Notes under the pieces: generated by a model
Databases searched by the model: none
What the model saw: the letters and a program-made list of their open reading frames with translations, nothing else
Told to the model about the DNA's origin: nothing
Origin: Colwellia sp. 12G3
Lineage (GTDB): Bacteria > Pseudomonadota > Gammaproteobacteria > Enterobacterales > Alteromonadaceae
Assembly: GCF_002836775.1 (NCBI RefSeq)
Contig: NZ_PJAQ01000068.1
Coordinates: forward strand, 310,001 to 374,000
Length of the DNA: 64,000 nucleotides
Reading direction: 5' to 3'
Shown here: piece by piece, positions 1 to 64,000 of the stretch
Numbering within the stretch: the first letter of the stretch is position 1
Layout of the letters: the number at the start of each line of letters is the position of its first letter
Translations under genes and position numbers: made by a program

Positions 1-812
1 AAGTGCTCACGGTGGAATTACAACAAGCCACCGCAGATGCCGCCGCTAAAAAGAGCCTGCGAGCAAATAATATCATCCCTATCTACCAATACAATGAAGC
101 ACAACTCCGCGAAAAGAAGCTGCTATTGCAACTTGAAATAGCAAGATTTGAATTGACCCAACTACCAAGGTTACAGGCTAGCTTATTAAATGTTGAGCAG
201 GCAAAAGTCGAGCAACAACAATTACAAGTCAGCTTATTACACGAACAAGTTGACTTGCTTAACGTACGCGCAGAAATTGCCGGCATATTACAAAGTATTG
301 CGGTAGAAGAAGGCCAAGAAGTATCACAAGGCATGGAATTAGCGCGAGTTGCCGATCAACACAGTTTAAAGGCTGAACTGAGAGTACAAGAGAGCCAAGC
401 TAAAGATATCAAAATAGGTCAAATTGTTGAAATAGATACACGTCGCAGCAAAATTTCAGGTGTTATCTCTCGCATTGATCCTGCCGTTATCGGTGGCACG
501 GTAACGGTTGATGTGGAACTGCCTAAACAACTTCCTACAGAGGCTCGTCCTGACCTAAGAGTTAATGGCACCATTGAAGTTATGCGCCTAGAACAAGTAT
601 TACTGCTAGATAAACCTAGTCACTGGAAAGATACCCAGAGCGCCTATTTATACAAACTTAGCAGTGACTCACTCGCAGTAAAAACGAAAGTTAATATCGG
701 CGCAATATCTGCCAACTCAATTCAATTATTAGACGGTATTCAACAAGGCGATCAAGTGATCATGTCCGATATAGCTCATTTACAGCAATACTCGCAGCTA
801 ATTATTAATTAA
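1..812 (+). CDS. HlyD/MacA-type periplasmic adaptor of an ABC efflux system (5' partial)
   Basis: The reading frame is open from the window edge, so the true start lies upstream. The visible ~269 residues begin with a long alpha-helical hairpin rich in Gln, Leu and Ala (about residues 1-85). A lipoyl-like piece with the motif VRAEIAGILQSIAVEEGQEV follows, then beta-barrel and membrane-proximal domains. This is the C-terminal two thirds of a membrane-fusion protein that would link an inner-membrane pump to an outer-membrane channel. The ABC ATPase and FtsX-type permease follow on the same strand after a 59-bp gap, so the three genes look like one tripartite export operon. The substrate cannot be read from the sequence. 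The signal peptide or membrane anchor lies outside the window. Confidence 0.85.
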   Translation, partial: VLTVELQQATADAAAKKSLRANNIIPIYQYNEAQLREKKLLLQLEIARFELTQLPRLQASLLNVEQAKVEQQQLQVSLLHEQVDLLNVRAEIAGILQSIAVEEGQEVSQGMELARVADQHSLKAELRVQESQAKDIKIGQIVEIDTRRSKISGVISRIDPAVIGGTVTVDVELPKQLPTEARPDLRVNGTIEVMRLEQVLLLDKPSHWKDTQSAYLYKLSSDSLAVKTKVNIGAISANSIQLLDGIQQGDQVIMSDIAHLQQYSQLIIN

Positions 813-871
813 GACCTATAACCCAAAATTATAAATAAAAAATCAGCACAAACTATAATCATAAAAAATGG

Positions 872-1690
872 ATGACAATAATGACTAATCAAAAAGCACT
901 CATCAAAATTACACAATTAAGTAAAGTTTATCAAAATGTTAACACTGGCAGTAATTCAAAAGGATTGTCACAAAACCCATCAGAAGATAAATCATCAAAC
1001 AATGGAAAAACCCAGGCACTAAATAATATAAACCTCACCATAAACCAAGGTGACTACCTCGCTATTCAAGGTCCATCTGGTGGAGGTAAGTCAACCTTGT
1101 TATCAATTATAGGTCTATTAGATAATGCCAGTAGTGGTGATTATTACCTGAGTGATGTTTGTGTTTCCAAATTATCTGCAACGCAAATGGCCAAAGTGAG
1201 AAATAGAGAAATTGGCTTCATATTTCAAGACTTTAATTTAATCGGTGATATGACAGTAAGTCAAAATGTTGAACTGCCCTTGATTTATCGCGGCGTAAAA
1301 AAGGCCGAAAGAAAAGCTAAGGTGGCAGAGGTACTTAAGCGAGTGAATATGTCTGAGCGAGCAGAGCATTTACCCAATCAATTATCCGGTGGTCAACAGC
1401 AAAGAGTCGCAGTTGCTCGTGCTTTGGTTGGCAAGCCAACACTATTACTTGCCGATGAGCCTACAGGTAACCTTGATTCAACTAATGGCGACTCGGTAAT
1501 GCAATTACTGAGTGAACTTAACCAGCAAGGCGTAACTATTTGCATGGTAACCCATGATAGCCGTTATGCGCATTTTGCTAAAAACACACTTAATTTATTC
1601 GATGGTAAAGTGGTCAGTAATGTCAGCACTAATGATGAACAAATATCACCAAAGCAAGCAATCCCTAGCGCAATGATCCTAGGAGCATAA
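872..1690 (+). CDS. ABC transporter ATP-binding protein, LolD/MacB type
   Basis: This is the nucleotide-binding subunit of an exporter that works with an FtsX-type permease. Walker A (GPSGGGKST) is at residues 67-75, the signature LSGGQQQR at 171-178 and Walker B LLLADEP at 191-197, followed by the TGNLD stretch typical of the LolD/MacB/FtsE class. At 272 residues it is longer than the usual ~225-235. Part of the excess is a Ser/Asn/Lys-rich insertion at about residues 24-46, between the first strand and the Walker A region, where relatives have only a few residues. The start at 872 has an in-frame alternative ATG at 881. Its stop overlaps the permease start by one base, so translation is probably coupled. 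Function class is certain, substrate unknown. Confidence 0.93.
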   Translation: MTIMTNQKALIKITQLSKVYQNVNTGSNSKGLSQNPSEDKSSNNGKTQALNNINLTINQGDYLAIQGPSGGGKSTLLSIIGLLDNASSGDYYLSDVCVSKLSATQMAKVRNREIGFIFQDFNLIGDMTVSQNVELPLIYRGVKKAERKAKVAEVLKRVNMSERAEHLPNQLSGGQQQRVAVARALVGKPTLLLADEPTGNLDSTNGDSVMQLLSELNQQGVTICMVTHDSRYAHFAKNTLNLFDGKVVSNVSTNDEQISPKQAIPSAMILGA

Positions 1691-4167
1691 TGATGTCAAA
1701 CCAAGACACAATAGCAAATAATTTTATCGAGAACATACTGATAGATATGCGTTACGCTATCACACGCTTTATCGCTCAGCCGGTAATCACTTTGACCATC
1801 ATCTTAACATTGGCATTAAGTATTGGTGCCACCACGGCAATTTTTTCAGTCGTTAATGGTTTACTGTTCCAAGCAACCCCTTTTAAAGATAGTGAGCAGC
1901 TAGTCATACTTGAGCAAAAAGATCTGTCCACACAGCAAAGCTATGGTTTTTCTGCCAGTGAGTTAATGGATTATCAACAACAAGCTAACTCCTTTGAAAA
2001 CATTGCTGAATATCACAATATGACCTTTACCATGTATGGGCATAACGATCCTATTCGAGTGAGAACAGGTGTCGTCTCTACTGATTTTTTTACTATGCTA
2101 AATTTAACGCCTATCTTAGGCAGAACGTTCACTGAAGCAGAAGATGATATTGGTGCTGAGCCTTTAGTTATATTGACTTATGAGTTTTGGCAGAAAGAGT
2201 TTAATGGCAGTGAGTCAGTTATTAATCAAGCGGTAGAGTTTAATAATCGCAGTCACAAAATTATTGGTGTATTGCCAAAATTCCCACAATTTGTTGATGA
2301 AAATGATGTCTTTATGGCAATCCCTTCTTGCCCGTGGCGCAGTGGTGAACACGCCTTAGCTAATCGCAGCATGCGTATGATGACAAGTTTTGCCAAAATA
2401 AAACCGGGCTATACCTTTGAACAAGTTAATAAAGAAATTAGCGAAATCGCCAAAGGGTTGAGCAAGTCATATCCTGAGGCCTATGCTGATGGCGCTGATA
2501 TTAGTGCGAGTGCGTTATCATTACACGATGAGTTGGTGCGCAGCAGTCGTCCTTACTTATATACTTTATTAGCAACGACTTTATTGTTGTTTATTATTGC
2601 CTCAGCCAATGTTACTAACCTAACGTTATCACAGCATGCCAAACGTAAACGTGAATTTGCCGTTAGAGCCTCATTAGGCGCAAGTAAGTTAAGGATCATG
2701 CAATTATTGCTTACCGAAAGTTTGTTACTGTCGCTAATCGGTGGCGGCCTAGGTTTACTGCTGGCCTTTTTTACACTCGATGTTCTAAAAGACATCGTCA
2801 GTCAGTTTAGTAGTCTTGCTAGTGAAATTACTATCGATAGCAAAGTAATGTCGTTTAGCGTAATTATTGCGATTATCTCAGGTATTATTAGTGGCCTAGC
2901 GCCAAGTTTCACTAAAGTGAATTTAGTCAGTTCATTAAAAGAAGGCGGAAAATCTTCTTATTCAACAGACCATGGCATCTTAAGAAATGGCTTACTAATC
3001 TGTCAATTTTCGCTATCTCTTATGTTATTAATTTCTGCTGGTTTAACCATTAAAAGCTTAAGTAATTTACAAAGCATTGATGTCGGTTTTACTTCAGAAA
3101 AAGTCGCCATTTCTCAAATTGATTTAAACTGGACGGTTTATAGTAATGCGCAAGAAAGATGGCAAATAGCTGAACAAATACTGCAAGAAGTCCGTAAATT
3201 ACCTTACCTCGGTAGTTCAGCACTGAGCATGACTTACCCAAATGATACTGTCGCTGCGAGTTACAACAATATTAACGAAGCCGTACAACTTGATGATCGC
3301 GACTATAACCCCGATGATATTTTGAGTAATTCGTTTGTTCGTCCTATCACGGACGGTTACTTTAAAACCCTTGATAGTCAAATACTGTTCGGCCGTAGTT
3401 TCAGTCAATATGATGATAGTGCAGCTGCAAATGTCGTCATTATTAATGAGAAGCTTGCTAAACAGTGGTGGCCTAATGAAAGTGCGATTAATCACAGCAT
3501 ATCCTTAGACAAAGGTGAAAACTGGTTCACTATTGTTGGCATTGTTGAAAATATCCATGAGCAAGGTGCTGATGTCGCGCCAAGCTTTCAAATTTATGCA
3601 CCTATGGCACAAGCGGCTACACCACATATTGCCATATTGGCAAAATATAATACTGACAGTGATTTAGCTAATTTTAACCAAGACATTAAAAATATTATTG
3701 GCCAATTAGATAATCGTCAGCCCATATCTAAGTTTGAAAGCTTGCAACAAGCAGCCGATAATGCGCTAGCGCTGCAAAACTTTCTCGCGCAACTGTTAAG
3801 CATATTTTCACTCTTAGCATTACTAATTACAGTGAGCGGTGTTAGTGGTGTAATAAGTTACATGGTGAACTTACGTACCCGAGAAATTGGCATAAGAATG
3901 GCAATAGGCGCAACTAAGTTAAACGTCATCACGTTAATATTGTTTTACGGCATTAAATTGACCTTAGCAGGCCTATTCTTAGGTGGAATTGCTGCTTACT
4001 TTAGCGGTAACTGGCTCAGTCAGCAGCTTTTTGATATTAATGCTTTTGATGTGGTTATTTATGCCTCTACCTTTTCAGTCTTATTATTAATTTCAATTCT
4101 GGCTTGTTTACTGCCAGCTTGGCGAGCAAGCTCTATTGCACCGATGAAAGCGTTAAAGAGTAACTGA
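1690..4167 (+). CDS. ABC transporter permease, MacB/FtsX type with duplicated permease unit
   Basis: An 825-residue inner-membrane protein. One membrane segment lies near residues 28-50, followed by a MacB-like periplasmic domain (about 55-280). Three to four helices follow at about 285-405, then a further helix near 430-455 opening a second periplasmic domain, and a second FtsX helix bundle (about 690-815). The end, LPAWRASSIAPMKALKSN, matches the conserved FtsX C-terminus. The layout of two periplasmic domains and two FtsX units in one chain fits the duplicated-permease (ADOP-like) class rather than single-unit MacB, which has its ATPase fused. It starts on the last base of the ATPase stop codon. 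Together with the adaptor and ATPase it should form a mechanotransmission-type efflux or lipid/peptide export machine. Confidence 0.9.
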   Translation: MMSNQDTIANNFIENILIDMRYAITRFIAQPVITLTIILTLALSIGATTAIFSVVNGLLFQATPFKDSEQLVILEQKDLSTQQSYGFSASELMDYQQQANSFENIAEYHNMTFTMYGHNDPIRVRTGVVSTDFFTMLNLTPILGRTFTEAEDDIGAEPLVILTYEFWQKEFNGSESVINQAVEFNNRSHKIIGVLPKFPQFVDENDVFMAIPSCPWRSGEHALANRSMRMMTSFAKIKPGYTFEQVNKEISEIAKGLSKSYPEAYADGADISASALSLHDELVRSSRPYLYTLLATTLLLFIIASANVTNLTLSQHAKRKREFAVRASLGASKLRIMQLLLTESLLLSLIGGGLGLLLAFFTLDVLKDIVSQFSSLASEITIDSKVMSFSVIIAIISGIISGLAPSFTKVNLVSSLKEGGKSSYSTDHGILRNGLLICQFSLSLMLLISAGLTIKSLSNLQSIDVGFTSEKVAISQIDLNWTVYSNAQERWQIAEQILQEVRKLPYLGSSALSMTYPNDTVAASYNNINEAVQLDDRDYNPDDILSNSFVRPITDGYFKTLDSQILFGRSFSQYDDSAAANVVIINEKLAKQWWPNESAINHSISLDKGENWFTIVGIVENIHEQGADVAPSFQIYAPMAQAATPHIAILAKYNTDSDLANFNQDIKNIIGQLDNRQPISKFESLQQAADNALALQNFLAQLLSIFSLLALLITVSGVSGVISYMVNLRTREIGIRMAIGATKLNVITLILFYGIKLTLAGLFLGGIAAYFSGNWLSQQLFDINAFDVVIYASTFSVLLLISILACLLPAWRASSIAPMKALKSN

Positions 4168-4180
4168 TAACATCTCCTCA

Positions 4181-4222
4181 TTAGCATTGCATAATAACTG
4201 AAAAGTTATTCTGAAATGCTAA
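4181..4222 (+). terminator. Stem-loop after the permease gene
   Basis: Arms TTAGCATT and AATGCTAA (4181-4188 and 4215-4222) enclose a second perfect stem AATAACT/AGTTATT with a GAAA loop, separated by a small internal loop. It lies 13 bases after the permease stop. No T-run follows, so it may be a weak or factor-assisted terminator or an mRNA-stabilising hairpin. Confidence 0.4.
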
Positions 4223-4257
4223 TAGCTGCATTAACTATTCATAGATAATAACTTGAG

Positions 4258-4306
4258 CAATATGACGATTTCGATCATATTGTCTCGCTCATAGATTGGA
4301 TATAAT
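4258..4306 (+). promoter_or_regulatory. Palindromic operator candidate and TATAAT box upstream of the NorE-like gene
   Basis: Positions 4258-4265 (CAATATGA) and 4275-4282 (TCATATTG) are perfect inverted repeats. The interior CGATTTCG is itself symmetric, so the whole 25 bp is a near-perfect palindrome with one bulged base. A consensus -10 box TATAAT lies at 4301-4306, and a possible -35 (TTGTCT, 4280-4285) overlaps the palindrome's right arm with a short 15-bp spacer. A repressor bound here would cover the -35. The site does not match the long NsrR consensus or a clear FNR/DNR box. Confidence 0.5.
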
Positions 4307-4321
4307 TAGGATAAAGTATAA

Positions 4322-4350
4322 AGCCACTTAATCTAAGTTGTTAAGTGGCT
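4322..4350 (+). promoter_or_regulatory. Leader hairpin before the NorE-like gene
   Basis: A perfect 10-bp stem (AGCCACTTAA / TTAAGTGGCT) with a 9-base loop lies between the TATAAT box and the start codon at 4386. It would be in the 5' leader of the mRNA. It may be a stabilising or regulatory hairpin. No T-run follows, so it is not an obvious terminator. Confidence 0.4.
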
Positions 4351-4385
4351 GCTCGCGAATAGATAATTGCACGGCAGGAAACATA

Positions 4386-5003
4386 ATGAATAGTCACCCG
4401 ATAAAAAATTCACTTGGTATTTTTCCAAAATCATGGAGTGAAGAACATGCAGGAAGAATTCCCGGTAATATTCCGATCTGGGTAGGGATACTTTCAGAGC
4501 TAACAGAGTTTGGTATTTTTTTTGCTGCGTATTTTATTGCTAAATTTTATTACCCCGATACCTTTACCCAAGGTCCTCAAAGTTTACACACTTCATTGGG
4601 TGTTACTAATACCATTGTATTATTGTCTTCTAGCTACTTTATGGCCAAAGCCATGTCTTTTATAAGGGTAAATAATAAAATTAAATGTGAGCGATATTTA
4701 TGGTTGGCATTAAGTTGTGGTGTGTTGTATTTGATCATTAAAACTTGGGAGTTTCACTGGAATACGCTACAGGGTTTTAGTGCCAATACTAATGAATTTT
4801 TTACCGTTTATTACTATATGACCTTTAACCATTTTATTCATGTTGGCTGGGCTTCATGTGCCATATTGTGGGTGATATTTCGTTTAAGACGTGGTGCTTA
4901 TTCATCAACAGAGCATTCAGGCTTAGAAGCGTTGGCCGTGTATTGGCATATGATCGATTTAATGTGGATTCTTATTTTCCCATTATTATATGTACTTAGG
5001 TAG
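4386..5003 (+). CDS. Cytochrome c oxidase subunit III-like membrane protein (NorE-like)
   Basis: A 205-residue polytopic inner-membrane protein with about five hydrophobic helices. The opening IPIWVGILSELTEFGIFFAAYF and the end YWHMIDLMWILIFPLLYVLR are typical of the heme-copper oxidase subunit III family, especially the short NorE branch linked to nitric oxide reductase. The start at 4386 was chosen because it has an AGGAA ribosome site and because the upstream alternative at 4338 would begin inside the leader hairpin. A subunit IV-like gene follows after a few bases. No NorC/NorB or oxidase subunit I gene is in the window, so the catalytic partner must be elsewhere. The NorE assignment, as against an ordinary subunit III, is inferred from length and partner. 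Confidence 0.72.
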   Translation: MNSHPIKNSLGIFPKSWSEEHAGRIPGNIPIWVGILSELTEFGIFFAAYFIAKFYYPDTFTQGPQSLHTSLGVTNTIVLLSSSYFMAKAMSFIRVNNKIKCERYLWLALSCGVLYLIIKTWEFHWNTLQGFSANTNEFFTVYYYMTFNHFIHVGWASCAILWVIFRLRRGAYSSTEHSGLEALAVYWHMIDLMWILIFPLLYVLR

Positions 5004-5012
5004 GAAATGATA

Positions 5013-5267
5013 ATGAAACATCCAATAAAATTAGAATACTATTTAGCTGCATTAATAGTAATAACATTACTTAATACCTTTTTGGGCGAAAAATTTTCTT
5101 CAACAACGTTAGTGAGTATATTGATTGCAATAACAGTAACTTATAAAGGTTTTATCGTTATAGATCACTTTATGGAGCTAAAAGGCGCAAATAAGAACTT
5201 ACGTTTTTTAATGCGACTCTACTTTGTTATTTTCCCTTCACTAATAATTGTGAGTGCTTTTTATTAA
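5013..5267 (+). CDS. Small prokaryotic cytochrome oxidase subunit IV-like protein (NorF-like)
   Basis: An ~84-residue protein with three hydrophobic helices, matching the compact COX4-type family found beside NorE/subunit III genes. The central TYKGFIVIDHFMELKG is the recognisable family stretch (a conserved His/Phe-Met-Glu pattern between helices). An AGGAA sequence at 5002-5006 abuts an ATG at 5007 but is well spaced for the second ATG at 5013, which I take as the start. It begins immediately after the NorE-like stop, so the two are co-translated. Probable role: accessory or assembly subunit of a nitric oxide reductase or terminal oxidase. The small size limits certainty. Confidence 0.65.
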   Translation: MKHPIKLEYYLAALIVITLLNTFLGEKFSSTTLVSILIAITVTYKGFIVIDHFMELKGANKNLRFLMRLYFVIFPSLIIVSAFY

Positions 5268-5496
5268 ACTATTAGATTCTGAAGCAAAGACGTAAAACGA
5301 TTGCAGATTTAAAGTTGAAATTAGACATCCGCGCAGGGCTTGATTAGAAACGCTTTTGCTCTGTTATTGCTTCCGGCAATAGGTTAACTATTATCTTCAA
5401 TCAACGTCTTGCTAAAGACTCTTCTAATTCCAGCTGAATTCTTCGTTTTGAGGTAACATGGCTACATACACTTATTATTTATCATAAGGAAATCAC

Positions 5497-5973
5497 ATGA
5501 ACATATCAAAATTAATCTCTACGTACCTATTATTACTAGGAGCTCTGGTAACTACCTCGGCTATAGCTAGCGAACATGAACATAGTCGAGGACACGCATA
5601 CCCTGAACAAAAAATTCAATTAGATCAAGGTCAGAAATGGTCGATTGATACTAGCTTACATATCGGTATGACCAGAATCAAAGCGTCTATGGAAAAGAAC
5701 ATCAATGCCATCCATGATAAAACCTTCAAAGCTGAGCAATATTCAGTGTTAGCCACAGAATTACAAAACCATTTAAGCTATTTATTTACCCATTGTAAGT
5801 TACCCAAAAAGGCCGATAAGCAACTACACACCTTGTTATTTAGTATTATTAAGGGAAATGAACAAATGACTGACTCTGGTAATGAACGTACAGGGGCTAT
5901 CAAGATAATTAATGCACTGCAACAGTATCCACAGTTCTTTGATGATAGAAAATGGCAAGCCTTACAACATTAG
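5497..5973 (+). CDS. Secreted protein of unknown function
   Basis: 158 residues with a clear signal peptide, cleavage expected after the ASA-type site near residue 24 (TTSAIAS, then EHEHSRGHAYP). The mature part is predominantly helical and begins with a His-rich segment (EHEHSRGH). It contains a single Cys in THCKLPKKADKQLH. A good ribosome site (AAGGAA) precedes the ATG. It lies 229 bp after the NorF-like gene on the same strand and may share its physiology, for example periplasmic metal or NO-linked chemistry, but that rests on position alone. I do not recognise the family. Confidence 0.7.
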   Translation: MNISKLISTYLLLLGALVTTSAIASEHEHSRGHAYPEQKIQLDQGQKWSIDTSLHIGMTRIKASMEKNINAIHDKTFKAEQYSVLATELQNHLSYLFTHCKLPKKADKQLHTLLFSIIKGNEQMTDSGNERTGAIKIINALQQYPQFFDDRKWQALQH

Positions 5974-6055
5974 ATGTGTACTTTCATAACGACTTTATTA
6001 TGATTAGATTCAAATAAATAGCATCTACAAAGGGTAATTTAACTAATTTATAACC

Positions 6056-6083
6056 AAAAAAAGGAGCCATTAAGCTCCTTTTT
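6056..6083. terminator. Bidirectional rho-independent terminator
   Basis: Stem AAGGAGC / GCTCCTT with a 6-base loop, flanked by an A-run on the left and a T-run on the right. It lies between the convergent genes ending at 5973 and 6105 and could serve both. Confidence 0.85.
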
Positions 6084-6104
6084 CTTGAATTGATTTATTT
6101 GGCA

Positions 6105-7151
6105 TTACTTCGAAGTAAAAAAGAAACGTTCTAATACTTTCAACGCCGAAACGATGTAAATAATAGCGCCTGATATCAATAAAATACGTTGGACTAAAAT
6201 AGCATTAAAACTTGAATCTGCCGCCATTGCACTATTAATGATGACTAATAAAGCAATAAACCCCGAACTATAGTACTTCGACATATTAGTACCTGAAAAT
6301 ATGTGACGACCAAAAAACAAGGTTGTCGCCAGCAAAAGTATCAAGTAAAAATAAAACTGTGGTACAGCAACAATTAACCAATAGAAAAACCAGGCAAAAA
6401 CACCACCAAGTAATGTTGATAATAAAGAGTTTCTGCCCGCTTCTTTTCCTTGGGTTAAATCAGGTTTTAAAATAAATATCGCTGAAAAAATCATCACCAA
6501 TAAATAATCACTTAAACCATAAGTAATAAATACCGCAGCAATAGGAAAAGCGACTAAGGTACTTTTAAGCGCAAGCTGCGCGGCAACTTTTGAGTAAACA
6601 TTACTGTATTTAGCTTTAACGGGAAAGTGGGTAAAATTCGGATCAGGAAAAACAAAATGCGCCAACCATAACATCGCGATAGTCAACCAACTTGAATAAA
6701 CAAAACCCACTGAAAATCCTATCGCCAAACCTTCATTAGTATTGGCAATCATAGGTAACACTAAAATGGCAATCATCGTCATTAAGGTAAACCAAAATGA
6801 GCCGCCACGGTTTAAATAGTAATAGAGATGAAATAAAACTAAGGCGAGTACGACTAAATAAACAATGGGATATTGTAAAAAAAACAATGAGAATGCTAAC
6901 CCGATAGCAAATGCTTTTAGGGTACTCATCATATTATTTAAACTGGCTTTAACCGAGGGTTTTGGCAACGGCATTGCCAAAATCATCGCAGTAAACACTG
7001 GCATTAAAAAAGCTAACGGCCACTTTATACCATAGGCTAAACCACAGGCTGCCGTGACACCAAAAGCAAAGCGTAAAACCCGCATAGTTTTAACATCACT
7101 ATAGATTGATGCCAACGTTTTAGTTGGTATTACGCCGACTTTAGTAGACAT
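6105..7151 (-). CDS. DUF2955 inner-membrane protein, partner of an EmrA-like adaptor
   Basis: A 348-residue membrane protein with about ten hydrophobic helices in two halves, resembling the FUSC/AaeB-like aromatic-acid exporter group and best matching the DUF2955 family. The start region MRVLRFAFGVTAACGLAYG and the PLAFLMPVFTAMIL stretch are characteristic. The ATG overlaps the end of the upstream adaptor gene by 11 bp, so the pair is translationally coupled. By analogy with AaeA/AaeB it would be the pump component of a small-molecule efflux pair. The substrate is unknown, and the function is inferred from the neighbour. Confidence 0.75.
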   Translation of the reverse strand: MSTKVGVIPTKTLASIYSDVKTMRVLRFAFGVTAACGLAYGIKWPLAFLMPVFTAMILAMPLPKPSVKASLNNMMSTLKAFAIGLAFSLFFLQYPIVYLVVLALVLFHLYYYLNRGGSFWFTLMTMIAILVLPMIANTNEGLAIGFSVGFVYSSWLTIAMLWLAHFVFPDPNFTHFPVKAKYSNVYSKVAAQLALKSTLVAFPIAAVFITYGLSDYLLVMIFSAIFILKPDLTQGKEAGRNSLLSTLLGGVFAWFFYWLIVAVPQFYFYLILLLATTLFFGRHIFSGTNMSKYYSSGFIALLVIINSAMAADSSFNAILVQRILLISGAIIYIVSALKVLERFFFTSK

Positions 7152-8277
7152 AAGAAAGTATGCTTAATACTCTGATCCAAAGCCAACCAAGGCTGTTTAC
7201 AAACCAATTATCACCGGTATAAATTTGTACATCCGCTTGACCACCTAATCGGCGTTTTCCTTTCGTACTGTCATCATTAAAGGTAATCATCACAGGAAAA
7301 CGCTGTGCATCTCTAAGCCAGCCAGTTTTTGACTCAACAGTCGCTAAACCACCGACAGCGCTAGACGATGAGGTATCAACCGCAAAGCCGATACTACTAA
7401 TTTTTCCCTGATAGATAGTGCCTGGGTTAACATCCAAGGCGATTTCAACCGAGTTGCCTATGGCTAAATTTGCTAAGTTATTCTCACGTAAATTGACTTG
7501 GATCCAAGCAGTATTGCCTTCAATAAAGGTCATCGCAGCGGAGCCAGCTTTAGCATAAAATCCGGTGTCTATTTGTAAGTTGGTGATACCACCAAAAGAA
7601 GGCGCTAAAACAACGGTTCGATTTAAATCTAACTGCGCTTTTTTTAGTTGCGCCATCGCCGAGCGAATTCTTGGATTTTCATTGCCTGCTTTGCCCAGTG
7701 ATTGTTTGGCTTTATCTAAGTTAGCTTCGGCGCTGACCACTTCAGCCTTACTTTGTTTGATTGCCGCACGGGCTTTATCACCGTCAGAATGAGAGAGCAC
7801 ATTTTTGTCTTCCATTTCAAACACACGAGCACTTTGCGCTTTCACATGTTCTACATTCGTTTCGGCGACAACCAATTGCGCTTGTGCTGTAACCACGGTT
7901 GCCATACCTGCGCCAATTTCTTGGCCGGCTAATTCCAGTGCCGCTTCGGCATTTTCTACTGCTAATTCATAATCACTGGGATCTATTTTAAATAAAACAT
8001 CACCTGGAGCAACGATTTGATCTTGTTTGACAAAAACTTCAGTTACCCGACCTGATACTTGTGGCACCATAGGGATAACATAGGTTTGAACTCGCGCTTG
8101 GTCTGACCAAGGTGCATGCCTGTCAGCAATGATGTACCAGATAAAAATTAAGGCGGTAATGGCCAATACATATTTAGTGATCTTGCGCACAGGATCTTTT
8201 GTTTCTAATGTTGCATTTACTGGTGCTGTAACTTCTTGAACAGACGTTTCTTTTTTTTGTTGCTCTTGCTCTGACAT
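7141..8277 (-). CDS. HlyD/EmrA-family membrane fusion protein
   Basis: 378 residues: a cytoplasmic Lys/Glu/Gln-rich N-terminus, one membrane anchor at about 33-50 (KYVLAITALIFIWYIIAD), then a lipoyl half (VIPMVPQVSGRVTEVFVKQ). A long helical hairpin rich in Ala/Glu follows (about 105-215), then a second lipoyl half and a beta barrel (VLAPSFGGITNLQIDTGFYA). This is the EmrA/AaeA type of adaptor, anchored in the inner membrane. It is the first gene of a two-gene operon with the DUF2955 protein. An outer-membrane channel such as TolC (gene at 46319) would be needed for export across both membranes. Confidence 0.88.
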   Translation of the reverse strand: MSEQEQQKKETSVQEVTAPVNATLETKDPVRKITKYVLAITALIFIWYIIADRHAPWSDQARVQTYVIPMVPQVSGRVTEVFVKQDQIVAPGDVLFKIDPSDYELAVENAEAALELAGQEIGAGMATVVTAQAQLVVAETNVEHVKAQSARVFEMEDKNVLSHSDGDKARAAIKQSKAEVVSAEANLDKAKQSLGKAGNENPRIRSAMAQLKKAQLDLNRTVVLAPSFGGITNLQIDTGFYAKAGSAAMTFIEGNTAWIQVNLRENNLANLAIGNSVEIALDVNPGTIYQGKISSIGFAVDTSSSSAVGGLATVESKTGWLRDAQRFPVMITFNDDSTKGKRRLGGQADVQIYTGDNWFVNSLGWLWIRVLSILSYVY

Positions 8278-8373
8278 GTTTTTTTATTATTCCATAATAG
8301 ATTGTTTTTTGGTTTTATAACATCAATATCAAGGTTGTTATAGGTAACTTTTATAGACGAAGTTTAAAGAAAG

Positions 8374-9438
8374 TTAATCCTCAAATACATCCATATATTT
8401 ATCTTTTATTTCTAGGACTCTCGGTAAACACTCTAAAAATTTAGATACTAATGCTGGATCAAAATGCTTTCCGGCCTCTTCTTCCAATAATGCAATAGCT
8501 TTTTCTACAGGCCAAGCCTCTTTATACGGACGTACTGAAGTTAAGGCATCAAATACATCCGCAATAGCAACAATACGCGCACTTAAAGGAATATCATCAC
8601 CGGCTATGCCATTAGGGTAACCACTGCCATCATATTTTTCATGATGACAAAGGGCTATTTCACGTGCCATTTTCATCAAATCTGATTCATGGCTGCCAAG
8701 AATGTCTACGCCACATTCAACATGTGTCTGCATAATGGCCCATTCTTCTTTATCCAGTTTCCCAGGTTTAAGTAATACTCTATCGGGTATCGCTATTTTA
8801 CCAATATCATGCATAGGTGCGGCGCTATACAATAAATCAACCCAGTCATCGTTGGCCTGAATCTGCTCGGCTAAAAACTTCGAATACCAACTCATTCTAA
8901 TAACATGTAAGCCAGTTTCATTGTCTTTATATTCAGCCGCGCAGCCTAGACGTTGAATAACTTCTAATCGCGTATCATCGAGCTCTTTTGTTCGTTGCTT
9001 AACTAATATTTCAAGCTCGCGCTGTTGATTATATAACGCTAATTGGGCTCGTACTCGAGCAAGCACGATGGGAACACTTATTGGCTTAGTGATATAGTCA
9101 ACTGCGCCTAATTCAAATCCTGCTTGTTCATCTTTTGTTTCAGTTTTAGCGGTAACAAAAATAACAGGAATATTAGCTGTGCTAGGGTTTTTCTTTAATT
9201 GCCGACAAACTTCATAACCATCCATACCTGGCATCATAATATCAAGCAGGATGATGTCAGGCTTATTTTTTGCTGCCGCGACTTTAAGGGCCAGTTCACC
9301 ATTAATCGCTGCTTTTACTTTATAAAAAGGTCGTAATACACCACTTAATACATCTAAATTATCTGAGTTATCATCAACAATGAGTACTGTCGCTTTGCTC
9401 TCTTCTACTACTTCATTTTTTGATAATGTCATATACAC
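8374..9438 (-). CDS. Response regulator with HD-GYP phosphodiesterase domain (RpfG type)
   Basis: A 354-residue cytoplasmic protein. The receiver domain occupies about residues 16-130, with acidic pocket D22-D23, phospho-acceptor D66 (ILLDIMMPGMDG) and K118. A short coiled linker leads to a full HD-GYP domain with HD at 210-211 (MHDIGKIAIPDR) and HHEKYDGSGYP at 265-275. HD-GYP proteins of this design hydrolyse cyclic di-GMP when the receiver is phosphorylated. The gene lies 83 bp downstream of a giant hybrid kinase on the same strand, so it is the likely output of that kinase, giving a route from a periplasmic ligand to c-di-GMP level. All catalytic motifs appear intact. Confidence 0.93.
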   Translation of the reverse strand: MYMTLSKNEVVEESKATVLIVDDNSDNLDVLSGVLRPFYKVKAAINGELALKVAAAKNKPDIILLDIMMPGMDGYEVCRQLKKNPSTANIPVIFVTAKTETKDEQAGFELGAVDYITKPISVPIVLARVRAQLALYNQQRELEILVKQRTKELDDTRLEVIQRLGCAAEYKDNETGLHVIRMSWYSKFLAEQIQANDDWVDLLYSAAPMHDIGKIAIPDRVLLKPGKLDKEEWAIMQTHVECGVDILGSHESDLMKMAREIALCHHEKYDGSGYPNGIAGDDIPLSARIVAIADVFDALTSVRPYKEAWPVEKAIALLEEEAGKHFDPALVSKFLECLPRVLEIKDKYMDVFED

Positions 9439-9521
9439 CCCTGCTATTATTATAATTGATAGTACATCGAACCGGGCTCATGCTCTATTAATTACTTTAT
9501 GATCAGCTTATTGATAGTTTG

Positions 9522-12500
9522 TTACTTATCATTTAGGCCATCGATGAATTCATTTAAACTGGCTTCCGCTTCAGTAAACTCATACCCCTCTATTTGCTGA
9601 TAAATCTTTGCAAAGACTACTTCCTGCTTAGTGCCTTTTAATTGTTCTAGCAACTCTTCAGCTATTTCAATTGACTCTGTTTCAAAATCTTCAATCAAGG
9701 CTAACAACTCAGCAAGCTGTGCTTTAAACGCTTCAGTAACAATAAAGTCGTTAGTTGACCCAGTGTTTTCAATACTACTCTCCTCTGCTAAATATCCAGA
9801 GAGCTCATTTAAGACCAAGGTTAACTCTTCCGCTACTTGATGAAGTAAGTTACCTAGTTCATCATTATTGGCATCGTTTGCACATACCAGCTCCAATTGG
9901 TCAGCATAGCCTTGCAATACTGTAGCACCGATATTACCCGCACTACCTTTTAGCGTGTGGGCAAAACGAGTAACTTCTTCTTTATTTTCTTTTAACATTG
10001 AGGTTTTAAAGCGCTCAACAAAATCATCTTGCCCACTAATAAACCGGCTTAGTAATTTAACATATAACGATTTATTACCGTTCGCCACAGCTAAACCTGC
10101 ACGGGTATTAATAGTATTAAAGTCCGGTATTTCGATAACTATTTCAGGTGAGCTAGAGGTGATTACTTCTCCTTTATTAGTGCCATGAATGACATTAACA
10201 GAGGGTGAAATCCATTTTGCAATGGTGGCAAACATGGTATTAACATTAATAGGTTTTGTGATGTGATCATTCATTCCGCAGGCCAATACTTTTTCTTTAT
10301 CACTTACCATTGCATTGGCAGTCATGGCAATAATAGGAATGGAAACGTTACTTTCTCTAATGATTTTCGTGGCACTAAATCCATCCATCACCGGCATTTG
10401 TAAATCCATCAAAATGCCATCAAAATTACCTTCTTTGAATTTTTCTACGGCTATGGCACCATTTTCAGCTAACTCAACATTAATATTAGATTGCTTTAAT
10501 AACTCCATTGCTAACTCTTGGTTTAACTCGTTATCTTCAACTAATAATATTTTCGCACCGCTTAAACGTTGTTGATTTTGTACAAGTTCATCATCGCGCT
10601 TCATTTCCCGGGTGCTGCTAAATGCTTCATCGCCATTAAGACGCATCATTTCATCAAAAATACTTGAAGAAGTAACGGGCTTAACCAAAACGCTGCTAAT
10701 ACTATTTTTAAGTTGTTCAACCGCTTCGTTATCATTGGCATTAGAGGTCACTAAAATAAATTGCTTATCTTGGTAATTATTTTGAGACTTAATTATTTGG
10801 TAAGTTTCAATGCCATCCAAGTCAGGCATTTTCCAATCAAGCATGATGAAATCAAACGCTAGCGTTGCTTGTTTAGCGAGTTCAATGGCTTCTTTGCCAC
10901 TATTTGCTGCCACAACATGACAATGAAAAGAGCTTAAAATGGAGCTAAGTACATCTAATGCTAACAAGTTATCATCAACAATAAGAATACGCTTATTCGC
11001 TAAAAAGGATTTTTGCTGATCAATTAACTTATGATCAATGACGTCAGAAACTTGTAGTTTGGTGGTGAATGAAAAACAACTGCCCTCACCTGCTTTACTT
11101 TCTAACCATATTTTGCCATCCATTAACTCGACTAACTTTTTAGAAATAGTTAAGCCTAAACCTGTACCACCATATTTTCGTGTTGTTGAACTATCTGCCT
11201 GGCTAAATGATTGAAACAGTTTTTTCTGTTGCGCTTCATTCATACCTATACCAGAGTCTTTTACTGCAAACTCTAGGCTAATATCATCACAATGACTTAC
11301 CTTAACTTGAGTGTTGGCATTAGTGGCTAGGTTAACTGAAATGACCACTTGGCCTTGTTCAGTAAACTTAACTGCATTGCCCGCTAGATTTATCAAAATT
11401 TGATTTAATCTTAAAGGATCCCCTTTTAACATCACAGGTACCTCAGCAGAGATATCAAACAACAGCTCTAAGTTTTTCTCACTGGCTTTTAAGCCGACAA
11501 TATTAGCTAAATCAGCAAAGGCATCGTGTAAGTTAAAATCAATGACTTCAATATCTAATTTACCGGCTTCAATTTTTGAAAAATCAAGAATGTCATTAAT
11601 AATGCCTAATAGCGATTCTGCCGCCTTATAAACTTTGGTAACGTAGTTATGGGGTTTTCGGTCTAATTCACACCCTAATGCTAAATGAGACATCCCCATA
11701 ATGGCATTCATTGGAGTACGAATTTCATGACTCATATTGGCTAAAAAGTCGGATTTGGCTTTAGAAGCATCATCAGAAATTTGTTTAGCCTCAATCAAAG
11801 CCTGTTCAGCTTGTTTATCTAAGGTGATATCACGCACCATTACAGCGGCATAAACACCATTATAAAAATGCACAGGCGTAAACACCGCCTGAATTTCAAT
11901 TAATTTTCCAGATTTATGTTTAACTTTAAAATCTCGTTCTAAACTTCTGGTGTCGATGACTGCTTCTTCTTCAAAAAACTTTTTAAGTAAAGCTTTATGA
12001 CTCTCTACTTGTTCATGAGGAATAAACAAATCTACTTTTTTACCTACTATTTCATCTCTTTGATAACCCAGTAATTCGATGCCCGTTTGGTTAATTTGTT
12101 CAACTTCATTATTTTGATTCATGATGACCATACAAACGGGTAAATGCTCGAGCATTTTTTCAAGGCGTTCAGTTTCTTGTATTCGTAAAGAAATATCTTT
12201 TAGCGCAATAACACATGCCAAGTCAGACTGGTCATCTTCAACCGGGGAAATACTGTATTCAAGGGGAAGTTTTCTTGCTCCGCTCATTGATACAGCTTCA
12301 TTAGTAATTCGAATAACTTCCTTTGTTTGAATGGCTTTATAAACCTCGGTATCTTCAAATGTTAGATTTTCTTCATTATCGCCAGCAAAAAGTGAAACGA
12401 GATCACTTGATAAAAACTCCTCTTCGCTATAGCCCGTTATTTTTGTCGCTGATTCATTGGCAAATATAAAGTTACCTTTTTTATCAACGCCGACAATACC

Positions 12501-14591
12501 ATCGGCAATAGAGCTGGTAATGAGTTTACTCTTTTGCTCCGATTCTTCTAACGCTTTAGTTCTCAGCTTAACTTGTTCTGTTAGTTCATTCTGAGAGCGC
12601 CGACTAATTTCATTTGCTCGATTAGAAATAGTGATCATAAAGATGGAAATAGAGAGAATAAAAGAGCTGGCAATGATCAAACCAATAAGTAATAAGCTGC
12701 GTACATCGTAATACTCAGCGAACATTTCACTGAGTTGAATTTCACTGACAACGGTAAAATTCCCCCTTTTTAGACTGATCCACTGACCTACAACCGTTTT
12801 TCCTTGATAGTTTTTATAGCCTACTAAATTTTGCCCATTCAATTTAAATTTTGCGGCTTGCACTATCGGATTATTTTCAGGATCCTCCAATTGGACATTA
12901 AGCACACTGCTTTGGCCAGCAGGTATAATACCCTTTTGCTGTAACTCGGGGGTAAAACGACTAGTTGAAATGATATAACCATTGTTGTCTACCGCGTAAC
13001 TTTCAAAGCTGTGACCTAAGCGAGCATCAATAAATAACTGGGAAAACTCTCTATCCGGGTCAAACCTAATACCTAATACGGCAATAATTTCCTGCTGTTT
13101 ATTACGTACTGGTGTCGCAATAAATATTTCGGCGTCTTTGTCATCTTTATTGTCATTATTATCAATGTCTACATTTGACCAAACAGGGGGAATAAATTCT
13201 GTACTACCCATCACTACTTTATTGAATAACTCAGGGCGCTGGCTCTTTATCGGAGACATTTTTCCCTCCGCACTTGGTACAAGGTTCAATAAATAACGTC
13301 CTTGTAAATCACTGATGCTATAAGCCCTCCCTCCATGCGTGGTATAATAGGCCCGTTTAGAAAAGTATTCTCTCAGCGCGGCTTGAGCTTGACTGAAACT
13401 TTCTTTATCATCCGCTTCATGAGTGACTACAAGATTGGTTACTAAAGATTCAAAAGTGTCTGATTGAGCTATATTATCTGCAAGTAATTCACGTTCTCCA
13501 TACCAAGCTTTGAGTGATTTTTCAGTGACATCTCGAGTGACATTGAAGGTTTCTTTTTGATCAATTAGCACCTGCTCTTTATAATCATTTAAGAAAAGAT
13601 AGATAGCACCTACCGATAACGATATAAGAAGAAAAAGCACGGTAAAATAGGTTGCTCTAAATACCAAGGTATCAAGTTTTCTCGCGATAGTGCTGGCAAA
13701 CTTCCGCGCAAAAAACAGCGCAAGTAAAACGAAGATAGTCGCATAAATAGCAACACTTATTAAACTAATTTCTTTATTTATTTGAGTTATAGCATTATGT
13801 CCCTCTTCTATAGAAGCTTCAGCCCACTTACTCTGCATCGCAAGAATAAAATCATCACCCAGTTGATCAATGCCCCAATTTAATAACTCAACTAGCTTGG
13901 GTTTATCTTTATTGACACAAAAGCCGATAGGTAAACTTTCAAACTGACTGATGGCTATGGGCCTAATATTTTTGAAGTTGTATTTATTAAGCATGTATTT
14001 ATACAAGTATAAATAAGTAATAAATCCATCATACTGTCCACTTTCAATAGCTTGATAACCCTCTAGATTGCTACTTAGTCCTACTGTGTTAATTGATAAT
14101 TGTTTGGCAAAAGCAGCATCGGCATAACCCGCTATAGACGCTATTTTTTTCGCGGAGGTGATGTCCATTTCGTTTTTAATGTGACTCTTTTTACTCACCA
14201 CGACAATAGGTGTCATTTGTAAAAAAGGCTTGGTAAACAAGACTTCGCCATGTCTTTGCTCAATATTGCCACACACCGAAATAGCATCTATATTGCCATG
14301 CAACATCGCATCATATTCAGCACGAAAGTCTGATACGGAAGTTTCTTGTAAATCTACTGGCAGTATTGAGGATAATTGTTTGCGTATGAGCTTACCTGCG
14401 CCCTGAGTGACACCTTGCTCGTCGACATAATCAAAGGGAGGAAAAGTACCGTCTACCCCAATACGAACAATGGGGTTAGCATGGGCCCAATCGACTAAAT
14501 GAGTAGGTAGGTTTTCTGCCATCACATTCAGGTTCAAAAATGATTGCAAAAATAAAAATGCGATGAATGTACACTTGTTTAATTTTATCAT
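9522..14591 (-). CDS. Giant hybrid sensor histidine kinase with periplasmic solute-binding and Cache-like sensors
   Basis: 1689 residues. Order: signal peptide (about 1-25); SBP_bac_3-type solute-binding domain (about 30-260, opening [19 protein letters not shown]); a membrane helix near 270-293; a second near 312-333; a large periplasmic region of Cache type (about 340-630); a membrane helix near 635-657; two PAS domains (about 685-920); HisKA with H955 ([11 protein letters not shown]); HATPase ([12 protein letters not shown]); receiver 1 with D1252 ([10 protein letters not shown]); receiver 2 with D1396 ([10 protein letters not shown]); and a C-terminal HPt with H1545 ([10 protein letters not shown]). 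It is thus a complete phosphorelay in one chain with two extracytoplasmic sensory inputs. The bound ligand is unknown, and amino acid-like ligands are common for this domain. The HD-GYP regulator downstream and the divergent regulator at 14686 are likely partners. Confidence 0.93.
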
Positions 14592-14685
14592 AGGAAATAA
14601 ACACTTAAATTAGAAATAACATTTTTTATTTTAATAGAGTCTAGTCTATTATGAGTTAAATAATAAGCGATTAGAACATATTGTT

Positions 14686-16230
14686 ATGCCAAGCAACTTT
14701 AATGAAATTAATGCATTAGTTATCGATAACAACAGTAGTATGAGGCAAATAATGGTCTCTATGCTTCGTGCTATGGGCATGAATACAGTGATAGTTGCCA
14801 ACAGTGAAAATCAATGTGCTGAACTAATCACTACAGAAAACATAAATCTGGTGGTATGTGGCTGGAGTTTACCGAAACTGAATGCGCTTTCAGTGTTAAA
14901 AATGCTTCGTGACAATAACAAAACGCTGAAAATTCCCTTTGTTATTGTTTCAACCATGATAGAGCAAAACCTAATTAAACAAGCGATTGCATACGGCGTA
15001 TCTGAATATTTAGTGCCGCCATTTAATACAAAAATTTTTGAAAATCGCATTAAAAAAGCACTTAAAGTTCCCATACAAGCAAGCGCTACCAACCTATCAC
15101 GTACAATAAATAGTAAGCGATTTATTCAAAAAGACCGTATAGAAGAATTAGATGTACTCATTGTTGATGATATTGCCGATAACATTGCAATTATTAAAGA
15201 ACTCATTAAAGATAAGTGCAAAGTAAAAGCAGCACTCAATGCCAAAACAGCGATGAAGATTTGTTTATCTGACTCGCCACCTGATTTAATACTACTGGAT
15301 ATTATGATGCCAGAAGTTGACGGTTTGACCTTATGTAAACGACTTAAAAACAACCCATTAACACAAAATATTGTCGTAATCTTTTTAACTGCACTTTCTG
15401 ATACTGCCGATGTCGTTAAGGGTCTTTCACTCGGCGCGGTCGATTATATTACCAAACCTATTATTCCTGCGATATTGTTAGCGCGTATTGAAGTACACAG
15501 TAAAATAATTTTAAATCAGCGCACCATACAAGGTCAAATAGACAGTTTGTTGCAGCAAAGTGAAATACTCCATCACTATAATGAAGATATTTATACTCAG
15601 TTAAATGAACTCTTACATAACAGTTCTGAAAACTTAGTTGAAGTATCATCTAAGGTTAATACAAAAGTCTCACAGCTTTCATTATTACAATTAAAGTACA
15701 ATATAGGTATGACTAGGTTGTTACTTGATAAGAGCCATATCTTAACTAAATTACAACAAAGTAATTATACGCTAACTCAAACTAAAGAAAATATTAGCAG
15801 TATCATATTGCCTGTGATGGATATTTTTGATTTTGCTATTGCAAACAAAAATATAGAGGACTTTACTGAAGTTAATGAAAATATGTTTATCTATAGCGAT
15901 AAAATGTTATTAGCCCTTGTTTTCTCTTGCCTTTATGGGTATGCAGTAGATGTTGCACCTAGAGGCTCTAAAATTGCAGTAACGACAGAAAACCAGCCAA
16001 AATTCATACTCATCAAAATCCATAATATTACCGTGATCCCCGAAGAGGAACTCGATTCTTTTTTGGGTGAATTCCTCATTACACACTTCTCGCTAGTGAA
16101 TAAAGCTGATGTTTCTAACGATATTGGGATCAAGTTAGCGTTCTTAGCCATGAATAAATTACAAGGTGCACTGTATTTCCATAGTAGCGAACAATACGGA
16201 ACAACTTTCTACATAAAGTTACCTAGTTAA
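14686..16230 (+). CDS. Double-receiver regulator with degenerate ATPase-like C-terminus
   Basis: 514 residues, no membrane segment. Receiver 1 (about 8-125) aligns as NLVVCGWSLPKL where a CheY-like protein has DW at the phospho-acceptor; here residue 59 is Gly, so it cannot take phosphate in the normal way. Receiver 2 (about 150-270) is canonical, with D205 in LLDIMMPEVDG and a TKP lysine. A helical linker (about 275-365) and a histidine-kinase-like ATPase fold (about 385-514, ending GTTFYIKLPS) follow. There is no HisKA histidine, and the N-box Asn appears lost (SCLYGYAVDVAPRG), so it is probably not an active kinase. It is divergent from the hybrid kinase across 94 bp. Likely a phosphorelay acceptor or scaffold; output unknown. 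Confidence 0.82.
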   Translation: MPSNFNEINALVIDNNSSMRQIMVSMLRAMGMNTVIVANSENQCAELITTENINLVVCGWSLPKLNALSVLKMLRDNNKTLKIPFVIVSTMIEQNLIKQAIAYGVSEYLVPPFNTKIFENRIKKALKVPIQASATNLSRTINSKRFIQKDRIEELDVLIVDDIADNIAIIKELIKDKCKVKAALNAKTAMKICLSDSPPDLILLDIMMPEVDGLTLCKRLKNNPLTQNIVVIFLTALSDTADVVKGLSLGAVDYITKPIIPAILLARIEVHSKIILNQRTIQGQIDSLLQQSEILHHYNEDIYTQLNELLHNSSENLVEVSSKVNTKVSQLSLLQLKYNIGMTRLLLDKSHILTKLQQSNYTLTQTKENISSIILPVMDIFDFAIANKNIEDFTEVNENMFIYSDKMLLALVFSCLYGYAVDVAPRGSKIAVTTENQPKFILIKIHNITVIPEEELDSFLGEFLITHFSLVNKADVSNDIGIKLAFLAMNKLQGALYFHSSEQYGTTFYIKLPS

Positions 16231-16360
16231 CATGACACTTTGATAAATAAATTAACGTAATAGTTACTTGAATAACCTTTTAGAAAAGCGATAATAACAG
16301 CAAGTAATGACTTACATACCAAACGGATCAGAGTAAATAGGTCCTTCCTCCGGAGATAAA

Positions 16361-18526
16361 ATGCCTTTAGTAAACCTATATAAAAAACTGAGCCCCTTTC
16401 AACGGGTAATTATTGCTTTGATACTCGGTATATCAACGGGTATTTTTGTTGGAGAGCCTGCGGGGCATATAGCAGTGATTGGCGATGTTTATATTCGTTT
16501 ACTGCAAATGACCGTTTTGCCCTATGTACTCGTCTCAATTATCGGAGGCCTTGGTCGATTAGATAGTGATATGGCGAGTCGCATTGGTCTTCGCGCGATA
16601 AAAGTAATCGTTATTATGTGGTTGTCGGTAATGGCGACTTTGTTATTACTGCCTTTAGCTTATCCGAACTGGCAAACCGCAGGTTTTTTCAGTACCAGTA
16701 TGATTGCTGAACCCGCCGCTTTTAACTTTGTAAAACTGTATATCCCCAGTAATATTTTTGCTTCTTTATCTGAAACGATTGTCCCTGCCGTTGTTTTATT
16801 CTCATTATTGATGGGTGTTGCCTTAATTAAAGTAAAAAATAAAGAGACGCTATTAACCTTAACCACCAATATTGGTGATAGTTTGATGAAAGTTGCCTCT
16901 TATGTTGCTAAGTTGGCGCCATTAGGCATTTTTGCTATTTCAGCCTCTGCCGCTGGTACTTTAGAAGTTGAAGAGCTTGGTCGATTACAAGTATTCTTAT
17001 GGGTATACATCACCGCAGCTGCGCTACTGGCTTTTGTGTTTTTACCACTACTGATTCATTGGGCTACACCTTTCTCCTACCGTGAAATTTTATCAACTGC
17101 GGGTGAAGCCGTGATAACGGCGTTAGCTACCGGTACGGTTTTAGTCGTTTTACCTATGATCATTGAACGCAGTAAAGCGTTGTTAGCCAAACACGGTATG
17201 GAGTGTGAAGAAACCGACTCAACCGTTGATGTACTGGTACCTACGGCATATAGTTTTCCTAGTACGGGCACTTTATTAGGCTTAGGATTTATTCTATTCT
17301 CCGCTTGGTACGTTGGCTCACCATTAGGATTTGATGACTATATTTCCTTTGTGGTGATGGGCGCTTTAACCGCCTTTGGTAGTATGGCTGTTGCTATCCC
17401 CTTTTTACTCGACTTTTTTGACTTACCTGCCGATCAATTTCAGTTATATCTGTTAGGCAGTGTGGTGACCGCACGTTTTGCTACAGGTTTGGCTGCCTTA
17501 CATGGTTTTGTCGTAACGTTACTCGTTGCTTCTGCGGTATTGAAAAAGCTAAAGTGGCATAGAATGATGCAAGCCATTGGCCTGCATTTAGCGGTGACTT
17601 TAGGCGTTATGGTTGCCGCCGGTTTTATTTTAAAGTCATTAATCCCCTACAAGTACGAAGGCGTGCAAACATTTGAATCAATGAAGTCAATGAATGCTAG
17701 TGCTAGCATTGATCAATATAATGAACTTACGCCATTGGGATATTTTGAACAGCAACTACCTCGCCTTGAGGTAATTCTTGCCCGTAAAAGTATTCGTATT
17801 GGCTATTTCGATGCCAGCTTACCTTATGCTTTTAGAAACAAAGATAATCGTATGGTCGGCTTTGATGTTGAGCTAATGAACCAATTTGCTAAAGACCTTG
17901 ATATCAATATTTCCATGATCCGCATTGAGAACAAGGATGATGAAGCCGACTTATTAGCTGATGGCAGTATTGATATCACTATTGGTGGCCATACAATTAC
18001 ACCAAAACGCGCATTAGAGGTGACGTTTTCAGACGCTTACACTTTCCATACGGCAGGTTTATTAGTGAGTGATGCTAAGCGAGATGAGTTTTCTGATCTT
18101 TATAAGATTCAATCAATGAAGACGTTAAAATTGGGTGTGGGCAGTAGTAAGTATTATCAAGACATGGTCAGTGAATACCTACCCAATGCACAATTAACTG
18201 AAGTCAATAATGTTAGGCAGTTTCTCAAAGGCCAATATGAAGACGTCGATGCCTTAATTTATTCTACTGAGGCAGGTTCGGCTTGGTCTATGTTGTATCC
18301 TAATTACTCAGCCGTTATCCCTAAAGGCTTGAAGTTAAGAGCGCCCGTAGCCTTTGTTTTACCTAAGGGCCAACTAGATTATGTGCAGTATCTGAATACC
18401 TGGCTCAATCTCAAAAAAGAAAATGGCTTCCAGGAAAAAGTATACGACTATTGGATTTTAGGTAAGAATCCTAAAGCAAAAAAACCACGCTGGTCGGTGA
18501 TGAAAGATGTACTAGGTTGGATTTAG
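16361..18526 (+). CDS. Dicarboxylate/amino-acid:cation symporter fused to a solute-binding domain
   Basis: 721 residues. The N-terminal ~415 residues are an SDF/DAACS (GltP/DctA-type) symporter with about eight membrane segments and two re-entrant regions. The region PTAYSFPSTGTLLGLGF sits where glutamate transporters carry the NMDGT motif, so substrate contacts differ. After a last helix and short linker, residues ~455-690 form an SBP_bac_3 domain (KSIRIGYFDASLPYAF, NRMVGFDVELMNQFAKDL, DGSIDITIGGHT), expected on the periplasmic side. Such a tethered binding protein is unusual for secondary transporters, which normally bind substrate directly. A ribosome site (CCGGAGA) precedes the ATG. It sits beside a kinase with the same kind of binding domain, suggesting uptake and sensing of related solutes. 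Confidence 0.87.
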   Translation: MPLVNLYKKLSPFQRVIIALILGISTGIFVGEPAGHIAVIGDVYIRLLQMTVLPYVLVSIIGGLGRLDSDMASRIGLRAIKVIVIMWLSVMATLLLLPLAYPNWQTAGFFSTSMIAEPAAFNFVKLYIPSNIFASLSETIVPAVVLFSLLMGVALIKVKNKETLLTLTTNIGDSLMKVASYVAKLAPLGIFAISASAAGTLEVEELGRLQVFLWVYITAAALLAFVFLPLLIHWATPFSYREILSTAGEAVITALATGTVLVVLPMIIERSKALLAKHGMECEETDSTVDVLVPTAYSFPSTGTLLGLGFILFSAWYVGSPLGFDDYISFVVMGALTAFGSMAVAIPFLLDFFDLPADQFQLYLLGSVVTARFATGLAALHGFVVTLLVASAVLKKLKWHRMMQAIGLHLAVTLGVMVAAGFILKSLIPYKYEGVQTFESMKSMNASASIDQYNELTPLGYFEQQLPRLEVILARKSIRIGYFDASLPYAFRNKDNRMVGFDVELMNQFAKDLDINISMIRIENKDDEADLLADGSIDITIGGHTITPKRALEVTFSDAYTFHTAGLLVSDAKRDEFSDLYKIQSMKTLKLGVGSSKYYQDMVSEYLPNAQLTEVNNVRQFLKGQYEDVDALIYSTEAGSAWSMLYPNYSAVIPKGLKLRAPVAFVLPKGQLDYVQYLNTWLNLKKENGFQEKVYDYWILGKNPKAKKPRWSVMKDVLGWI

Positions 18527-18564
18527 CTAACAGGTAATAAGCAGAAATAAGCAGAAATAAATGA

Positions 18565-18599
18565 TAAAAAGCACGCTAAATTACTTAGGGTGCTTTTTT
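18565..18599. terminator. Rho-independent terminator
   Basis: Arms AAAAGCAC and GTGCTTTT followed by further T residues, 40 bp after the symporter stop and just before the convergent gene at 18624. A short direct repeat, GCAGAAATAA twice at 18541-18560, precedes it. Confidence 0.75.
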
Positions 18600-18623
18600 A
18601 ATGACGGTATCAACAGGAGGAAA

Positions 18624-19472
18624 TTAGTTTTTGTGGTAATTATTGATATACCACTGGCTATGCTTAGCAATGGTATCATTATAAACTTGTTGTAATGAAG
18701 GCAAAACAACGGCATACGCCTGCCCTGTTAACTCATCCATAAAGACTTTTTTGGCTTCAGTTGCCAATACTAAAACATTGTCATAACGACCATGACAAAA
18801 ACCCGCTAAACGTCCTTTACCATAGAAAATATCATTTTCTGCAGCGGTAACATCAACCCCGTCAACATCCATCCCTTGTAAAGCACTCACCCAACTATCA
18901 ATAATGCCGCGCCATTGCTCGCCTTTAACAGAGGTTGTGCCTAAATTGAATACCGGTAAATCTTTGCGTTCATGACGCTTAAAGTTATAAGAGTGGTTAT
19001 CGTAAACAACACATTGACCAAAATCTTCAACTAAGGCTTCTACTACTGCCGCAACAATACGATAAAATAGTGCATGCTTAGCCTTACTTTTGGCAATAGT
19101 CTCCTCGCTCAGCGGAATTTTCCAAATGTCTTTGCCCCAAGCGGTTTCATAGACACATTCATCAGTATCACGATTTAAATCATATTCATAGCGCGAATCA
19201 TGAGCAATTAAGGTAATGGCTTGCTGCGCAATAAAGCTACCGGTGTAAGGATCCTCTTCATAATAGCGAGAGGCTTTGTCAAGTAAGCAGTTATCTTCAA
19301 GTTCTGCTCTAAAATTACCACCGTCGTGAATTGCCGCCGACATAACCGGCAGGTATTTATCAATTTTGAGAGTAAAAGCACCTCCCACTACCGTCGCGAT
19401 AAAGCACTGACGTTGATTAATTTTATCAATGATTTGTTGTTCTGTTATTTGTTCGGTAAGTTGCTCAGTCAC
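18624..19472 (-). CDS. N-formylglutamate amidohydrolase-family protein
   Basis: 282 residues, soluble. The pattern AAIHDGGNF, then DPYTGSFI, then HDSRYEYDLNR and later VVYDNHSYN follows the order of metal-binding and substrate residues in the N-formylglutamate amidohydrolase (HutG/FGase) family, which cleaves formylglutamate to glutamate and formate. The family signature SR(Y)xxDLNR is clear. No hut genes are present and the protein diverges from HutG, so the exact substrate is open. The N-terminus carries a short TEQ repeat (MTEQLTEQITEQQ) that looks like local slippage. It is convergent with the symporter and appears monocistronic. Confidence 0.72.
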   Translation of the reverse strand: MTEQLTEQITEQQIIDKINQRQCFIATVVGGAFTLKIDKYLPVMSAAIHDGGNFRAELEDNCLLDKASRYYEEDPYTGSFIAQQAITLIAHDSRYEYDLNRDTDECVYETAWGKDIWKIPLSEETIAKSKAKHALFYRIVAAVVEALVEDFGQCVVYDNHSYNFKRHERKDLPVFNLGTTSVKGEQWRGIIDSWVSALQGMDVDGVDVTAAENDIFYGKGRLAGFCHGRYDNVLVLATEAKKVFMDELTGQAYAVVLPSLQQVYNDTIAKHSQWYINNYHKN

Positions 19473-19520
19473 AATCCAACTCCTAAGCTAAATAGTAAAG
19501 ACAATTTATATAATAGAATA

Positions 19521-19580
19521 TATACCCGTTACCATTCAAGATGCATGTTTCACAGAGCACTTTGATTGGTGAAGGGTATA
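19521..19580. repeat. 60-bp imperfect inverted repeat (REP/MITE-like)
   Basis: The left end TATACCCGTTACCATTCA pairs with the complement of the right end TGATTGGTGAAGGGTATA (about 14 of 18 positions). An inner ATGCAT palindrome follows the left arm. It lies in the intergenic region upstream of the amidohydrolase gene, in a position where it could form a hairpin in DNA or RNA. It resembles small dispersed repeats of marine gammaproteobacteria, but a second copy was not found in this window. Confidence 0.5.
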
Positions 19581-19718
19581 GTACAGTAAAGATAGATTAA
19601 ATTAAGCTATTAACAGTTATTTCAAGTAGTTAAATGTAATTTTTTTGTTTACACTAATGATTATAAAGCCATTTTCAATGGCAACAATTTGTCACCAAAG
19701 TCACTTAAGGATAACTAA

Positions 19719-20960
19719 ATGCCTCGTTTTAAAAATCCCATGACAATAGTCAGTGCAATACTAATTCTACTGTCATTAAATGCCTGCTCATTAAGAACGA
19801 TAAAAGAGCAATCAACAAGGTTTGATAAACTAGCACAAATATCAGGACAAGTGAGTGTGACCTATAAAACCGATAGCCCCATTGTAGTAGCAGTATTGAC
19901 ATACGATGATGCTAAAGTAGATATAATTAAACAAACCCTAGTTGATGGAAATGGTAACTATCAATTTAACTTACTACCGGGTGAATATTTAGTTGGCGCT
20001 TATATCGATAGCAATAATAATCTAGTTCGAGATCAGGATGAAAGTGCAGCGATGCATAATGAACTCGATGACATATTTACCAAAATAGAGTTAACAGACA
20101 ACCAAAAGATTATACTGCCATTATTGGAGGTCAATATAGATCAAAATATAGGCACCAAGCGAAAAGTTGCTTATAGCCGCAGTAAAATCAGAGCAAATAT
20201 TGGTCGTGTCATCTCTTTAGAAGACCCTATGTTTAGCAAAGAAAACTCGACTATGGGGTTGTGGCGTCCTTTTGACTTTACCAATAAAATTGGTGGTGGT
20301 TTAATGTTTTTACAAGATTATGATAAAAACAAAACACCGGTACTTTTTGTCCATGGTATCTCAGGCAGTCCGACTGAATTTAAAGCGGTTATTGAACAAC
20401 TCGATAGCAATAAATTTCAGCCATGGATCTTGTATTATCCCAGCGGTGTTCCTTTAGATCTTGTTAGTGATTACCTGTTAAATTCACTTATAAAATTACA
20501 CAGTCAATATGGTTTTGAACACCTCCAACTTATTAGCCACAGCATGGGCGGCCTTGTTACCCGTACTTTCTTAAGAGAATATGAAAAAGCTAATACCAAC
20601 TTTGACGTGTCTTTATACGTCACTATTAACAGTCCGCTTTATGGTATGGACAGTGCTGCAAGCGGGGTAAAATCATCTCCTATTGTTATCGCCTCGTGGC
20701 GCGATTTAGCAACAGGTAGTGACTACATTAAAGCTGCCCATCAATGGAATGTACCTAAAACCTTACCTTACCACCTGTTTTTTTCTTATCTAGCAGGTGA
20801 AGAAGGTGATGGTGTTGTTCCACTGAGCAGCCAACTATCATTATCACTTCAAGAAGAAGCGACCAAGATTTATGGTAGCCAAGCGTCTCACGCAGGCATA
20901 TTAACTAAACCTGACTTTATCCAACGTTTACTAAAAGTCATGCGTTCAACTAACCAGTAA
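19719..20960 (+). CDS. Lipoprotein alpha/beta hydrolase (lipase/esterase-like)
   Basis: 413 residues with a lipobox (LLSLNAC, C23) followed by Ser, favouring the outer membrane. Residues ~40-140 look like a carboxypeptidase-regulatory-type beta sandwich (QVSVTYKTDSPIVVAVLTYD, LLPGEYLVGAYIDSNNN). The hydrolase domain begins near 210, with the oxyanion region VLFVHGISGSPTEF, nucleophile S275 in SHSMGG, an acidic candidate in EGDGVVPLSSQ and a C-terminal His in SQASHAG. These are the features of a serine lipase or esterase of the PGAP1/LipA-like type. The substrate is unknown. It has its own leader and appears monocistronic. Confidence 0.83.
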   Translation: MPRFKNPMTIVSAILILLSLNACSLRTIKEQSTRFDKLAQISGQVSVTYKTDSPIVVAVLTYDDAKVDIIKQTLVDGNGNYQFNLLPGEYLVGAYIDSNNNLVRDQDESAAMHNELDDIFTKIELTDNQKIILPLLEVNIDQNIGTKRKVAYSRSKIRANIGRVISLEDPMFSKENSTMGLWRPFDFTNKIGGGLMFLQDYDKNKTPVLFVHGISGSPTEFKAVIEQLDSNKFQPWILYYPSGVPLDLVSDYLLNSLIKLHSQYGFEHLQLISHSMGGLVTRTFLREYEKANTNFDVSLYVTINSPLYGMDSAASGVKSSPIVIASWRDLATGSDYIKAAHQWNVPKTLPYHLFFSYLAGEEGDGVVPLSSQLSLSLQEEATKIYGSQASHAGILTKPDFIQRLLKVMRSTNQ

Positions 20961-21023
20961 TAGAAGTATCTTTACTCGTTATGAACTGACTAAGAGCTTA
21001 GATAAAAGTACTAGGTGATGACG

Positions 21024-21053
21024 ACTATTCGCAGTTATGAACCTGCGAATAGT
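21024..21053. terminator. Stem-loop between convergent genes
   Basis: Perfect 11-bp arms ACTATTCGCAG / CTGCGAATAGT around an 8-base loop, 64 bp after the lipoprotein gene and before the pseudogene's 3' end. No long T-run follows, so it may be a weak bidirectional terminator. Confidence 0.5.
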
Positions 21054-21099
21054 TATTAGCTAAGCCTGAAATGCCACAGCGTTCTTCGCTTAAACGTCC

Positions 21100-21524
21100 T
21101 TACTTACCAAGCAATTGATAGTTTATATTTCGCAAGGCGTAAGGCTGATAGTCAAGCAGTTGCTGAAACCGTTGAGCAATACTGATATGCACAACAGGCA
21201 AATATTGAGAAGGTAACTCATCTACATTAATTCTTACTCGGCGAGCCGTATGAGCTTCACTAAGGATATCATCCATTTCACCGTAGGTTGGCGTAAACGC
21301 GGCATTAATCGTACGTAATAACCAATTACCTCTATTACCTATACCGCTGTAATAAAAGCTCTGTTGATTTGTGATTAATTCGGATTTACCGTTGTTTCGG
21401 CTCAGTTTTCCACCCAATAAGATATGCAATTTCATAATATTAATAATACTGGCATCATCAAAAAATCACTAACATCTTCAGGGCCATTGCAGGTGCCATC
21501 AAAGCAAAAAATTAGCTTTTTTAT
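21100..21524 (-). pseudogene. Decayed DUF2235 (T6SS phospholipase-like) hydrolase gene
   Basis: The 111-residue open frame (21435-21100) has the DUF2235 pieces QSFYYSGIGNRGNW and, near its end, VVHISIAQRFQQLLDYQPY. The segment that should carry the GFSRG nucleophile elbow, roughly 200 residues, is missing, so the two ends are joined. Upstream in another frame the minus strand reads KLIFCFDGTCNGPEDVSD, the diagnostic DUF2235 N-terminus. It joins the downstream frame if one T is restored in the T6 run at 21465-21460, giving FFDDASIINIMKLHILLGG. The expected start, correctly spaced after AGGAAG, is ATA (21524-21522) instead of ATG. Start loss, frameshift and internal deletion together make this a relic. 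A short translated remnant from 21435 is possible. Confidence 0.72.
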
Positions 21525-21555
21525 CGTGTCTTCCTGCCCTATTCATTAATAACAT

Positions 21556-21957
21556 TTACAGCGATGAACTTACTTCTTTGAGTAATTTTTTCATCAGTTG
21601 ATTGTTATAGTGATGAATAATTTTTTGACTATTAAAAAGCTGTGGTAACTCAATAATAAAAACCAGTAAGACCATACCACCACCTAGCAAAGGCAGCAGA
21701 TGAGAAAAGTATAATAAGCCACCCATAAACATTAACGTTAAATTAAGTAAACCTCGTTGCCATTTACCTAAATAAAAGTGATGCAATCCGGCGAGAAATG
21801 CCCAATTTAATGCAGCATAAGTATCCGGGTCTTTTACTTGGGCAACTTCTAAAGCGTAATAACGTTTTTTTTGCTCATTGCTAAGCTCAGCTATTTGCTC
21901 TCGTAATTGTTCTTCTTCTTGGCGCAAAGAGTTTTCAGACATGATTACTTCCATCAT
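21556..21957 (-). CDS. TM2-type small membrane protein
   Basis: 133 residues (118-128 if a later Met such as that at 21942 is used). An N-terminal coiled coil rich in Glu and Gln (RQEEEQLREQIAELSNEQKK) is followed by two hydrophobic helices around the turn LHHFYLGKWQRGLLNL. This matches the TM2 domain pattern (aromatic-Gly-rich loop between two helices, with GxxxFYLG-like motif). It is the last gene of a three-gene operon with YidD and DUF4177 proteins. Its start overlaps the yidD stop by one base. Function is unknown; a membrane adaptor role is only inference. Confidence 0.7.
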   Translation of the reverse strand: MMEVIMSENSLRQEEEQLREQIAELSNEQKKRYYALEVAQVKDPDTYAALNWAFLAGLHHFYLGKWQRGLLNLTLMFMGGLLYFSHLLPLLGGGMVLLVFIIELPQLFNSQKIIHHYNNQLMKKLLKEVSSSL

Positions 21958-22187
21958 TATTTATTCGGCACAGGGTCATCAATCACATTGATACAATCGG
22001 GATCGTTACAACGTTTAATGCGCTTAACCCCCATGCTGATACCTTTAACCACGCCAAATTGTTCAATCGCTTGGTAGGTATAATGTGAGCAACTTGGGTA
22101 AAAATTACAGCTAATAGCGAAGTGCTCAACAGAGCCACCCGTGGTTTGATAAAAACGAATAGCCCTGAGTAACGCGGCTTTAACCAC
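21957..22187 (-). CDS. yidD: YidD-family membrane protein insertion efficiency factor
   Basis: 76 residues with the family hallmarks: a short amphipathic N-terminus (LLRAIRFYQ), then CNFYPSCSHYTYQAIEQFG and RIKRCNDPDCINVIDDPVP. The three conserved Cys and the DPVP end are present. YidD proteins help YidC insert inner-membrane proteins. The canonical gene lies between rnpA and yidC; here it sits instead between a DUF4177 and a TM2-protein gene with overlaps of 8 bp and 1 bp, so it is either a relocated copy or a paralogue with a local client. The neighbouring TM2 membrane protein is an obvious candidate client, by inference. Confidence 0.85.
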   Translation of the reverse strand: MVKAALLRAIRFYQTTGGSVEHFAISCNFYPSCSHYTYQAIEQFGVVKGISMGVKRIKRCNDPDCINVIDDPVPNK

Positions 22188-22404
22188 GACTACGCCCTAA
22201 AGTAATAATGATTGCTTCGCGTGACCAGAATAACCAAAAACGTTTTTGTTCAATAACTTGAAAGACTAATTGCCAACCATCAGCTGCCTCTTGATTTAAG
22301 GTGGCTTCTAATCTTTTTAAAGGTAAGCCACTCGAACCTAATAATAACGTGCCGCAACCGCCCTCGGTAACGTAAAGCACTTTGTATTCATCATACCTAT
22401 CCAT
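22180..22404 (-). CDS. DUF4177-like small protein
   Basis: 74 residues. The C-terminal LNQEAADGWQLVFQVIEQ, followed by a hydrophobic strand and ALIITLGR-like end (EAIIITLGR), is the DUF4177 pattern, a small alpha/beta fold of unknown function often found near membrane or toxin genes. It is the first gene of the operon with yidD and the TM2 protein, overlapping yidD by 8 bp. Expressed from the 239-bp gap shared with the divergent yebC-family gene. Confidence 0.65.
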   Translation of the reverse strand: MDRYDEYKVLYVTEGGCGTLLLGSSGLPLKRLEATLNQEAADGWQLVFQVIEQKRFWLFWSREAIIITLGRSRG

Positions 22405-22643
22405 AGTATTCCTTTGATATTATTGTTATTAAAACCAATAACTAAAGTATAAAAGTGGCACTATAAAAGCAAGAATTTATTTTACCTAGTACGCCAAAAT
22501 TAGTTCTTGAGATTATCTATTTAAGTGAAAGACTGTTTAGAACAGTTTATTGCTAATTTATAAGCATCAACACTAGTCAACGCCCCTGTGTGGCTGGTAG
22601 AATCTAGCGCATTATATTTTTGAACATAAAAGAAGACATTGAG

Positions 22644-23369
22644 ATGGGCAGAGCATACCAAAACCGCAAATTATCTATGGCCAAAACCGCAGGGGCCAAA
22701 ACTAAAGTTTACTCTAAGTACGGTAAAGCAATTTACGTTTGTGCTAAAACTGGTGGTGTGGATCCCGATGGTAACCTTTCTTTACGTGGTTTAATTGATC
22801 GTGCAAAGAAAGATCAAGTACCTACTCACGTTATAGACAATGCCCTTAAAAAAGCTTCTGGTGCTGGCGGTGAAGACTTTGTTGAAGCCCGTTATGAAGG
22901 TTACGGCCCTGGTAACTGTGTGGTAATTATTGATTGCTTAACAGATAACGGTAACCGAACCATTAAAGATGTACGTCAATGTTTCAGTAAAACAAACGCT
23001 AAAATAGGTACTTCAGGCTCTGTATCGCACATGTTTGATCACCAAGCTGTTTTTGCTTTTAAAGGTGAAGATGATGAGAGTGTTTTAGAAACACTGATGA
23101 TGGCTGATATTGATGTAACTGATGTTGAATTAGAAGATGGCATTATTACTGTTTACGCACCTCACACTGAGTTTTTCAAAATTAAAACTGAGTTTACTAA
23201 CTCAATGCCTGAATATGATCTAGAAGTTGAAGAGCTTTCTTGGGTACCACAAAATTACGTTGAACTTGAAGGCGAAGAAAACTTAGAAAATTTTGAAAAA
23301 TTTATTGCTATGTTAGATGACTGTGATGATGTTCAACACGTTTACCATAATGCTGAAATTAAAGATTAA
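22644..23369 (+). CDS. YebC/PmpR-family DNA-binding or ribosome-rescue protein
   Basis: 241 residues from the ATG at 22644. I chose it because the conserved family N-terminus [17 protein letters not shown] starts exactly there, while the upstream TTG at 22620 adds residues no relative has. Conserved elements include [35 protein letters not shown] and the C-terminal [15 protein letters not shown]. The family includes transcription regulators and, more recently, factors that help ribosomes through proline stretches. This is the shorter-headed YeeN-like branch rather than the ruvC-linked YebC (which begins MAGHSKW). It is monocistronic with a strong terminator. Confidence 0.92.
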
Positions 23370-23414
23370 TTCTCTTTATTGTGCTTAAGTAATTAAGCGA
23401 TAAAAGAGTAAATA

Positions 23415-23449
23415 AAAAGCCAATATTACTTGTAATATTGGCTTTTTTT
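23415..23449. terminator. Strong bidirectional rho-independent terminator
   Basis: A 15-bp stem (AAAAAGCCAATATTA paired across a CTT-centred loop with TAATATTGGCTTTTT) with T-run on both strands. It ends the yebC-family gene and would also end transcripts running leftward from the phosphatase gene and its repeat tail. Confidence 0.9.
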
Positions 23450-23474
23450 ATCCTAGTGAAACAAAGGATAATAA

Positions 23475-24133
23475 TTTACTGATGAAAGAGTGGTAATACT
23501 TTACCGCTCAAACTTCCTCGCCACTTTTTACCCTTTTTAATAAAGAGTATTTCACCATAACTGCCACGTTTTATGCTCGAGTCAATGGCAATGACTCGGC
23601 CTTGAGTACTGATGACGGTTTCAATTTGTGAGTAACTGATTGTGAAATGTTTTACTGATGAAAGAGTGGTAATACTTTACCGCTTAAACTTCCTCGCCAC
23701 TTTTTACCCTTTTCAATAAAGAGTATTTCGCCATAACTGCCACGTTTTATGCTCGAGTCAATGGCAATGACTCGGCCTTGAGTACTGATGACGGTTTCAA
23801 TTTGTGAATAACTGATTGTGAAATGTTTTACTGATGAAATAGTGGTAATACTTTACCGCTTAAACTTCCTCGCCACTTTTTACCCTTTTCAATAAAGAGT
23901 ATTTCGCCATAACTGCCACGTTTTATACTCGAGTCAATGGCAATGACTCGGCCTTGAGTACTGATGACGGTTTCAATTTGTGAGTAACTGATTGTGAAAT
24001 GTTTTACTGATGAAAGAGTGGTAATACTTTACCGCTTAAACTTCCTCGCCACTTTTTACCCTTTTCAATAAAGAGTATTTCGCCATAACTGCCACGTTTT
24101 ATGCTCGAGTCAATGGCAATGACTCGGCCTTGA
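23475..24133. repeat. Tandem 176-bp repeats copying the 3' end of the phosphatase gene
   Basis: Four copies at a period of exactly 176 bp begin at 23475, 23651, 23827 and 24003. The fourth is the real 3' end of the phosphatase gene and matches for about 131 bp (24003-24133), after which the gene sequence differs. Copies 1-3 are complete and differ from each other at only a few positions. Each carries about 131 bp encoding the last ~43 codons plus stop, and a 45-bp piece absent from the gene. In the matching frame, that piece encodes HFTISYSQIETVISTQ, a degenerate counterpart of the gene's HLIVGHTSQKQIETRYQ. A 9-bp direct repeat TACTGATGA brackets the 45-bp piece. 176 is not a multiple of three, so the copies are not in one frame. 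Confidence 0.95.
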
Positions 24134-25173
24134 TAACGCGTTTCAATTTGTTTTTGTGACGTGTGACCAACAATTAAGTGCTCGACATCAAAGTGTTTTA
24201 ATAACAAATCAATTTCTTTACTGGTCGCGCCATCATCTCTTGGTTTAGCCTCTTTTGGGTTGTCGCTAGTAAAATAACCGCGATACCAAATAGGGCCATT
24301 AGTTTTATGCAAAAATTTTGCAAAACCTTGCCTTGGTGTATCAAGCTCTGCTTTAATCAAACTGTCTTTAAAGACGGTATTTATTTCAACTAAACTGCGC
24401 TGCTCAGTCGCTAGACTTGGATGAAAACCACCATGGGCAAACAGCATATTATTCACTTTGACCAACACCGATTTACTTCGTAACCAATTACCGATAATGC
24501 TGTCTTTAGTAAAAAGTTTTTCAAAAGGTTTATTTAATTTTTTTGCAGTCTCAACGTATTTAGGATGTAAATAACGTAAATCACCATTAAGTACCATCAC
24601 CTCATGATTACCTAACGTGAGATGAATATCACCGCCGGCTTGTTGCGCTTGCTGCTCTAAGTCGTATAAAAACCATAAAATTTCAGTGACTTTATCACCT
24701 CGGTCAAAAATATCACCCGTGATAACAAAGTGTCCTTTGCCAAACGCCCAGTTTTTATCTGCATCAATGATGTTGTTATTGGTTAATAACTCAATCATCA
24801 AATCATATTTACCATGAAAATCACTTAATGCCGCCACGGGATAATCCCCTGAAAACTCAAGCACCTTATTTTCAAAGCTACTTAAAGCGTGTATATCAGC
24901 AGGCATATTACAGGCTGAAATAGTCAGTGGAAAACTAACCGCTTCAGTAGTGTTTTTTACTACTTCACCTTGGCACAACCAATACGATTCAAGTTGTTGT
25001 TGGTCATTAACAAATATATAAGGACCGTCATTCACTAACGCTAATACTGGTATTAATGCCTCACCCTTTGATTTTTCAGCTAACGTGGAAAAAGCAAAGG
25101 TTGAAACACTAGTGCAGAGTAATAAGCTGGTAAGTAGGATTGAGCAAACCGTAGTGTAAAAAGAAGAAAACAT
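24004..25173 (-). CDS. Secreted Shewanella-like (SLP) metallophosphatase
   Basis: 389 residues with a signal peptide (about 1-27). The calcineurin-type metal motifs are complete and in order: D118/H120 (ALSDFHG), GDIFDRG 153-159, GNHE 188-191, AHGG near 265 and GHT with H337. This arrangement, with the bacterial export signal, fits the Shewanella-like protein phosphatase branch of the PPP family, which dephosphorylates phosphotyrosine or phosphoserine substrates. It appears monocistronic. The last ~131 bp are repeated three times downstream, so its 3' end lies in an unstable tandem array. All catalytic residues lie before or at the start of the repeated part. Confidence 0.88.
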   Translation of the reverse strand: MFSSFYTTVCSILLTSLLLCTSVSTFAFSTLAEKSKGEALIPVLALVNDGPYIFVNDQQQLESYWLCQGEVVKNTTEAVSFPLTISACNMPADIHALSSFENKVLEFSGDYPVAALSDFHGKYDLMIELLTNNNIIDADKNWAFGKGHFVITGDIFDRGDKVTEILWFLYDLEQQAQQAGGDIHLTLGNHEVMVLNGDLRYLHPKYVETAKKLNKPFEKLFTKDSIIGNWLRSKSVLVKVNNMLFAHGGFHPSLATEQRSLVEINTVFKDSLIKAELDTPRQGFAKFLHKTNGPIWYRGYFTSDNPKEAKPRDDGATSKEIDLLLKHFDVEHLIVGHTSQKQIETRYQGRVIAIDSSIKRGSYGEILFIEKGKKWRGSLSGKVLPLFHQ

Positions 25174-25267
25174 TGAAACTCCTGAAAGTAAGAAATAATA
25201 AATAGCATTAAAGATAGAGATAACGATATAACGTAACGATGAAAACTACACCCTAATATGAATATTA

Positions 25268-25293
25268 AAAAGGAGGTTAGTTAGCTAACCTCC
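25268..25293 (-). terminator. Rho-independent terminator of the TonB receptor gene
   Basis: Read on the minus strand, the stem GGAGGTTAG / CTAACCTCC with a TTAG-type loop is followed by TTTTTAAT. It lies 26 bp after the receptor stop. Confidence 0.85.
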
Positions 25294-25318
25294 CTAATAA
25301 CGTGTTTATTAAGTTAAA

Positions 25319-28300
25319 TTAGAAGCTAACTTCAGCACCTAAATAAACAAAACGACCAACACTACTGCCGTAACCACTATAGAAATGCCCTTTACCGTCT
25401 AGACTATATTCGCCACGATTATCAAAAATGTTGTTCACACCACCAAATACTCGTAGGCCTGCATCTTGAGCAAGGTCTAGTGTATAAGATACCGACAGGC
25501 TATGTTGGGTATATGAACTTATTTCATTAAAAGCTAGAGCTTCAGGGTTTGCTATACAATCAGCACTTCCCTCAGTACATAGCTCATTATTAGCAACCAT
25601 ATCCTCTTGCCAGCTCTCTTCTGCCGCTTGGTTAACTGTAATTGGGCCTTTGTATTTAGTGCTCCAACGAACACGCCAATCATCGTTGTACCACGTTAAT
25701 GAGGCCGAACCTTGCGTGTCATAAATATCATTATCGTAATAGCCTTCATAATTACTTTCTTCAGCGCCACTTGGTGATTGTACTGTTTTAGTCCAGTCAA
25801 GCACATGAGTCCAATCTGTTTTAAACTTAATGCTACCAAACTCATTAAAATCATAGACATATTCTAGCGCCAAATCGATACCACTAGTGCTGATTTCATC
25901 AACGTTATAATCACGTTGCATAATTTCAATTAACGAGCCATCTTCATCACGTTTTAAATCATTACAAAAAGAATTGTCTCCACCTTTTACATCCCATGCT
26001 AAATCAGAGTCATAACAATATTCCATAATGTTTTCATTTGAATAACTAGAAAGAGCGTCTTCGATGGCAATGTCGTAGTAATCAACGGCAATGCGTAAAC
26101 CTTCTACAAATGAAGGGGCTAAGGTAATTCCAAATGTGACTGTATTAGCCGTTTCTTCAAAAAGATTTTCATTTCCAACGCCAGGGGAGTAGTTGTTATC
26201 ACTTTCATCAAACTCACCATCGGCGGCAATAGCATTAGCAATTGTTGGTTCTTTACGACAGTTGTCATGGCCAGCATCCGTAGACGTTGCTGTTGTACCG
26301 TAACAAATATCAGTATAGCTATCGTAATCTCCTGCTGGTGGCGATAATAAGTTATCAATTGACGGTGCACGCTGAGCTCTTGCCCAATTGGCACGAACCG
26401 CATAACCCTCAACAACTTCCCAAACCACACCTGTTTTATAACTTGTAACTAAATCAACACCTTTTGCACTGTAATCAGCCACACGTGCTGATAGTTCAGC
26501 CGTTAAACTTTTAGCTGCCACGACATCTTTAAGTAATGGCAATGCCACTTCACCAAAAACTTCAGCTATATCCATTTCACCTGAATATTGAGGAACATAG
26601 TTAAAGGTAATACCACCTTCAACTGCGCCGCCGCCGGTAACAACCTTTTGTGAATCTTTTCTGTATTCAAAACCAAATGCTGACGCAACGGGCCCTGCTG
26701 GAAGATTAAATAAATCACCCGCCATGTAACCGGTAAATGTCAGTTGTTCTACTTCTGTATCAATTGTAGGGTTTGCACGAATATAATTAGCAACGTCTGG
26801 GGTGATAGAGCCTGCGCCAAACAAATTCATTGGCACACAACCTTCAGCACGAGCCGCTTCGTCAGCACATTGAATAGTTTCACCATCAGCAGCATACTCA
26901 GCATCGAGAGCATAATTAGCTTTTATGGTATTTATTTCATTACCACGAACTTGCTCTTGAGTGAATTTACCGTAACCAATTGAAACATCCCAATCCCATT
27001 CATCATCAAAAATAGTCCCCTGTAAACCCGCCCACGTTCGCAATGTAGTACGCGTATTGTCGGTATATATTTGACCAACTTCATCGAAAGATCTATCCCA
27101 CTTTATACTACTACCACCAGCATCAGCAATTTCAGCCGGCACGTATGGGTTATCACGAGAAATTTTACCCATGATGACTTCACCAAACTGACCGGTAGCG
27201 GGATCATAGGTAATAACTTTGTCACTTTCATCTTCACTTTCAGGTGCTTTGTTATTAAATGATTTGTTTAAGCTATGCTGAACTTGACCATAAAAACTAA
27301 TATTATCCGTTAATTCAAAGTCAACTTTAAGCGCTGTATTTATACCTTCATCGGGAACTTTAAGCATAACAAACTGATCAGTATCAACACCATGAGCCAT
27401 TTGATTCCAGTCATTTCTTAACGTTTGTCCTTCATACCATAAACCGCCAGAATTAGATTTCTCTTCATGGAATACGCCACCTGGAATGGCATCATTTTTA
27501 GAACGCCAATCTGCTTGGTTAATATCACGCATACATTCACGGTCATTAGGCTCCGCAACTGTGTACATAGCATTACACATTCTGTCACTATCATAACTGT
27601 GAGATTCTTGCTGCTGAGCACGTTTACGATCTTCATAGGTTAAACCAAATTGTTTATCATAAGCTGAACTTAGAAAAACATAACCGCGACCATCAGCGAA
27701 CTGTGTACCATAGTTTAAATCTAAAGAAAGTTCTTCGGCGCCACCTTCAGTGCTACTACCACCACGTGTGGATAATGAGAAACCTTCTTTGTCCTGTTGA
27801 GTAATAATATTAACCACACCAGCAATAGCGTCAGAACCATAGGCTGCAGAAGCGCCACCGGTAATGACTTCAACTTTTTTTACCATACCGGTAGGAATAG
27901 TCGATAAACTCACCGCGTTACTGCTGTGGCTGTTTGATACGACACGTCGACCATCTATTAAGGTCAACGTACGACTTGAATCTAAATTACGTAAGTTAAT
28001 CGTTGAAAGGCCAGTCGCGGTGATATTAGATTGGCTATTAGAATTACTGCTACTCTCAGATATTTGTGGTAATTCATCAATAAGAATTTCGGCTAGTGAA
28101 CCTAAGCCTGTATCAGCTATGGCTTCATTATCCATGGTAGCTAATGGTGTTGCTACACTAAAACTATCACGACGTAAGCGTGAGCCTGTCACGGTAATTT
28201 TTTCATCGGTTTTAATTTTTTGTACTTCTTCTGGAGCAGTTTGTGCAACCGGTTTAGCGACTGAAATTTCAGCATCAGCAGCGAAAGTTGTTGGAGCAAA

Positions 28301-28375
28301 GGCGATAGCACTACCAGCAAAGGCTGTATATATCGCAGCTTGAATTGCAATGGTGATTGGACTCTTATTCATCAT
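25319..28375 (-). CDS. TonB-dependent outer-membrane receptor
   Basis: 1018 residues. A signal peptide of about 33 residues ends AFAPTTFAADA. A TonB-box-like EKITVTGSR follows near residue 60, then the plug (LAEILIDELPQI, INLRNLDSSRTLTLIDGRRV, VITGGASAAYGSDAIAGVVNII), and a 22-strand barrel ends with the aromatic YLGAEVSF. Several Cys pairs occur in extracellular loop regions. The plug style (GSRLRRDSFSV, polyserine before a GLSTINLRNL turn) is that of the large receptor family of marine Alteromonadales that takes up peptides, carbohydrates or other organics rather than classical siderophores; this is recognition only. An ATG-ATG doublet gives an alternative start one codon later. It is divergent from a CadC-like regulator. 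Confidence 0.92.
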   Translation of the reverse strand: MMNKSPITIAIQAAIYTAFAGSAIAFAPTTFAADAEISVAKPVAQTAPEEVQKIKTDEKITVTGSRLRRDSFSVATPLATMDNEAIADTGLGSLAEILIDELPQISESSSNSNSQSNITATGLSTINLRNLDSSRTLTLIDGRRVVSNSHSSNAVSLSTIPTGMVKKVEVITGGASAAYGSDAIAGVVNIITQQDKEGFSLSTRGGSSTEGGAEELSLDLNYGTQFADGRGYVFLSSAYDKQFGLTYEDRKRAQQQESHSYDSDRMCNAMYTVAEPNDRECMRDINQADWRSKNDAIPGGVFHEEKSNSGGLWYEGQTLRNDWNQMAHGVDTDQFVMLKVPDEGINTALKVDFELTDNISFYGQVQHSLNKSFNNKAPESEDESDKVITYDPATGQFGEVIMGKISRDNPYVPAEIADAGGSSIKWDRSFDEVGQIYTDNTRTTLRTWAGLQGTIFDDEWDWDVSIGYGKFTQEQVRGNEINTIKANYALDAEYAADGETIQCADEAARAEGCVPMNLFGAGSITPDVANYIRANPTIDTEVEQLTFTGYMAGDLFNLPAGPVASAFGFEYRKDSQKVVTGGGAVEGGITFNYVPQYSGEMDIAEVFGEVALPLLKDVVAAKSLTAELSARVADYSAKGVDLVTSYKTGVVWEVVEGYAVRANWARAQRAPSIDNLLSPPAGDYDSYTDICYGTTATSTDAGHDNCRKEPTIANAIAADGEFDESDNNYSPGVGNENLFEETANTVTFGITLAPSFVEGLRIAVDYYDIAIEDALSSYSNENIMEYCYDSDLAWDVKGGDNSFCNDLKRDEDGSLIEIMQRDYNVDEISTSGIDLALEYVYDFNEFGSIKFKTDWTHVLDWTKTVQSPSGAEESNYEGYYDNDIYDTQGSASLTWYNDDWRVRWSTKYKGPITVNQAAEESWQEDMVANNELCTEGSADCIANPEALAFNEISSYTQHSLSVSYTLDLAQDAGLRVFGGVNNIFDNRGEYSLDGKGHFYSGYGSSVGRFVYLGAEVSF

Positions 28376-28938
28376 TCATCTCTCTTAATGTTTTTGTTTA
28401 GTTATGTTTTTATTTTTATATTTATATTTATACTTATATTTATACTTATATTTAGGACTATCTCTAAAGGCAGCGAGTTGGCGACGAATAGAAATGGGTA
28501 AGCTACTTATAAAATAGGTCATGACAGATCAGGTCATAAGCAGAACTCACAAAAGCAAACACTCCAACTTCTAGTAACTTTTTGTTAATAAAGCACCGAT
28601 GAAATTAAGCTTTTCTCTGTTTTAAAAAACTCAGCCAACTTATGCAATCTGTGGAAGGTCATTTGTACATCGATTTAATATCTATTATTAAAAAATGACA
28701 AAATAACACTTTTAAAACAGCTGGTTACACAAATAACAAGCAAAAACATTTTAACGTCATTATGAGAGCTCTTTGAACAAAAAAACAAAAAGTCAGATAA
28801 AAAAGTTACTTAGCTTTAATAATTTTGTTAGCATGAATTTAACCTACGCAGAGGTTAAGAAGATAAGAAGCAGAACACATTTCGACAATTCACTCATTTC
28901 ATAAAACATACCAAGCTGAGCAAAAAATAGTTCACATC
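28376..28938. promoter_or_regulatory. Divergent regulatory region between TonB receptor and CadC-like gene
   Basis: 563 bp without a gene. Immediately 5' of the receptor gene is an AT-only tract with a 12-bp periodicity (TATATTTATACT-like units, about 28407-28454). Nearer the other gene, TTAACCT-ACGCAG-AGGTTAA (28839-28845 and 28852-28858) is a perfect 7-bp inverted repeat about 80 bp before the regulator's ATG. It is a plausible operator for the winged-helix protein. No RNA gene is recognisable. Confidence 0.5.
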
Positions 28939-31167
28939 ATGCGCAATAAGTCATTCAAAATTAATCGTTATCAAGTAATCCCCTCAGAATTTAGCATTCA
29001 AATCGATGATGGCGAAAAACAATCATTACAGCCTAAATTTATCGAAGTACTGGTTTATTTAGCAAACAACCATGGTCGTGTTGTGCCAAGAAATGAACTC
29101 ATTGATCACATTTGGGGACAAGACAGTTTTGTCGGTGAAAAAAGTTTAACCAATGCTATTTGGCATTTACGTAAAACGCTCATCTGCGTGGAAGGTGAAG
29201 AAGAAATAATAAAAACCATTCGCAAAGCTGGCTATCAATTAATGGCCGAACCAAAGTGGCGAATGTCGGTGACAGGTAAGGTAGTAAATCAGGAACTAGT
29301 AGAGAGCTCTATCAATTACTCCATAGATAGCTCCATTGAAAATTCAGTCGATACTGCACAATATCAAGAACAAGGCATTAATAAAAATAGTCAATCCGAA
29401 AATTCCTCAGAAAATAGCGCCAAGAGTACTAGAGTAAATAAAATAAACAGCACCTATGTGCTACTTACGTTAATCGCCTCCTTATTAGTATTACTTTTTA
29501 TCCAGCAATTACCCGATGATGAAAGCCCAAAGATTACCGCGATTACTTCACACCCCGGCAGTGAGCTTTTTCCTGCCCCCTCACCCGATGGCCGTTTTTT
29601 GGTTTATAGCCAAGTATTAACAAATAAACCAACCAATTTATTTATGAAGGATACTCATCAAGTTGAGTTGCCGCCTAAGCAGTTAACGTTTGATAATGCT
29701 ACCGAGGGACATAGTGTTTGGAGTAACGACGGTCAATATTTGTATTTTTCTCGTAAAAATAAAACAAACAATAGCTGCCACTACATCCAATTAAAAGTAC
29801 TTAGCCAGCAAGAAAAAACGCTAGCGACTTGCCCTATGCAAGGAGGCTATTATTACCTAGATATATCCCCAGACGGTCAAACCCTTGCTGTATATAACAA
29901 AGGCGCACTAGCAAAAAGAACCGGTATTTATTTTATTGATTTAACGTCAAAAAACTTTGCTATGACGCGTTTTTCTTGTGATCGTGATTGTAAGTATAAA
30001 GATAGAGATATGGCCTTTTCTCCCGATGGTAAATATATAGCTGTTTCGAGGCGAGTGAATCGTTTAAGTGAAAATATTTATCTGATTAATCTAGAGACTA
30101 AAGAAACCGAACAACTTACTTTTGACGAAGAAGATATTGTCGGAATGTCTTGGTTTGGTGATAGCCAAAAGTTAGTCTTTGCAACACAACGCGCTGATAA
30201 TCGCTTTGGTTATGTTATAAATATTGAAAGCAGAGTAAGCCAAGCATTAAACTTAACTGGTTTTAGTTATCCAAGTATTGCCAAGCAGTCACAACAACTG
30301 TATTACCAAGAAAGAAAAGAGAACTCTTCACTGGTGAGTTTACAGCTTAATGATGCCATAGCTAGTAGCCCTTTCCCGGTATTGCAATCAAGTTTCACTT
30401 ATGAATCTCCTGATTATAGTGCTGCAACTGACTTAGTGGTATTTTCTTCTAATGAATCAGGTTTTGATGAGTTATGGTCCGCAAAATCCGATGGTAGTGC
30501 ACGCAAACAGTTAACAAATTTAAAACAAACTATTCGTTATCCTAAATGGTCACATGATGGACAAAAGGTTGCCTTTTTAGCGCCACTATCTGAAGACAGG
30601 GGAGATGGAATATATATATACTCCATTGAAAACGAGAGAGTTACCTTACTGAAAAGCCCTTTTTTACAGCATAATCGTCCAAATTGGTCATTTAATGATA
30701 AGGCCATTATCTCTGCAATCTATGGCGACAAACATACCGATCTTTATAGTATTAATATCGCTGACGCCAGTACCAATCGTCTTACTTTTGATGGTGCCCG
30801 CCATGGCGTAATGATAGCTCCCGATATTTTGCTTTATACCAAACTTAAGAAAGGTTTGTGGCAAAAAAACATCAATAAGGTCGACGCTATAGAGAAGATA
30901 ATTGATGGCAGCTTATTTAATACCTTATACGCATGGACCTATGAGAAAGGTCATGTTTTTTATCAAAAAACTTTTGATGACCACTATCAATTAATAGCCT
31001 ATGATATCGAAAAAAATATCCAAACCCCGTTGGTTAAATTGCCGTTAAACTCCATATCGCAGAGTGATAGCATTACCTACCTCGCCACTAAAGATCGCTT
31101 ACTTTATACCAGCAGTAGCTTTCCACAAGCCAATATTAAAATGATCCCAACCAGTAATTTGTTCTAA
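28939..31167 (+). CDS. CadC/ToxR-like membrane regulator with PD40 beta-propeller sensor
   Basis: 742 residues. N-terminal OmpR-type winged helix (about 1-105; LQPKFIEVLVYLANNHGRVV, then SLTNAIWHLRKTL and IIKTIRKAGYQL). A Ser/Asn/Glu-rich linker leads to a single membrane helix near 172-190 (YVLLTLIASLLVLLFIQQL). The C-terminus is a periplasmic TolB/PD40-type propeller with repeats such as PAPSPDGRFLVYSQ, ISPDGQTLAVY, FSPDGKYIAVSRR and WSHDGQKVAFLAP. This is a one-component regulator that binds DNA while anchored in the membrane and senses outside. Being divergent from the TonB receptor, it probably controls that receptor. Confidence 0.88.
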   Translation: MRNKSFKINRYQVIPSEFSIQIDDGEKQSLQPKFIEVLVYLANNHGRVVPRNELIDHIWGQDSFVGEKSLTNAIWHLRKTLICVEGEEEIIKTIRKAGYQLMAEPKWRMSVTGKVVNQELVESSINYSIDSSIENSVDTAQYQEQGINKNSQSENSSENSAKSTRVNKINSTYVLLTLIASLLVLLFIQQLPDDESPKITAITSHPGSELFPAPSPDGRFLVYSQVLTNKPTNLFMKDTHQVELPPKQLTFDNATEGHSVWSNDGQYLYFSRKNKTNNSCHYIQLKVLSQQEKTLATCPMQGGYYYLDISPDGQTLAVYNKGALAKRTGIYFIDLTSKNFAMTRFSCDRDCKYKDRDMAFSPDGKYIAVSRRVNRLSENIYLINLETKETEQLTFDEEDIVGMSWFGDSQKLVFATQRADNRFGYVINIESRVSQALNLTGFSYPSIAKQSQQLYYQERKENSSLVSLQLNDAIASSPFPVLQSSFTYESPDYSAATDLVVFSSNESGFDELWSAKSDGSARKQLTNLKQTIRYPKWSHDGQKVAFLAPLSEDRGDGIYIYSIENERVTLLKSPFLQHNRPNWSFNDKAIISAIYGDKHTDLYSINIADASTNRLTFDGARHGVMIAPDILLYTKLKKGLWQKNINKVDAIEKIIDGSLFNTLYAWTYEKGHVFYQKTFDDHYQLIAYDIEKNIQTPLVKLPLNSISQSDSITYLATKDRLLYTSSSFPQANIKMIPTSNLF

Positions 31168-31231
31168 TTATGCAAGTATTCAAGCGCTCAGTGATAAAGG
31201 GTCATCTGTAAAAGATAATACTAAGCAAATA

Positions 31232-31268
31232 AAAAGGCCAACAAATGTGAATCATGTGTTGGCCTTTT
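31232..31268. terminator. Bidirectional rho-independent terminator
   Basis: A 12-bp stem (AAAAGGCCAACA / TGTTGGCCTTTT) between the CadC-like gene and the convergent parC gene. Confidence 0.88.
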
Positions 31269-31339
31269 AGTGATATCGTTGCAGCTAGTTATGTTTTTGA
31301 CACTAGAATACGACTTATCATTTATAAACTGTAATGGCT

Positions 31340-33640
31340 CTACTCACTCGTTTGAGTGACTTCATCATCACTTGTATTAACGTCTGTAGCACCTTCCAGT
31401 TCAATGGCTGTGACACGTTGTAAGCCTCTAGGTAGTTTATTACCACGACGACCTCGTTCACCTTTATAATGCTCGATATCAGCCGTTTTTAAGGTAAGTT
31501 TACGTTTACCTGCATGCAAGGTAATTGCTGCGCCTTCCGGAATGATACAAAGTAAACTAACAAACTCTTCCCGTGTTTTTGATCGTGCCGCAGGGATATT
31601 AATTATCTTATTACCTTTACCTTTACTGAGTACAGGTAAGTTTTTAACAGGAAAAACTAACATTCGTCCTTCACTGGTAATCGTAAGACAGTTATCACTT
31701 TCAATATTATTAATATATGTTGGCGCCATCACTTTAGCGGCTTCAGGCAAACTAATTAATGCCTTACCATTTTTATTGCGACTGACCATATCAGCAAAGC
31801 TGCTGACAAAACCATAACCCGCATCACTGACTAATAAGTACTTAGCATCGTCATCCGACATGATGCTATGTACAAAAGCTTTGCCTGGCGAAATATTGAA
31901 GCGCCCTGTTAATGGCTCTCCTTGAGATCGAGCCGTTGGAAGGGTATGAGCGTCAGTAGTAAATGCACGACCATCTGAGCCGATAAAGACGACAGGACGA
32001 TTACTTCGCCCTTTTGAGGCACATAAGTAACTGTCACCCGCTTTATAACTTAAACTGGTAGGATCAATATCATGACCTTTAGCACAACGAGCCCAACCTT
32101 TTTCAGATACCACAACAGTTACCTGTTCACTTGGCACTAAATCTTTTTCGGTTAATGCTTTTGATTCGCTACGTTCAACTAATTGAGAACGACGATCATC
32201 ACCATAGAGTTCTGCTGCTTCAAGAATCTCTTTTTTCATCAGCGTACTCATACGCGCTTTTGAATTAAGGATTTTTTCTAAGTACTCTTGCTCAATATGT
32301 AATTCATCTTGCTCTGCACGAATTTTAAATTCTTCAAGCTTGGCAAGTTGACGTAATTTAATCTCTAAAATCGAATGAGCTTGCGTGTCTGATAAGGAAA
32401 ATCGAGACATCAACTCTGCTTTGGGGTTATCAAAGCTACGGATTATTTCAATGACTTCATCAATGTTTAAGTAAGCAACTAATAAACCATCAAGAATATG
32501 CAAGCGAGCCAATACTTTATCTAAACGATACTGCAAACGACGACGAACTGTTTCACGGCGATACTCAAGCCATTCAGATAAAATAACCAGTAAATTTTTA
32601 ACCGCCGGACGATTATCTAAACCTATCATGTTGATATTAACGCGATAGCTTTTTTCTAAATCAGTACTGGCAAATAAGTGCTGCATTAACTGTTCAACAT
32701 CAACGCGATTTGAACGTGGGATAATAACAAGGCGAACCGGGTTTTCGTGATCCGACTCATCACGAAGATCAACAACCATAGGCAGTTTTTTCGCTGTCAT
32801 TTGACCAGCAATTTGCTCTAATATTTTGCCGCCAGATGCTTGATGAGGCAGTGAGGTAATGACAATATCACCTTGTTCAACATCATAAACAGCACGCATT
32901 CTGATGCTACCGCGCCCCGTTTGGTAAATTTTTTCAATTTCAGCTTTCGGGGTAATAATTTCAGCGTCTGTTGGATAATCAGGTCCTTTGACAAACTCGA
33001 GTAAATCACTGACTTCTGCTTTAGGATTTTCAATTAAGTGCACACAGGCATCAGCTACTTCACGTACATTGTGTGGAGGAATATCGGTTGCCATACCCAC
33101 GGCAATACCGGTAATACCATTCAGCAAAATATGAGGTAAACGCGCAGGCAGTGTTTTAGGCTCTTGCATGGTGCCATCAAAGTTTGGCTGCCAATCAACA
33201 GTGCCTTGCCCTAATTCAGCGAGCAGGACTTCACTAAAGCGTGATAATCGAGACTCGGTATAACGCATTGCAGCAAACGATTTAGGATCATCAGGTGCAC
33301 CCCAGTTTCCTTGACCATCGACTAAGGGATAACGATAAGAAAAGGGTTGCGCCATCAACACCATAGCTTCATAACAAGCACTATCGCCATGAGGATGAAA
33401 TTTACCCAATACATCACCAACAGTACGTGCTGATTTTTTATATTTAGCCGTCGCAGATAAACCAAGCTCTGACATTGCATAAACGATACGTCTTTGTACG
33501 GGTTTTAAGCCATCACCAATATGTGGCAAAGCTCGATCCATAATTACGTACATGGAGTAGTTTAAATAAGCATCTTCAGTAAAACGCCTTAATGGGACTT
33601 GTTCTACTCCATCAAGGCTATATTCGAGCGCATCTGACAT
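31340..33640 (-). CDS. parC: DNA topoisomerase IV subunit A
   Basis: 766 residues, usual length for ParC. Contains [20 protein letters not shown], catalytic Y127 ([11 protein letters not shown]) and the fluoroquinolone region [13 protein letters not shown]. Residues S87 and E91 correspond to the sensitive-type Ser80 and Glu84 of E. coli ParC. The C-terminal domain has the degenerate beta-pinwheel repeats. Topoisomerase IV unlinks daughter chromosomes. Its partner parE lies 7.7 kb away on the same strand. The intervening genes (diguanylate cyclases, arsenate genes, YibH/YibI-like pair) are accessory relative to the common parE-parC neighbourhood. The ATG is followed by the conserved [20 protein letters not shown]. 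Confidence 0.97.
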
Positions 33641-33850
33641 GAATTGGTTTTCCTGATATGGCGAGTCTAATTATTTGTATTTTTTAAGATTATGGCTTTG
33701 CTTATACCTTTAGCTAGGGTAGCCAATCATAACCTGATGGTAACGGCTATAGCTTATCTGATTATGTGCTTAGACAAAATAGGTAAAGTAACAAAAGGGT
33801 TAATAATACCCAGTCTATTAAGTAATTTCCCACCAGCGATAGCTAACAGC

Positions 33851-35179
33851 TTAGATGTCAGGCATTGATTGGACAAAATCGGTATTAGCCCGTCTTTCTT
33901 GTACAGCGGCAATATCCTGATAACAAACAACTGTATTTCGTCCTTGTTCTTTCGCTTGATACATAGCTAGGTCTGCACCATGCAATAAATCGTCAAAAGT
34001 CATTTGATTATCCTTCATAGTTGCAACACCAACACTAATCGTTACTTTACTTTGCAACATTATCGGTGAAAAGTCGTATTGTGCTATTTTGTCATTAATA
34101 CGCATGGCAATAGCTTTCGCTTTATTACTGTCTGCAAAAGGCAATAATGCAACAAATTCCTCTCCGCCTAAACGAGAAAATATATCACGAGTGCGCATAG
34201 TTTCTTTAACTAACTGAGACACTGTCACTAATATTTGATCTCCAACCTGATGACCAAAATTGTCATTAATCTTTTTAAAGTGATCTAAGTCCAATAATAA
34301 CACGGATAATTCGGCTGGTTGGGAGGCAAAACTGGTCACCATTTGCTCGCCTTTTTCAAACAAAGCACTTCGGTTGGCTAAGCCGGTTAAAGCGTCTGTT
34401 CGAGTCAGTCGAATAAGTTTATTACGTATTCTTAACTGTCTGAAAAAAAGCAAGACAAAGACAATTGCCGTACTAATAATCAGAGTGAAATTGTATTGCT
34501 GTACAGATTTTTCGTCCTGTACTTCAGCAACTCGGCGAATTTGCAATTCATTTTGACTTTCCATCAAAGCGTTATTGGCTTTTTTACCATTTACTTCAAA
34601 CGATTGTTCTAAGGAAGCAATCATAGCCACGCGCTTATTTTCACGATAAATATAATACTTTTTCAAGTAGGACTTTTTCTCTAGATAAGCTAATTCATAT
34701 TCACCTTGCCTAGCGTAGTGTTCTGCTAAGAGTAAATGCAGTTGTAAAAAATCAGGTTGCGCTAATTGTTGCTCGGATATTTGGTCCGATAATTTACCTG
34801 CTCGCTGCAAAAGAGCGATAACATCAGCACTATCAGCATCTTTTCCATTGGTATTTGCCTGTAACAACGCTTGCGCTATTAATAGTAAGTACTGCTCGGC
34901 GGCATTACGTGTTGCCTTCGACTCGGTCAATTGGGTCAGTACTATTTCAACTTGCTGATTATTGATGGTTGTTAGCTTTAATTGAGACATCAAAGCGAGT
35001 AAATTGGTATTGATGGGTAATATCTCCATTACGGGGATATTTAATACCTTATTACTCGTTTTTTTCTCTGTTACTGCGGGCACATTAGCAGGCTCGCTAG
35101 CCTGACAAGTCAATGTAAAAACCAATGGTAGAAGTAATATTCTCAACATACTTTGACTGAAAAACGTCACGGTCCGCAT
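33851..35179 (-). CDS. Membrane diguanylate cyclase (GGDEF) with helical sensor
   Basis: 442 residues: signal peptide ending at the TCQA-type site near residue 27, a helical periplasmic domain probably of TPR type (about 45-215), one membrane helix near 230-245, and a GGDEF domain. The active site GGEEF is at residues 338-342. An inhibitory I-site RTRD lies five residues before it, so the enzyme is expected to make c-di-GMP under product inhibition. It overlaps the 3' end of the next upstream cyclase gene by 13 bp, so both are made together, an unusual tandem. The signal sensed is not evident. Confidence 0.9.
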   Translation of the reverse strand: MRTVTFFSQSMLRILLLPLVFTLTCQASEPANVPAVTEKKTSNKVLNIPVMEILPINTNLLALMSQLKLTTINNQQVEIVLTQLTESKATRNAAEQYLLLIAQALLQANTNGKDADSADVIALLQRAGKLSDQISEQQLAQPDFLQLHLLLAEHYARQGEYELAYLEKKSYLKKYYIYRENKRVAMIASLEQSFEVNGKKANNALMESQNELQIRRVAEVQDEKSVQQYNFTLIISTAIVFVLLFFRQLRIRNKLIRLTRTDALTGLANRSALFEKGEQMVTSFASQPAELSVLLLDLDHFKKINDNFGHQVGDQILVTVSQLVKETMRTRDIFSRLGGEEFVALLPFADSNKAKAIAMRINDKIAQYDFSPIMLQSKVTISVGVATMKDNQMTFDDLLHGADLAMYQAKEQGRNTVVCYQDIAAVQERRANTDFVQSMPDI

Positions 35180-37080
35180 ACCTTGTTTCTTCCTGTTATT
35201 TTCGCTTGATAAAGCTGTGCGTCGGCCCGTTTTATCAAGCTGATTAAATCCTTATCATCTTCTAAGGTCGCTACGCCAATACTAACAGTGACTTTTTCAA
35301 GGTTGTTAAACGGCCATTGGTATTCATTTATACTTAAGCGAATACGTTCCCCTATTGCCATTGCTGATTTTATGGTAGTTTTCGGTAAACAAATCATAAA
35401 CTCTTCACCGCCATAACGTCCAAAGATATCACTTTTTCGCATCATATTAACGCCAAGGGAGGCTACTTGCGCTAAGACTTTATCGGCGACACTATGGCCA
35501 AAACTATCATTGATGTTTTTAAAATGATCGATATCTATCATCAATATACTTAAATGAACTTGCTGGGTTTTGGCAAACTTAAAAGCCTTATGAGACTTAA
35601 CCATTAAACTACGCCTATTGGCCGCCCCAGTAAGAGTATCAATATTGGAAGCAACTTTAAGCTTGTGCTGACTTTGAATTAACTTCACCAGAACCCAAGC
35701 AAAACATAAAGCCACTAAAGCACTAATGATGAGGTAAGCACGTTGCTCTTTATTTTCTAAATTGGCTTGATGTAAACTGGCTTCATGCAATATTTTTTGG
35801 TTGTATAATATCTTACTTTGCTTATCTGCTTTTTCCGCTTCAAGTCTAAGACGAACTTGCGCAATAGATCGGTTATCTTCCTTTTCATATAACTTATCTG
35901 TTAAGGCTATCACTCTTGACTTTGTTTGATAAGCTTGTTGGAATTGCCCTTGTTTATAATAAACAGCCGCTTTAAGGTTGATAATACCGACATAAACCTC
36001 CTTTTTCACTTGAGGCATTTCTTGGTGATTAGCTAATATTTTTTCAATATGCTTTATGCTTATCAGTACTTCATCAAAGCGTTCTAATTCATACAAAATA
36101 TTAGCTTCATCAATATAAAACTGTAACCGAAAATCGAGATTCTCTGTGAACTGTAAATACTGCTTAGCCATCAATAAATATTGATATGCCATATCAGGAT
36201 TACTGTCTAATTTCGTTAGATGTGCCCAAGACAGACCTGAATAAACAGTAAACATATTATCACTTGGCGTATCTTTATTTGACTCTGCGATAATCGTTTC
36301 AAATACAGTTATCGCTTGCTCATAATCCTCATTATAAGTCTGGGCCATGGCAATATTAATTAAGCTGTTATGTGCAGCTAATAACATACCAGCCTTTTTA
36401 AAGTGTACATATGATTGCTGATAATAAGCCATTGACTGCTCATCTTGCATTAGATGAGAATAAATAATGCCCAATTCTGTATTAACAGTGCCTTTAAGCT
36501 CTTCATCATCGGTTTGCCCGGCAATGTTATAGGCATCATTGAGTAAAACTAAAGAACGCTTATAGTCATCCGTTAAATAGGCAATAGCCCCTAAATTAAT
36601 AAGGCCTGAAGCAACCTGGACTTTATTATGCAATGATTCCGCAACTTCCAAACCCTTTTTATACTCTTTAGTCGCTTGACTAATATCACCCAAGCTCTCA
36701 AAAGCAAAACCTTTTAAATATAATATTTCACTAATTAATATACTTGGACTGGCTAGCCTTTTTGCTATGGAAAGGCCTTTGTTGGCCATTTTTTTGGCTG
36801 TACTGTATTTATTCTGCTCAATATATATCTCTGTAACTAGTTTGAAATATAATAAGTTTTGCTCAATGGTAAGGGCATCAAGCAAGTCTTCATAAACAGT
36901 TAACTGTTTGAGGGAGAGTACTAGGTCAGTTTTTTTAAGCTCTTTGACCTCTTCTGCCACGACATTAAATTTTTTCAGGTCGACACTTTGTTGTGCAACA
37001 CTAAGCATCGGCAATAGTAGGCAAACAATAGTGATAAAAATTTGTATCGCTTGAACGTTTTTTTTAGCAAAGCACAACAA
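35167..37080 (-). CDS. TPR-containing membrane diguanylate cyclase
   Basis: 637 residues: signal peptide (about 1-29), then a long tandem of TPR motifs (about 35-420; for example YLKGFAFESLGDISQATKEY and ELGIIYSHLMQDEQSMAYYQ), a coiled stretch, a membrane helix near 450-468, and GGDEF. The active site GGEEF is intact (DIFGRYGGEEFMICL), with an RKSD I-site five residues before. The topology puts the TPR array in the periplasm. It is the first gene of a two-cyclase operon, its end overlapping the second by 13 bp. The similar architecture suggests an old duplication with divergence of the sensor. Confidence 0.9.
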   Translation of the reverse strand: MLCFAKKNVQAIQIFITIVCLLLPMLSVAQQSVDLKKFNVVAEEVKELKKTDLVLSLKQLTVYEDLLDALTIEQNLLYFKLVTEIYIEQNKYSTAKKMANKGLSIAKRLASPSILISEILYLKGFAFESLGDISQATKEYKKGLEVAESLHNKVQVASGLINLGAIAYLTDDYKRSLVLLNDAYNIAGQTDDEELKGTVNTELGIIYSHLMQDEQSMAYYQQSYVHFKKAGMLLAAHNSLINIAMAQTYNEDYEQAITVFETIIAESNKDTPSDNMFTVYSGLSWAHLTKLDSNPDMAYQYLLMAKQYLQFTENLDFRLQFYIDEANILYELERFDEVLISIKHIEKILANHQEMPQVKKEVYVGIINLKAAVYYKQGQFQQAYQTKSRVIALTDKLYEKEDNRSIAQVRLRLEAEKADKQSKILYNQKILHEASLHQANLENKEQRAYLIISALVALCFAWVLVKLIQSQHKLKVASNIDTLTGAANRRSLMVKSHKAFKFAKTQQVHLSILMIDIDHFKNINDSFGHSVADKVLAQVASLGVNMMRKSDIFGRYGGEEFMICLPKTTIKSAMAIGERIRLSINEYQWPFNNLEKVTVSIGVATLEDDKDLISLIKRADAQLYQAKITGRNKVCGP

Positions 37081-37181
37081 ACAGAGATTCCTTAAATAAG
37101 CAGAGCAGCACTGGACGATAAATGTGATTTAAAGAGTATAAAACGAATTGCCCCGAGAGTTAAACCGTAATATTTACCTAT

Positions 37182-38402
37182 TCATGCTATTTTTCGAACA
37201 AAATTACTGGCGAGTAAAGTGAATATGAAAGCAAAAGACATGCAGGCAAATAAACCTAACTGCTGATAGATTAGCCCTGAAAGTACAGTACCAAGCAACC
37301 TACCCATGGCATTGGCCATGTAATAAAAACCAACGTCCATCGATACTCCTTCATCTCTAGCAAGCGCGACAATGAGGTAACTATGCAGTGATGAATTCAT
37401 CGCAAAAACAGCACCAAAGATAAAAAGCCCTATGATCAGTACTTCATTACTTTGCGGGAAAATATAGATAGCGATACATAAAATAGACGTTACCAGTGCC
37501 AGCAATACTGACCAATGTATTACTTGCTGATGTGAGCCTTTTTCTACTCCACCACTAAGAAGGGAGAGGATCTTTGGCGCATTAGCTTGAATAACACCAT
37601 AAAAGATAATCCAACAAGCGAGAAAAGTACCAACAGCTTGATGCTGCCAATTTAACTGACTTGCCAAATAAACAGGTAAAGCTATGACAAACCAAACATC
37701 ACGCCCTGCAAACAAGCATAATCGCGCTGCGGATAAATAATTCAGCGATGCATTCTTTGAAAATAACTGACTAAATTTGGCTTTATAACGGGTTTTCCCT
37801 ATATCGCCACGCAACATAGGGAAAGTACTCAAAGCAACAATGGCTAACGCTACAGCCATTAAAAGTACTGACAATTGAAAGTCAAAAGTAGTGAGTAACA
37901 AACCACCGAGAAAAAAACCTACGCCTTTAAGCGTATTTTTTGAGCCAGTAAGTAAAGCCACCCAAGTGAATAGCTTGTTATCTGTTTCTTCACTATCGAC
38001 TTTGGTTACCAGTAACTTAATGCTCGATTTAGCGCTCATTTTGTTCAGGTCTTTCGCAATGCCCGACAGTGCTTGAGCAAACATGACGTAAGCAACCGTT
38101 AAGTATTCACTCGGCAACGCTAACATCACCAAGGCCAACATCTGGATAATGATGCCAATTAGCATGGTTTTATTTAAACCAATGCGAGCACCGAGCCAAC
38201 CACCAACCAGATTAGTGATGACACCAAACACCTCATAAAGAATGAATAATGTCGCTAACGCAAATGGGCTATAACCTAACTGGTAAAAATACAGCAACAC
38301 CAACATACGTAATGCGCCATCGGTCAAGGTAAATGCCCAATAGTTAGCGGTGATGGCTATGTATTTTTTTACCGGCTGTGATAAAGAACTAAATGATCCC
38401 AA
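37182..38402 (-). CDS. arsJ: Organoarsenical efflux MFS transporter ArsJ
   Basis: 406 residues, 12 membrane helices. The N-terminus KYIAITANYWAFTLTDGALR and the loop ALSGIAKDLNKMSAKSSIK are characteristic of ArsJ, which exports 1-arseno-3-phosphoglycerate, the unstable product formed when GAPDH uses arsenate instead of phosphate. The gene follows the GAPDH gene with one base between stop and start, exactly the known arsenate-resistance pair. The start is a TTG (38402-38400). No in-frame ATG occurs before residue ~33, so translation is presumably coupled to the GAPDH stop. No arsR, arsC or arsB is in the window. Confidence 0.93.
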   Translation of the reverse strand: MGSFSSLSQPVKKYIAITANYWAFTLTDGALRMLVLLYFYQLGYSPFALATLFILYEVFGVITNLVGGWLGARIGLNKTMLIGIIIQMLALVMLALPSEYLTVAYVMFAQALSGIAKDLNKMSAKSSIKLLVTKVDSEETDNKLFTWVALLTGSKNTLKGVGFFLGGLLLTTFDFQLSVLLMAVALAIVALSTFPMLRGDIGKTRYKAKFSQLFSKNASLNYLSAARLCLFAGRDVWFVIALPVYLASQLNWQHQAVGTFLACWIIFYGVIQANAPKILSLLSGGVEKGSHQQVIHWSVLLALVTSILCIAIYIFPQSNEVLIIGLFIFGAVFAMNSSLHSYLIVALARDEGVSMDVGFYYMANAMGRLLGTVLSGLIYQQLGLFACMSFAFIFTLLASNFVRKIA

Positions 38403-38403
38403 A

Positions 38404-39489
38404 CTATGACTCGTTAAACTTAGCTTCTACGGTGTTGTCTTTGATAACACTGTTTTCAGTAATCGTACTTAAGCTATTTGCCATCAATTTCATCAGTTCC
38501 GCGGTGCGATTAGCATACCCCCACTCATTGTCATACCATAAATACATTTTCAATTGGCTACCATTAATGACCATAGTTGATAAAGCATCGACTATGCAGG
38601 ATCTGGCATCAGTTTTATAATCAACCGAGACTAGGGGTCTCGTTTCATAGCCCAAAATTCCCTTTAGCTCACCTTCTGCAGCATCAGACATTAACTGGTT
38701 GATTTCTTCAATAGTGACATCTCGCTGCATTTCAAAAACACAATCAGTCAGAGAAGCATTTGCTAATGGTACTCGAACAGCATGACCATTTAATTTTCCT
38801 TTTAACTCAGGAAATATATCAGTAATCGCTTTAGCTGAGCCCGTAGTGGTAGGTATTAAAGACTGACCACAAGCTCGTGCACGACGTAAATCTTTATGCG
38901 GGGCATCTAATATGGTTTGGGTGTTAGTAATATCGTGGATAGTGGTCATGCTGCCATGTTTTATACCTACCGACTCTTGTAATACTTTTACTACTGGAGC
39001 CAAACAGTTAGTCGTACATGAAGCAGCCGTAACAATGCTATGCTCATCAACTTGATATAAGTGTTGATTAACACCCATAACAATATTAACCATATTACTA
39101 TCCGAGCCATCGTTTGCTAATTTCATTGGCGCAGTTACCAATACCTTTTTAACACCTTGGGTAAAGTAAGCTTGTAGCTTTTCTTTATCACGCATTACGC
39201 CAGACGCTTCGATGACAAGGTCACATCCAGACCAATCTGTTTCAGCTATATCACTATTTTGGCTTACCGTTAAAGTACTGCCTTCAATGCGCATTAGCTT
39301 ATTCTCAGCGGTCGCTTCATACTGCCAACGACCATGAATAGAGTCAAAGTTAAGTAAGTGCGCGAGGGTGGGTGCATCTCCGGCGGGGTCATTAATTTGA
39401 ACAAACTTCACTTCAGGCCAATGCCATGCCGCGCGTAAAATTAATCTTCCCATACGGCCAAAGCCGTTAATGCCTACTTTTACTGTCAT
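38404..39489 (-). CDS. ArsJ-associated glyceraldehyde-3-phosphate dehydrogenase
   Basis: 361 residues, longer than the ~330 of housekeeping GAPDH. It has the Rossmann start [11 protein letters not shown] and the catalytic C158 in [12 protein letters not shown]. In this context it converts glyceraldehyde-3-phosphate, NAD and arsenate to 1-arseno-3-phosphoglycerate for export by ArsJ. The pairing with arsJ, rather than with glycolytic genes, and the divergent sequence ([11 protein letters not shown], the extended C-terminal tail after the helix ending [10 protein letters not shown]) support the arsenic role. It is the first gene of the operon; a short palindrome lies upstream. Confidence 0.92.
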
Positions 39490-39529
39490 TTTTTAAACTC
39501 TTATTTTATCTATTTTGTAATGGTGATAT

Positions 39530-39539
39530 TTCGATCGAA
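39530..39539. promoter_or_regulatory. Short palindrome upstream of the arsenate operon
   Basis: TTCGATCGAA is a perfect 10-bp palindrome about 40 bp before the GAPDH start. It could be part of an operator for an ArsR-type repressor. Promoter boxes around it are not clear. Confidence 0.3.
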
Positions 39540-39558
39540 CGAATACTATAAGACATAA

Positions 39559-39582
39559 AAAATCCTCTATAAAGAGGATTTT
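39559..39582 (-). terminator. Rho-independent terminator after the YibH-like gene
   Basis: Perfect 10-bp stem AAAATCCTCT / AGAGGATTTT with a 4-base loop, continuing into T residues on the minus strand. It separates the YibH-like operon from the arsenate operon. Confidence 0.8.
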
Positions 39583-39663
39583 ATAAACTAACTATATTAC
39601 AAATTCATGACGGTTTCATGACAAGCATTGGATACTATATTATATCCCTTTAATACCTTGAAA

Positions 39664-40905
39664 TTAATGTCCTGAAAAAACTAACACTTTAACCGGTAGT
39701 AACAACGCTTGCATGCGCAGGATAATTGCATGAACAACCCCTACAGCATCAACCATATGTAAATAAAGACTCTTTGTAGTACTAAGTGTTCCGCTGGCAA
39801 TCAATTCATGGTGATAACTGTATGCATTAGCGAGACATTTTGTTCCAGGAATTACACCATCAAGACCGCCTTCATAAAGCGGTACTAACTTGACTGTTAG
39901 CGTACCAGGTCTTGCTCGCTCTTGTACATCTAATAAATTCTCAACCGTTCTCACTTGTCCTGTAGCAATAACACTTTGAATACTCGCCACTTTCATAGGG
40001 ATGATAGTAAAAGGTTTAGACAAACAGGTTATTTCAGCAAAAGTGCCTACTTTAATAACATTGGCTGCTAATTGGCTAAAGCCCGCTTGAACAGCTTCTT
40101 TCCCTGAGGCTTGTCCAGAAGACGGTACTATCATACCGGCAGAGCGAATCATCGGGTTAACAAAATCACCCGCTTGTAAGGCAAATTGTTGTAATTCACC
40201 ATCAATATGAGCATAGATGGTTCGTTTTTCTTCATCAATAATGGCTTGTTCTAATACTTCTATAGCACTGGCTTTTTGGGCTGGCAATACATTGTCAATT
40301 ACGGCTTGTGCAGCATCTTGGTTGGCTAAGGATGCAGATAAGCCGGCTTTATTCATTGACACAGTATCAGCTAGCTTCTGTACTTCACTTTCACTGATAA
40401 TATTATTACCTTTTAAAGATAATTCCTTTTTTCGGTCATATTCATTCTTAGAACGCATATAAGCACTATTAGCTTTTTCCATATTACTTGTTGCTACAGC
40501 TAATTGTGCATAAGCAGTAGAAAACTCTGCATCCACTTGATTGACTTGTGCTTGGGCTTGGTCAATTGCCGCCAATTGAGATTCATCATACATGCTAAAA
40601 ATAGCAGTGCCGGCTTTTACTTTTTGATGATTTTTAACAAAGACATGCTCAACCCTGCCACTTTTCTCCGGCATGATAGATACCGTTCTAAACAAAGGCG
40701 ATGCGTTTGTCGTTGATGGATGGTAATAAAAAATCAACGTGACTAATGAAATCGATAAAATAGCACAGGCGGATATGCCCCACCTCAGCTCATACCACAT
40801 GGTAAAAAAGGTAATTTCTTTCCCCCAGATTTTACCCTGCCGATATTTTCGGAATAAATAATCCGGTAAAATGGTGATAAGTGAACAAAGTAATATCTCA
40901 AACAT
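39664..40905 (-). CDS. HlyD-family inner-membrane adaptor, YibH-like
   Basis: 413 residues. The opening hydrophobic segment with PDYLFRKYRQGKIWGKEITFF and a second membrane segment near 50-65 precede a lipoyl half (VSIMPEKSGRVEHVFVKNHQ). A long helical hairpin (about 115-210) and a second lipoyl half with beta barrel (IYAHIDGELQQFALQAGDFV) follow. This double-anchor N-terminus is that of E. coli YibH/YiaV. A DUF3302-like protein (YibI/YiaW type) is encoded immediately upstream with no gap, as in E. coli. Probable role in envelope transport; no pump subunit is adjacent and the substrate is unknown. Confidence 0.83.
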   Translation of the reverse strand: MFEILLCSLITILPDYLFRKYRQGKIWGKEITFFTMWYELRWGISACAILSISLVTLIFYYHPSTTNASPLFRTVSIMPEKSGRVEHVFVKNHQKVKAGTAIFSMYDESQLAAIDQAQAQVNQVDAEFSTAYAQLAVATSNMEKANSAYMRSKNEYDRKKELSLKGNNIISESEVQKLADTVSMNKAGLSASLANQDAAQAVIDNVLPAQKASAIEVLEQAIIDEEKRTIYAHIDGELQQFALQAGDFVNPMIRSAGMIVPSSGQASGKEAVQAGFSQLAANVIKVGTFAEITCLSKPFTIIPMKVASIQSVIATGQVRTVENLLDVQERARPGTLTVKLVPLYEGGLDGVIPGTKCLANAYSYHHELIASGTLSTTKSLYLHMVDAVGVVHAIILRMQALLLPVKVLVFSGH

Positions 40906-41283
40906 TTAAATGCTCTCCTTAACAATTTCTTCTTGTTCACTATTTTTCTGTATTGTGACTTGCTTACTTGCTGCTATGGTCTCTAAAGACTTGGCGATGG
41001 ATTTTAAAGGTGCTAAGAAATCGGGTAATTCAACAACTGCTAAGATCAATGCGGCAACCCAAAAAAGATTGTTATGAGTAAATAAGGCCAAAATAGTTAA
41101 TATTGTGATCAATTGAATTTGAGTATGATTTTTTCCGTGAGCTATATGCTCAGGTATAGCATGTAATTTAAAGTAGAAAACACCTGCCATTAAAACTATT
41201 ACTACAAGAATAACAGCCATTACCACCATTAATGGATCACTATTAGCGCCAGCTAAATAGCCAGGAATATGCTCTGTACTCAT
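40906..41283 (-). CDS. DUF3302-like small membrane protein (YibI/YiaW type)
   Basis: 125 residues with a membrane helix near 18-40, a second hydrophobic pair near 60-90, and a charged C-terminal tail. The middle, LHAIPEHIAHGKNHTQIQL, resembles the DUF3302 core (HDIPYxIAxKRNH). The stop codon is directly followed by the ATG of the YibH-like adaptor, with AAGGAGAG as its ribosome site inside this gene's end. The pair is conserved in enterobacteria, but its biochemical role is unknown. Confidence 0.7.
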   Translation of the reverse strand: MSTEHIPGYLAGANSDPLMVVMAVILVVIVLMAGVFYFKLHAIPEHIAHGKNHTQIQLITILTILALFTHNNLFWVAALILAVVELPDFLAPLKSIAKSLETIAASKQVTIQKNSEQEEIVKESI

Positions 41284-41362
41284 TGTTACGTCCCCGTTTT
41301 TTATTTTATGAAAGTAAGCATAAATTGCTCTACCAATTACCCGTTAATATTAAGCAATCAAA

Positions 41363-43249
41363 TTAAACAATCGCCATATCACCTTTACTTTGCAACCAAA
41401 TTTTCCTATCTGGACTACGCTTCTTAGATAGCAGCATATCCATCAACTCCATCGTTTCACTGTGCTCATCAATCGTTAACTGCACTAATCGACGTGTATT
41501 CGGGTCCATCGTTGTTTCACGCAATTGTGGTGGATTCATTTCACCTAAGCCTTTAAAGCGTTGCACGTTTACCTTGCCACGTTTATTCTCTGCTTCAATT
41601 CTATCTAAAATACCGTCTTTTTCAGCTTCGTCTAATGCGTAGAACACTTCTTTACCGATATCAATACGATATAAAGGTGGCATAGCAACATAAACATGGC
41701 CAGCTTCTACTAGAGGTAAAAAGTGTTGCATAAATAACGCACATAACAAAGTTGCTATATGAAGGCCATCGGAATCGGCATCCGCTAAAATACAAATTTT
41801 TCCGTAACGTAACTCAGATAAATCATCACTATCAGGGTCAATGCCCAACGCGACAGATATGTCATGTACCTCTTGCGAAGCAAGAATTTGCCCTGAGTCG
41901 ACTTCCCAAGTGTTTAGGATTTTACCTCGCAGCGGCATAATAGCTTGAAACTCTCGGTCTCTTGCTTGCTTAGCACTACCGCCAGCTGAGTCGCCTTCTA
42001 CTAAGAACAGTTCGGTGCGGGCTAAATCTTGGCTACCACAATCGGTTAATTTACCCGGCAAGGCTGGTCCTTGGGTGATCTTCTTTCGAACTACTTTTTT
42101 ACTAGCACGCATACGTTTTTGTGCGTTGTTAATACAAAAGTCTGCCAATAACTCAGCTTTATCTGTGTGTTCGTTTAGCCATAAACTAAAGGCATCTTTT
42201 ACCACGCCAGAAACAAAAGCGGCACATTGACGTGATGATAAACGTTCTTTGGTTTGTCCGGCAAATTGTGGGTCTTGCATTTTTATAGATAAGATATAAC
42301 TACACTTATCCCAAATATCATCAGGCGTTAGTTTGACGCCCCGAGGTAATATATTTCGAAATTCACAAAACTCTCGCATCGATTCAAGTAGCCCTTGGCG
42401 CATACCATTAACATGAGTACCACCTGCTACCGTTGGAATTAAGTTAACATAACTTTCGCCAATGTTTTCACCACCTTCAGGTAACCAGGTAACAGCCCAA
42501 TCGGCCGCTTCAAGTTGTGAGGAGAAACTACCAACAAAGGGTTGTTCTGGTAATGAAACATAGCCTTTTACTGCTTCTTTTAAATAATCAACGAGGCCGT
42601 CGTCATAACACCACTCATATTTTTTATCTTCAATTTTATCATGGAATTTTAAGGTTAAGCCTGGGCATAATACCGCTTTAGCTTTAAGTAGATGCGTAAG
42701 GTGGCGTACCGAAAACTTAGCCGTATCAAAATAGCTAGCATCAGGCCAAAATTTAACACTAGTGCCAGTATTTCGTTTTCCTACCGTGCCAGTTTCTCGT
42801 AATTCTTCAACTTTATCGCCATTTTCAAACGCCATTTCATAGACTTTACTGTCTCGTCTAATACTGACATTAACACGTGTTGATAAAGCATTAACGACAG
42901 AAATACCAACACCATGTAAACCACCTGAAAACTGATAGCTTTTATTTGAAAATTTACCACCTGCGTGTAGCTTACAAAAGATAAGTTCAACCCCTGAAAC
43001 GCCCTCTTCAGGGTGAATATCGATCGGCATACCACGCCCATCATCTATTATTTCAAGTGACTGATCTTTGTCTAAAATAACACTAATATTTTGTGCGTGA
43101 CCGGCAAGAGCCTCATCCACCGAGTTATCAATGACCTCTTGACCTAAATGATTGGGTCGTGTGGTATCTGTATACATGCCTGGGCGGCGACGAACAGGTT
43201 CTAAGCCACTAAGTACTTCAATGGAATCGGAGTTGTATTGGTCAGTCAT
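41363..43249 (-). CDS. parE: DNA topoisomerase IV subunit B
   Basis: 628 residues, normal ParE length. GHKL ATPase motifs: EVIDNSVDEALAGHA (catalytic Glu and Mg-binding Asn), DDGRGMPIDIHPEEGVSGVE and GLHGVGISVVNALS. TOPRIM motifs: LVEGDSAGGSAKQARDR and LADADSDGLHI. The end, KRSPDRKIWLQSKGDMAIV, is typical. It follows yqiA on the same strand in the widely conserved nudF-yqiB-cpdA-yqiA-parE order. With ParC it decatenates chromosomes. Confidence 0.97.
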   Translation of the reverse strand: MTDQYNSDSIEVLSGLEPVRRRPGMYTDTTRPNHLGQEVIDNSVDEALAGHAQNISVILDKDQSLEIIDDGRGMPIDIHPEEGVSGVELIFCKLHAGGKFSNKSYQFSGGLHGVGISVVNALSTRVNVSIRRDSKVYEMAFENGDKVEELRETGTVGKRNTGTSVKFWPDASYFDTAKFSVRHLTHLLKAKAVLCPGLTLKFHDKIEDKKYEWCYDDGLVDYLKEAVKGYVSLPEQPFVGSFSSQLEAADWAVTWLPEGGENIGESYVNLIPTVAGGTHVNGMRQGLLESMREFCEFRNILPRGVKLTPDDIWDKCSYILSIKMQDPQFAGQTKERLSSRQCAAFVSGVVKDAFSLWLNEHTDKAELLADFCINNAQKRMRASKKVVRKKITQGPALPGKLTDCGSQDLARTELFLVEGDSAGGSAKQARDREFQAIMPLRGKILNTWEVDSGQILASQEVHDISVALGIDPDSDDLSELRYGKICILADADSDGLHIATLLCALFMQHFLPLVEAGHVYVAMPPLYRIDIGKEVFYALDEAEKDGILDRIEAENKRGKVNVQRFKGLGEMNPPQLRETTMDPNTRRLVQLTIDEHSETMELMDMLLSKKRSPDRKIWLQSKGDMAIV

Positions 43250-43337
43250 TTGAAACTCAATTTAATAGTGGTTAAAAGGTCTAAGTATTATTTTTAGTAT
43301 TAGTGACAGCTTAAAAAAAAGGCTTCATTTGATACAT

Positions 43338-43946
43338 CTAATCAAGTTGAAAATAGTCACTGATGGCAGGCAAGCAACGATCAAAGTTGATAAAGCTATG
43401 ATCCCCCCCCTCTTGTACTATTAATCGACAATGTTGATATTTTTCCACAGCTTGTTGGTAATTTAACACTTCATCGCCCATTTGTACCATAACTAGGTAA
43501 TTATTTTTTTCATTACCATCGATAGCCGGTGCCGTTTGCTCAAGTGCTTTCAACTGCTGTATATGATCTTCGGTTACTTGATATACTTCTTCTGTATAGG
43601 GATTAACTTGCTCGCCAATATAGTCGTGCAATAATTCATAAGGTCTTATCGCCGGGTTCACTAATACCGTTAAGCTGCTATATTTTGTCGATAAGTAACT
43701 CGCAAAATAACCACCTAATGAAGAGCCGATTAAATGCCATTGTGCATTTGAGCCATTTACTTTTGAGCGATGCTTTTCAATCAGTTGCTCTAATTGCGTA
43801 ATCGCTTTCGCTGGCGTTGTTGCCAATTGAGGGCAGAAGAATCCAACATCAGGAAAGTTATTTGCTAGGTACCGACGAGTCTGTTCAGCTTTTAACGACA
43901 GTGGCGACGAGTTGAAACCATGAATATAGAGAATATTTTTTTTCAT
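43338..43946 (-). CDS. yqiA: YqiA-family esterase
   Basis: 202 residues, alpha/beta hydrolase. It opens with ILYIHGFNSSPLSLKAEQTR; the nucleophile is in IGSSLGGYFASYL and the catalytic His in EGGDHSFINF near the C-terminus. E. coli YqiA hydrolyses short acyl and palmitoyl-CoA-type esters; its physiological substrate is not settled. A run of eight G residues (minus strand, at 43403-43410) encodes part of the EGGDH motif, an unusual homopolymer for this AT-rich sequence and a possible slippage site. It sits between cpdA and parE as in other gammaproteobacteria. Confidence 0.92.
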   Translation of the reverse strand: MKKNILYIHGFNSSPLSLKAEQTRRYLANNFPDVGFFCPQLATTPAKAITQLEQLIEKHRSKVNGSNAQWHLIGSSLGGYFASYLSTKYSSLTVLVNPAIRPYELLHDYIGEQVNPYTEEVYQVTEDHIQQLKALEQTAPAIDGNEKNNYLVMVQMGDEVLNYQQAVEKYQHCRLIVQEGGDHSFINFDRCLPAISDYFQLD

Positions 43947-44065
43947 TAGTAAGCTTTTATAATTGTTAATGTAAGTTATTAATTTTAGCGATTAAATAGG
44001 AGCTCTATTTAGATAAGAATAACCGTAACAGGGTGTTTTTTTAACCTAACATTACGACTTATGCT

Positions 44066-44878
44066 TTATAAAGTAACAACGTCAGTGTTTAATTGACCAT
44101 CTGCATGTAAATAAAAAATACGATATCCTGGCCCTTTGTCTAAAGCAGCAACCCCATCAACATTCGGATCAAATTGTATTGATGTGGCGGGACAAGTATA
44201 TAAAACCACAGCTTCTTTAGCCTTGTTAACATTGGGATTTATCGGTTGACTTAATGGATAACTCAACTCCATAGCACTATGCACATGACCGCAAGCAATC
44301 GCTTTTATATTGTTATAGCTATCGATAGCTTGCCAAAAATCGACTTTATTTTGCAAACCGTGCTTATCAATGAAGTAGCCTACATCTATTGGATGATGAT
44401 GCATCATAAGTAACTGATGTTTATCTTGCTTGATAGCACTTTGCAAAGTTACTAGTGCCTGTTCACTGACGAAACCTGCAGGGGTTTCACTTTTGCTATC
44501 GACGAGGTGAATTTGCCAGCGGGGTAAGTCAATTTCTTTATCAGCGTGAAACGGCGCCTCTGAAAAATACTTAGCCAGTAGTTCAGGCTCATCATGATTA
44601 CCTGCTAAATAATAAATAGGTACGGCAATATCACACTGATGTACACAATCAACAAAGTTTTGGTAAGACTGCTCGGTATGATCTTGTGTTAAGTCACCAG
44701 TAAAAACGACATAGTCTATTTGAGCGTTGTTACAAACACTCAATAGAACTTTTTTAAGATTTTCGAGCACATTATGCCCATGGTGTAAGCCATCTGCAGA
44801 TGAAAATAAATGACTATCCGTTATTTGCGCTAAAACGATAGGTTTTGTGCTTACAGAGCAAGGTTCACTCATGTTCAT
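44066..44878 (-). CDS. cpdA: 3',5'-cyclic AMP phosphodiesterase
   Basis: 270 residues, class III metallophosphoesterase. Motifs in order: AQITDSHLF, VFTGDLTQDH, YYLAGNHDEPE, MMHHHPIDVG and ACGHVHSAME. These are the metal ligands of the CpdA family, which degrades cAMP and so tunes CRP signalling. The ATG (44878-44876) lies inside the last copy of a 15-bp triple repeat and has no recognisable Shine-Dalgarno sequence. It is also in the same frame as the stop of the upstream DUF1249 gene. Translation may therefore depend on ribosomes re-starting after that gene. Confidence 0.92.
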   Translation of the reverse strand: MNMSEPCSVSTKPIVLAQITDSHLFSSADGLHHGHNVLENLKKVLLSVCNNAQIDYVVFTGDLTQDHTEQSYQNFVDCVHQCDIAVPIYYLAGNHDEPELLAKYFSEAPFHADKEIDLPRWQIHLVDSKSETPAGFVSEQALVTLQSAIKQDKHQLLMMHHHPIDVGYFIDKHGLQNKVDFWQAIDSYNNIKAIACGHVHSAMELSYPLSQPINPNVNKAKEAVVLYTCPATSIQFDPNVDGVAALDKGPGYRIFYLHADGQLNTDVVTL

Positions 44879-44920
44879 AAATTAACACTTCATAAATTAA
44901 CACTTCATAAATTAACACTG
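44876..44920 (-). repeat. Triple 15-bp repeat spanning the yqiB stop and cpdA start
   Basis: Three tandem copies of GTGTTAATTTATGAA (minus strand; 44920-44906, 44905-44891, 44890-44876), identical except at the ends. Each unit holds TAA followed by TTT ATG, all in the frame of yqiB. The first TAA is the yqiB stop and the last ATG is the cpdA start; the two units between make mini-frames ATG AAG TGT TAA. Confidence 0.93.
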
Positions 44921-45406
44921 CAACTCAACGTTCACTTGTCCTAAACGTAAACATAAATGAAGCCATTCATTGAGAAACTGATTAGTTTGTTGCTTTTCAT
45001 CTTGTTGGTGCATTTGACTATTAGGATAATCGTAGCGTGGTTTGACTTGTCTGATATCTTGGGTAGACAATACTTCAGCCACTCGAGCATCATGGTAAAG
45101 ACGGATAGTCATACGTGGATGTAAAGCACTGGCAACAATACCTGGAACGTTTTTAAGCGCATGATTTAAGCTTTCTTGCTCAAAGCTAATAACAGAAGTA
45201 TAACGAGTTACTTCCTTTATCGTTACATTATAAGCGAGGAAATCGCTGATAAAAAAATGACGAGTTGCTCCGAGCGATGTTTTACTCGCTAACACTTTCA
45301 GTAATAGCATGTAGTTGTTAGCACACAAGGTCATCAAACTAACTAAGTTAGGTTGATAGTTTTGTCTAGTGCCGTTAACCAATGCTCTGTTAGGAAAAAA
45401 ACTCAT
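44912..45406 (-). CDS. yqiB: DUF1249 family protein YqiB
   Basis: 164 residues, soluble. Motifs LVSLMTLCANNYMLLLKVL, RMTIRLYHDARVAEVL and the C-terminal QQTNQFLNEWLHLCL are those of the DUF1249 family, always found between nudF and cpdA in gammaproteobacteria. No biochemical function is established. Its stop codon is in the first unit of the 15-bp triple repeat. Confidence 0.9.
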   Translation of the reverse strand: MSFFPNRALVNGTRQNYQPNLVSLMTLCANNYMLLLKVLASKTSLGATRHFFISDFLAYNVTIKEVTRYTSVISFEQESLNHALKNVPGIVASALHPRMTIRLYHDARVAEVLSTQDIRQVKPRYDYPNSQMHQQDEKQQTNQFLNEWLHLCLRLGQVNVELQC

Positions 45407-45505
45407 GGCTGCCTCTTAACCGTCATTTTAGAACCGATACCATCAGACCTAATACCTTTGAAGCTAATACATTTAAAGTAACTGCGTTTTAATTCGCTAC
45501 AGTTA

Positions 45506-46174
45506 CTAGCACGACTCTGTTGTAGTCGGATATTTAATGGATAGTGATTGATAGTTCATTGCCAACCATTGTAACCCGATAATAGTGGCCGCGTTAGTAA
45601 TTTTACCTTTTGCTAATAACTCTAGGGCATCAGGACGACTGACAAGATGTAACAAAATATCTTCATTTTCTTCAGGTAAACCATAAACCGTACCCGTTTT
45701 AACTTTATTACTATCGAAATGTGCCAAATACAGATGAATACGCTCACTCATGCCACCAGGGCTAGAGAGGTATTGCATTATAGGTACTAAATCATTGCTG
45801 CAAAGCGTTAAATCAGCTTCCTCTTTTGCTTCTCGTATAGCTACCTCTATAGCGCTTTCATTCGCATCAAACATCCCGGCAATAAATTCTAATAACCAAG
45901 GACTGTCATCTCCCCTTAAAGCGCCGGGCCGAAATTGCTCTATCAATAATACCTTATCTAGCTTTGCATCATAGGGAACAACGACTACAGCATCACCGCG
46001 CTCAAATATTTCTCGCGTGAATAGCAGGCTTTGCTCTCCCGAAAAAAGCTTATGCTGTAGCGTGTATTCATTCATCTTAAAAAAGCCCTGATACTTAGTT
46101 ACAACTGAGTGCACAGATACTTGCTCGTTATTGAACTTCATCATAGCTAGCGGCTTATTTTTATTACTTTCCAT
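45506..46174 (-). CDS. nudF: ADP-ribose pyrophosphatase
   Basis: 222 residues. The Nudix box runs GMFDANESAIEVAIREAKEE, preceded by the ADP-ribose pyrophosphatase stretch VVVPYDAKLDKVLLIEQFRPGA and followed at the correct distance by SPGGMSERIHLYLA. It cleaves ADP-ribose to AMP and ribose-5-phosphate. It is the first gene of the nudF-yqiB-cpdA-yqiA-parE run and is divergent from tolC, the standard arrangement, across 144 bp containing both promoters. Confidence 0.94.
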   Translation of the reverse strand: MESNKNKPLAMMKFNNEQVSVHSVVTKYQGFFKMNEYTLQHKLFSGEQSLLFTREIFERGDAVVVVPYDAKLDKVLLIEQFRPGALRGDDSPWLLEFIAGMFDANESAIEVAIREAKEEADLTLCSNDLVPIMQYLSSPGGMSERIHLYLAHFDSNKVKTGTVYGLPEENEDILLHLVSRPDALELLAKGKITNAATIIGLQWLAMNYQSLSIKYPTTTESC

Positions 46175-46318
46175 CTGTATCTCTTTTTAAAAAAATAATT
46201 TGTTACACTAGTAAACAGTTATTTTATTTGGTTAATTTAAAAATCCATGTAGGATACCCTACCAGTGAATATCAATAAATAAAGCACAAGAGTAATACAC
46301 CCAAGGAATTCCTTACTC

Positions 46319-47668
46319 ATGAATAAAACATTAAGCACACTAATTATAGCGATAACTGCTGCTATTAGCAGTACAAATGCCCAAGCTGATGATTTACTAA
46401 CCGTATATCAACAAGCTTTATTAAACGACCCTGTGGTACTTAAAGCGCAGGCGCAATTTATGATAGTAAAAGAAGATATCGTACAAGCCCGCTCTGCCCT
46501 ACTACCACAAATTTCAGCTAATGGTGGTTATTCGATTGGTGAACAAGAATTTGTCGGTAATGATAATACGACTGTTAACACTCAAGAGTCTGACGCCTTA
46601 ACTTATGGCGCTAATTTGAATATGCAGCTTTATCATCACGATAGCTGGTTACGTTTAGGTAATGCAGAAAAGTCAGCCCATCAAAGTGATTTAACTTACC
46701 AAGTAGCTAAACAAGATTTAATTACGCGTGTTGCTAAAGCTTACTTTGATTTACTCAGCACTAAGGATGACTTAGTTTTTGCTACTGCAGAAAAAGATGC
46801 CATTGCGCGACAGCTTGAGCAAACTAAACAACGTTTCTCCGTTGGTTTAACTGCTATTACTGACGTTTATGAAGCACAAGCGCAATTTGATAGTGCCGTT
46901 ACTGAGGAAATACGTGCAGAGAATGCTATTTTCCAAGCCGAGGAAGAGCTACGTGTAATCACTAACTCTTATCCTAGAAATGTTAGTGTACTGAACACTG
47001 ATCGCTTTAGTACCAGCACTCCTATGCCAAATAGTGCTGATGAATGGCAAGTGACAGCAGAAGCCAAGAACTTGGATTTAATTACTGCTAAAGTAGGTAT
47101 TGATATCGCGCAAGATAATATCAATATTGCCCGTTCGGGACATTATCCAACACTAGACTTTGCTGCCAACTATAATGGTAAAGATGAAGATAAAACCATC
47201 AATAGTGGACCAACGGCAGATCTACCGGGTATGAATGGTTACTCTATAGGTTTACAACTAAGTGTTCCTATTTACTCAGGTGGTGCAATTCAAAGTTCAG
47301 TGCGTAAAGCACAAAACAGCTTTGTACTTGCCAGCCAAGACTTATCTTTAACACATCGCGGTGTGGTTCGTACTACACGTAATGCTTATAATACGGTTAT
47401 TGCCGCTATTTCAGCCATCAAAGCGTTTGAGCAATCAGTATTAAGTGCGAAAAAAGCACTAGAAGCAACTGAAGCAGGTTTTGAAGTAGGTACGCGTACT
47501 ATTGTTGATGTATTAGATAGCACGCAGAATTTATATAACGCTAAACGTAATTTATCTACAACACGTTATGCTTATATTCAAAACGTTTTATTATTAAAAC
47601 GCGCTGCAGGTACTATTACTGATGAAGACATAAGTGCTATCAATTCAGGTTTAATAGCAGCTAACTAG
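46319..47668 (+). CDS. tolC: TolC-family outer-membrane channel
   Basis: 449 residues. The signal peptide ends at NAQA near residue 23, and the mature protein starts DDLLTVYQQALLNDPVV. Two repeats of strand and coiled-coil helix are visible, including AKAYFDLLSTKDDLVFATAEK and AGFEVGTRTIVDVLDSTQNLY, the paired signatures of TolC halves. TolC is the shared outer-membrane exit duct for tripartite pumps, and could serve the adaptors at 1-812, 7141-8277 and 39664-40905. Position divergent from nudF is conserved and supports this being the housekeeping tolC. A strong terminator follows. Confidence 0.94.
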   Translation: MNKTLSTLIIAITAAISSTNAQADDLLTVYQQALLNDPVVLKAQAQFMIVKEDIVQARSALLPQISANGGYSIGEQEFVGNDNTTVNTQESDALTYGANLNMQLYHHDSWLRLGNAEKSAHQSDLTYQVAKQDLITRVAKAYFDLLSTKDDLVFATAEKDAIARQLEQTKQRFSVGLTAITDVYEAQAQFDSAVTEEIRAENAIFQAEEELRVITNSYPRNVSVLNTDRFSTSTPMPNSADEWQVTAEAKNLDLITAKVGIDIAQDNINIARSGHYPTLDFAANYNGKDEDKTINSGPTADLPGMNGYSIGLQLSVPIYSGGAIQSSVRKAQNSFVLASQDLSLTHRGVVRTTRNAYNTVIAAISAIKAFEQSVLSAKKALEATEAGFEVGTRTIVDVLDSTQNLYNAKRNLSTTRYAYIQNVLLLKRAAGTITDEDISAINSGLIAAN

Positions 47669-47704
47669 TCTGTTTTATAACTAACGGATTGAAACATTAA
47701 AAAG

Positions 47705-47736
47705 CCCGAAGCAATATTATTGCTTCGGGATTTTTT
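47705..47736 (+). terminator. Rho-independent terminator of tolC
   Basis: Stem CCCGAAGCAA / TTGCTTCGGG with a 5-base loop followed by ATTTTTTG, 37 bp after the tolC stop. Confidence 0.92.
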
Positions 47737-47764
47737 GTTGGTATTTCACCTGTTTTGACTAATG

Positions 47765-47928
47765 TTATACCATTTGTATTAATTTAGTGATCAAAATTCA
47801 ATGAGGATAAATTTTCAAGTTCAAGGCGCGTGATTGAGCAATAGCGAGCTATTGGGATTGAGCGCAACGCAGAAATTGTAGATTAGGACCATTTGAAGAT
47901 GGGCAATTAATTAGTACAATTGGTATTA
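47765..47928. repeat. 164-bp inverted-repeat element (MITE-like)
   Basis: Terminal inverted repeats of 20 bp: left TTATACCATTTGTATTAATT (47765-47784) and right, reverse-complemented, TAATACCAATTGTACTAATT (from 47909-47928); 17 of 20 match. The interior is more GC-rich than its surroundings, with an imperfect palindrome around AATAGCGAGCTATT. It encodes no protein. The ends resemble those of the element at 58144-58413 (TATACCAA...). No target duplication was clear. Confidence 0.65.
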
Positions 47929-48169
47929 GTAAATCAATTTTGTGTGATTGATAGCATACGCTGTTTATATACCAGCAAGTAATTAAGGCAATGAACATCT
48001 GATTATTTATCTAACACAGACGGTAGGTCGCATTAATATTGAAGACTGAATTCAAAGCGATGAATAAATAAGGGTCATATTTTTTTGAGCGGTTTAGCTG
48101 ATGCAATAACCTATATTTAATATCGATGAGTTAAGTATTTAGTAAGCTTAGATTAGCCTAAGCTTAAAA
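47929..48169. other. Intergenic remainder after the repeat element
   Basis: About 240 bp up to the convergent glycosyltransferase gene. I see no open frame of note, no terminator with a clear T-run and no RNA gene. Confidence 0.5.
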
Positions 48170-49276
48170 TTAGACTAGGCTTTTAATGAAAGTGGTAAGC
48201 TCTGTTGCTTCTCGTTCAGCAGAGTAATGTTCTTCAACACGTTGGCGTCCGGCCAGTCCCATTTGAGCAAGTTTTGTTTCATCACCTAATAACAATGCCA
48301 TTTTATCTTTTACTGCCGTTAAATCATTGACGGGTACGACGTAACCATCAACACCTTGGCGAATAACTTCAGGCCATGCGCCTGCCTCGCTAGCAAGCAC
48401 TGCTGCACCGCTACTCATGGCTTCAAGAATAGTTAAGCCAAAACCTTCTTTTTCACTTAAGGCAACGACCAGAGACAAACTACTAAAGATCTTTGGTATA
48501 TCAGAGAAATCCTGTTCTCCTACAAATATTATACGTTCAGACAAACCAGCCTGAACAATACTGTCGTGTAATTCTTGGCTGAATTTTTTATGTTTAGGCG
48601 CTACGCCACCAACAATCACAGCGGTATAATCAGGGTAGTCATTTAATAAGTCAATGCAGCTTTGTACGAATAGGTGAACACCTTTTTGTTTTCTCACTCG
48701 TCCAAGAATAGCAATACCGTATTTACCCTTTGGCTGACTTGGTGCTAATAAATCAAGCGATTGCCAAGCGTGTTGCTTATCTTTACTCGATATATAATCG
48801 CTTGTATTAACGCCATGATAAATGATGGTACTTGGTGGGTGTTCTAAATAGCTAGCGGAAGCTTTGCACATGGCAATAACTGCGTCCATACGCCTTGTCA
48901 GCCAACAGGTAAACTTAGCACGTTTACGTTGAGCTGCAGAACTGAAAAGCAATTTTATTTTGGCTCTAAAAAGATACTTTAAGACCACACCTTGAATCAT
49001 TTCATCTACACGACGGGCATGAAAAACACGAAACTTACCATTTGATAAAGGCTTTTGACACATTTTGACCACTTGCCAAAAGCTAATCGCTAAACTAGTA
49101 TCGGTTAAATTATTTTTCCCCATGACCCGTAACGGAATCATGTCCTTTTGGTAAGATACTACTTGCAACATTGTTGAAGTAATACCTGAAAAATTCCGTT
49201 TTGAATTTCCAATGATAAGCTCAATTTCTCTATTGCTTATCTCTGGGTTAACCATCGCATCCATCAAAAATCTCAA
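48170..49276 (-). CDS. Glycosyltransferase family 4, probably LPS core
   Basis: 368 residues, GT-B fold. The N-terminal half has the acceptor-side ELIIGNSKRNFSGITSTMLQ stretch and FHARRVDEMIQGVVLKYL. The C-terminal half has GRVRKQKGVHLFVQ, then the nucleotide-sugar site SEKEGFGLTILEAMSSGAAV and AGAWPEVI. The E-x7-E motif of retaining GT4 enzymes is present (EGFGLTILE). Divergent across 135 bp from an LpxL-type acyltransferase, so a role in building the lipopolysaccharide core is likely, though not shown directly. The annotated ATG is followed by further in-frame Met codons at residues 5 and 8, so the start may be a few codons later. Confidence 0.85.
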   Translation of the reverse strand: MRFLMDAMVNPEISNREIELIIGNSKRNFSGITSTMLQVVSYQKDMIPLRVMGKNNLTDTSLAISFWQVVKMCQKPLSNGKFRVFHARRVDEMIQGVVLKYLFRAKIKLLFSSAAQRKRAKFTCWLTRRMDAVIAMCKASASYLEHPPSTIIYHGVNTSDYISSKDKQHAWQSLDLLAPSQPKGKYGIAILGRVRKQKGVHLFVQSCIDLLNDYPDYTAVIVGGVAPKHKKFSQELHDSIVQAGLSERIIFVGEQDFSDIPKIFSSLSLVVALSEKEGFGLTILEAMSSGAAVLASEAGAWPEVIRQGVDGYVVPVNDLTAVKDKMALLLGDETKLAQMGLAGRQRVEEHYSAEREATELTTFIKSLV

Positions 49277-49411
49277 ATACCAATTACTAATATATTAGTC
49301 GCTATTCTACTGTAAATTACCTCTCAAGTGCTAAATAACTTCATTGCCCAAAACAAAGTAACTTGCGTATAATCAAGCATAATCAAAATAAAGATCAGAA
49401 GAGAAAAAACA

Positions 49412-50350
49412 TTGAGCAAAAATAATGTATTACAGACTAGCTTTAAGTTATCTTTTTTATTACCCAAATACTGGCTCACATGGCTAGGTGTTTTTATTCT
49501 TTATAGTGTTTCCTGGCTCCCTTTCAAGCTACAGCTTGCTATGGGGCGTACTTTTGGACGATTAATATTTAAACTTGCTTCAAAGCGAAAACATGTTGCA
49601 TTGACCAACTTACGCTTATGTTTTCCTGAGAAAAGTGAGTCCGAACTTCAAAGTATACTAAAGAAAAATTTTGAAAATACTGGCATCGCTCTCTTTGAAA
49701 CGGGTATGGGTTGGTGGTGGCCAAACTGGCGAGTGGCGAGAAAAGTAAAGGTAACCGGGGCACACTATATTACCGATGCACAAGCACAGGGCAACGGAGT
49801 ACTTGTTTTAGCTATGCACAACTTGAGCCTGGAGATGTGCGCCCGTGGCGCAGGACTAGATAATCCATTAGTGGTTTTTTATCGACCCCATAATAATCAC
49901 TTAATGGAATTTTTCCAGCACAGAGGTCGATCTCGCTCTAACAAATATATGTTAGGAAAACGTGATGTTAAAGGTTTATTACGTGCTCTGCATAATAAAG
50001 ATGCTTGCGCGTATTTACCCGATCAAGACTACGGTCGAAATAAAAGTTTATTCTTACCTTTTTTTGCGGTAAAACAAACAGCCACCACCACCGGCACCCT
50101 TATTTTCGCTCGTCAGAAAAACACCAAAACAGTCATGATGATTCCACGTAGAAATGCCGATGATAGTGGTTATACTGTGGAAGTTTCGCCACCACTAAAT
50201 AATTTCCCGACAGATAATGACGAGCAAGATTTAATCAGAATAAACCAAGCATTAGAAAAAGCGATTCTAGTACAACCAGAACAATATATGTGGTTACACA
50301 GACGTTTTAAGACAAGGCCTAATCCAGAAGATGCCTCATTATATAAATAA
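49412..50350 (+). CDS. LpxL/LpxM-family lipid A late acyltransferase
   Basis: 312 residues with an N-terminal membrane segment (about 22-38). The catalytic HX4E motif is at H136/E141 (MHNLSLE), followed by FYRPHNNHLMEFFQHRGRSR and DQDYGRNKSLFLPFF, typical of the acyl-ACP-dependent lauroyl/myristoyl transferases that finish lipid A. The start is a TTG at 49412; the next in-frame Met codons are too far in to keep the membrane anchor. A purine-rich AGAAGAGAA upstream is the ribosome site. Which position is acylated, and with what chain, cannot be told. Confidence 0.9.
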   Translation: MSKNNVLQTSFKLSFLLPKYWLTWLGVFILYSVSWLPFKLQLAMGRTFGRLIFKLASKRKHVALTNLRLCFPEKSESELQSILKKNFENTGIALFETGMGWWWPNWRVARKVKVTGAHYITDAQAQGNGVLVLAMHNLSLEMCARGAGLDNPLVVFYRPHNNHLMEFFQHRGRSRSNKYMLGKRDVKGLLRALHNKDACAYLPDQDYGRNKSLFLPFFAVKQTATTTGTLIFARQKNTKTVMMIPRRNADDSGYTVEVSPPLNNFPTDNDEQDLIRINQALEKAILVQPEQYMWLHRRFKTRPNPEDASLYK

Positions 50351-50453
50351 TTTAAAGTTATAGCTTCAAATCAGCAATGGCTTTATTGATTTTATAATAA
50401 CGGTATTCCGTTCGTACTCAATAAATTGTATAAATTTGTATAAATATTATTCT

Positions 50454-50484
50454 TTGCGTAAAGTAAGCTAACTTCCACTATAAT
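50454..50484 (+). promoter_or_regulatory. Sigma-70-type promoter candidate
   Basis: TTGCGT (50454-50459) and consensus TATAAT (50479-50484) with a long 19-bp spacer, 33 bp before the start at 50518. The upstream region is AT-rich with a repeated TTGTATAAAT. Confidence 0.5.
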
Positions 50485-50517
50485 TAAAGTAATGATAACA
50501 AAGGTGTTAATTAATCG

Positions 50518-51216
50518 ATGAACTTTTGGCTACGGAACATTATTTTAGCGATTTTTCTCACTGCATTAGCGGCGGCTTTTTTTGCAAACCAAGACTTTTT
50601 GCTATCACTTGATGGATCCTCAGAAAAAGTTGATAAAAGTACAATTCAAGCCACTAAACCTACTTTAGCTATTCAACCTAAAAATACTGAAGATAAAGTT
50701 GTAAAAGTTCAACAAGGAAAAACTTCAACCAATGCTGCGGCGTTAGGTTTGTCTAAGTTTTATGCAAACTTACATGGCGATATGAATGGCAAGGGCCCAA
50801 AGATTCGTAACAATATCGTTTACCTTCCCGACCCAAAAGGTGACTTAGCTAAAATATTGCAAGCGAGAGAAATGGTGGTGCGTCCTTATCGAGATAATTG
50901 GCGTGGCAGTATTGAGTCTAGGCCTTTTCGAACTGGTGAAACCTTAAATCAAAAACTAGCTGAGTATTCTGAAAAAGATGGCATAGATTTAATTTGGTGG
51001 CTAAATCGTGATTATTTAGTGAAAGACCCGTTTAGAATAGAAAAAGACATTTTAAAAACCTCTTTTCAAGTAGCTAAAGCTATTGAAGGGCATTTTGAGT
51101 CAGGCCTTTCTATTTTCTTCTGTAATCGTCAGCGCGCTATCGTAGTCATTGAAAGTGCCCCTCACCCCTTTTTGGATGAGGAATGCATTTCTCTTGCGGG
51201 TGAAAACCCTTATTAA
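50518..51216 (+). CDS. TcpQ/PilL-type C-terminal domain protein
   Basis: 232 residues: a membrane anchor or signal (about 5-23), a low-complexity linker (about 35-75), and a C-terminal domain. The stretch GETLNQKLAEYSEKDGIDLI, followed by WWLNRDYLVKDPF and SFQVAKAIEGHF, is the pattern of the toxin-coregulated pilus protein Q C-terminal family, which occurs in pilus and secretion accessory proteins. There are two Cys residues near the C-terminus (FFCNRQ and EECISL) that could form a disulfide in the periplasm. No pilus genes are nearby, so this lone copy's role is unknown. Confidence 0.7.
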   Translation: MNFWLRNIILAIFLTALAAAFFANQDFLLSLDGSSEKVDKSTIQATKPTLAIQPKNTEDKVVKVQQGKTSTNAAALGLSKFYANLHGDMNGKGPKIRNNIVYLPDPKGDLAKILQAREMVVRPYRDNWRGSIESRPFRTGETLNQKLAEYSEKDGIDLIWWLNRDYLVKDPFRIEKDILKTSFQVAKAIEGHFESGLSIFFCNRQRAIVVIESAPHPFLDEECISLAGENPY

Positions 51217-51271
51217 TCTACTTACCAATTAATATGACCAAGCAATCAACTTACCTTATTAATCGTCTGTA

Positions 51272-54118
51272 CTAATCAATAAGGCGTTTTTGCCAAATAT
51301 CAGTAATAGCACCTTGCCCTGTTACCTTTTGCCTATCGATTAATTGTCCTGCATTTTGCATTGCCGCTTGATGCCCTAGCGCTCTTAACTTTTGATACAT
51401 ATTACTTAACTGCTGTTGTTCAATTTCTTCCAATAAGCCCAGTTTCAATAAACATTTAAATATTCCTAAATTATCACAAAAATTCATTAACTCATGACAT
51501 TGATGGGCATGTGCCAGTACTAAAAACTGAGCAAGAAATTCAATATCGACTAAACCGCCCTTTCCCTGTTTAATATCAAAATGTGATTCACTTGATGTAC
51601 CTAAATGGCTACGCATTTTTTCTCGCATAGTGATAATGTCGCTTTTAAGTTCGTTGAACTCTCTTGGTTGAGATAAGACATCTTGACGAATAGTAATGAA
51701 CTGTTGGTGAAGTTCATCATTCCCATAAATCATCCGAGCTCTAACTAACGCTTGATGTTCCCACGTCCAAGCATCTTCACGTTGATATTGAGCAAAAGTA
51801 TTTAAATGTACTACCAACAGTCCTGAGTTGCCTGACGGCCTTAAACGCATATCTAACTCATATAAAATCCCACTATTCATACGGGTGTTGAAAATATGCA
51901 TAATACGTTGTGCCAACTTCATGTAAAACTGGCTTGCTGGTAGTGATTTACTGCCGGTTGTCACTTCATCAGGCTGACTATGATGAACAAACACTAAATC
52001 TAAGTCTGAGCTATAACCTAACTCTACCCCGCCAGTTTTACCGTAAGCAATAACACCAAATCCTTTTTCCTTTACGCCATCTAAACACGATGTAGGCACA
52101 CCAAAGCGTTCGCTAACTTGTTGCCAAGCAAGGTTTATCACTTCAGATAAAATGGCTTCAGCTAAGGACGTTAAGTGTTCACTGATTTTTGCTACCGGTA
52201 ATACATCAGCAATTTCTGCCGCCGCAATACGTAATTGTTGTGATTGTTTAAACTGACGAAGAGACTCCATTTGTGCTTCAAGGTCCTCCTCTGGAATTCT
52301 TAACATGCGCTCACGCAACTCTACCGCATAAGATGACAGTTTCGGTGGGTTATGCAGTAACTTGGGATCAATAAGTTCATCAAGTAAAATAGGATATTTC
52401 GCAATATAATCTGTCACCCAACTACTGGCTTGGCATAAATGAATAAGTTGCTTTAACGCGCCTTCATTTTCAAAAAGTAGCTCTAGGTAGGCGGTACGGG
52501 TCACTATTTTACTAAAGACTTGCAATACTCTAGCTAAAACTTGTTCTGCCATTTCATTTTTCTGTAATCGACATAAAAGTAGCGGGATTAATTTATCTAA
52601 AACCAGTCGACCTCTATTACCTAAACTGCGTTTACCTGTGTCCTCTCTAAAATCATGCAGTATTTGCCAAACCTTATCACTTTGCCAAGCAATAGCTTCT
52701 TGATCTAACCAAGCGATAGATTCTTCATCACTCCATCGGCTATGCCACAGTGTTACCCAGTGTTCGTCTGCCGCTTGATGATTTGGACTATCAAGTCCAA
52801 TGAGTAAATCAAATTCTTGGTGAACGCCAGTCATATGCTTGGCTAAAACAACTAAAAAATCTGCCCAGGTATCAATGGCAAGCACCGCTAATAATCGCTG
52901 CTGATCAAGTTCATTATCGGGTAATGTTTGCGTTTGCTTGTCGGCTAATGCCTGAATAATATTTTCTACACGTCTTAAGAAACGGTAAGCGTTTTCTAAT
53001 ACGGCTTTATTCGCTTCATTAATTTCACCCGATGCAACCAGTTTAGGCAAAACAGTTAATAAATTGCGTTGCTGAAGCTCTTTTACCCGACCACCTCGAA
53101 TCAATTGAAAAACTTGTACAATAAACTCTATTTCGCGAATACCGCCAGCACCAAGTTTTATATTATTGATTAATTGCTTGCGACGTACTTCTTGAGCAAT
53201 CATCATTTTCATGCGGCGCAAACTATCTATGACACTAAAGTCAATGTAACGTCGATAAACAAAAGGCCTGAGCATACTTGATAGCTGTTCATGGTATTTA
53301 GATTCACCAATAACCCTAGCTTTCAACATGGCGTAACGCTCCCAATCACGCCCTTGCTCTTGGTAATAATCTTCCATAGCATTAAAAGTCAGCACCAGTG
53401 GACCACTGTCACCAAAAGGGCGTAAGCGCATATCTACTCGATAAGCAAAGCCATCGCAAGTTATTTGATGTAGTGAAGCAATGAGCTTTTGTGCTAAACG
53501 AGTAAAGAACTGTTGATTATCCATGCTGCGACGACAGCCTTGAGTTTCTCCACTTTCGGGGTAAGTAAAAATCAAATCAATATCGGAGGAAAAATTTAAT
53601 TCTTTACCACCGAGTTTCCCCATGCCATAAACCAGTAAAACTTGCTGCTCTCCCTGCTTATTGGATGGAGTACCCCACTTTTGCTGACAAAAATTAGTGA
53701 GCCATTCTAAGCTGGCTAAAATAAGCTCATCTGCTAACGATGATAATCGCGCTAACGAGTTGTCTAAGCTAATATTAAACACTAAATCATCAAGCGCTAT
53801 TTTAACCATTTGTTGTAAGCGAAAGTGTCTAACAATTCGATGTAGTTGCGCTTCATCAATGCAGTCGGTTAATTGTTCAAGCAACAGGCTTTTATAGTCT
53901 GGTAACACTTCTTGGGTTGGTTTTTTAAAAAGCTCAATAACAAGCTCAGGAGCTTGTAATGCGCTGTTAAGAATAAAGTCACTTAACGTAATGGCTTGCT
54001 TAAAAGCGTTAAGTTGCACTTCTGATAACACATCACATGCAGTGCTATGTTGCTCGATAAAGTGTTGCCAATTCGTTATTTGTTGTTGTTGTAAAAGTGG
54101 GGAAAAGGATAATGTCAC
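51272..54118 (-). CDS. glnE: Bifunctional glutamine synthetase adenylyltransferase/deadenylase
   Basis: 948 residues, usual GlnE length. Two nucleotidyltransferase domains: N-terminal deadenylylase with YGMGKLGGKELNFSSDIDLI, and C-terminal adenylylase with YGKTGGVELGYSSDLDLVF; each is followed by its helical domain (for example KLGAGGIREIEFIVQ and KQGKGGLVDIEFLAQF). It controls glutamine synthetase by adding or removing AMP in response to PII and glutamine. The start is GTG at 54118-54116, with TAAGGA upstream. It is divergent from the envelope cluster beginning at 54249. Confidence 0.96.
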   Translation of the reverse strand: MTLSFSPLLQQQQITNWQHFIEQHSTACDVLSEVQLNAFKQAITLSDFILNSALQAPELVIELFKKPTQEVLPDYKSLLLEQLTDCIDEAQLHRIVRHFRLQQMVKIALDDLVFNISLDNSLARLSSLADELILASLEWLTNFCQQKWGTPSNKQGEQQVLLVYGMGKLGGKELNFSSDIDLIFTYPESGETQGCRRSMDNQQFFTRLAQKLIASLHQITCDGFAYRVDMRLRPFGDSGPLVLTFNAMEDYYQEQGRDWERYAMLKARVIGESKYHEQLSSMLRPFVYRRYIDFSVIDSLRRMKMMIAQEVRRKQLINNIKLGAGGIREIEFIVQVFQLIRGGRVKELQQRNLLTVLPKLVASGEINEANKAVLENAYRFLRRVENIIQALADKQTQTLPDNELDQQRLLAVLAIDTWADFLVVLAKHMTGVHQEFDLLIGLDSPNHQAADEHWVTLWHSRWSDEESIAWLDQEAIAWQSDKVWQILHDFREDTGKRSLGNRGRLVLDKLIPLLLCRLQKNEMAEQVLARVLQVFSKIVTRTAYLELLFENEGALKQLIHLCQASSWVTDYIAKYPILLDELIDPKLLHNPPKLSSYAVELRERMLRIPEEDLEAQMESLRQFKQSQQLRIAAAEIADVLPVAKISEHLTSLAEAILSEVINLAWQQVSERFGVPTSCLDGVKEKGFGVIAYGKTGGVELGYSSDLDLVFVHHSQPDEVTTGSKSLPASQFYMKLAQRIMHIFNTRMNSGILYELDMRLRPSGNSGLLVVHLNTFAQYQREDAWTWEHQALVRARMIYGNDELHQQFITIRQDVLSQPREFNELKSDIITMREKMRSHLGTSSESHFDIKQGKGGLVDIEFLAQFLVLAHAHQCHELMNFCDNLGIFKCLLKLGLLEEIEQQQLSNMYQKLRALGHQAAMQNAGQLIDRQKVTGQGAITDIWQKRLID

Positions 54119-54152
54119 AAGAATTCCTTATATTATGCAAGCGTTGCCTATA

Positions 54153-54208
54153 GACATAATATGTCGTTAATGGTATTAATTGACAATTGTCTATGCTTAG
54201 TCGCTAAT
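54153..54208 (+). promoter_or_regulatory. GACATAATATGTC palindrome and promoter for the lipoprotein-DUF350 genes
   Basis: The 13-bp perfect palindrome GACATAATATGTC is at 54153-54165. Downstream lie TTGACA (54180-54185) and, after a 17-bp spacer, GCTAAT (54203-54208), a plausible sigma-70 promoter for the gene starting near 54249. The -35 overlaps a second small palindrome GACAATTGTC (54182-54191). The palindrome is centred about 24 bp upstream of the -35, an activator-like position. Two more copies of the same 13-mer lie at 58092-58104 and 58128-58140. Confidence 0.6.
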
Positions 54209-54248
54209 ATTAATTTATTTATTTCGATAACATAGCATTTTTGAGGAG

Positions 54249-55238
54249 ATGATGGCAGAAATGCACTTACTAAAAACACCTTTTTTATTACTCTTGATCA
54301 TAATTACAACGCTTAGCTTAGCTGGCTGTGGTGATCCCGTGAAAGAGCAAATCGAACAGCAACTACCTATTACTGAAAAAAGAGTGACTCAGTTAGGTGA
54401 TGCATTAAACAATGGTCAAGTACGCAATGCCAGCTTAATCAACCAATACGCTGATAAAGTAATGGTTAATAAAGCTAATTTAGCACCATTGATCAATGAA
54501 TTTCGTAAAGATGCTTCCACTGATGGCCCTATGTATAAAGCGCTGTTAGATAGAATTAATACCGCTAAGACTCAGCCACAAATGTTTGAATCTTCGCAGG
54601 CGCTTTATAATGAATTACTTAATATTTACCAAGCGGCAGACCCCGTCCTATATTCTGACGCATTAAGTGATCCTCTTAATGTATTGGCGGATATGTCTGA
54701 TGGTCAACTGCCTCGTATTAATTCCTTATCAAAATCACAAAGTCAGCAAGCTAATAATGCTCAAGACTTTGGTACTGGTGAGCAGTTAATTGGTAATCCC
54801 AGTTATGGTAACTGGCAAACCGGTAGTAATGGTATGTCTTTTTGGGCTTGGTATGGCATGTACTCAATGATGGGTGACATGTTTGGTCGCCGTACCTATT
54901 ATAATGATTGGGGCAGACAACGTAATTATAGCTATTACAACGATTATGGCAGAACACGTTACAGCTCCCCTGGTCAATTAAAGAATCAAACCTCACTTGA
55001 TACCCGCACTAAAAAATCATTTAGTAGTCGCGGACAAAAGTTTACTAGCCCTTATAGTAAAAACAGAACGGGATCATCAAGCTTATCAGGCCAAAGTAAA
55101 ACAGCCCAAACGAGTTCTAATCGCTTTCGCACCAATAGCATAAAGAAAAGCAGTTATGCCACTCCGTCTAAAAGTAAGAATTCTAGTTTTAGAAACTCAA
55201 ACACCAACACATCACGCGGCTTTAGACGCGGGAAGTAA
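54249..55238 (+). CDS. Lipoprotein with Ser/Arg/Lys-rich basic tail (YgiB/YjfM-like position)
   Basis: 329 residues. Lipobox LSLAGC (C27), followed by Gly-Asp, a +2/+3 pair that may favour inner-membrane retention only weakly. A helical region (about 30-150) precedes an aromatic Gly/Met-rich segment (FWAWYGMYSMMGDMFGRR). A long tail of Ser, Arg, Lys, Asn and Tyr follows (about 215-329, ending SRGFRRGK), very basic and probably disordered. The plan (lipobox, hydrophobic FW patch, Ser/Arg tail ending SRG) recalls E. coli YgiB/YjfM (DUF1190), but I see no certain homology. GAGGAG abuts the first ATG, so the ATG at 54252 may be used. First gene of the cluster with DUF350. Confidence 0.72.
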   Translation: MMAEMHLLKTPFLLLLIIITTLSLAGCGDPVKEQIEQQLPITEKRVTQLGDALNNGQVRNASLINQYADKVMVNKANLAPLINEFRKDASTDGPMYKALLDRINTAKTQPQMFESSQALYNELLNIYQAADPVLYSDALSDPLNVLADMSDGQLPRINSLSKSQSQQANNAQDFGTGEQLIGNPSYGNWQTGSNGMSFWAWYGMYSMMGDMFGRRTYYNDWGRQRNYSYYNDYGRTRYSSPGQLKNQTSLDTRTKKSFSSRGQKFTSPYSKNRTGSSSLSGQSKTAQTSSNRFRTNSIKKSSYATPSKSKNSSFRNSNTNTSRGFRRGK

Positions 55239-55280
55239 CGAATAAGTCGACAATAAAAAAAGAATAGGAACAACAAAATT

Positions 55281-56183
55281 ATGAATACATTCATCGAACT
55301 CGTTGGTGTTAATCAAGACTTACTCGTTTATTTGGCTATTGATGTTTCCATAGCTATCTTGCTATTAGGTGCTATGCGATTCCTTTCAGGAATTACTGCT
55401 AAGGTAAACAGTACAGAAGAGTTGGCCAAAGAAGATAACTTCGCTTTTGGCATCAGTGTTGCGGGTAGCGTATTAGCACTCGGTATTGTACTTACTGGCG
55501 CGATTTCGGGAGAAGCCGCAAGTAGTTACTCAATGGAAGCTATTGGCATGCTGGCATACGGCGGGTATGGTTTATTACTTATAAAAATTGGTCGTATTAT
55601 TCAAGATAAAGTAGCGCTACAGCACTTAGATAAAAATGCGCTAATTATAGAAAAAAATCTTACCATTGGCATTATTGATGCCGCGGGCGCTATTGCCACT
55701 GCGATAATTATTCGTGCAGTCTTACTTTGGGTAGACGGACTAGATTTTAGTACATTTATCGCTATCACAAGTGGCTTTATTGTAGCTCAAACCATGTTAG
55801 TCATCGTCACTCGACTTCGTGAGCAGCAATATGCGAAAAACAATCAAGAAGATTGCCTGCAAGAAGCCTTCAGCAATGGGCAGCTTGCTTTAGCCATTAG
55901 ATATAGTGGTCAAGTAATTAGTACGGCTTTAGCGGTGACTGCTGCCAGTCATTTCCTAACCTATAGTCCTGAAACCTTAGTTGTTAACTTACTTGGCTGG
56001 TTAGTGTTTGGTATTGTCATGACGTTGATCGTAGGTCTACTAACAGCCTTAGCTAAGCGTATTGTGCTTTGGGGGATCAATTTAGTTGAAGAAGTTGATC
56101 AACAACATAATATAGGTGTTGCTAGTATTGAAATGGCAACCAGTATTGCTATTGCCTTAATATTAACGGCGCTTATGGCCTAA
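55281..56183 (+). CDS. Duplicated DUF350 membrane protein (YjfL-like)
   Basis: 300 residues with about eight membrane helices in two similar halves (about 1-140 and 145-300). Both halves carry the DUF350 pattern: DNFAFGISVAGSVLALGIVLTG in the first and NGQLALAIRYSGQVISTAL in the second. The E. coli YjfL unit is a single DUF350 of ~130 residues, so this is the tandem form. DUF350 proteins are regularly coded beside PspA-like proteins, DUF2491 and polyamine enzymes. Function unproven; a channel-like or stress-sensing membrane role has only been suggested. It lies 42 bp after the lipoprotein gene. Confidence 0.85.
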   Translation: MNTFIELVGVNQDLLVYLAIDVSIAILLLGAMRFLSGITAKVNSTEELAKEDNFAFGISVAGSVLALGIVLTGAISGEAASSYSMEAIGMLAYGGYGLLLIKIGRIIQDKVALQHLDKNALIIEKNLTIGIIDAAGAIATAIIIRAVLLWVDGLDFSTFIAITSGFIVAQTMLVIVTRLREQQYAKNNQEDCLQEAFSNGQLALAIRYSGQVISTALAVTAASHFLTYSPETLVVNLLGWLVFGIVMTLIVGLLTALAKRIVLWGINLVEEVDQQHNIGVASIEMATSIAIALILTALMA

Positions 56184-56207
56184 TAACATCAGTTAGTGAA
56201 TAAGTTC

Positions 56208-56247
56208 ACCGCTATTGTGCTTTTAAGCGCTGGCGGTGTGTTTTATT
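56208..56247 (+). terminator. Nested stem-loop after the DUF350 gene
   Basis: CACCGCTA (56208-56215) pairs with TGGCGGTG (56232-56239) with one G-T pair, enclosing GCTT-TT-AAGC, then TGTTTTATT. It is a partial terminator or an attenuator between DUF350 and the spermidine synthase-like gene. Confidence 0.5.
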
Positions 56248-56315
56248 AAAGACTCTTTAAATTCCATATTTTATCTCCCTATCCCACAAATACTAATTAT
56301 TAACGATTAACTTAT

Positions 56316-58022
56316 ATGCCACAAAACACTTTACCCCAAGAAAAGTCTCACCTACTCGACGATATCTTACTTATTTTAACTATGGCAGTTTTAGCTGGTT
56401 GTGGACTGATTTATGAGTATTTGCTCTCTCACTACGCTGGCCGAGTGTTAGGCGTAATGGAAAGTACTATTTATACCATGATCGGGTTAATGATAGTATC
56501 TATGGGACTTGGCGCTTTTGCTGCCCGAAAAGTACGCTGTGCCTTTAATGGTTTTGTCTGGCTAGAACTTATTATTGCCTTAGTAGGTAGCTCAGCCATT
56601 TTGATCATTGGCGGTTTAATTGCTATTACACAAATATTCCCACAGCTTATTGCTGATATGTTATCACTTCCGCCAGATATGAAACCACAAGGTGGACTGT
56701 TCAAACAGTTAAGTTGGTTAGCCTTTAAAAGCCCGTATTTCTTTGGTGTAATTCTCGGATTTTTTATCGGCATGGAAATACCATTAATTGCTCGCATTCG
56801 AGAGAGTATTCATAAACAGCATCTTGCCAATAATTTAGGCACCATTTATGGCGCAGATTATGTCGGTGCCGGTGTCGGCGCTGCTATTTGGGTCATTTTT
56901 TTACTGAGTATCGATATTAGTAAAGCCGCAGCAATAACCGCAAGTTTAAATCTTATTGCCGGTGCGTTTTTTATTCTTCGTTATTGGCAGCATCTTAATT
57001 GGCGTAAAACCTTTGTTGCTTTACATTGTGGTTTAGCCTTAATCATTGTCTTAATGTTTAGCTATGGTAATCAGTGGCTTAATCAGATGAACAGCCTACT
57101 CTATCTTGATAAAGTCGTTCATACTGATAAAACTCGCTATCAACAGCTAACTTTTACTGAGCGTCATATGGGGCTTGACCAGAACAATATAATCAATTTT
57201 TATTTAAATGGTCGTTTACAGTTTTCGTCCATCGATGAACATATTTATCATGATTATCTTGTAGCGCCAGTTATGGCCGGTTCAGCACGACATGAAAACA
57301 TTCTTATTATTGGTGGTGGTGACGGTTTAGCCTTACGGGATGTTTTAAAATACAACCCTAAAAACGTGACCTTAATTGACTTAGATAGTGAGTTAATAGA
57401 TATATTTAAACAGCCAAAAAACCTGGTAAATCCTCGTTTAGCGAGTCAAATATTACAATTGAATAAACAAAGTTTACAGGATGATCGTGTCACGATTATT
57501 CCCGCAGATGCTTTCATTGCCATTAATCAATTATTAAAAAACCGACAAGTATTCGACGCCATTATTGTCGATTTACCCGATCCAAGCCACCCTGATCTTA
57601 ATAAACTTTATTCGGTAAATTTTTACGCTCGACTTAAGCTATTACTGTCAGGTGATGGTTTAATCGCGATTCAATCAACTAGCCCGTATCATGCAAAAGA
57701 CTCATTTATTGCTATTGGCAATACTTTAGCAGCCGCTAAGTTTGCCCATGTAGAGCAATACCACGATAACGTACCAAGCTTTGGCGAATGGGGTTGGACC
57801 ATTGCCTCTAAGAGTGGCGCGAGCCCTTTAACCAGATTAAACAAATTAACTAAGCTCCCAGTAGCGCATCAATGGTTAAATTTGGCTATATTAAAGGCGG
57901 CCTTTATTTTCCCAAATGATTTTTATCAAAACAAAGAAAATATTGGTATTAATATATTAGGTAGCCATACCATTTATCAATTACATCAAAAGGCTTGGCA
58001 AGACCAGCAAAACTTAAATTAA
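56316..58022 (+). CDS. Membrane-anchored spermidine synthase-like aminopropyltransferase
   Basis: 568 residues. About seven membrane helices (15-260) with the short signature CGLIYEYLLSHYAGRVLG precede a cytoplasmic methyltransferase-fold domain. This has ILIIGGGDGLALRDVLKY (cofactor loop), VTLIDLDSEL (acidic residue contacting decarboxylated SAM) and AIIVDLPDPSHPDLNKLYS (catalytic Asp). These are spermidine synthase (SpeE) motifs. The membrane domain is the form found in many bacteria beside DUF350 and PspA genes. The reaction is probably aminopropyl transfer to putrescine or another amine, though the true acceptor may be different. It is separated from DUF350 by a 132-bp gap with a hairpin. 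Confidence 0.88.
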   Translation: MPQNTLPQEKSHLLDDILLILTMAVLAGCGLIYEYLLSHYAGRVLGVMESTIYTMIGLMIVSMGLGAFAARKVRCAFNGFVWLELIIALVGSSAILIIGGLIAITQIFPQLIADMLSLPPDMKPQGGLFKQLSWLAFKSPYFFGVILGFFIGMEIPLIARIRESIHKQHLANNLGTIYGADYVGAGVGAAIWVIFLLSIDISKAAAITASLNLIAGAFFILRYWQHLNWRKTFVALHCGLALIIVLMFSYGNQWLNQMNSLLYLDKVVHTDKTRYQQLTFTERHMGLDQNNIINFYLNGRLQFSSIDEHIYHDYLVAPVMAGSARHENILIIGGGDGLALRDVLKYNPKNVTLIDLDSELIDIFKQPKNLVNPRLASQILQLNKQSLQDDRVTIIPADAFIAINQLLKNRQVFDAIIVDLPDPSHPDLNKLYSVNFYARLKLLLSGDGLIAIQSTSPYHAKDSFIAIGNTLAAAKFAHVEQYHDNVPSFGEWGWTIASKSGASPLTRLNKLTKLPVAHQWLNLAILKAAFIFPNDFYQNKENIGINILGSHTIYQLHQKAWQDQQNLN

Positions 58023-58085
58023 GCCTTAATACCCATATTATTATTTAGCGTAATCTTAATAATAATTACAAATAGTTTATAAAAA

Positions 58086-58140
58086 CACCTTGACATAATA
58101 TGTCAAGGTGGTAAATTTAACTCAGACGACATAATATGTC
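58086..58140. promoter_or_regulatory. Paired GACATAATATGTC palindromes
   Basis: Two further copies of the 13-mer, at 58092-58104 and 58128-58140, with centres 36 bp apart. The first is extended to a 25-bp perfect palindrome (58086-58110, arms CACCTTGACATA). It could act as a DNA operator or as a hairpin; no T-run follows on the plus strand. The sites lie between the spermidine synthase-like gene and the DUF2170-PspA operon and match the site upstream of the cluster. Confidence 0.65.
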
Positions 58141-58143
58141 ATC

Positions 58144-58413
58144 TTATACCAAGTTGATTGAGTTCTTTCCCACTCAGCGAAAATTAAAAGGTTTATAGGC
58201 AAGGCATTGATTGAAGATAATGGTTATTCCCTTGTCAAAATCAATAACGCAGTATCTAAACCTTTTAAATTCGCCCTTTGGGAGCTTGCTCGATAAGCAC
58301 TAACATCGTTAGATTTATTGAGTTTAGAATGACTAAGCCTAAACAAATCTTCCTTGTTATTGAATATCGAGCACAGCTCTGAGTTAGGAAGAAATTTAAT
58401 CAAATTGGTATAA
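58144..58413. repeat. 270-bp inverted-repeat element (MITE-like)
   Basis: Terminal inverted repeats TTATACCAAGTTGATT (58144-58159) and, reverse-complemented, TTATACCAATTTGATT (from 58398-58413): 15 of 16 match. Inside, TTAAAAGGTTTA and TAAACCTTTTAA form another inverted pair. It has no open frame that looks real. Its ends resemble those of the element at 47765-47928. It lies directly between the paired palindromes and the DUF2170 gene. Confidence 0.68.
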
Positions 58414-58414
58414 T
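58406..58414 (+). promoter_or_regulatory. Extended -10 promoter formed by the repeat element's end
   Basis: The right terminal repeat reads TTGGTATAAT, containing TGG-TATAAT, a consensus extended -10 box (TGnTATAAT). Its expected start site is about 25 bp before the DUF2170 ATG (58446), and AAGGAAGGATAGGA follows as ribosome site. No good -35 is seen, as is usual for extended -10 promoters. Confidence 0.5.
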
Positions 58415-58445
58415 TTTCACTTAAGAAAGGAAGGATAGGAAATAC

Positions 58446-58859
58446 ATGAATATTCATACTATAGCCGATCACTTAAACAGCTTGGCAGATAATTCAGACA
58501 CAGGAATGAGCTTTGATTGCCAACCAATATCTGGCGAAGTTGACGTCCTACAAATTAGTATTTTAGGCCGTGAAGAGTTACCCGTTTTTGTTTCAGTAAC
58601 TGATGATCAAATTATTTGTATCAGTTACTTATGGGGAACAGAAGAAGTTAAGCCCGAATGTATTAATGCAATGCATGAAAGCATGTTAGAAATGAATATC
58701 CCTATGCCCTTATCATCATTTTCAAAAATTGGTGATAAATATGTAGTCTTTGGCGCTTTATCTATTAATTCAAGTTTTTCTGATGTTGAACATGAATTAG
58801 CGGTATTAAGTAACAATGCCATTGAAGTGATTGATGATATGAGTGATTACTTACTTTAG
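58446..58859 (+). CDS. DUF2170 protein (YjfI-like)
   Basis: 137 residues, soluble alpha/beta protein. The pattern MSFDCQPISGEVDVLQISI, then REELPVFVSVTDDQIICISYL, then EVKPECINAMHESMLEMNIPMPLSSF is that of E. coli YjfI (DUF2170). The family is found almost only next to PspA/IM30-type genes. No function is established. It is the first gene of an operon with the PspA, DUF2491 and putative DNA-binding genes; a strong ribosome site precedes the ATG. Confidence 0.85.
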   Translation: MNIHTIADHLNSLADNSDTGMSFDCQPISGEVDVLQISILGREELPVFVSVTDDQIICISYLWGTEEVKPECINAMHESMLEMNIPMPLSSFSKIGDKYVVFGALSINSSFSDVEHELAVLSNNAIEVIDDMSDYLL

Positions 58860-58908
58860 TTAAAAGCTAATTAAGAGTCATTTTGATTACCCTAGTTAGG
58901 AGTTAATA

Positions 58909-59598
58909 ATGAGTATATTTAAAAAAATTATGACCGCAATTCGCGGCGGCGCATCAGAAGCTGGTGAAGCAATCATTGATGCTAATGCTACCCGTATTTT
59001 TGAACAAGAAATTCGTGATGCTGAAAATCACCTTACCAAAGCAAAACGTGACTTAACAGGCGTTATGGCTGAACAAATGGCAGCAAAACGTGAGATTGAC
59101 CGCTTAACACGTGAAATTACAGAGCATGAAGGTTATGTTGCTCAAGCACTTGAAAAGGGTGATGAAACCTTAGCACTTGCTGTCGCAGAAAAAATTGCTA
59201 ACTTAGAAAGTACTTTAGCTGATCAACAACAAGCCCACGATAGTTTCAGTGGTAGCGCTGATCGTTTAAAAGACTTAGTTAAGAAAAGTGAACGCCAAGT
59301 TGCTGAACATAAACGTCAACTTTCTATGGTTAAAACTACTGAAAGTGTGCAAAAAGCGACATCAGCAATTACCGATAACTTTTCATCAAGTAACTCTAAG
59401 CTATTAAGTGCGAAAGATTCATTAGAACGCATTAAAGCGAAGCAACAGAAATTTGATGATAAAATGAAAGCTGCTGAACTACTTGATTCTGAAGACTCAG
59501 ATACTTCATTACAAGCGCAATTAAAAGCCGCTGGTATTGGTTCACAAGATAACAGTGCAAACTCTGTGTTAGAGCGTTTAAAAGCGAAGCAGAAGTAG
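58909..59598 (+). CDS. PspA/IM30-family protein (YjfJ-like)
   Basis: 229 residues, almost entirely helical coiled coil with the family start MSIFKKIMTAIRGGASEAGE and FEQEIRDAENHLTKAKRDL. PspA/Vipp1 proteins are ESCRT-III relatives that coat and repair stressed membranes. The first amphipathic helix needed for lipid binding is present. This is the yjfJ branch rather than the pspABC operon: no PspB/PspC/PspF is nearby, and DUF2170 and DUF2491 are. The C-terminal ~45 residues (after KAKQQKFDDKMKAAELL) end NSVLERLKAKQK, echoing the internal LERIKAKQQ. Confidence 0.92.
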   Translation: MSIFKKIMTAIRGGASEAGEAIIDANATRIFEQEIRDAENHLTKAKRDLTGVMAEQMAAKREIDRLTREITEHEGYVAQALEKGDETLALAVAEKIANLESTLADQQQAHDSFSGSADRLKDLVKKSERQVAEHKRQLSMVKTTESVQKATSAITDNFSSSNSKLLSAKDSLERIKAKQQKFDDKMKAAELLDSEDSDTSLQAQLKAAGIGSQDNSANSVLERLKAKQK

Positions 59599-59608
59599 CA
59601 TTCATTGC

Positions 59609-59640
59609 AAGCCAGCTAAAATTTAGCTGGCTTTGTATTT
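59609..59640 (+). terminator. Perfect palindromic hairpin between pspA-like and DUF2491 genes
   Basis: Arms AAGCCAGCTAAA / TTTAGCTGGCTT with a single central A, then TGTATTTTG, 11 bp after the PspA-like stop. It may cause partial termination so that the PspA-like protein is made in excess over downstream products. Confidence 0.6.
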
Positions 59641-59688
59641 TGTACAAATGCGATATGAAAAAATGCCCACCTTCTATCAGGTAGTCCT

Positions 59689-60330
59689 ATGAGTTTTTTT
59701 AAAAAAATATTTAATAAATCATCTAACGCGCCAAGAAAATTAACACAAGTTAATCAATTATTGGTTGGTGATATTATTGTTTTAACCGATAGCTTTGCCT
59801 TACCGGAATCATTACGTGGCCAAGAATTTCAAGTAAGTACCGTTAATAGTTATGAGTTTGAACATAAGGTGCAAACTGAATGGGCCTTGATGGGTACTAA
59901 CGCCCTAGAGATATTTTTAACACTCGAAGTAGATGATATTACCGAGCTAAAACTATCATTAAAAATTCAACATGAAGATGTCGAAACCTTATTTGATTTA
60001 GAGCGTTTTTCCGAAGTCTTTGATGAGCCAGGAGAAGCATTTTTAGAGAGAAAAGCTGATTCTACCATCACCAGTATGTGGAGTAGCGGGCAATATCAAC
60101 AAAGCGTATTTGCTAAAGTTGGATTTTTTCACCGCAAAGATCATCGTAGTGAAAATCTATCGGCATATGAAGGAAAAGATAGCGGCGAACAATTTGAACT
60201 CTACAGTCTTTATAATGAAGACCAAAGTAAAGGCGTTGATGTTGAAGTATGGCAAGATGGCGACACTGAAGTTTGCTTAACTTTATTTAGGCCACTTAGT
60301 GATATAATTGATATGTACCCAGCAAGTTAA
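59689..60330 (+). CDS. DUF2491 protein (YjfK-like)
   Basis: 213 residues, soluble, mostly beta. Start MSFFKKIFNKSSNAPRKL, then LLVGDIIVLTDSFALPESLRG and TEWALMGTNALEIFLTLEVDD are typical of the E. coli YjfK family (DUF2491). The N-terminal amphipathic MSFFKKIF resembles that of the PspA-like neighbour (MSIFKKIM) and might also touch the membrane. The role is unknown, but co-occurrence with PspA, DUF350 and DUF2170 is strong across bacteria. Confidence 0.85.
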   Translation: MSFFKKIFNKSSNAPRKLTQVNQLLVGDIIVLTDSFALPESLRGQEFQVSTVNSYEFEHKVQTEWALMGTNALEIFLTLEVDDITELKLSLKIQHEDVETLFDLERFSEVFDEPGEAFLERKADSTITSMWSSGQYQQSVFAKVGFFHRKDHRSENLSAYEGKDSGEQFELYSLYNEDQSKGVDVEVWQDGDTEVCLTLFRPLSDIIDMYPAS

Positions 60331-60342
60331 CCGGAAAGTAAT

Positions 60343-60681
60343 ATGGCGCGAAAAATCCCCGAGAAATGGCAATCATCTGTTAAAGCAATAAAAGCAGTGC
60401 AAGTCGCTTTTGATATGGACGAAAAGATCCAACTATCTATTCGTAAGCAGGCGCTTGATGCTGGTTTAAGTCCATCAGATCAAATTCGTGATATTTTAGG
60501 GTTACCAATAAATAAAAGACCTAAGCGGCCGCGTCTAACCGTGAGCTTAGCGCCTAGTGACTACCAACTTCTTGCTGAAAAATATCAACTACAAGCCGAA
60601 GATCAACTAGAAATTAAGAAGAAGTTGATGGACGATTTGATTACTCATATAAATTTGGTCAATAAAGACAAAAATGAATAG
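60343..60681 (+). CDS. Small protein with two ribbon-helix-helix-like motifs
   Basis: 112 residues, basic. Two segments each show a short beta strand followed by helices: VAFDMDEKIQLSIRKQALDA (then GLSPSDQIRDILGLP), and RLTVSLAPSDYQLLAEKYQL (then QAEDQLEIKKKLMDDLITHI). The spacing fits a ribbon-helix-helix fold repeated in one chain, separated by the basic linker NKRPKRPR. Such a tandem would act like a pseudo-dimer binding a palindrome. I do not recognise the exact family. It begins 12 bp after the DUF2491 gene and is the last gene of the operon, so it may regulate the cluster; the GACATAATATGTC sites are candidate targets. DNA binding is inference. Confidence 0.62.
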   Translation: MARKIPEKWQSSVKAIKAVQVAFDMDEKIQLSIRKQALDAGLSPSDQIRDILGLPINKRPKRPRLTVSLAPSDYQLLAEKYQLQAEDQLEIKKKLMDDLITHINLVNKDKNE

Positions 60682-60798
60682 TGATATCAATAACCATATC
60701 GCTATAAAATATCACCATGTAACTGCTTTGTTATAGTTTTTTTTTGTGCCATACTGCTATGAACAGGAACAAATAATAACTTCACATGGGATATCATT

Positions 60799-61056
60799 AT
60801 GTTAAAAAAAATTACCGCGGTAACACTAGCATTAGCACTAACAGCTTGTGCCAATACAGATGCACTTGATGAAAGTATTACTTCATTAACGACTAAAGTT
60901 GATGCTTTGTCAGTTCAAGTTGCTGATTTAGATGCACAACAAAAATCTATTGCCGCTGATGCACAGGCCGCAAAAGAGTTAGCTGAGCAAGCAGCAAATG
61001 ATGCTAAAGCAGCTAACGAACGTATTGATAATGTTGTCGCTTCATATAAAAAATAA
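60799..61056 (+). CDS. lpp: Braun-type (Lpp-like) murein lipoprotein
   Basis: 85 residues. Lipobox LALTAC with C17. The mature part of 69 residues is an Ala/Asp-rich heptad coiled coil (trimeric alanine-zipper type) ending DAKAANERIDNVVASYKK, closely matching the end of E. coli Lpp (ANQRLDNMATKYRK). The C-terminal Lys is the residue linked to peptidoglycan in Lpp. It is longer than E. coli Lpp (58 mature residues), which would set a wider periplasm if it tethers the outer membrane. A strong terminator follows, fitting a highly expressed gene. It is convergent with an L,D-transpeptidase gene. Confidence 0.85.
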   Translation: MLKKITAVTLALALTACANTDALDESITSLTTKVDALSVQVADLDAQQKSIAADAQAAKELAEQAANDAKAANERIDNVVASYKK

Positions 61057-61084
61057 TTGTTTATTAAGCTAACAATAGACATTT

Positions 61085-61109
61085 AAAAAGCACCTTCAGG
61101 TGCTTTTTT
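61085..61109. terminator. Bidirectional rho-independent terminator
   Basis: Stem AAAAAGCACCT / AGGTGCTTTTT with a 2-3 base loop and T-runs on both sides, between the convergent lpp-like and L,D-transpeptidase genes. Confidence 0.9.
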
Positions 61110-61140
61110 AATGTTTATTACAAACAACCTAATTTTTAAA

Positions 61141-62052
61141 TTATTTAGCTAGCTCAATGACTAAACCATTTGGCTTTTCTATAATTGGTAGAAGTTTCTG
61201 CCAGTACTCACGTTTAGTACCAACAAATCGTTGCATCGCTTTAGTTAAAATAACATTACCTTTAGTCGCTTCATGATCAGTTAACGGTTGATGTATCTCT
61301 ATTAGCTGTTTATCACCATTTTCATATGACATTTTCACAGGCTGATTCACCACTCTGACTTTAGTGTTTACAGGTACGTTATCAAAAAGCCACTTAATAT
61401 CATTATCATACATTCTAATGCAACCTGAGCTAGCACGCATACCAATACCAAAACGTTTATTTGAACCATGAATTAAGTACTCACTTGTTCCAAGACGTAA
61501 TGCATATTTACCAAACGGGTTATTTGGTCCTGCTGGGATTTCTTTAGCGAGATATTTACCATGCTCAGCAAAGTGACGATCTTGCATTTCTTTTGTTGGT
61601 CGCCAGATAGGGTCTTTTCTCTTTTCCCCGATGATAGTACTCGTTAGCGGTGTAGATAACCCTTGTCGACCAATACCCACAGGGAAAACATGTACTTTAT
61701 TTTCTACTGGTGAAAAATAATAGAGTCGTAATTCAGGTAAATTAATGACTATTCCCTTACGTGTCATAAAGGGTAATAACATTTGAGTAGGGATAATTAC
61801 CTCAGAGTCAATCTGAAGTAAAAAAGGATCATGTTGGGGGTTAGCTGCCAGTAAAGCTAAAAAACCAACGTCATATTGTTCTGCCAATTGCTGAAAATAA
61901 TCACCTTTCACTACTTTGTGTATCTTAGGCGTACCAATTAGGCGAGTTTTCACACTACCGAGTTCATAAACAGTTGCCATTAAAGGTTTAACAAATATCA
62001 ATAAGATAAATAGGCATAGCGAAATAGAGCATCGATTTTTATTTTGTTTCAT
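61141..62052 (-). CDS. L,D-transpeptidase of the ErfK/YbiS type
   Basis: 303 residues: signal peptide (about 1-26), LysM-like domain (about 42-88; VVKGDYFQQLAEQYDVGFLA), then a YkuD catalytic domain with HGSNKRFGIGMRASSGCIRM, in which C211 is the nucleophile and the upstream His is its base. Enzymes of this build (ErfK, YbiS, YcfS, YnhG) attach Lpp to the meso-diaminopimelate of peptidoglycan or make 3-3 crosslinks. The adjacent convergent Lpp-like gene suggests the first activity. It starts 5 bp after the CYTH-CHAD gene and is probably co-transcribed with it. Confidence 0.92.
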   Translation of the reverse strand: MKQNKNRCSISLCLFILLIFVKPLMATVYELGSVKTRLIGTPKIHKVVKGDYFQQLAEQYDVGFLALLAANPQHDPFLLQIDSEVIIPTQMLLPFMTRKGIVINLPELRLYYFSPVENKVHVFPVGIGRQGLSTPLTSTIIGEKRKDPIWRPTKEMQDRHFAEHGKYLAKEIPAGPNNPFGKYALRLGTSEYLIHGSNKRFGIGMRASSGCIRMYDNDIKWLFDNVPVNTKVRVVNQPVKMSYENGDKQLIEIHQPLTDHEATKGNVILTKAMQRFVGTKREYWQKLLPIIEKPNGLVIELAK

Positions 62053-62057
62053 AATAA

Positions 62058-63665
62058 CTATGGCCAGTAAGGTTTCATTGTTAAAGCTTTAGCTCTAGAT
62101 TGATCGAGTGCTGTGATTAAATTTTCACTTTTATTGGCTAACCAAAGCGCTAATTTTTTTTCTGGCTTTGGTAAATGTACTAACTGCTGCTGTAATAAAC
62201 TCAACGATTGCAACTCACTGATACCCTGCTTAATATCAAGCCAAGGCATGTTGAACCGCTTAACGATCTCACTCCCTGATTCAGCGAACAAACCACTGAA
62301 CCAGCTTGTGGTTAGCAATGCTCTAATCAATAAACTGTGCGCGGTTAAATACAATTCAATTGAAGAACTGTCTTGTGGTTTTTGCAATTTAGCTAGCTCA
62401 ATATTCAATGCCTTAGTGCTATTGGTTAATTGCTTAGCCGCAAATTCAATTAATAATGAAGAGTTTTTATTTACAGGCGTATTAGCATTATTTCTTTTAA
62501 GTAATAATGAGAGCAAGTCTAACTGTAAATTATTAAAACGTTCGCTATGTAGTAACGCTAATACTTGTGATTCATTTGGATAACGGTTTTTACCCAATTG
62601 TAACTTAGTTATCAACTCTTGATTAACTAACATTTCTTTTTGATATGAGCTTTGTTTACTCGTTAGCGATTGAATATAAAGTGCATTATCGACCCAATGG
62701 ATTGTTCTAATAAAATAACTAAGCTCATTGCGCAGCATTATATCATCATCCATTAATAGTTCACTGAACAGCCAGAATCCCTGTCTAAGTAGAACAAGTA
62801 ATTCACTTATTTTATTCAACTTAGTTAATGAAGGAGTCTCAACGTAACCATCTACACTGTGCTGTAATTGAGTTAAAGAAAATTCGATCCCCTGGCTAAA
62901 AGCTTCATTAAGTTGAATTTTTTTTGGTAAATCAATCATAGAGAGTGCTATCGGTTCAACAACTACACAGCTATTAGTCTGTTTATTATCTATATCTGAG
63001 CTTAATGCCAAGCTCTCATGATATAAAGCATAACCACGGGCTGCCTTTGTTAACTGCCCTGGTCGTAAAGCTAATTGACTAAATAAAAGCTTAGTTAACA
63101 AAAATAATGCTTGAGCATCACCGTTAACTAACTCTAACTCTATTTCATAAATGCGTGGCTTATGGGTATATCCCTGGCATGCTACTTCACCACAATCAAA
63201 TGCAATCTCAATTTGAGCGTCTGCCAGACTAACAAGCCAAGTATGACGGGTGAAATTAGTAGAAAATAGCTCAATAATTTTTAGTTGTAATTGATTTAAA
63301 TCGGTATTGGATGGCCAAATGGTATCGGGAAATAGCGCAATAGTAGGTTTATCATCGGTGATGTCGACATTGTATTCTGGCCTTTGGTGTAGACCTGCAA
63401 TAATGGTTCCTGACGTTTTTATCGTTTGTTCAAAGCGTTCAGCTTCACCTAAACATTGAGTACCACGAGTACGTAAAGCTATTTTATTTTTACGTAAGGT
63501 TAGATTAACCGTATCGAAGTAGTGATTACTCAGTTGCTTCTCTTGATGAACAAAGACTAACTCATGCTCAGAGAGAAGCTGGCTTATATTTGTCTGTATC
63601 TGCCTTGGTGTAGTCAAATCATTGCTTTCAAGCAAGGAGTACTTTAATTCTATTTCTGTAACCAT
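62058..63665 (-). CDS. CYTH-CHAD inorganic triphosphatase (YgiF-like)
   Basis: 535 residues. The CYTH domain (about 1-215) has the signature ExExK at residues 4-8 (TEIELKYSL), with LRTRG and the closing arginine/glutamate strands (YEIELELVNGD). The C-terminal CHAD region (about 250-535) is helical with scattered His/Arg, weaker than usual in its conserved histidines. E. coli YgiF, with the same two domains, hydrolyses inorganic triphosphate; CHAD domains bind polyphosphate. In E. coli ygiF lies next to glnE; here glnE is 8 kb away. It is the first gene of an operon with the L,D-transpeptidase. Confidence 0.87.
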   Translation of the reverse strand: MVTEIELKYSLLESNDLTTPRQIQTNISQLLSEHELVFVHQEKQLSNHYFDTVNLTLRKNKIALRTRGTQCLGEAERFEQTIKTSGTIIAGLHQRPEYNVDITDDKPTIALFPDTIWPSNTDLNQLQLKIIELFSTNFTRHTWLVSLADAQIEIAFDCGEVACQGYTHKPRIYEIELELVNGDAQALFLLTKLLFSQLALRPGQLTKAARGYALYHESLALSSDIDNKQTNSCVVVEPIALSMIDLPKKIQLNEAFSQGIEFSLTQLQHSVDGYVETPSLTKLNKISELLVLLRQGFWLFSELLMDDDIMLRNELSYFIRTIHWVDNALYIQSLTSKQSSYQKEMLVNQELITKLQLGKNRYPNESQVLALLHSERFNNLQLDLLSLLLKRNNANTPVNKNSSLLIEFAAKQLTNSTKALNIELAKLQKPQDSSSIELYLTAHSLLIRALLTTSWFSGLFAESGSEIVKRFNMPWLDIKQGISELQSLSLLQQQLVHLPKPEKKLALWLANKSENLITALDQSRAKALTMKPYWP

Positions 63666-64000
63666 TATGCCCTAATTAAGTATTTTACTAATCACTTAAC
63701 AAGCATACCGTTAGTACATCAATATGCCAATAGAGAGTTTTTCCTTATTTGCTGCAAACTTAGGAAGAATAAGACCTATTCTACGACCCCCTTACTAGTA
63801 AATAGTAATTTAACTTAGCTATGTATGCCCCTCAAAAGCTAAATTTGCTTTAGGTTTGAGATAGCCTTTGTATGAAGGGATGTCATTCTTAGCTTGCCAT
63901 CAAAGCTGCAAACACATAATATCTTGTCCTCCTTGATTTATTTACTACATTGGTTTTTCTATGAATAACGTTATTAACGTCATAGCATTTGTTGCTATAA
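63666..64000. other. Intergenic region at the window edge
   Basis: 335 bp with no convincing gene. The last 40 bp (from an ATG at 63961) are an open plus-strand frame reading MNNVINVIAFVA, which could be the start of the next gene, but no ribosome site precedes it and it is cut by the window edge. ACGTTATTAACGT (63968-63980) is a small palindrome inside it. Confidence 0.4.

Follow-up and report, generated by a model that had tools for sequence, protein, structure and literature searches.

The seven adjacent genes at 54249..60681, on the plus strand of a 64,000-nt stretch of Colwellia sp. 12G3 contig NZ_PJAQ01000068.1 (hereafter the window, in which ARAGORN finds no tRNA), make up a known kind of membrane-repair gene cluster. 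The initial annotation saw in them one membrane-repair system with polyamine chemistry at its heart: all seven genes lie where it placed them (Table 1) and their status as one set is supported, whereas the identity given to the sixth gene is wrong and the central place of the polyamines is not supported. The reading favoured here, at a probability of roughly 0.65, is that the last gene encodes a ribbon-helix-helix (RHH)-like repressor of a regulon for envelope stress, with this operon at its head.

Table 1. Genes, operators and other elements of the cluster (positions in the window)
Feature	Position	Strand	Remarks
Operator TU1, GACATAATATGTC, interrupted palindrome	54153..54165	.	before lipoprotein gene
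Lipoprotein LipoA, basic Ser/Arg/Lys-rich C-terminal tail	54249..55238	+	
Tandem DUF350 membrane protein, YjfL-like	55281..56183	+	PF03994, two stretches, 1.8e-31
MSpeE, membrane-anchored spermidine-synthase-like enzyme	56316..58022	+	profile matches, conserved residues
Operator TU2 distal, GACATAATATGTC	58092..58104	.	before DUF2170
Operator TU2 proximal	58128..58140	.	36 bp (start to start) 3' of distal operator
270-bp element, imperfect 27-nt inverted repeats at ends	58144..58413	.	between proximal operator and DUF2170
DUF2170, YjfI/BacA-like	58446..58859	+	profile match
PspA/IM30 protein	58909..59598	+	profile match; adjoins DUF2170
DUF4178-like protein	59689..60330	+	family-level profile matches
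Predicted tandem RHH DNA-binding protein	60343..60681	+	proposed regulon repressor

In the first gene group (TU1), some relatives of LipoA align from an ATG at 54261, and the DUF350 protein carries both of its domain matches within 300 aa. MSpeE scores 603.9 bits against NF002956 (cut-off 472), its synthase domain lying behind an N-terminal multi-transmembrane part for which the predicted structure has nine helices ahead of residue 262, at low model confidence (pLDDT 35–50 across much of the membrane part). In the second group (TU2), the DUF2170 protein, whose fold has been described as that of a CesT/Tir-type chaperone in the relevant parts of PMC11237479 and PMC10948618, reaches 55.8 bits against the BacA model with its cut-off of 300. 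The label DUF2491, originally attached to the sixth gene, is wrong and is rejected; of 15 members of its family, 8 match DUF4178 instead at E<=0.01, the strongest at 1.3e-5, although the protein encoded in the window, at E 0.079, misses that cut-off. The final gene is predicted to encode a tandem RHH DNA-binding protein with a putative repeated beta-alpha-alpha fold, read in part from a VIA-align comparison; Foldseek gave no significant match for its structural model.

Exact copies of the palindrome occur exactly three times in the window, all ahead of the two gene groups and in combination with -35/-10-like boxes. In the TU1 operator, GACA makes up the last four letters of a -35-like TAGACA (54151-54156), with a -10-like TATTAA at 54174-54179 and a spacer of 17, while the distal TU2 operator overlaps a -35-like TTGACA (58090-58095) followed, at a spacer of 16, by a -10-like TAAATT (58112-58117); the proximal TU2 operator lies downstream of this -10-like box, in the presumed early transcribed region. 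Between the proximal operator and DUF2170 the window has 305 bp; of 31 genus loci, 30 have a gap of 30–70 bp here and the remaining one a gap of 206. The entire 5.06-Mb genome has four exact GACATANTATGTC sites, the fourth being about 100 bp before an SPFH/Band-7 gene. One-mismatch sites number 12 in the same genome, and 4 of the 11 that were read lie in ORFs of at least 300 aa; none was counted as part of the regulon.

This arrangement is conserved. Across 31 aligned blocks, from the window plus 30 loci of the genus, conservation is 0.98 in the operator columns, versus 0.85 for the spacer and 0.63 for the upstream sequence, and 37 genomes of the genus hold 172 exact sites versus 3 for a backwards control sequence. 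Among named relatives, of which the best 80 of 341 were used, the tandem pair before DUF2170 has two exact sites in 80/80 loci, and in 74 of these best 80 of 341 the 700 bp ahead of the lipoprotein gene contain an exact site; the named and genus sets are not independent, because several named relatives are the same records as genus genomes. No report of operator control of such operons was found in the literature, where the letters of the site matched only an Ephedra phylogeography paper; in the main text of PMC11237479, "operator" and "palindrom" have 0 occurrences.

The case that the genes belong together is thus stronger than that first made for them, as the same operator stands before both gene groups, here and in relatives. 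Moreover, a full-length membrane synthase is found in 10 of 232 gammaproteobacterial genomes, all 10 with DUF2170 (partial matches of 205–249 bits in G061, G099, G120, G186 and G258 are not counted as full-length). The two halves of the cluster were thus not seen to co-occur rarely, and the idea that they are unrelated neighbours is rejected on the shared operators and this co-occurrence.

What the enzyme contributes is a separate matter. MSpeE keeps GGGDG at 333-337, D398, D419, D422 and Y311/H312, and its GGGDG, DE..YH, D398 and DLPDP align with those of solved spermidine/thermospermine synthases. Use of decarboxylated AdoMet and of amine acceptors is associated with the Asp of GGGDG and the two Asp of DxxDP. 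Such invariant aminopropyltransferase residues favour the view that the cluster is one dedicated membrane-repair system whose core is aminopropyl chemistry on the membrane, a peptide or a protein, as do the presence of AdoMet decarboxylase in this genome and in 35 of the 43 genomes that carry the enzyme, the decarboxylase gene directly upstream of the MSpeE gene in two of them (G236 and G221), and the polyamine link proposed for such operons in the pertinent part of PMC11237479. This view is nevertheless doubtful: the enzyme is absent from 6 of the 80 named loci (best 80 of 341; the locus only), namely L303-L307 and L309 of Thalassotalea/Thalassomonas, which keep DUF350, DUF2170, PspA and the tandem operators (two of the six are also without DUF4178), so that MSpeE is rejected as an obligatory part of the locus. 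Likewise, AdoMet decarboxylase was undetected in 8 of 43 enzyme-bearing genomes by PF02675 or alignment A3, a search whose scope did not extend to the eukaryotic-type PF01536, and of these eight (G009, G011, G015, G025, G033, G036, G041 and G051) three are single-contig genomes (G011, G036 and G041). On both counts, polyamine chemistry looks accessory to the system rather than its heart, and a model built on the enzyme alone is unsafe because close relatives are without it at the locus.

The same eight genomes lend something to the idea that MSpeE uses AdoMet itself in vivo, transferring a methyl or 3-amino-3-carboxypropyl group to a membrane or secreted substrate. A parallel might be struck with the seven-transmembrane methyltransferase of LPMO histidine, the fold of which is related to that of MSpeE. 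That enzyme is described, in the portion of PMC10349129 concerned with it, as acting on the N-terminal histidine of LPMOs. However, the GGGDG Asp and DxxDP Asp pair, with the other motifs above, are invariant in 15/15 MSpeE sequences, including five from decarboxylase-less genomes, and the operonic decarboxylase of two genomes also speaks against direct use of AdoMet, which is therefore unlikely.

The preferred reading, that of an RHH-controlled regulon, draws further on sites outside the cluster, 95 of 98 of which fall outside ORFs of at least 150 aa, while only 499 of 1600 random positions in the same loci do so. These 98 exclude the non-cluster sites of genus genomes G003, G007, G011, G018, G021, G022, G027 and G035 and the sites of the 8 class genomes without the RHH gene, and include one from G054 (RHH-negative), three from G023 (no RHH match) and two before the pspA of G058. 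By genome count, the target families are SPFH (14), NhaA (9), YqiJ-like (8+3), HtpX (6), NfeD (3) and YidC (2), with one representative of each compared with Pfam and the 8-genome YqiJ-like group giving no Pfam match. The palindrome thus precedes both gene groups and, in many relatives, other membrane-protection genes, and for this reason the cluster's own protein probably switches an envelope-protection programme.

The position of the operator, its conservation, its co-occurrence with the RHH-like gene and the target list are computational observations; from them we infer that the RHH-like protein binds the operator and represses rather than activates. In such a model, a tandem RHH repressor from the last gene would bind GACATANTATGTC, one operator covering the -35 box from which lipoprotein-DUF350-MSpeE would be transcribed and two operators 36 bp apart bracketing the core promoter of DUF2170-PspA-DUF4178-RHH, so that the repressor would control itself. 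It would also occupy the same operator before SPFH/Band-7 genes, YqiJ/NfeD-flotillin pairs, HtpX and NhaA genes in various relatives. Stress on the membrane or on ion/pH balance, for which DUF2170-PspA may act as the sensor, would bring release, whereupon PspA and SPFH scaffolds would hold the inner membrane, the membrane protease HtpX would clear damaged membrane proteins, the Na+/H+ antiporter NhaA would restore ion balance and the accessory MSpeE would add aminopropyl groups to a polyamine or other amine at the membrane.

RHH activators exist, and at TU1 and at the distal TU2 position the operator overlaps the -35 region, which some activators probably use as well; the RHH protein might then be an activator and the sites activating sequences. 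This is quite unlikely, as the -35-like hexamer is part of the operator and the proximal TU2 operator comes after the -10-like box, the geometry usual for steric repression. That a different co-travelling DNA-binding protein reads a real operator, leaving the RHH-like protein another role, is suggested by sites without an RHH match in G023 and G035 and by G058, in which the RHH gene is on another contig than pspA and its tandem operators, but is highly improbable given that the RHH-like protein is the sole predicted DNA-binding protein found in the cluster, that sites occur in 8/9 RHH-positive versus 1/15 RHH-negative genomes of the order sample (Fisher p 1e-4) and in 7/10 versus 8/222 of the class sample (232 Gammaproteobacteria, p 1e-7; directly upstream of DUF2170 in all 7), and that operators precede DUF2170-PspA-DUF4178-RHH even at loci L067 and L069, from which the synthase is absent.

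A wider form of RHH repression is slightly favoured: the RHH protein would be the chief repressor in a Gram-negative analogue of the sigma-W regulon, in which GACATANTATGTC would tie together PspA, several separate SPFH/flotillin systems, HtpX, NhaA and an accessory aminopropyltransferase. Were this true, it would explain how flotillin-YqiJ operons that stand alone can work together with a PspA from another locus. The shared operator ahead of both gene groups makes a direct test possible and places three DUF families and an unstudied lipoprotein in a defined regulon with a candidate for its regulator, and the operator promoters offer a simple reporter to find the stress answered.

Among known systems, the cluster is of the PspA-CesT/Tir-polyamine operon type, group 2 of PMC11237479, so that neither its gene set nor a link between polyamines and PspA is new to the literature; PMC8581546 and PMC9239133 also bear, in part, on such operons. 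As described in the passages of PMC11237479 on this second major group, it is a CesT/Tir-PspA operon with a 7TM spermidine-synthase-like protein (AAN56744, AAN56746, AAN56747) and the same set of DUF2170 (CesT/Tir), PspA, 7TM-SpdS, 8TM DUF350, lipoprotein and DUF4178, a terminal RHH gene being sometimes present. The Ctha_1186 domain of its lipoprotein gave no match by that name in two profile libraries, the lipoprotein itself being present here; unlike what is seen in the present relatives, the group 2 paragraph names neither an adjoining AdoMet decarboxylase gene nor loss of the enzyme. The third group of that paper, the E. coli yjfIJKLM/yjfC-type, shares the DUF2170-PspA dyad, DUF350, a lipoprotein and a polyamine-type enzyme, but has an ATP-grasp ligase, DUF2491, DUF1190 and a 4TM DUF350 (PMC11237479). 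Profile searches of the cluster ORFs gave no match to the glutathionylspermidine-synthetase-like ATP-grasp ligase, DUF2491 or DUF1190. In the relevant section of PMC12492005, a promoter deletion in heat-evolved strains is followed by strongly raised expression of the related yjfIJKL, which is called a heat-tolerance operon, likely improving membrane stability by its authors' inference. The six-gene bac operon of Pseudomonas aeruginosa (bacA-F), as portrayed in part of PMC10948618, shares DUF2170 (BacA, of solved structure) and a PspA protein (BacB), but has no spermidine synthase and has sigma-54-type promoter sites, unlike the operators on -35/-10-like promoters found here. The classical Psp system (PspF-pspABC) shares the PspA/IM30 domain; membership in it is rejected, as the cluster PspA scores 15 bits against the classical equivalog TIGR02977 (cut-off 242.95) and neither the ORFs of the cluster nor the three genes that follow matched PspB, PspC or PspF. 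A parallel in control is the sigma-W regulon of Bacillus subtilis, which is not known to include a synthase, HtpX or NhaA set and of which alkaline shock is reportedly an inducer. There an ECF sigma factor, in place of the RHH protein and palindrome proposed here, puts genes for PspA, SPFH/flotillin and NfeD-type proteins under a single envelope-stress control.

The operator, GACATAATATGTC, was recognized by reading the intergenic DNA and has only three exact copies in the 64-kb window, one before the lipoprotein-DUF350-enzyme unit (TU1) and a pair before the DUF2170-PspA-DUF4178-RHH unit (TU2). The whole 5.06-Mb genome holds exactly four exact copies of GACATANTATGTC, the fourth lying about 100 bp upstream of an SPFH/Band-7 gene of 310 aa. 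Across 31 fetched genus loci, both TU2 sites are always exact, with a spacing of 36 bp in 30 loci and 37 in one. In these loci, the TU1 site matches exactly in 28 and with a single mismatch in two; the remaining locus yielded no TU1 site. The best 80 of 341 named relatives come chiefly from Colwellia and Thalassotalea, and some are records already included among the genus genomes. Every one of the 80 has a pair of exact sites before DUF2170 (35–37 apart in 79, 39 in the other), and 74 have an exact site before the lipoprotein gene. Conservation over 31 blocks (30 genus loci plus the window, sites being located with at most three mismatches) is 0.98 for the operator columns, 0.85 for the spacer and 0.63 for the 40 bases upstream.

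The distribution of the operator can be compared with that of the last cluster gene, which encodes a predicted tandem ribbon-helix-helix (RHH) protein, in 61 relatives comprising 37 genus genomes and 24 order genomes, each of the latter from a different family. The 37 genus genomes together contain 172 exact sites versus 3 for a backwards control, and RHH is present in 35 of them; at the order level, sites occur in 8/9 genomes with RHH versus 1/15 without it (p = 1e-4). At the class level, RHH is found in only 10/232 genomes, and exact sites in 7/10 of these versus 8/222 of the remainder (p = 1e-7), or 5/8 versus 8/222 (p = 1e-5) once our own genome and the other member of its family are left out. 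The 8 sites in class genomes lacking RHH, a single one in each, are background because the backwards control matches in 15/222 such genomes by manual count; in all seven site-bearing genomes with RHH, there are sites directly upstream of DUF2170. Counter-cases exist in both directions: genomes G023 and G035 carry sites with no RHH match, and G046, G125, G241 and G266 carry RHH with no exact site. These patterns suggest that the RHH-like protein acts as the repressor of an envelope-stress regulon headed by the cluster, a reading with a probability of roughly 0.65, the figure being slightly lowered because the named and genus genome sets overlap.

The promoters are suggestive of how such a repressor might act. 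In TU2, the distal site itself provides TTGACA, 16 bases separate this from TAAATT, and the proximal site is positioned after this -10-like box; in TU1, the site provides TAGACA, with TATTAA 17 bases on. Such a layout would be consistent with steric repression. At the non-cluster sites, a -10-like box at the corresponding distance gives a modest signal (19/81 at each of two offsets, with counts of 2–16 at offsets further on). Between the proximal operator and DUF2170 lies a 270-bp element bounded by imperfect inverted repeats of 27 nt. It looks like a small mobile element, since related stretches occur at further loci in this genome and in the genus, and it may alter the leader of the DUF2170 promoter. 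On the other strand, a neighbouring gene judged glnE-like by eye begins some 35 bp away from the TU1 operator and might share its control. The place of the cluster beside this gene is old, for similar 944–969-aa genes flank the DUF2170 group in four other loci (L067, L069, L072, L073).

Coordinates of the operators and of neighbouring or related features
Feature	Sequence	Position	Strand
Operator before TU1	window	54153-54165	
Operators before TU2	window	58092 and 58128 (first base)	
270-bp element	window	58144-58413	
glnE-like gene	window	51272-54118	other
Lpp/OprI-type alanine-zipper lipoprotein	window	60799-61056	
L,D-transpeptidase (YkuD)	window	61141-62052	other
AdoMet decarboxylase gene	locus L181	3462-3878	
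AdoMet decarboxylase gene	locus L178	2258-2752	

Away from the cluster, 98 sites were collected from 29/37 genus, nine order-level and three further class genomes, with none in G012, G014 and G031 among the 29, nor in G037 at the order level. An ORF was counted as covering a site only if it had at least 150 aa and a first possible start 45 nt or more ahead of it; 95/98 sites fall outside such ORFs, against 499/1600 random positions in the same loci under the same kind of rule. Targets were taken as the nearest downstream ORFs and grouped by similarity, with one representative per group checked with Pfam; where neighbours diverge, the genes on either side entered the count, so the list may include genes that are not targets. 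The largest group is SPFH/Band-7 (14 genomes; 12 prohibitin-like and two stomatin-like by eye), followed by a secreted-looking protein of 100–119 aa in 12 genomes, NhaA in nine, YqiJ-like proteins in two groups of eight and three genomes, HtpX in six, each from a different family, NfeD in three, and YidC-like proteins and beta-carbonic anhydrase in two each. The ORF after the YqiJ-like gene is SPFH/flotillin-like by eye in 7/7 cases checked, and that after NfeD is stomatin-like, also by eye, in 2/2; the eight-genome YqiJ-like group has no Pfam match. Two of the 98 sites form a pair before pspA of G058. The secreted-looking protein, likewise without a Pfam match and with the operator about 160–210 bp upstream (L118, L119, L124, L137, L215 and others), is a putative, unstudied member of the regulon. 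A gene judged by eye to encode an Lrp/AsnC-type regulator, a group seen in eight genus genomes, diverges across the operator from NhaA in L125, L136 and L138, and in L140 from an antiporter-like gene.

The initial annotation held that the two halves of the cluster belong together, and the class-level survey bears this out: the full-length membrane-anchored spermidine-synthase-like enzyme occurs in 10/232 genomes, all 10 with DUF2170 and nine with RHH, and of 11 enzyme copies, 10 sit upstream of DUF2170 in the same orientation, no more than about 1 kb away; eight genomes have DUF2170 without the full-length enzyme. The GGGDG, DE..YH, D398 and DLPDP of the enzyme align with solved aminopropyltransferases and are invariant in 15 sequences. 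Directly upstream of the enzyme gene in two distant Gammaproteobacteria (G236, G221) lies a short AdoMet decarboxylase gene, good evidence that the enzyme there uses decarboxylated AdoMet; our own genome has a decarboxylase away from the enzyme. Polyamine chemistry as the core activity, also proposed at the outset, fares less well. Two models found no AdoMet decarboxylase in 8/43 enzyme-bearing genomes (G009, G011, G015, G025, G033, G036, G041, G051), and six Thalassotalea/Thalassomonas loci (L303, L304, L305, L306, L307, L309) have a 142–214-bp gap in place of the enzyme gene, on which grounds the enzyme looks accessory. All six keep the tandem operators before DUF2170; L303 and L304 also lack DUF4178. 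Directly after the cluster, the Lpp/OprI-type lipoprotein and YkuD genes are further envelope genes, with no exact operator of their own in the 64-kb window. In four class genomes, RHH is followed by a gene judged by eye to be potassium-channel-like.

The cluster architecture is already published in PMC11237479, which also proposes a polyamine link and whose third group matches the comparison with E. coli yjf genes made in the initial annotation. According to PMC12492005, yjfIJKL is strongly upregulated in heat-evolved E. coli after a promoter deletion, from which its authors inferred a role in membrane stability; PMC8581546 describes an SPFH protein as required for linking a phage-shock protein to the membrane. 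A literature search on the shared operator, the targets of the candidate repressor and the regulon found none of these. In Bacillus subtilis, genes of the kinds seen in the candidate regulon are grouped under sigma-W.
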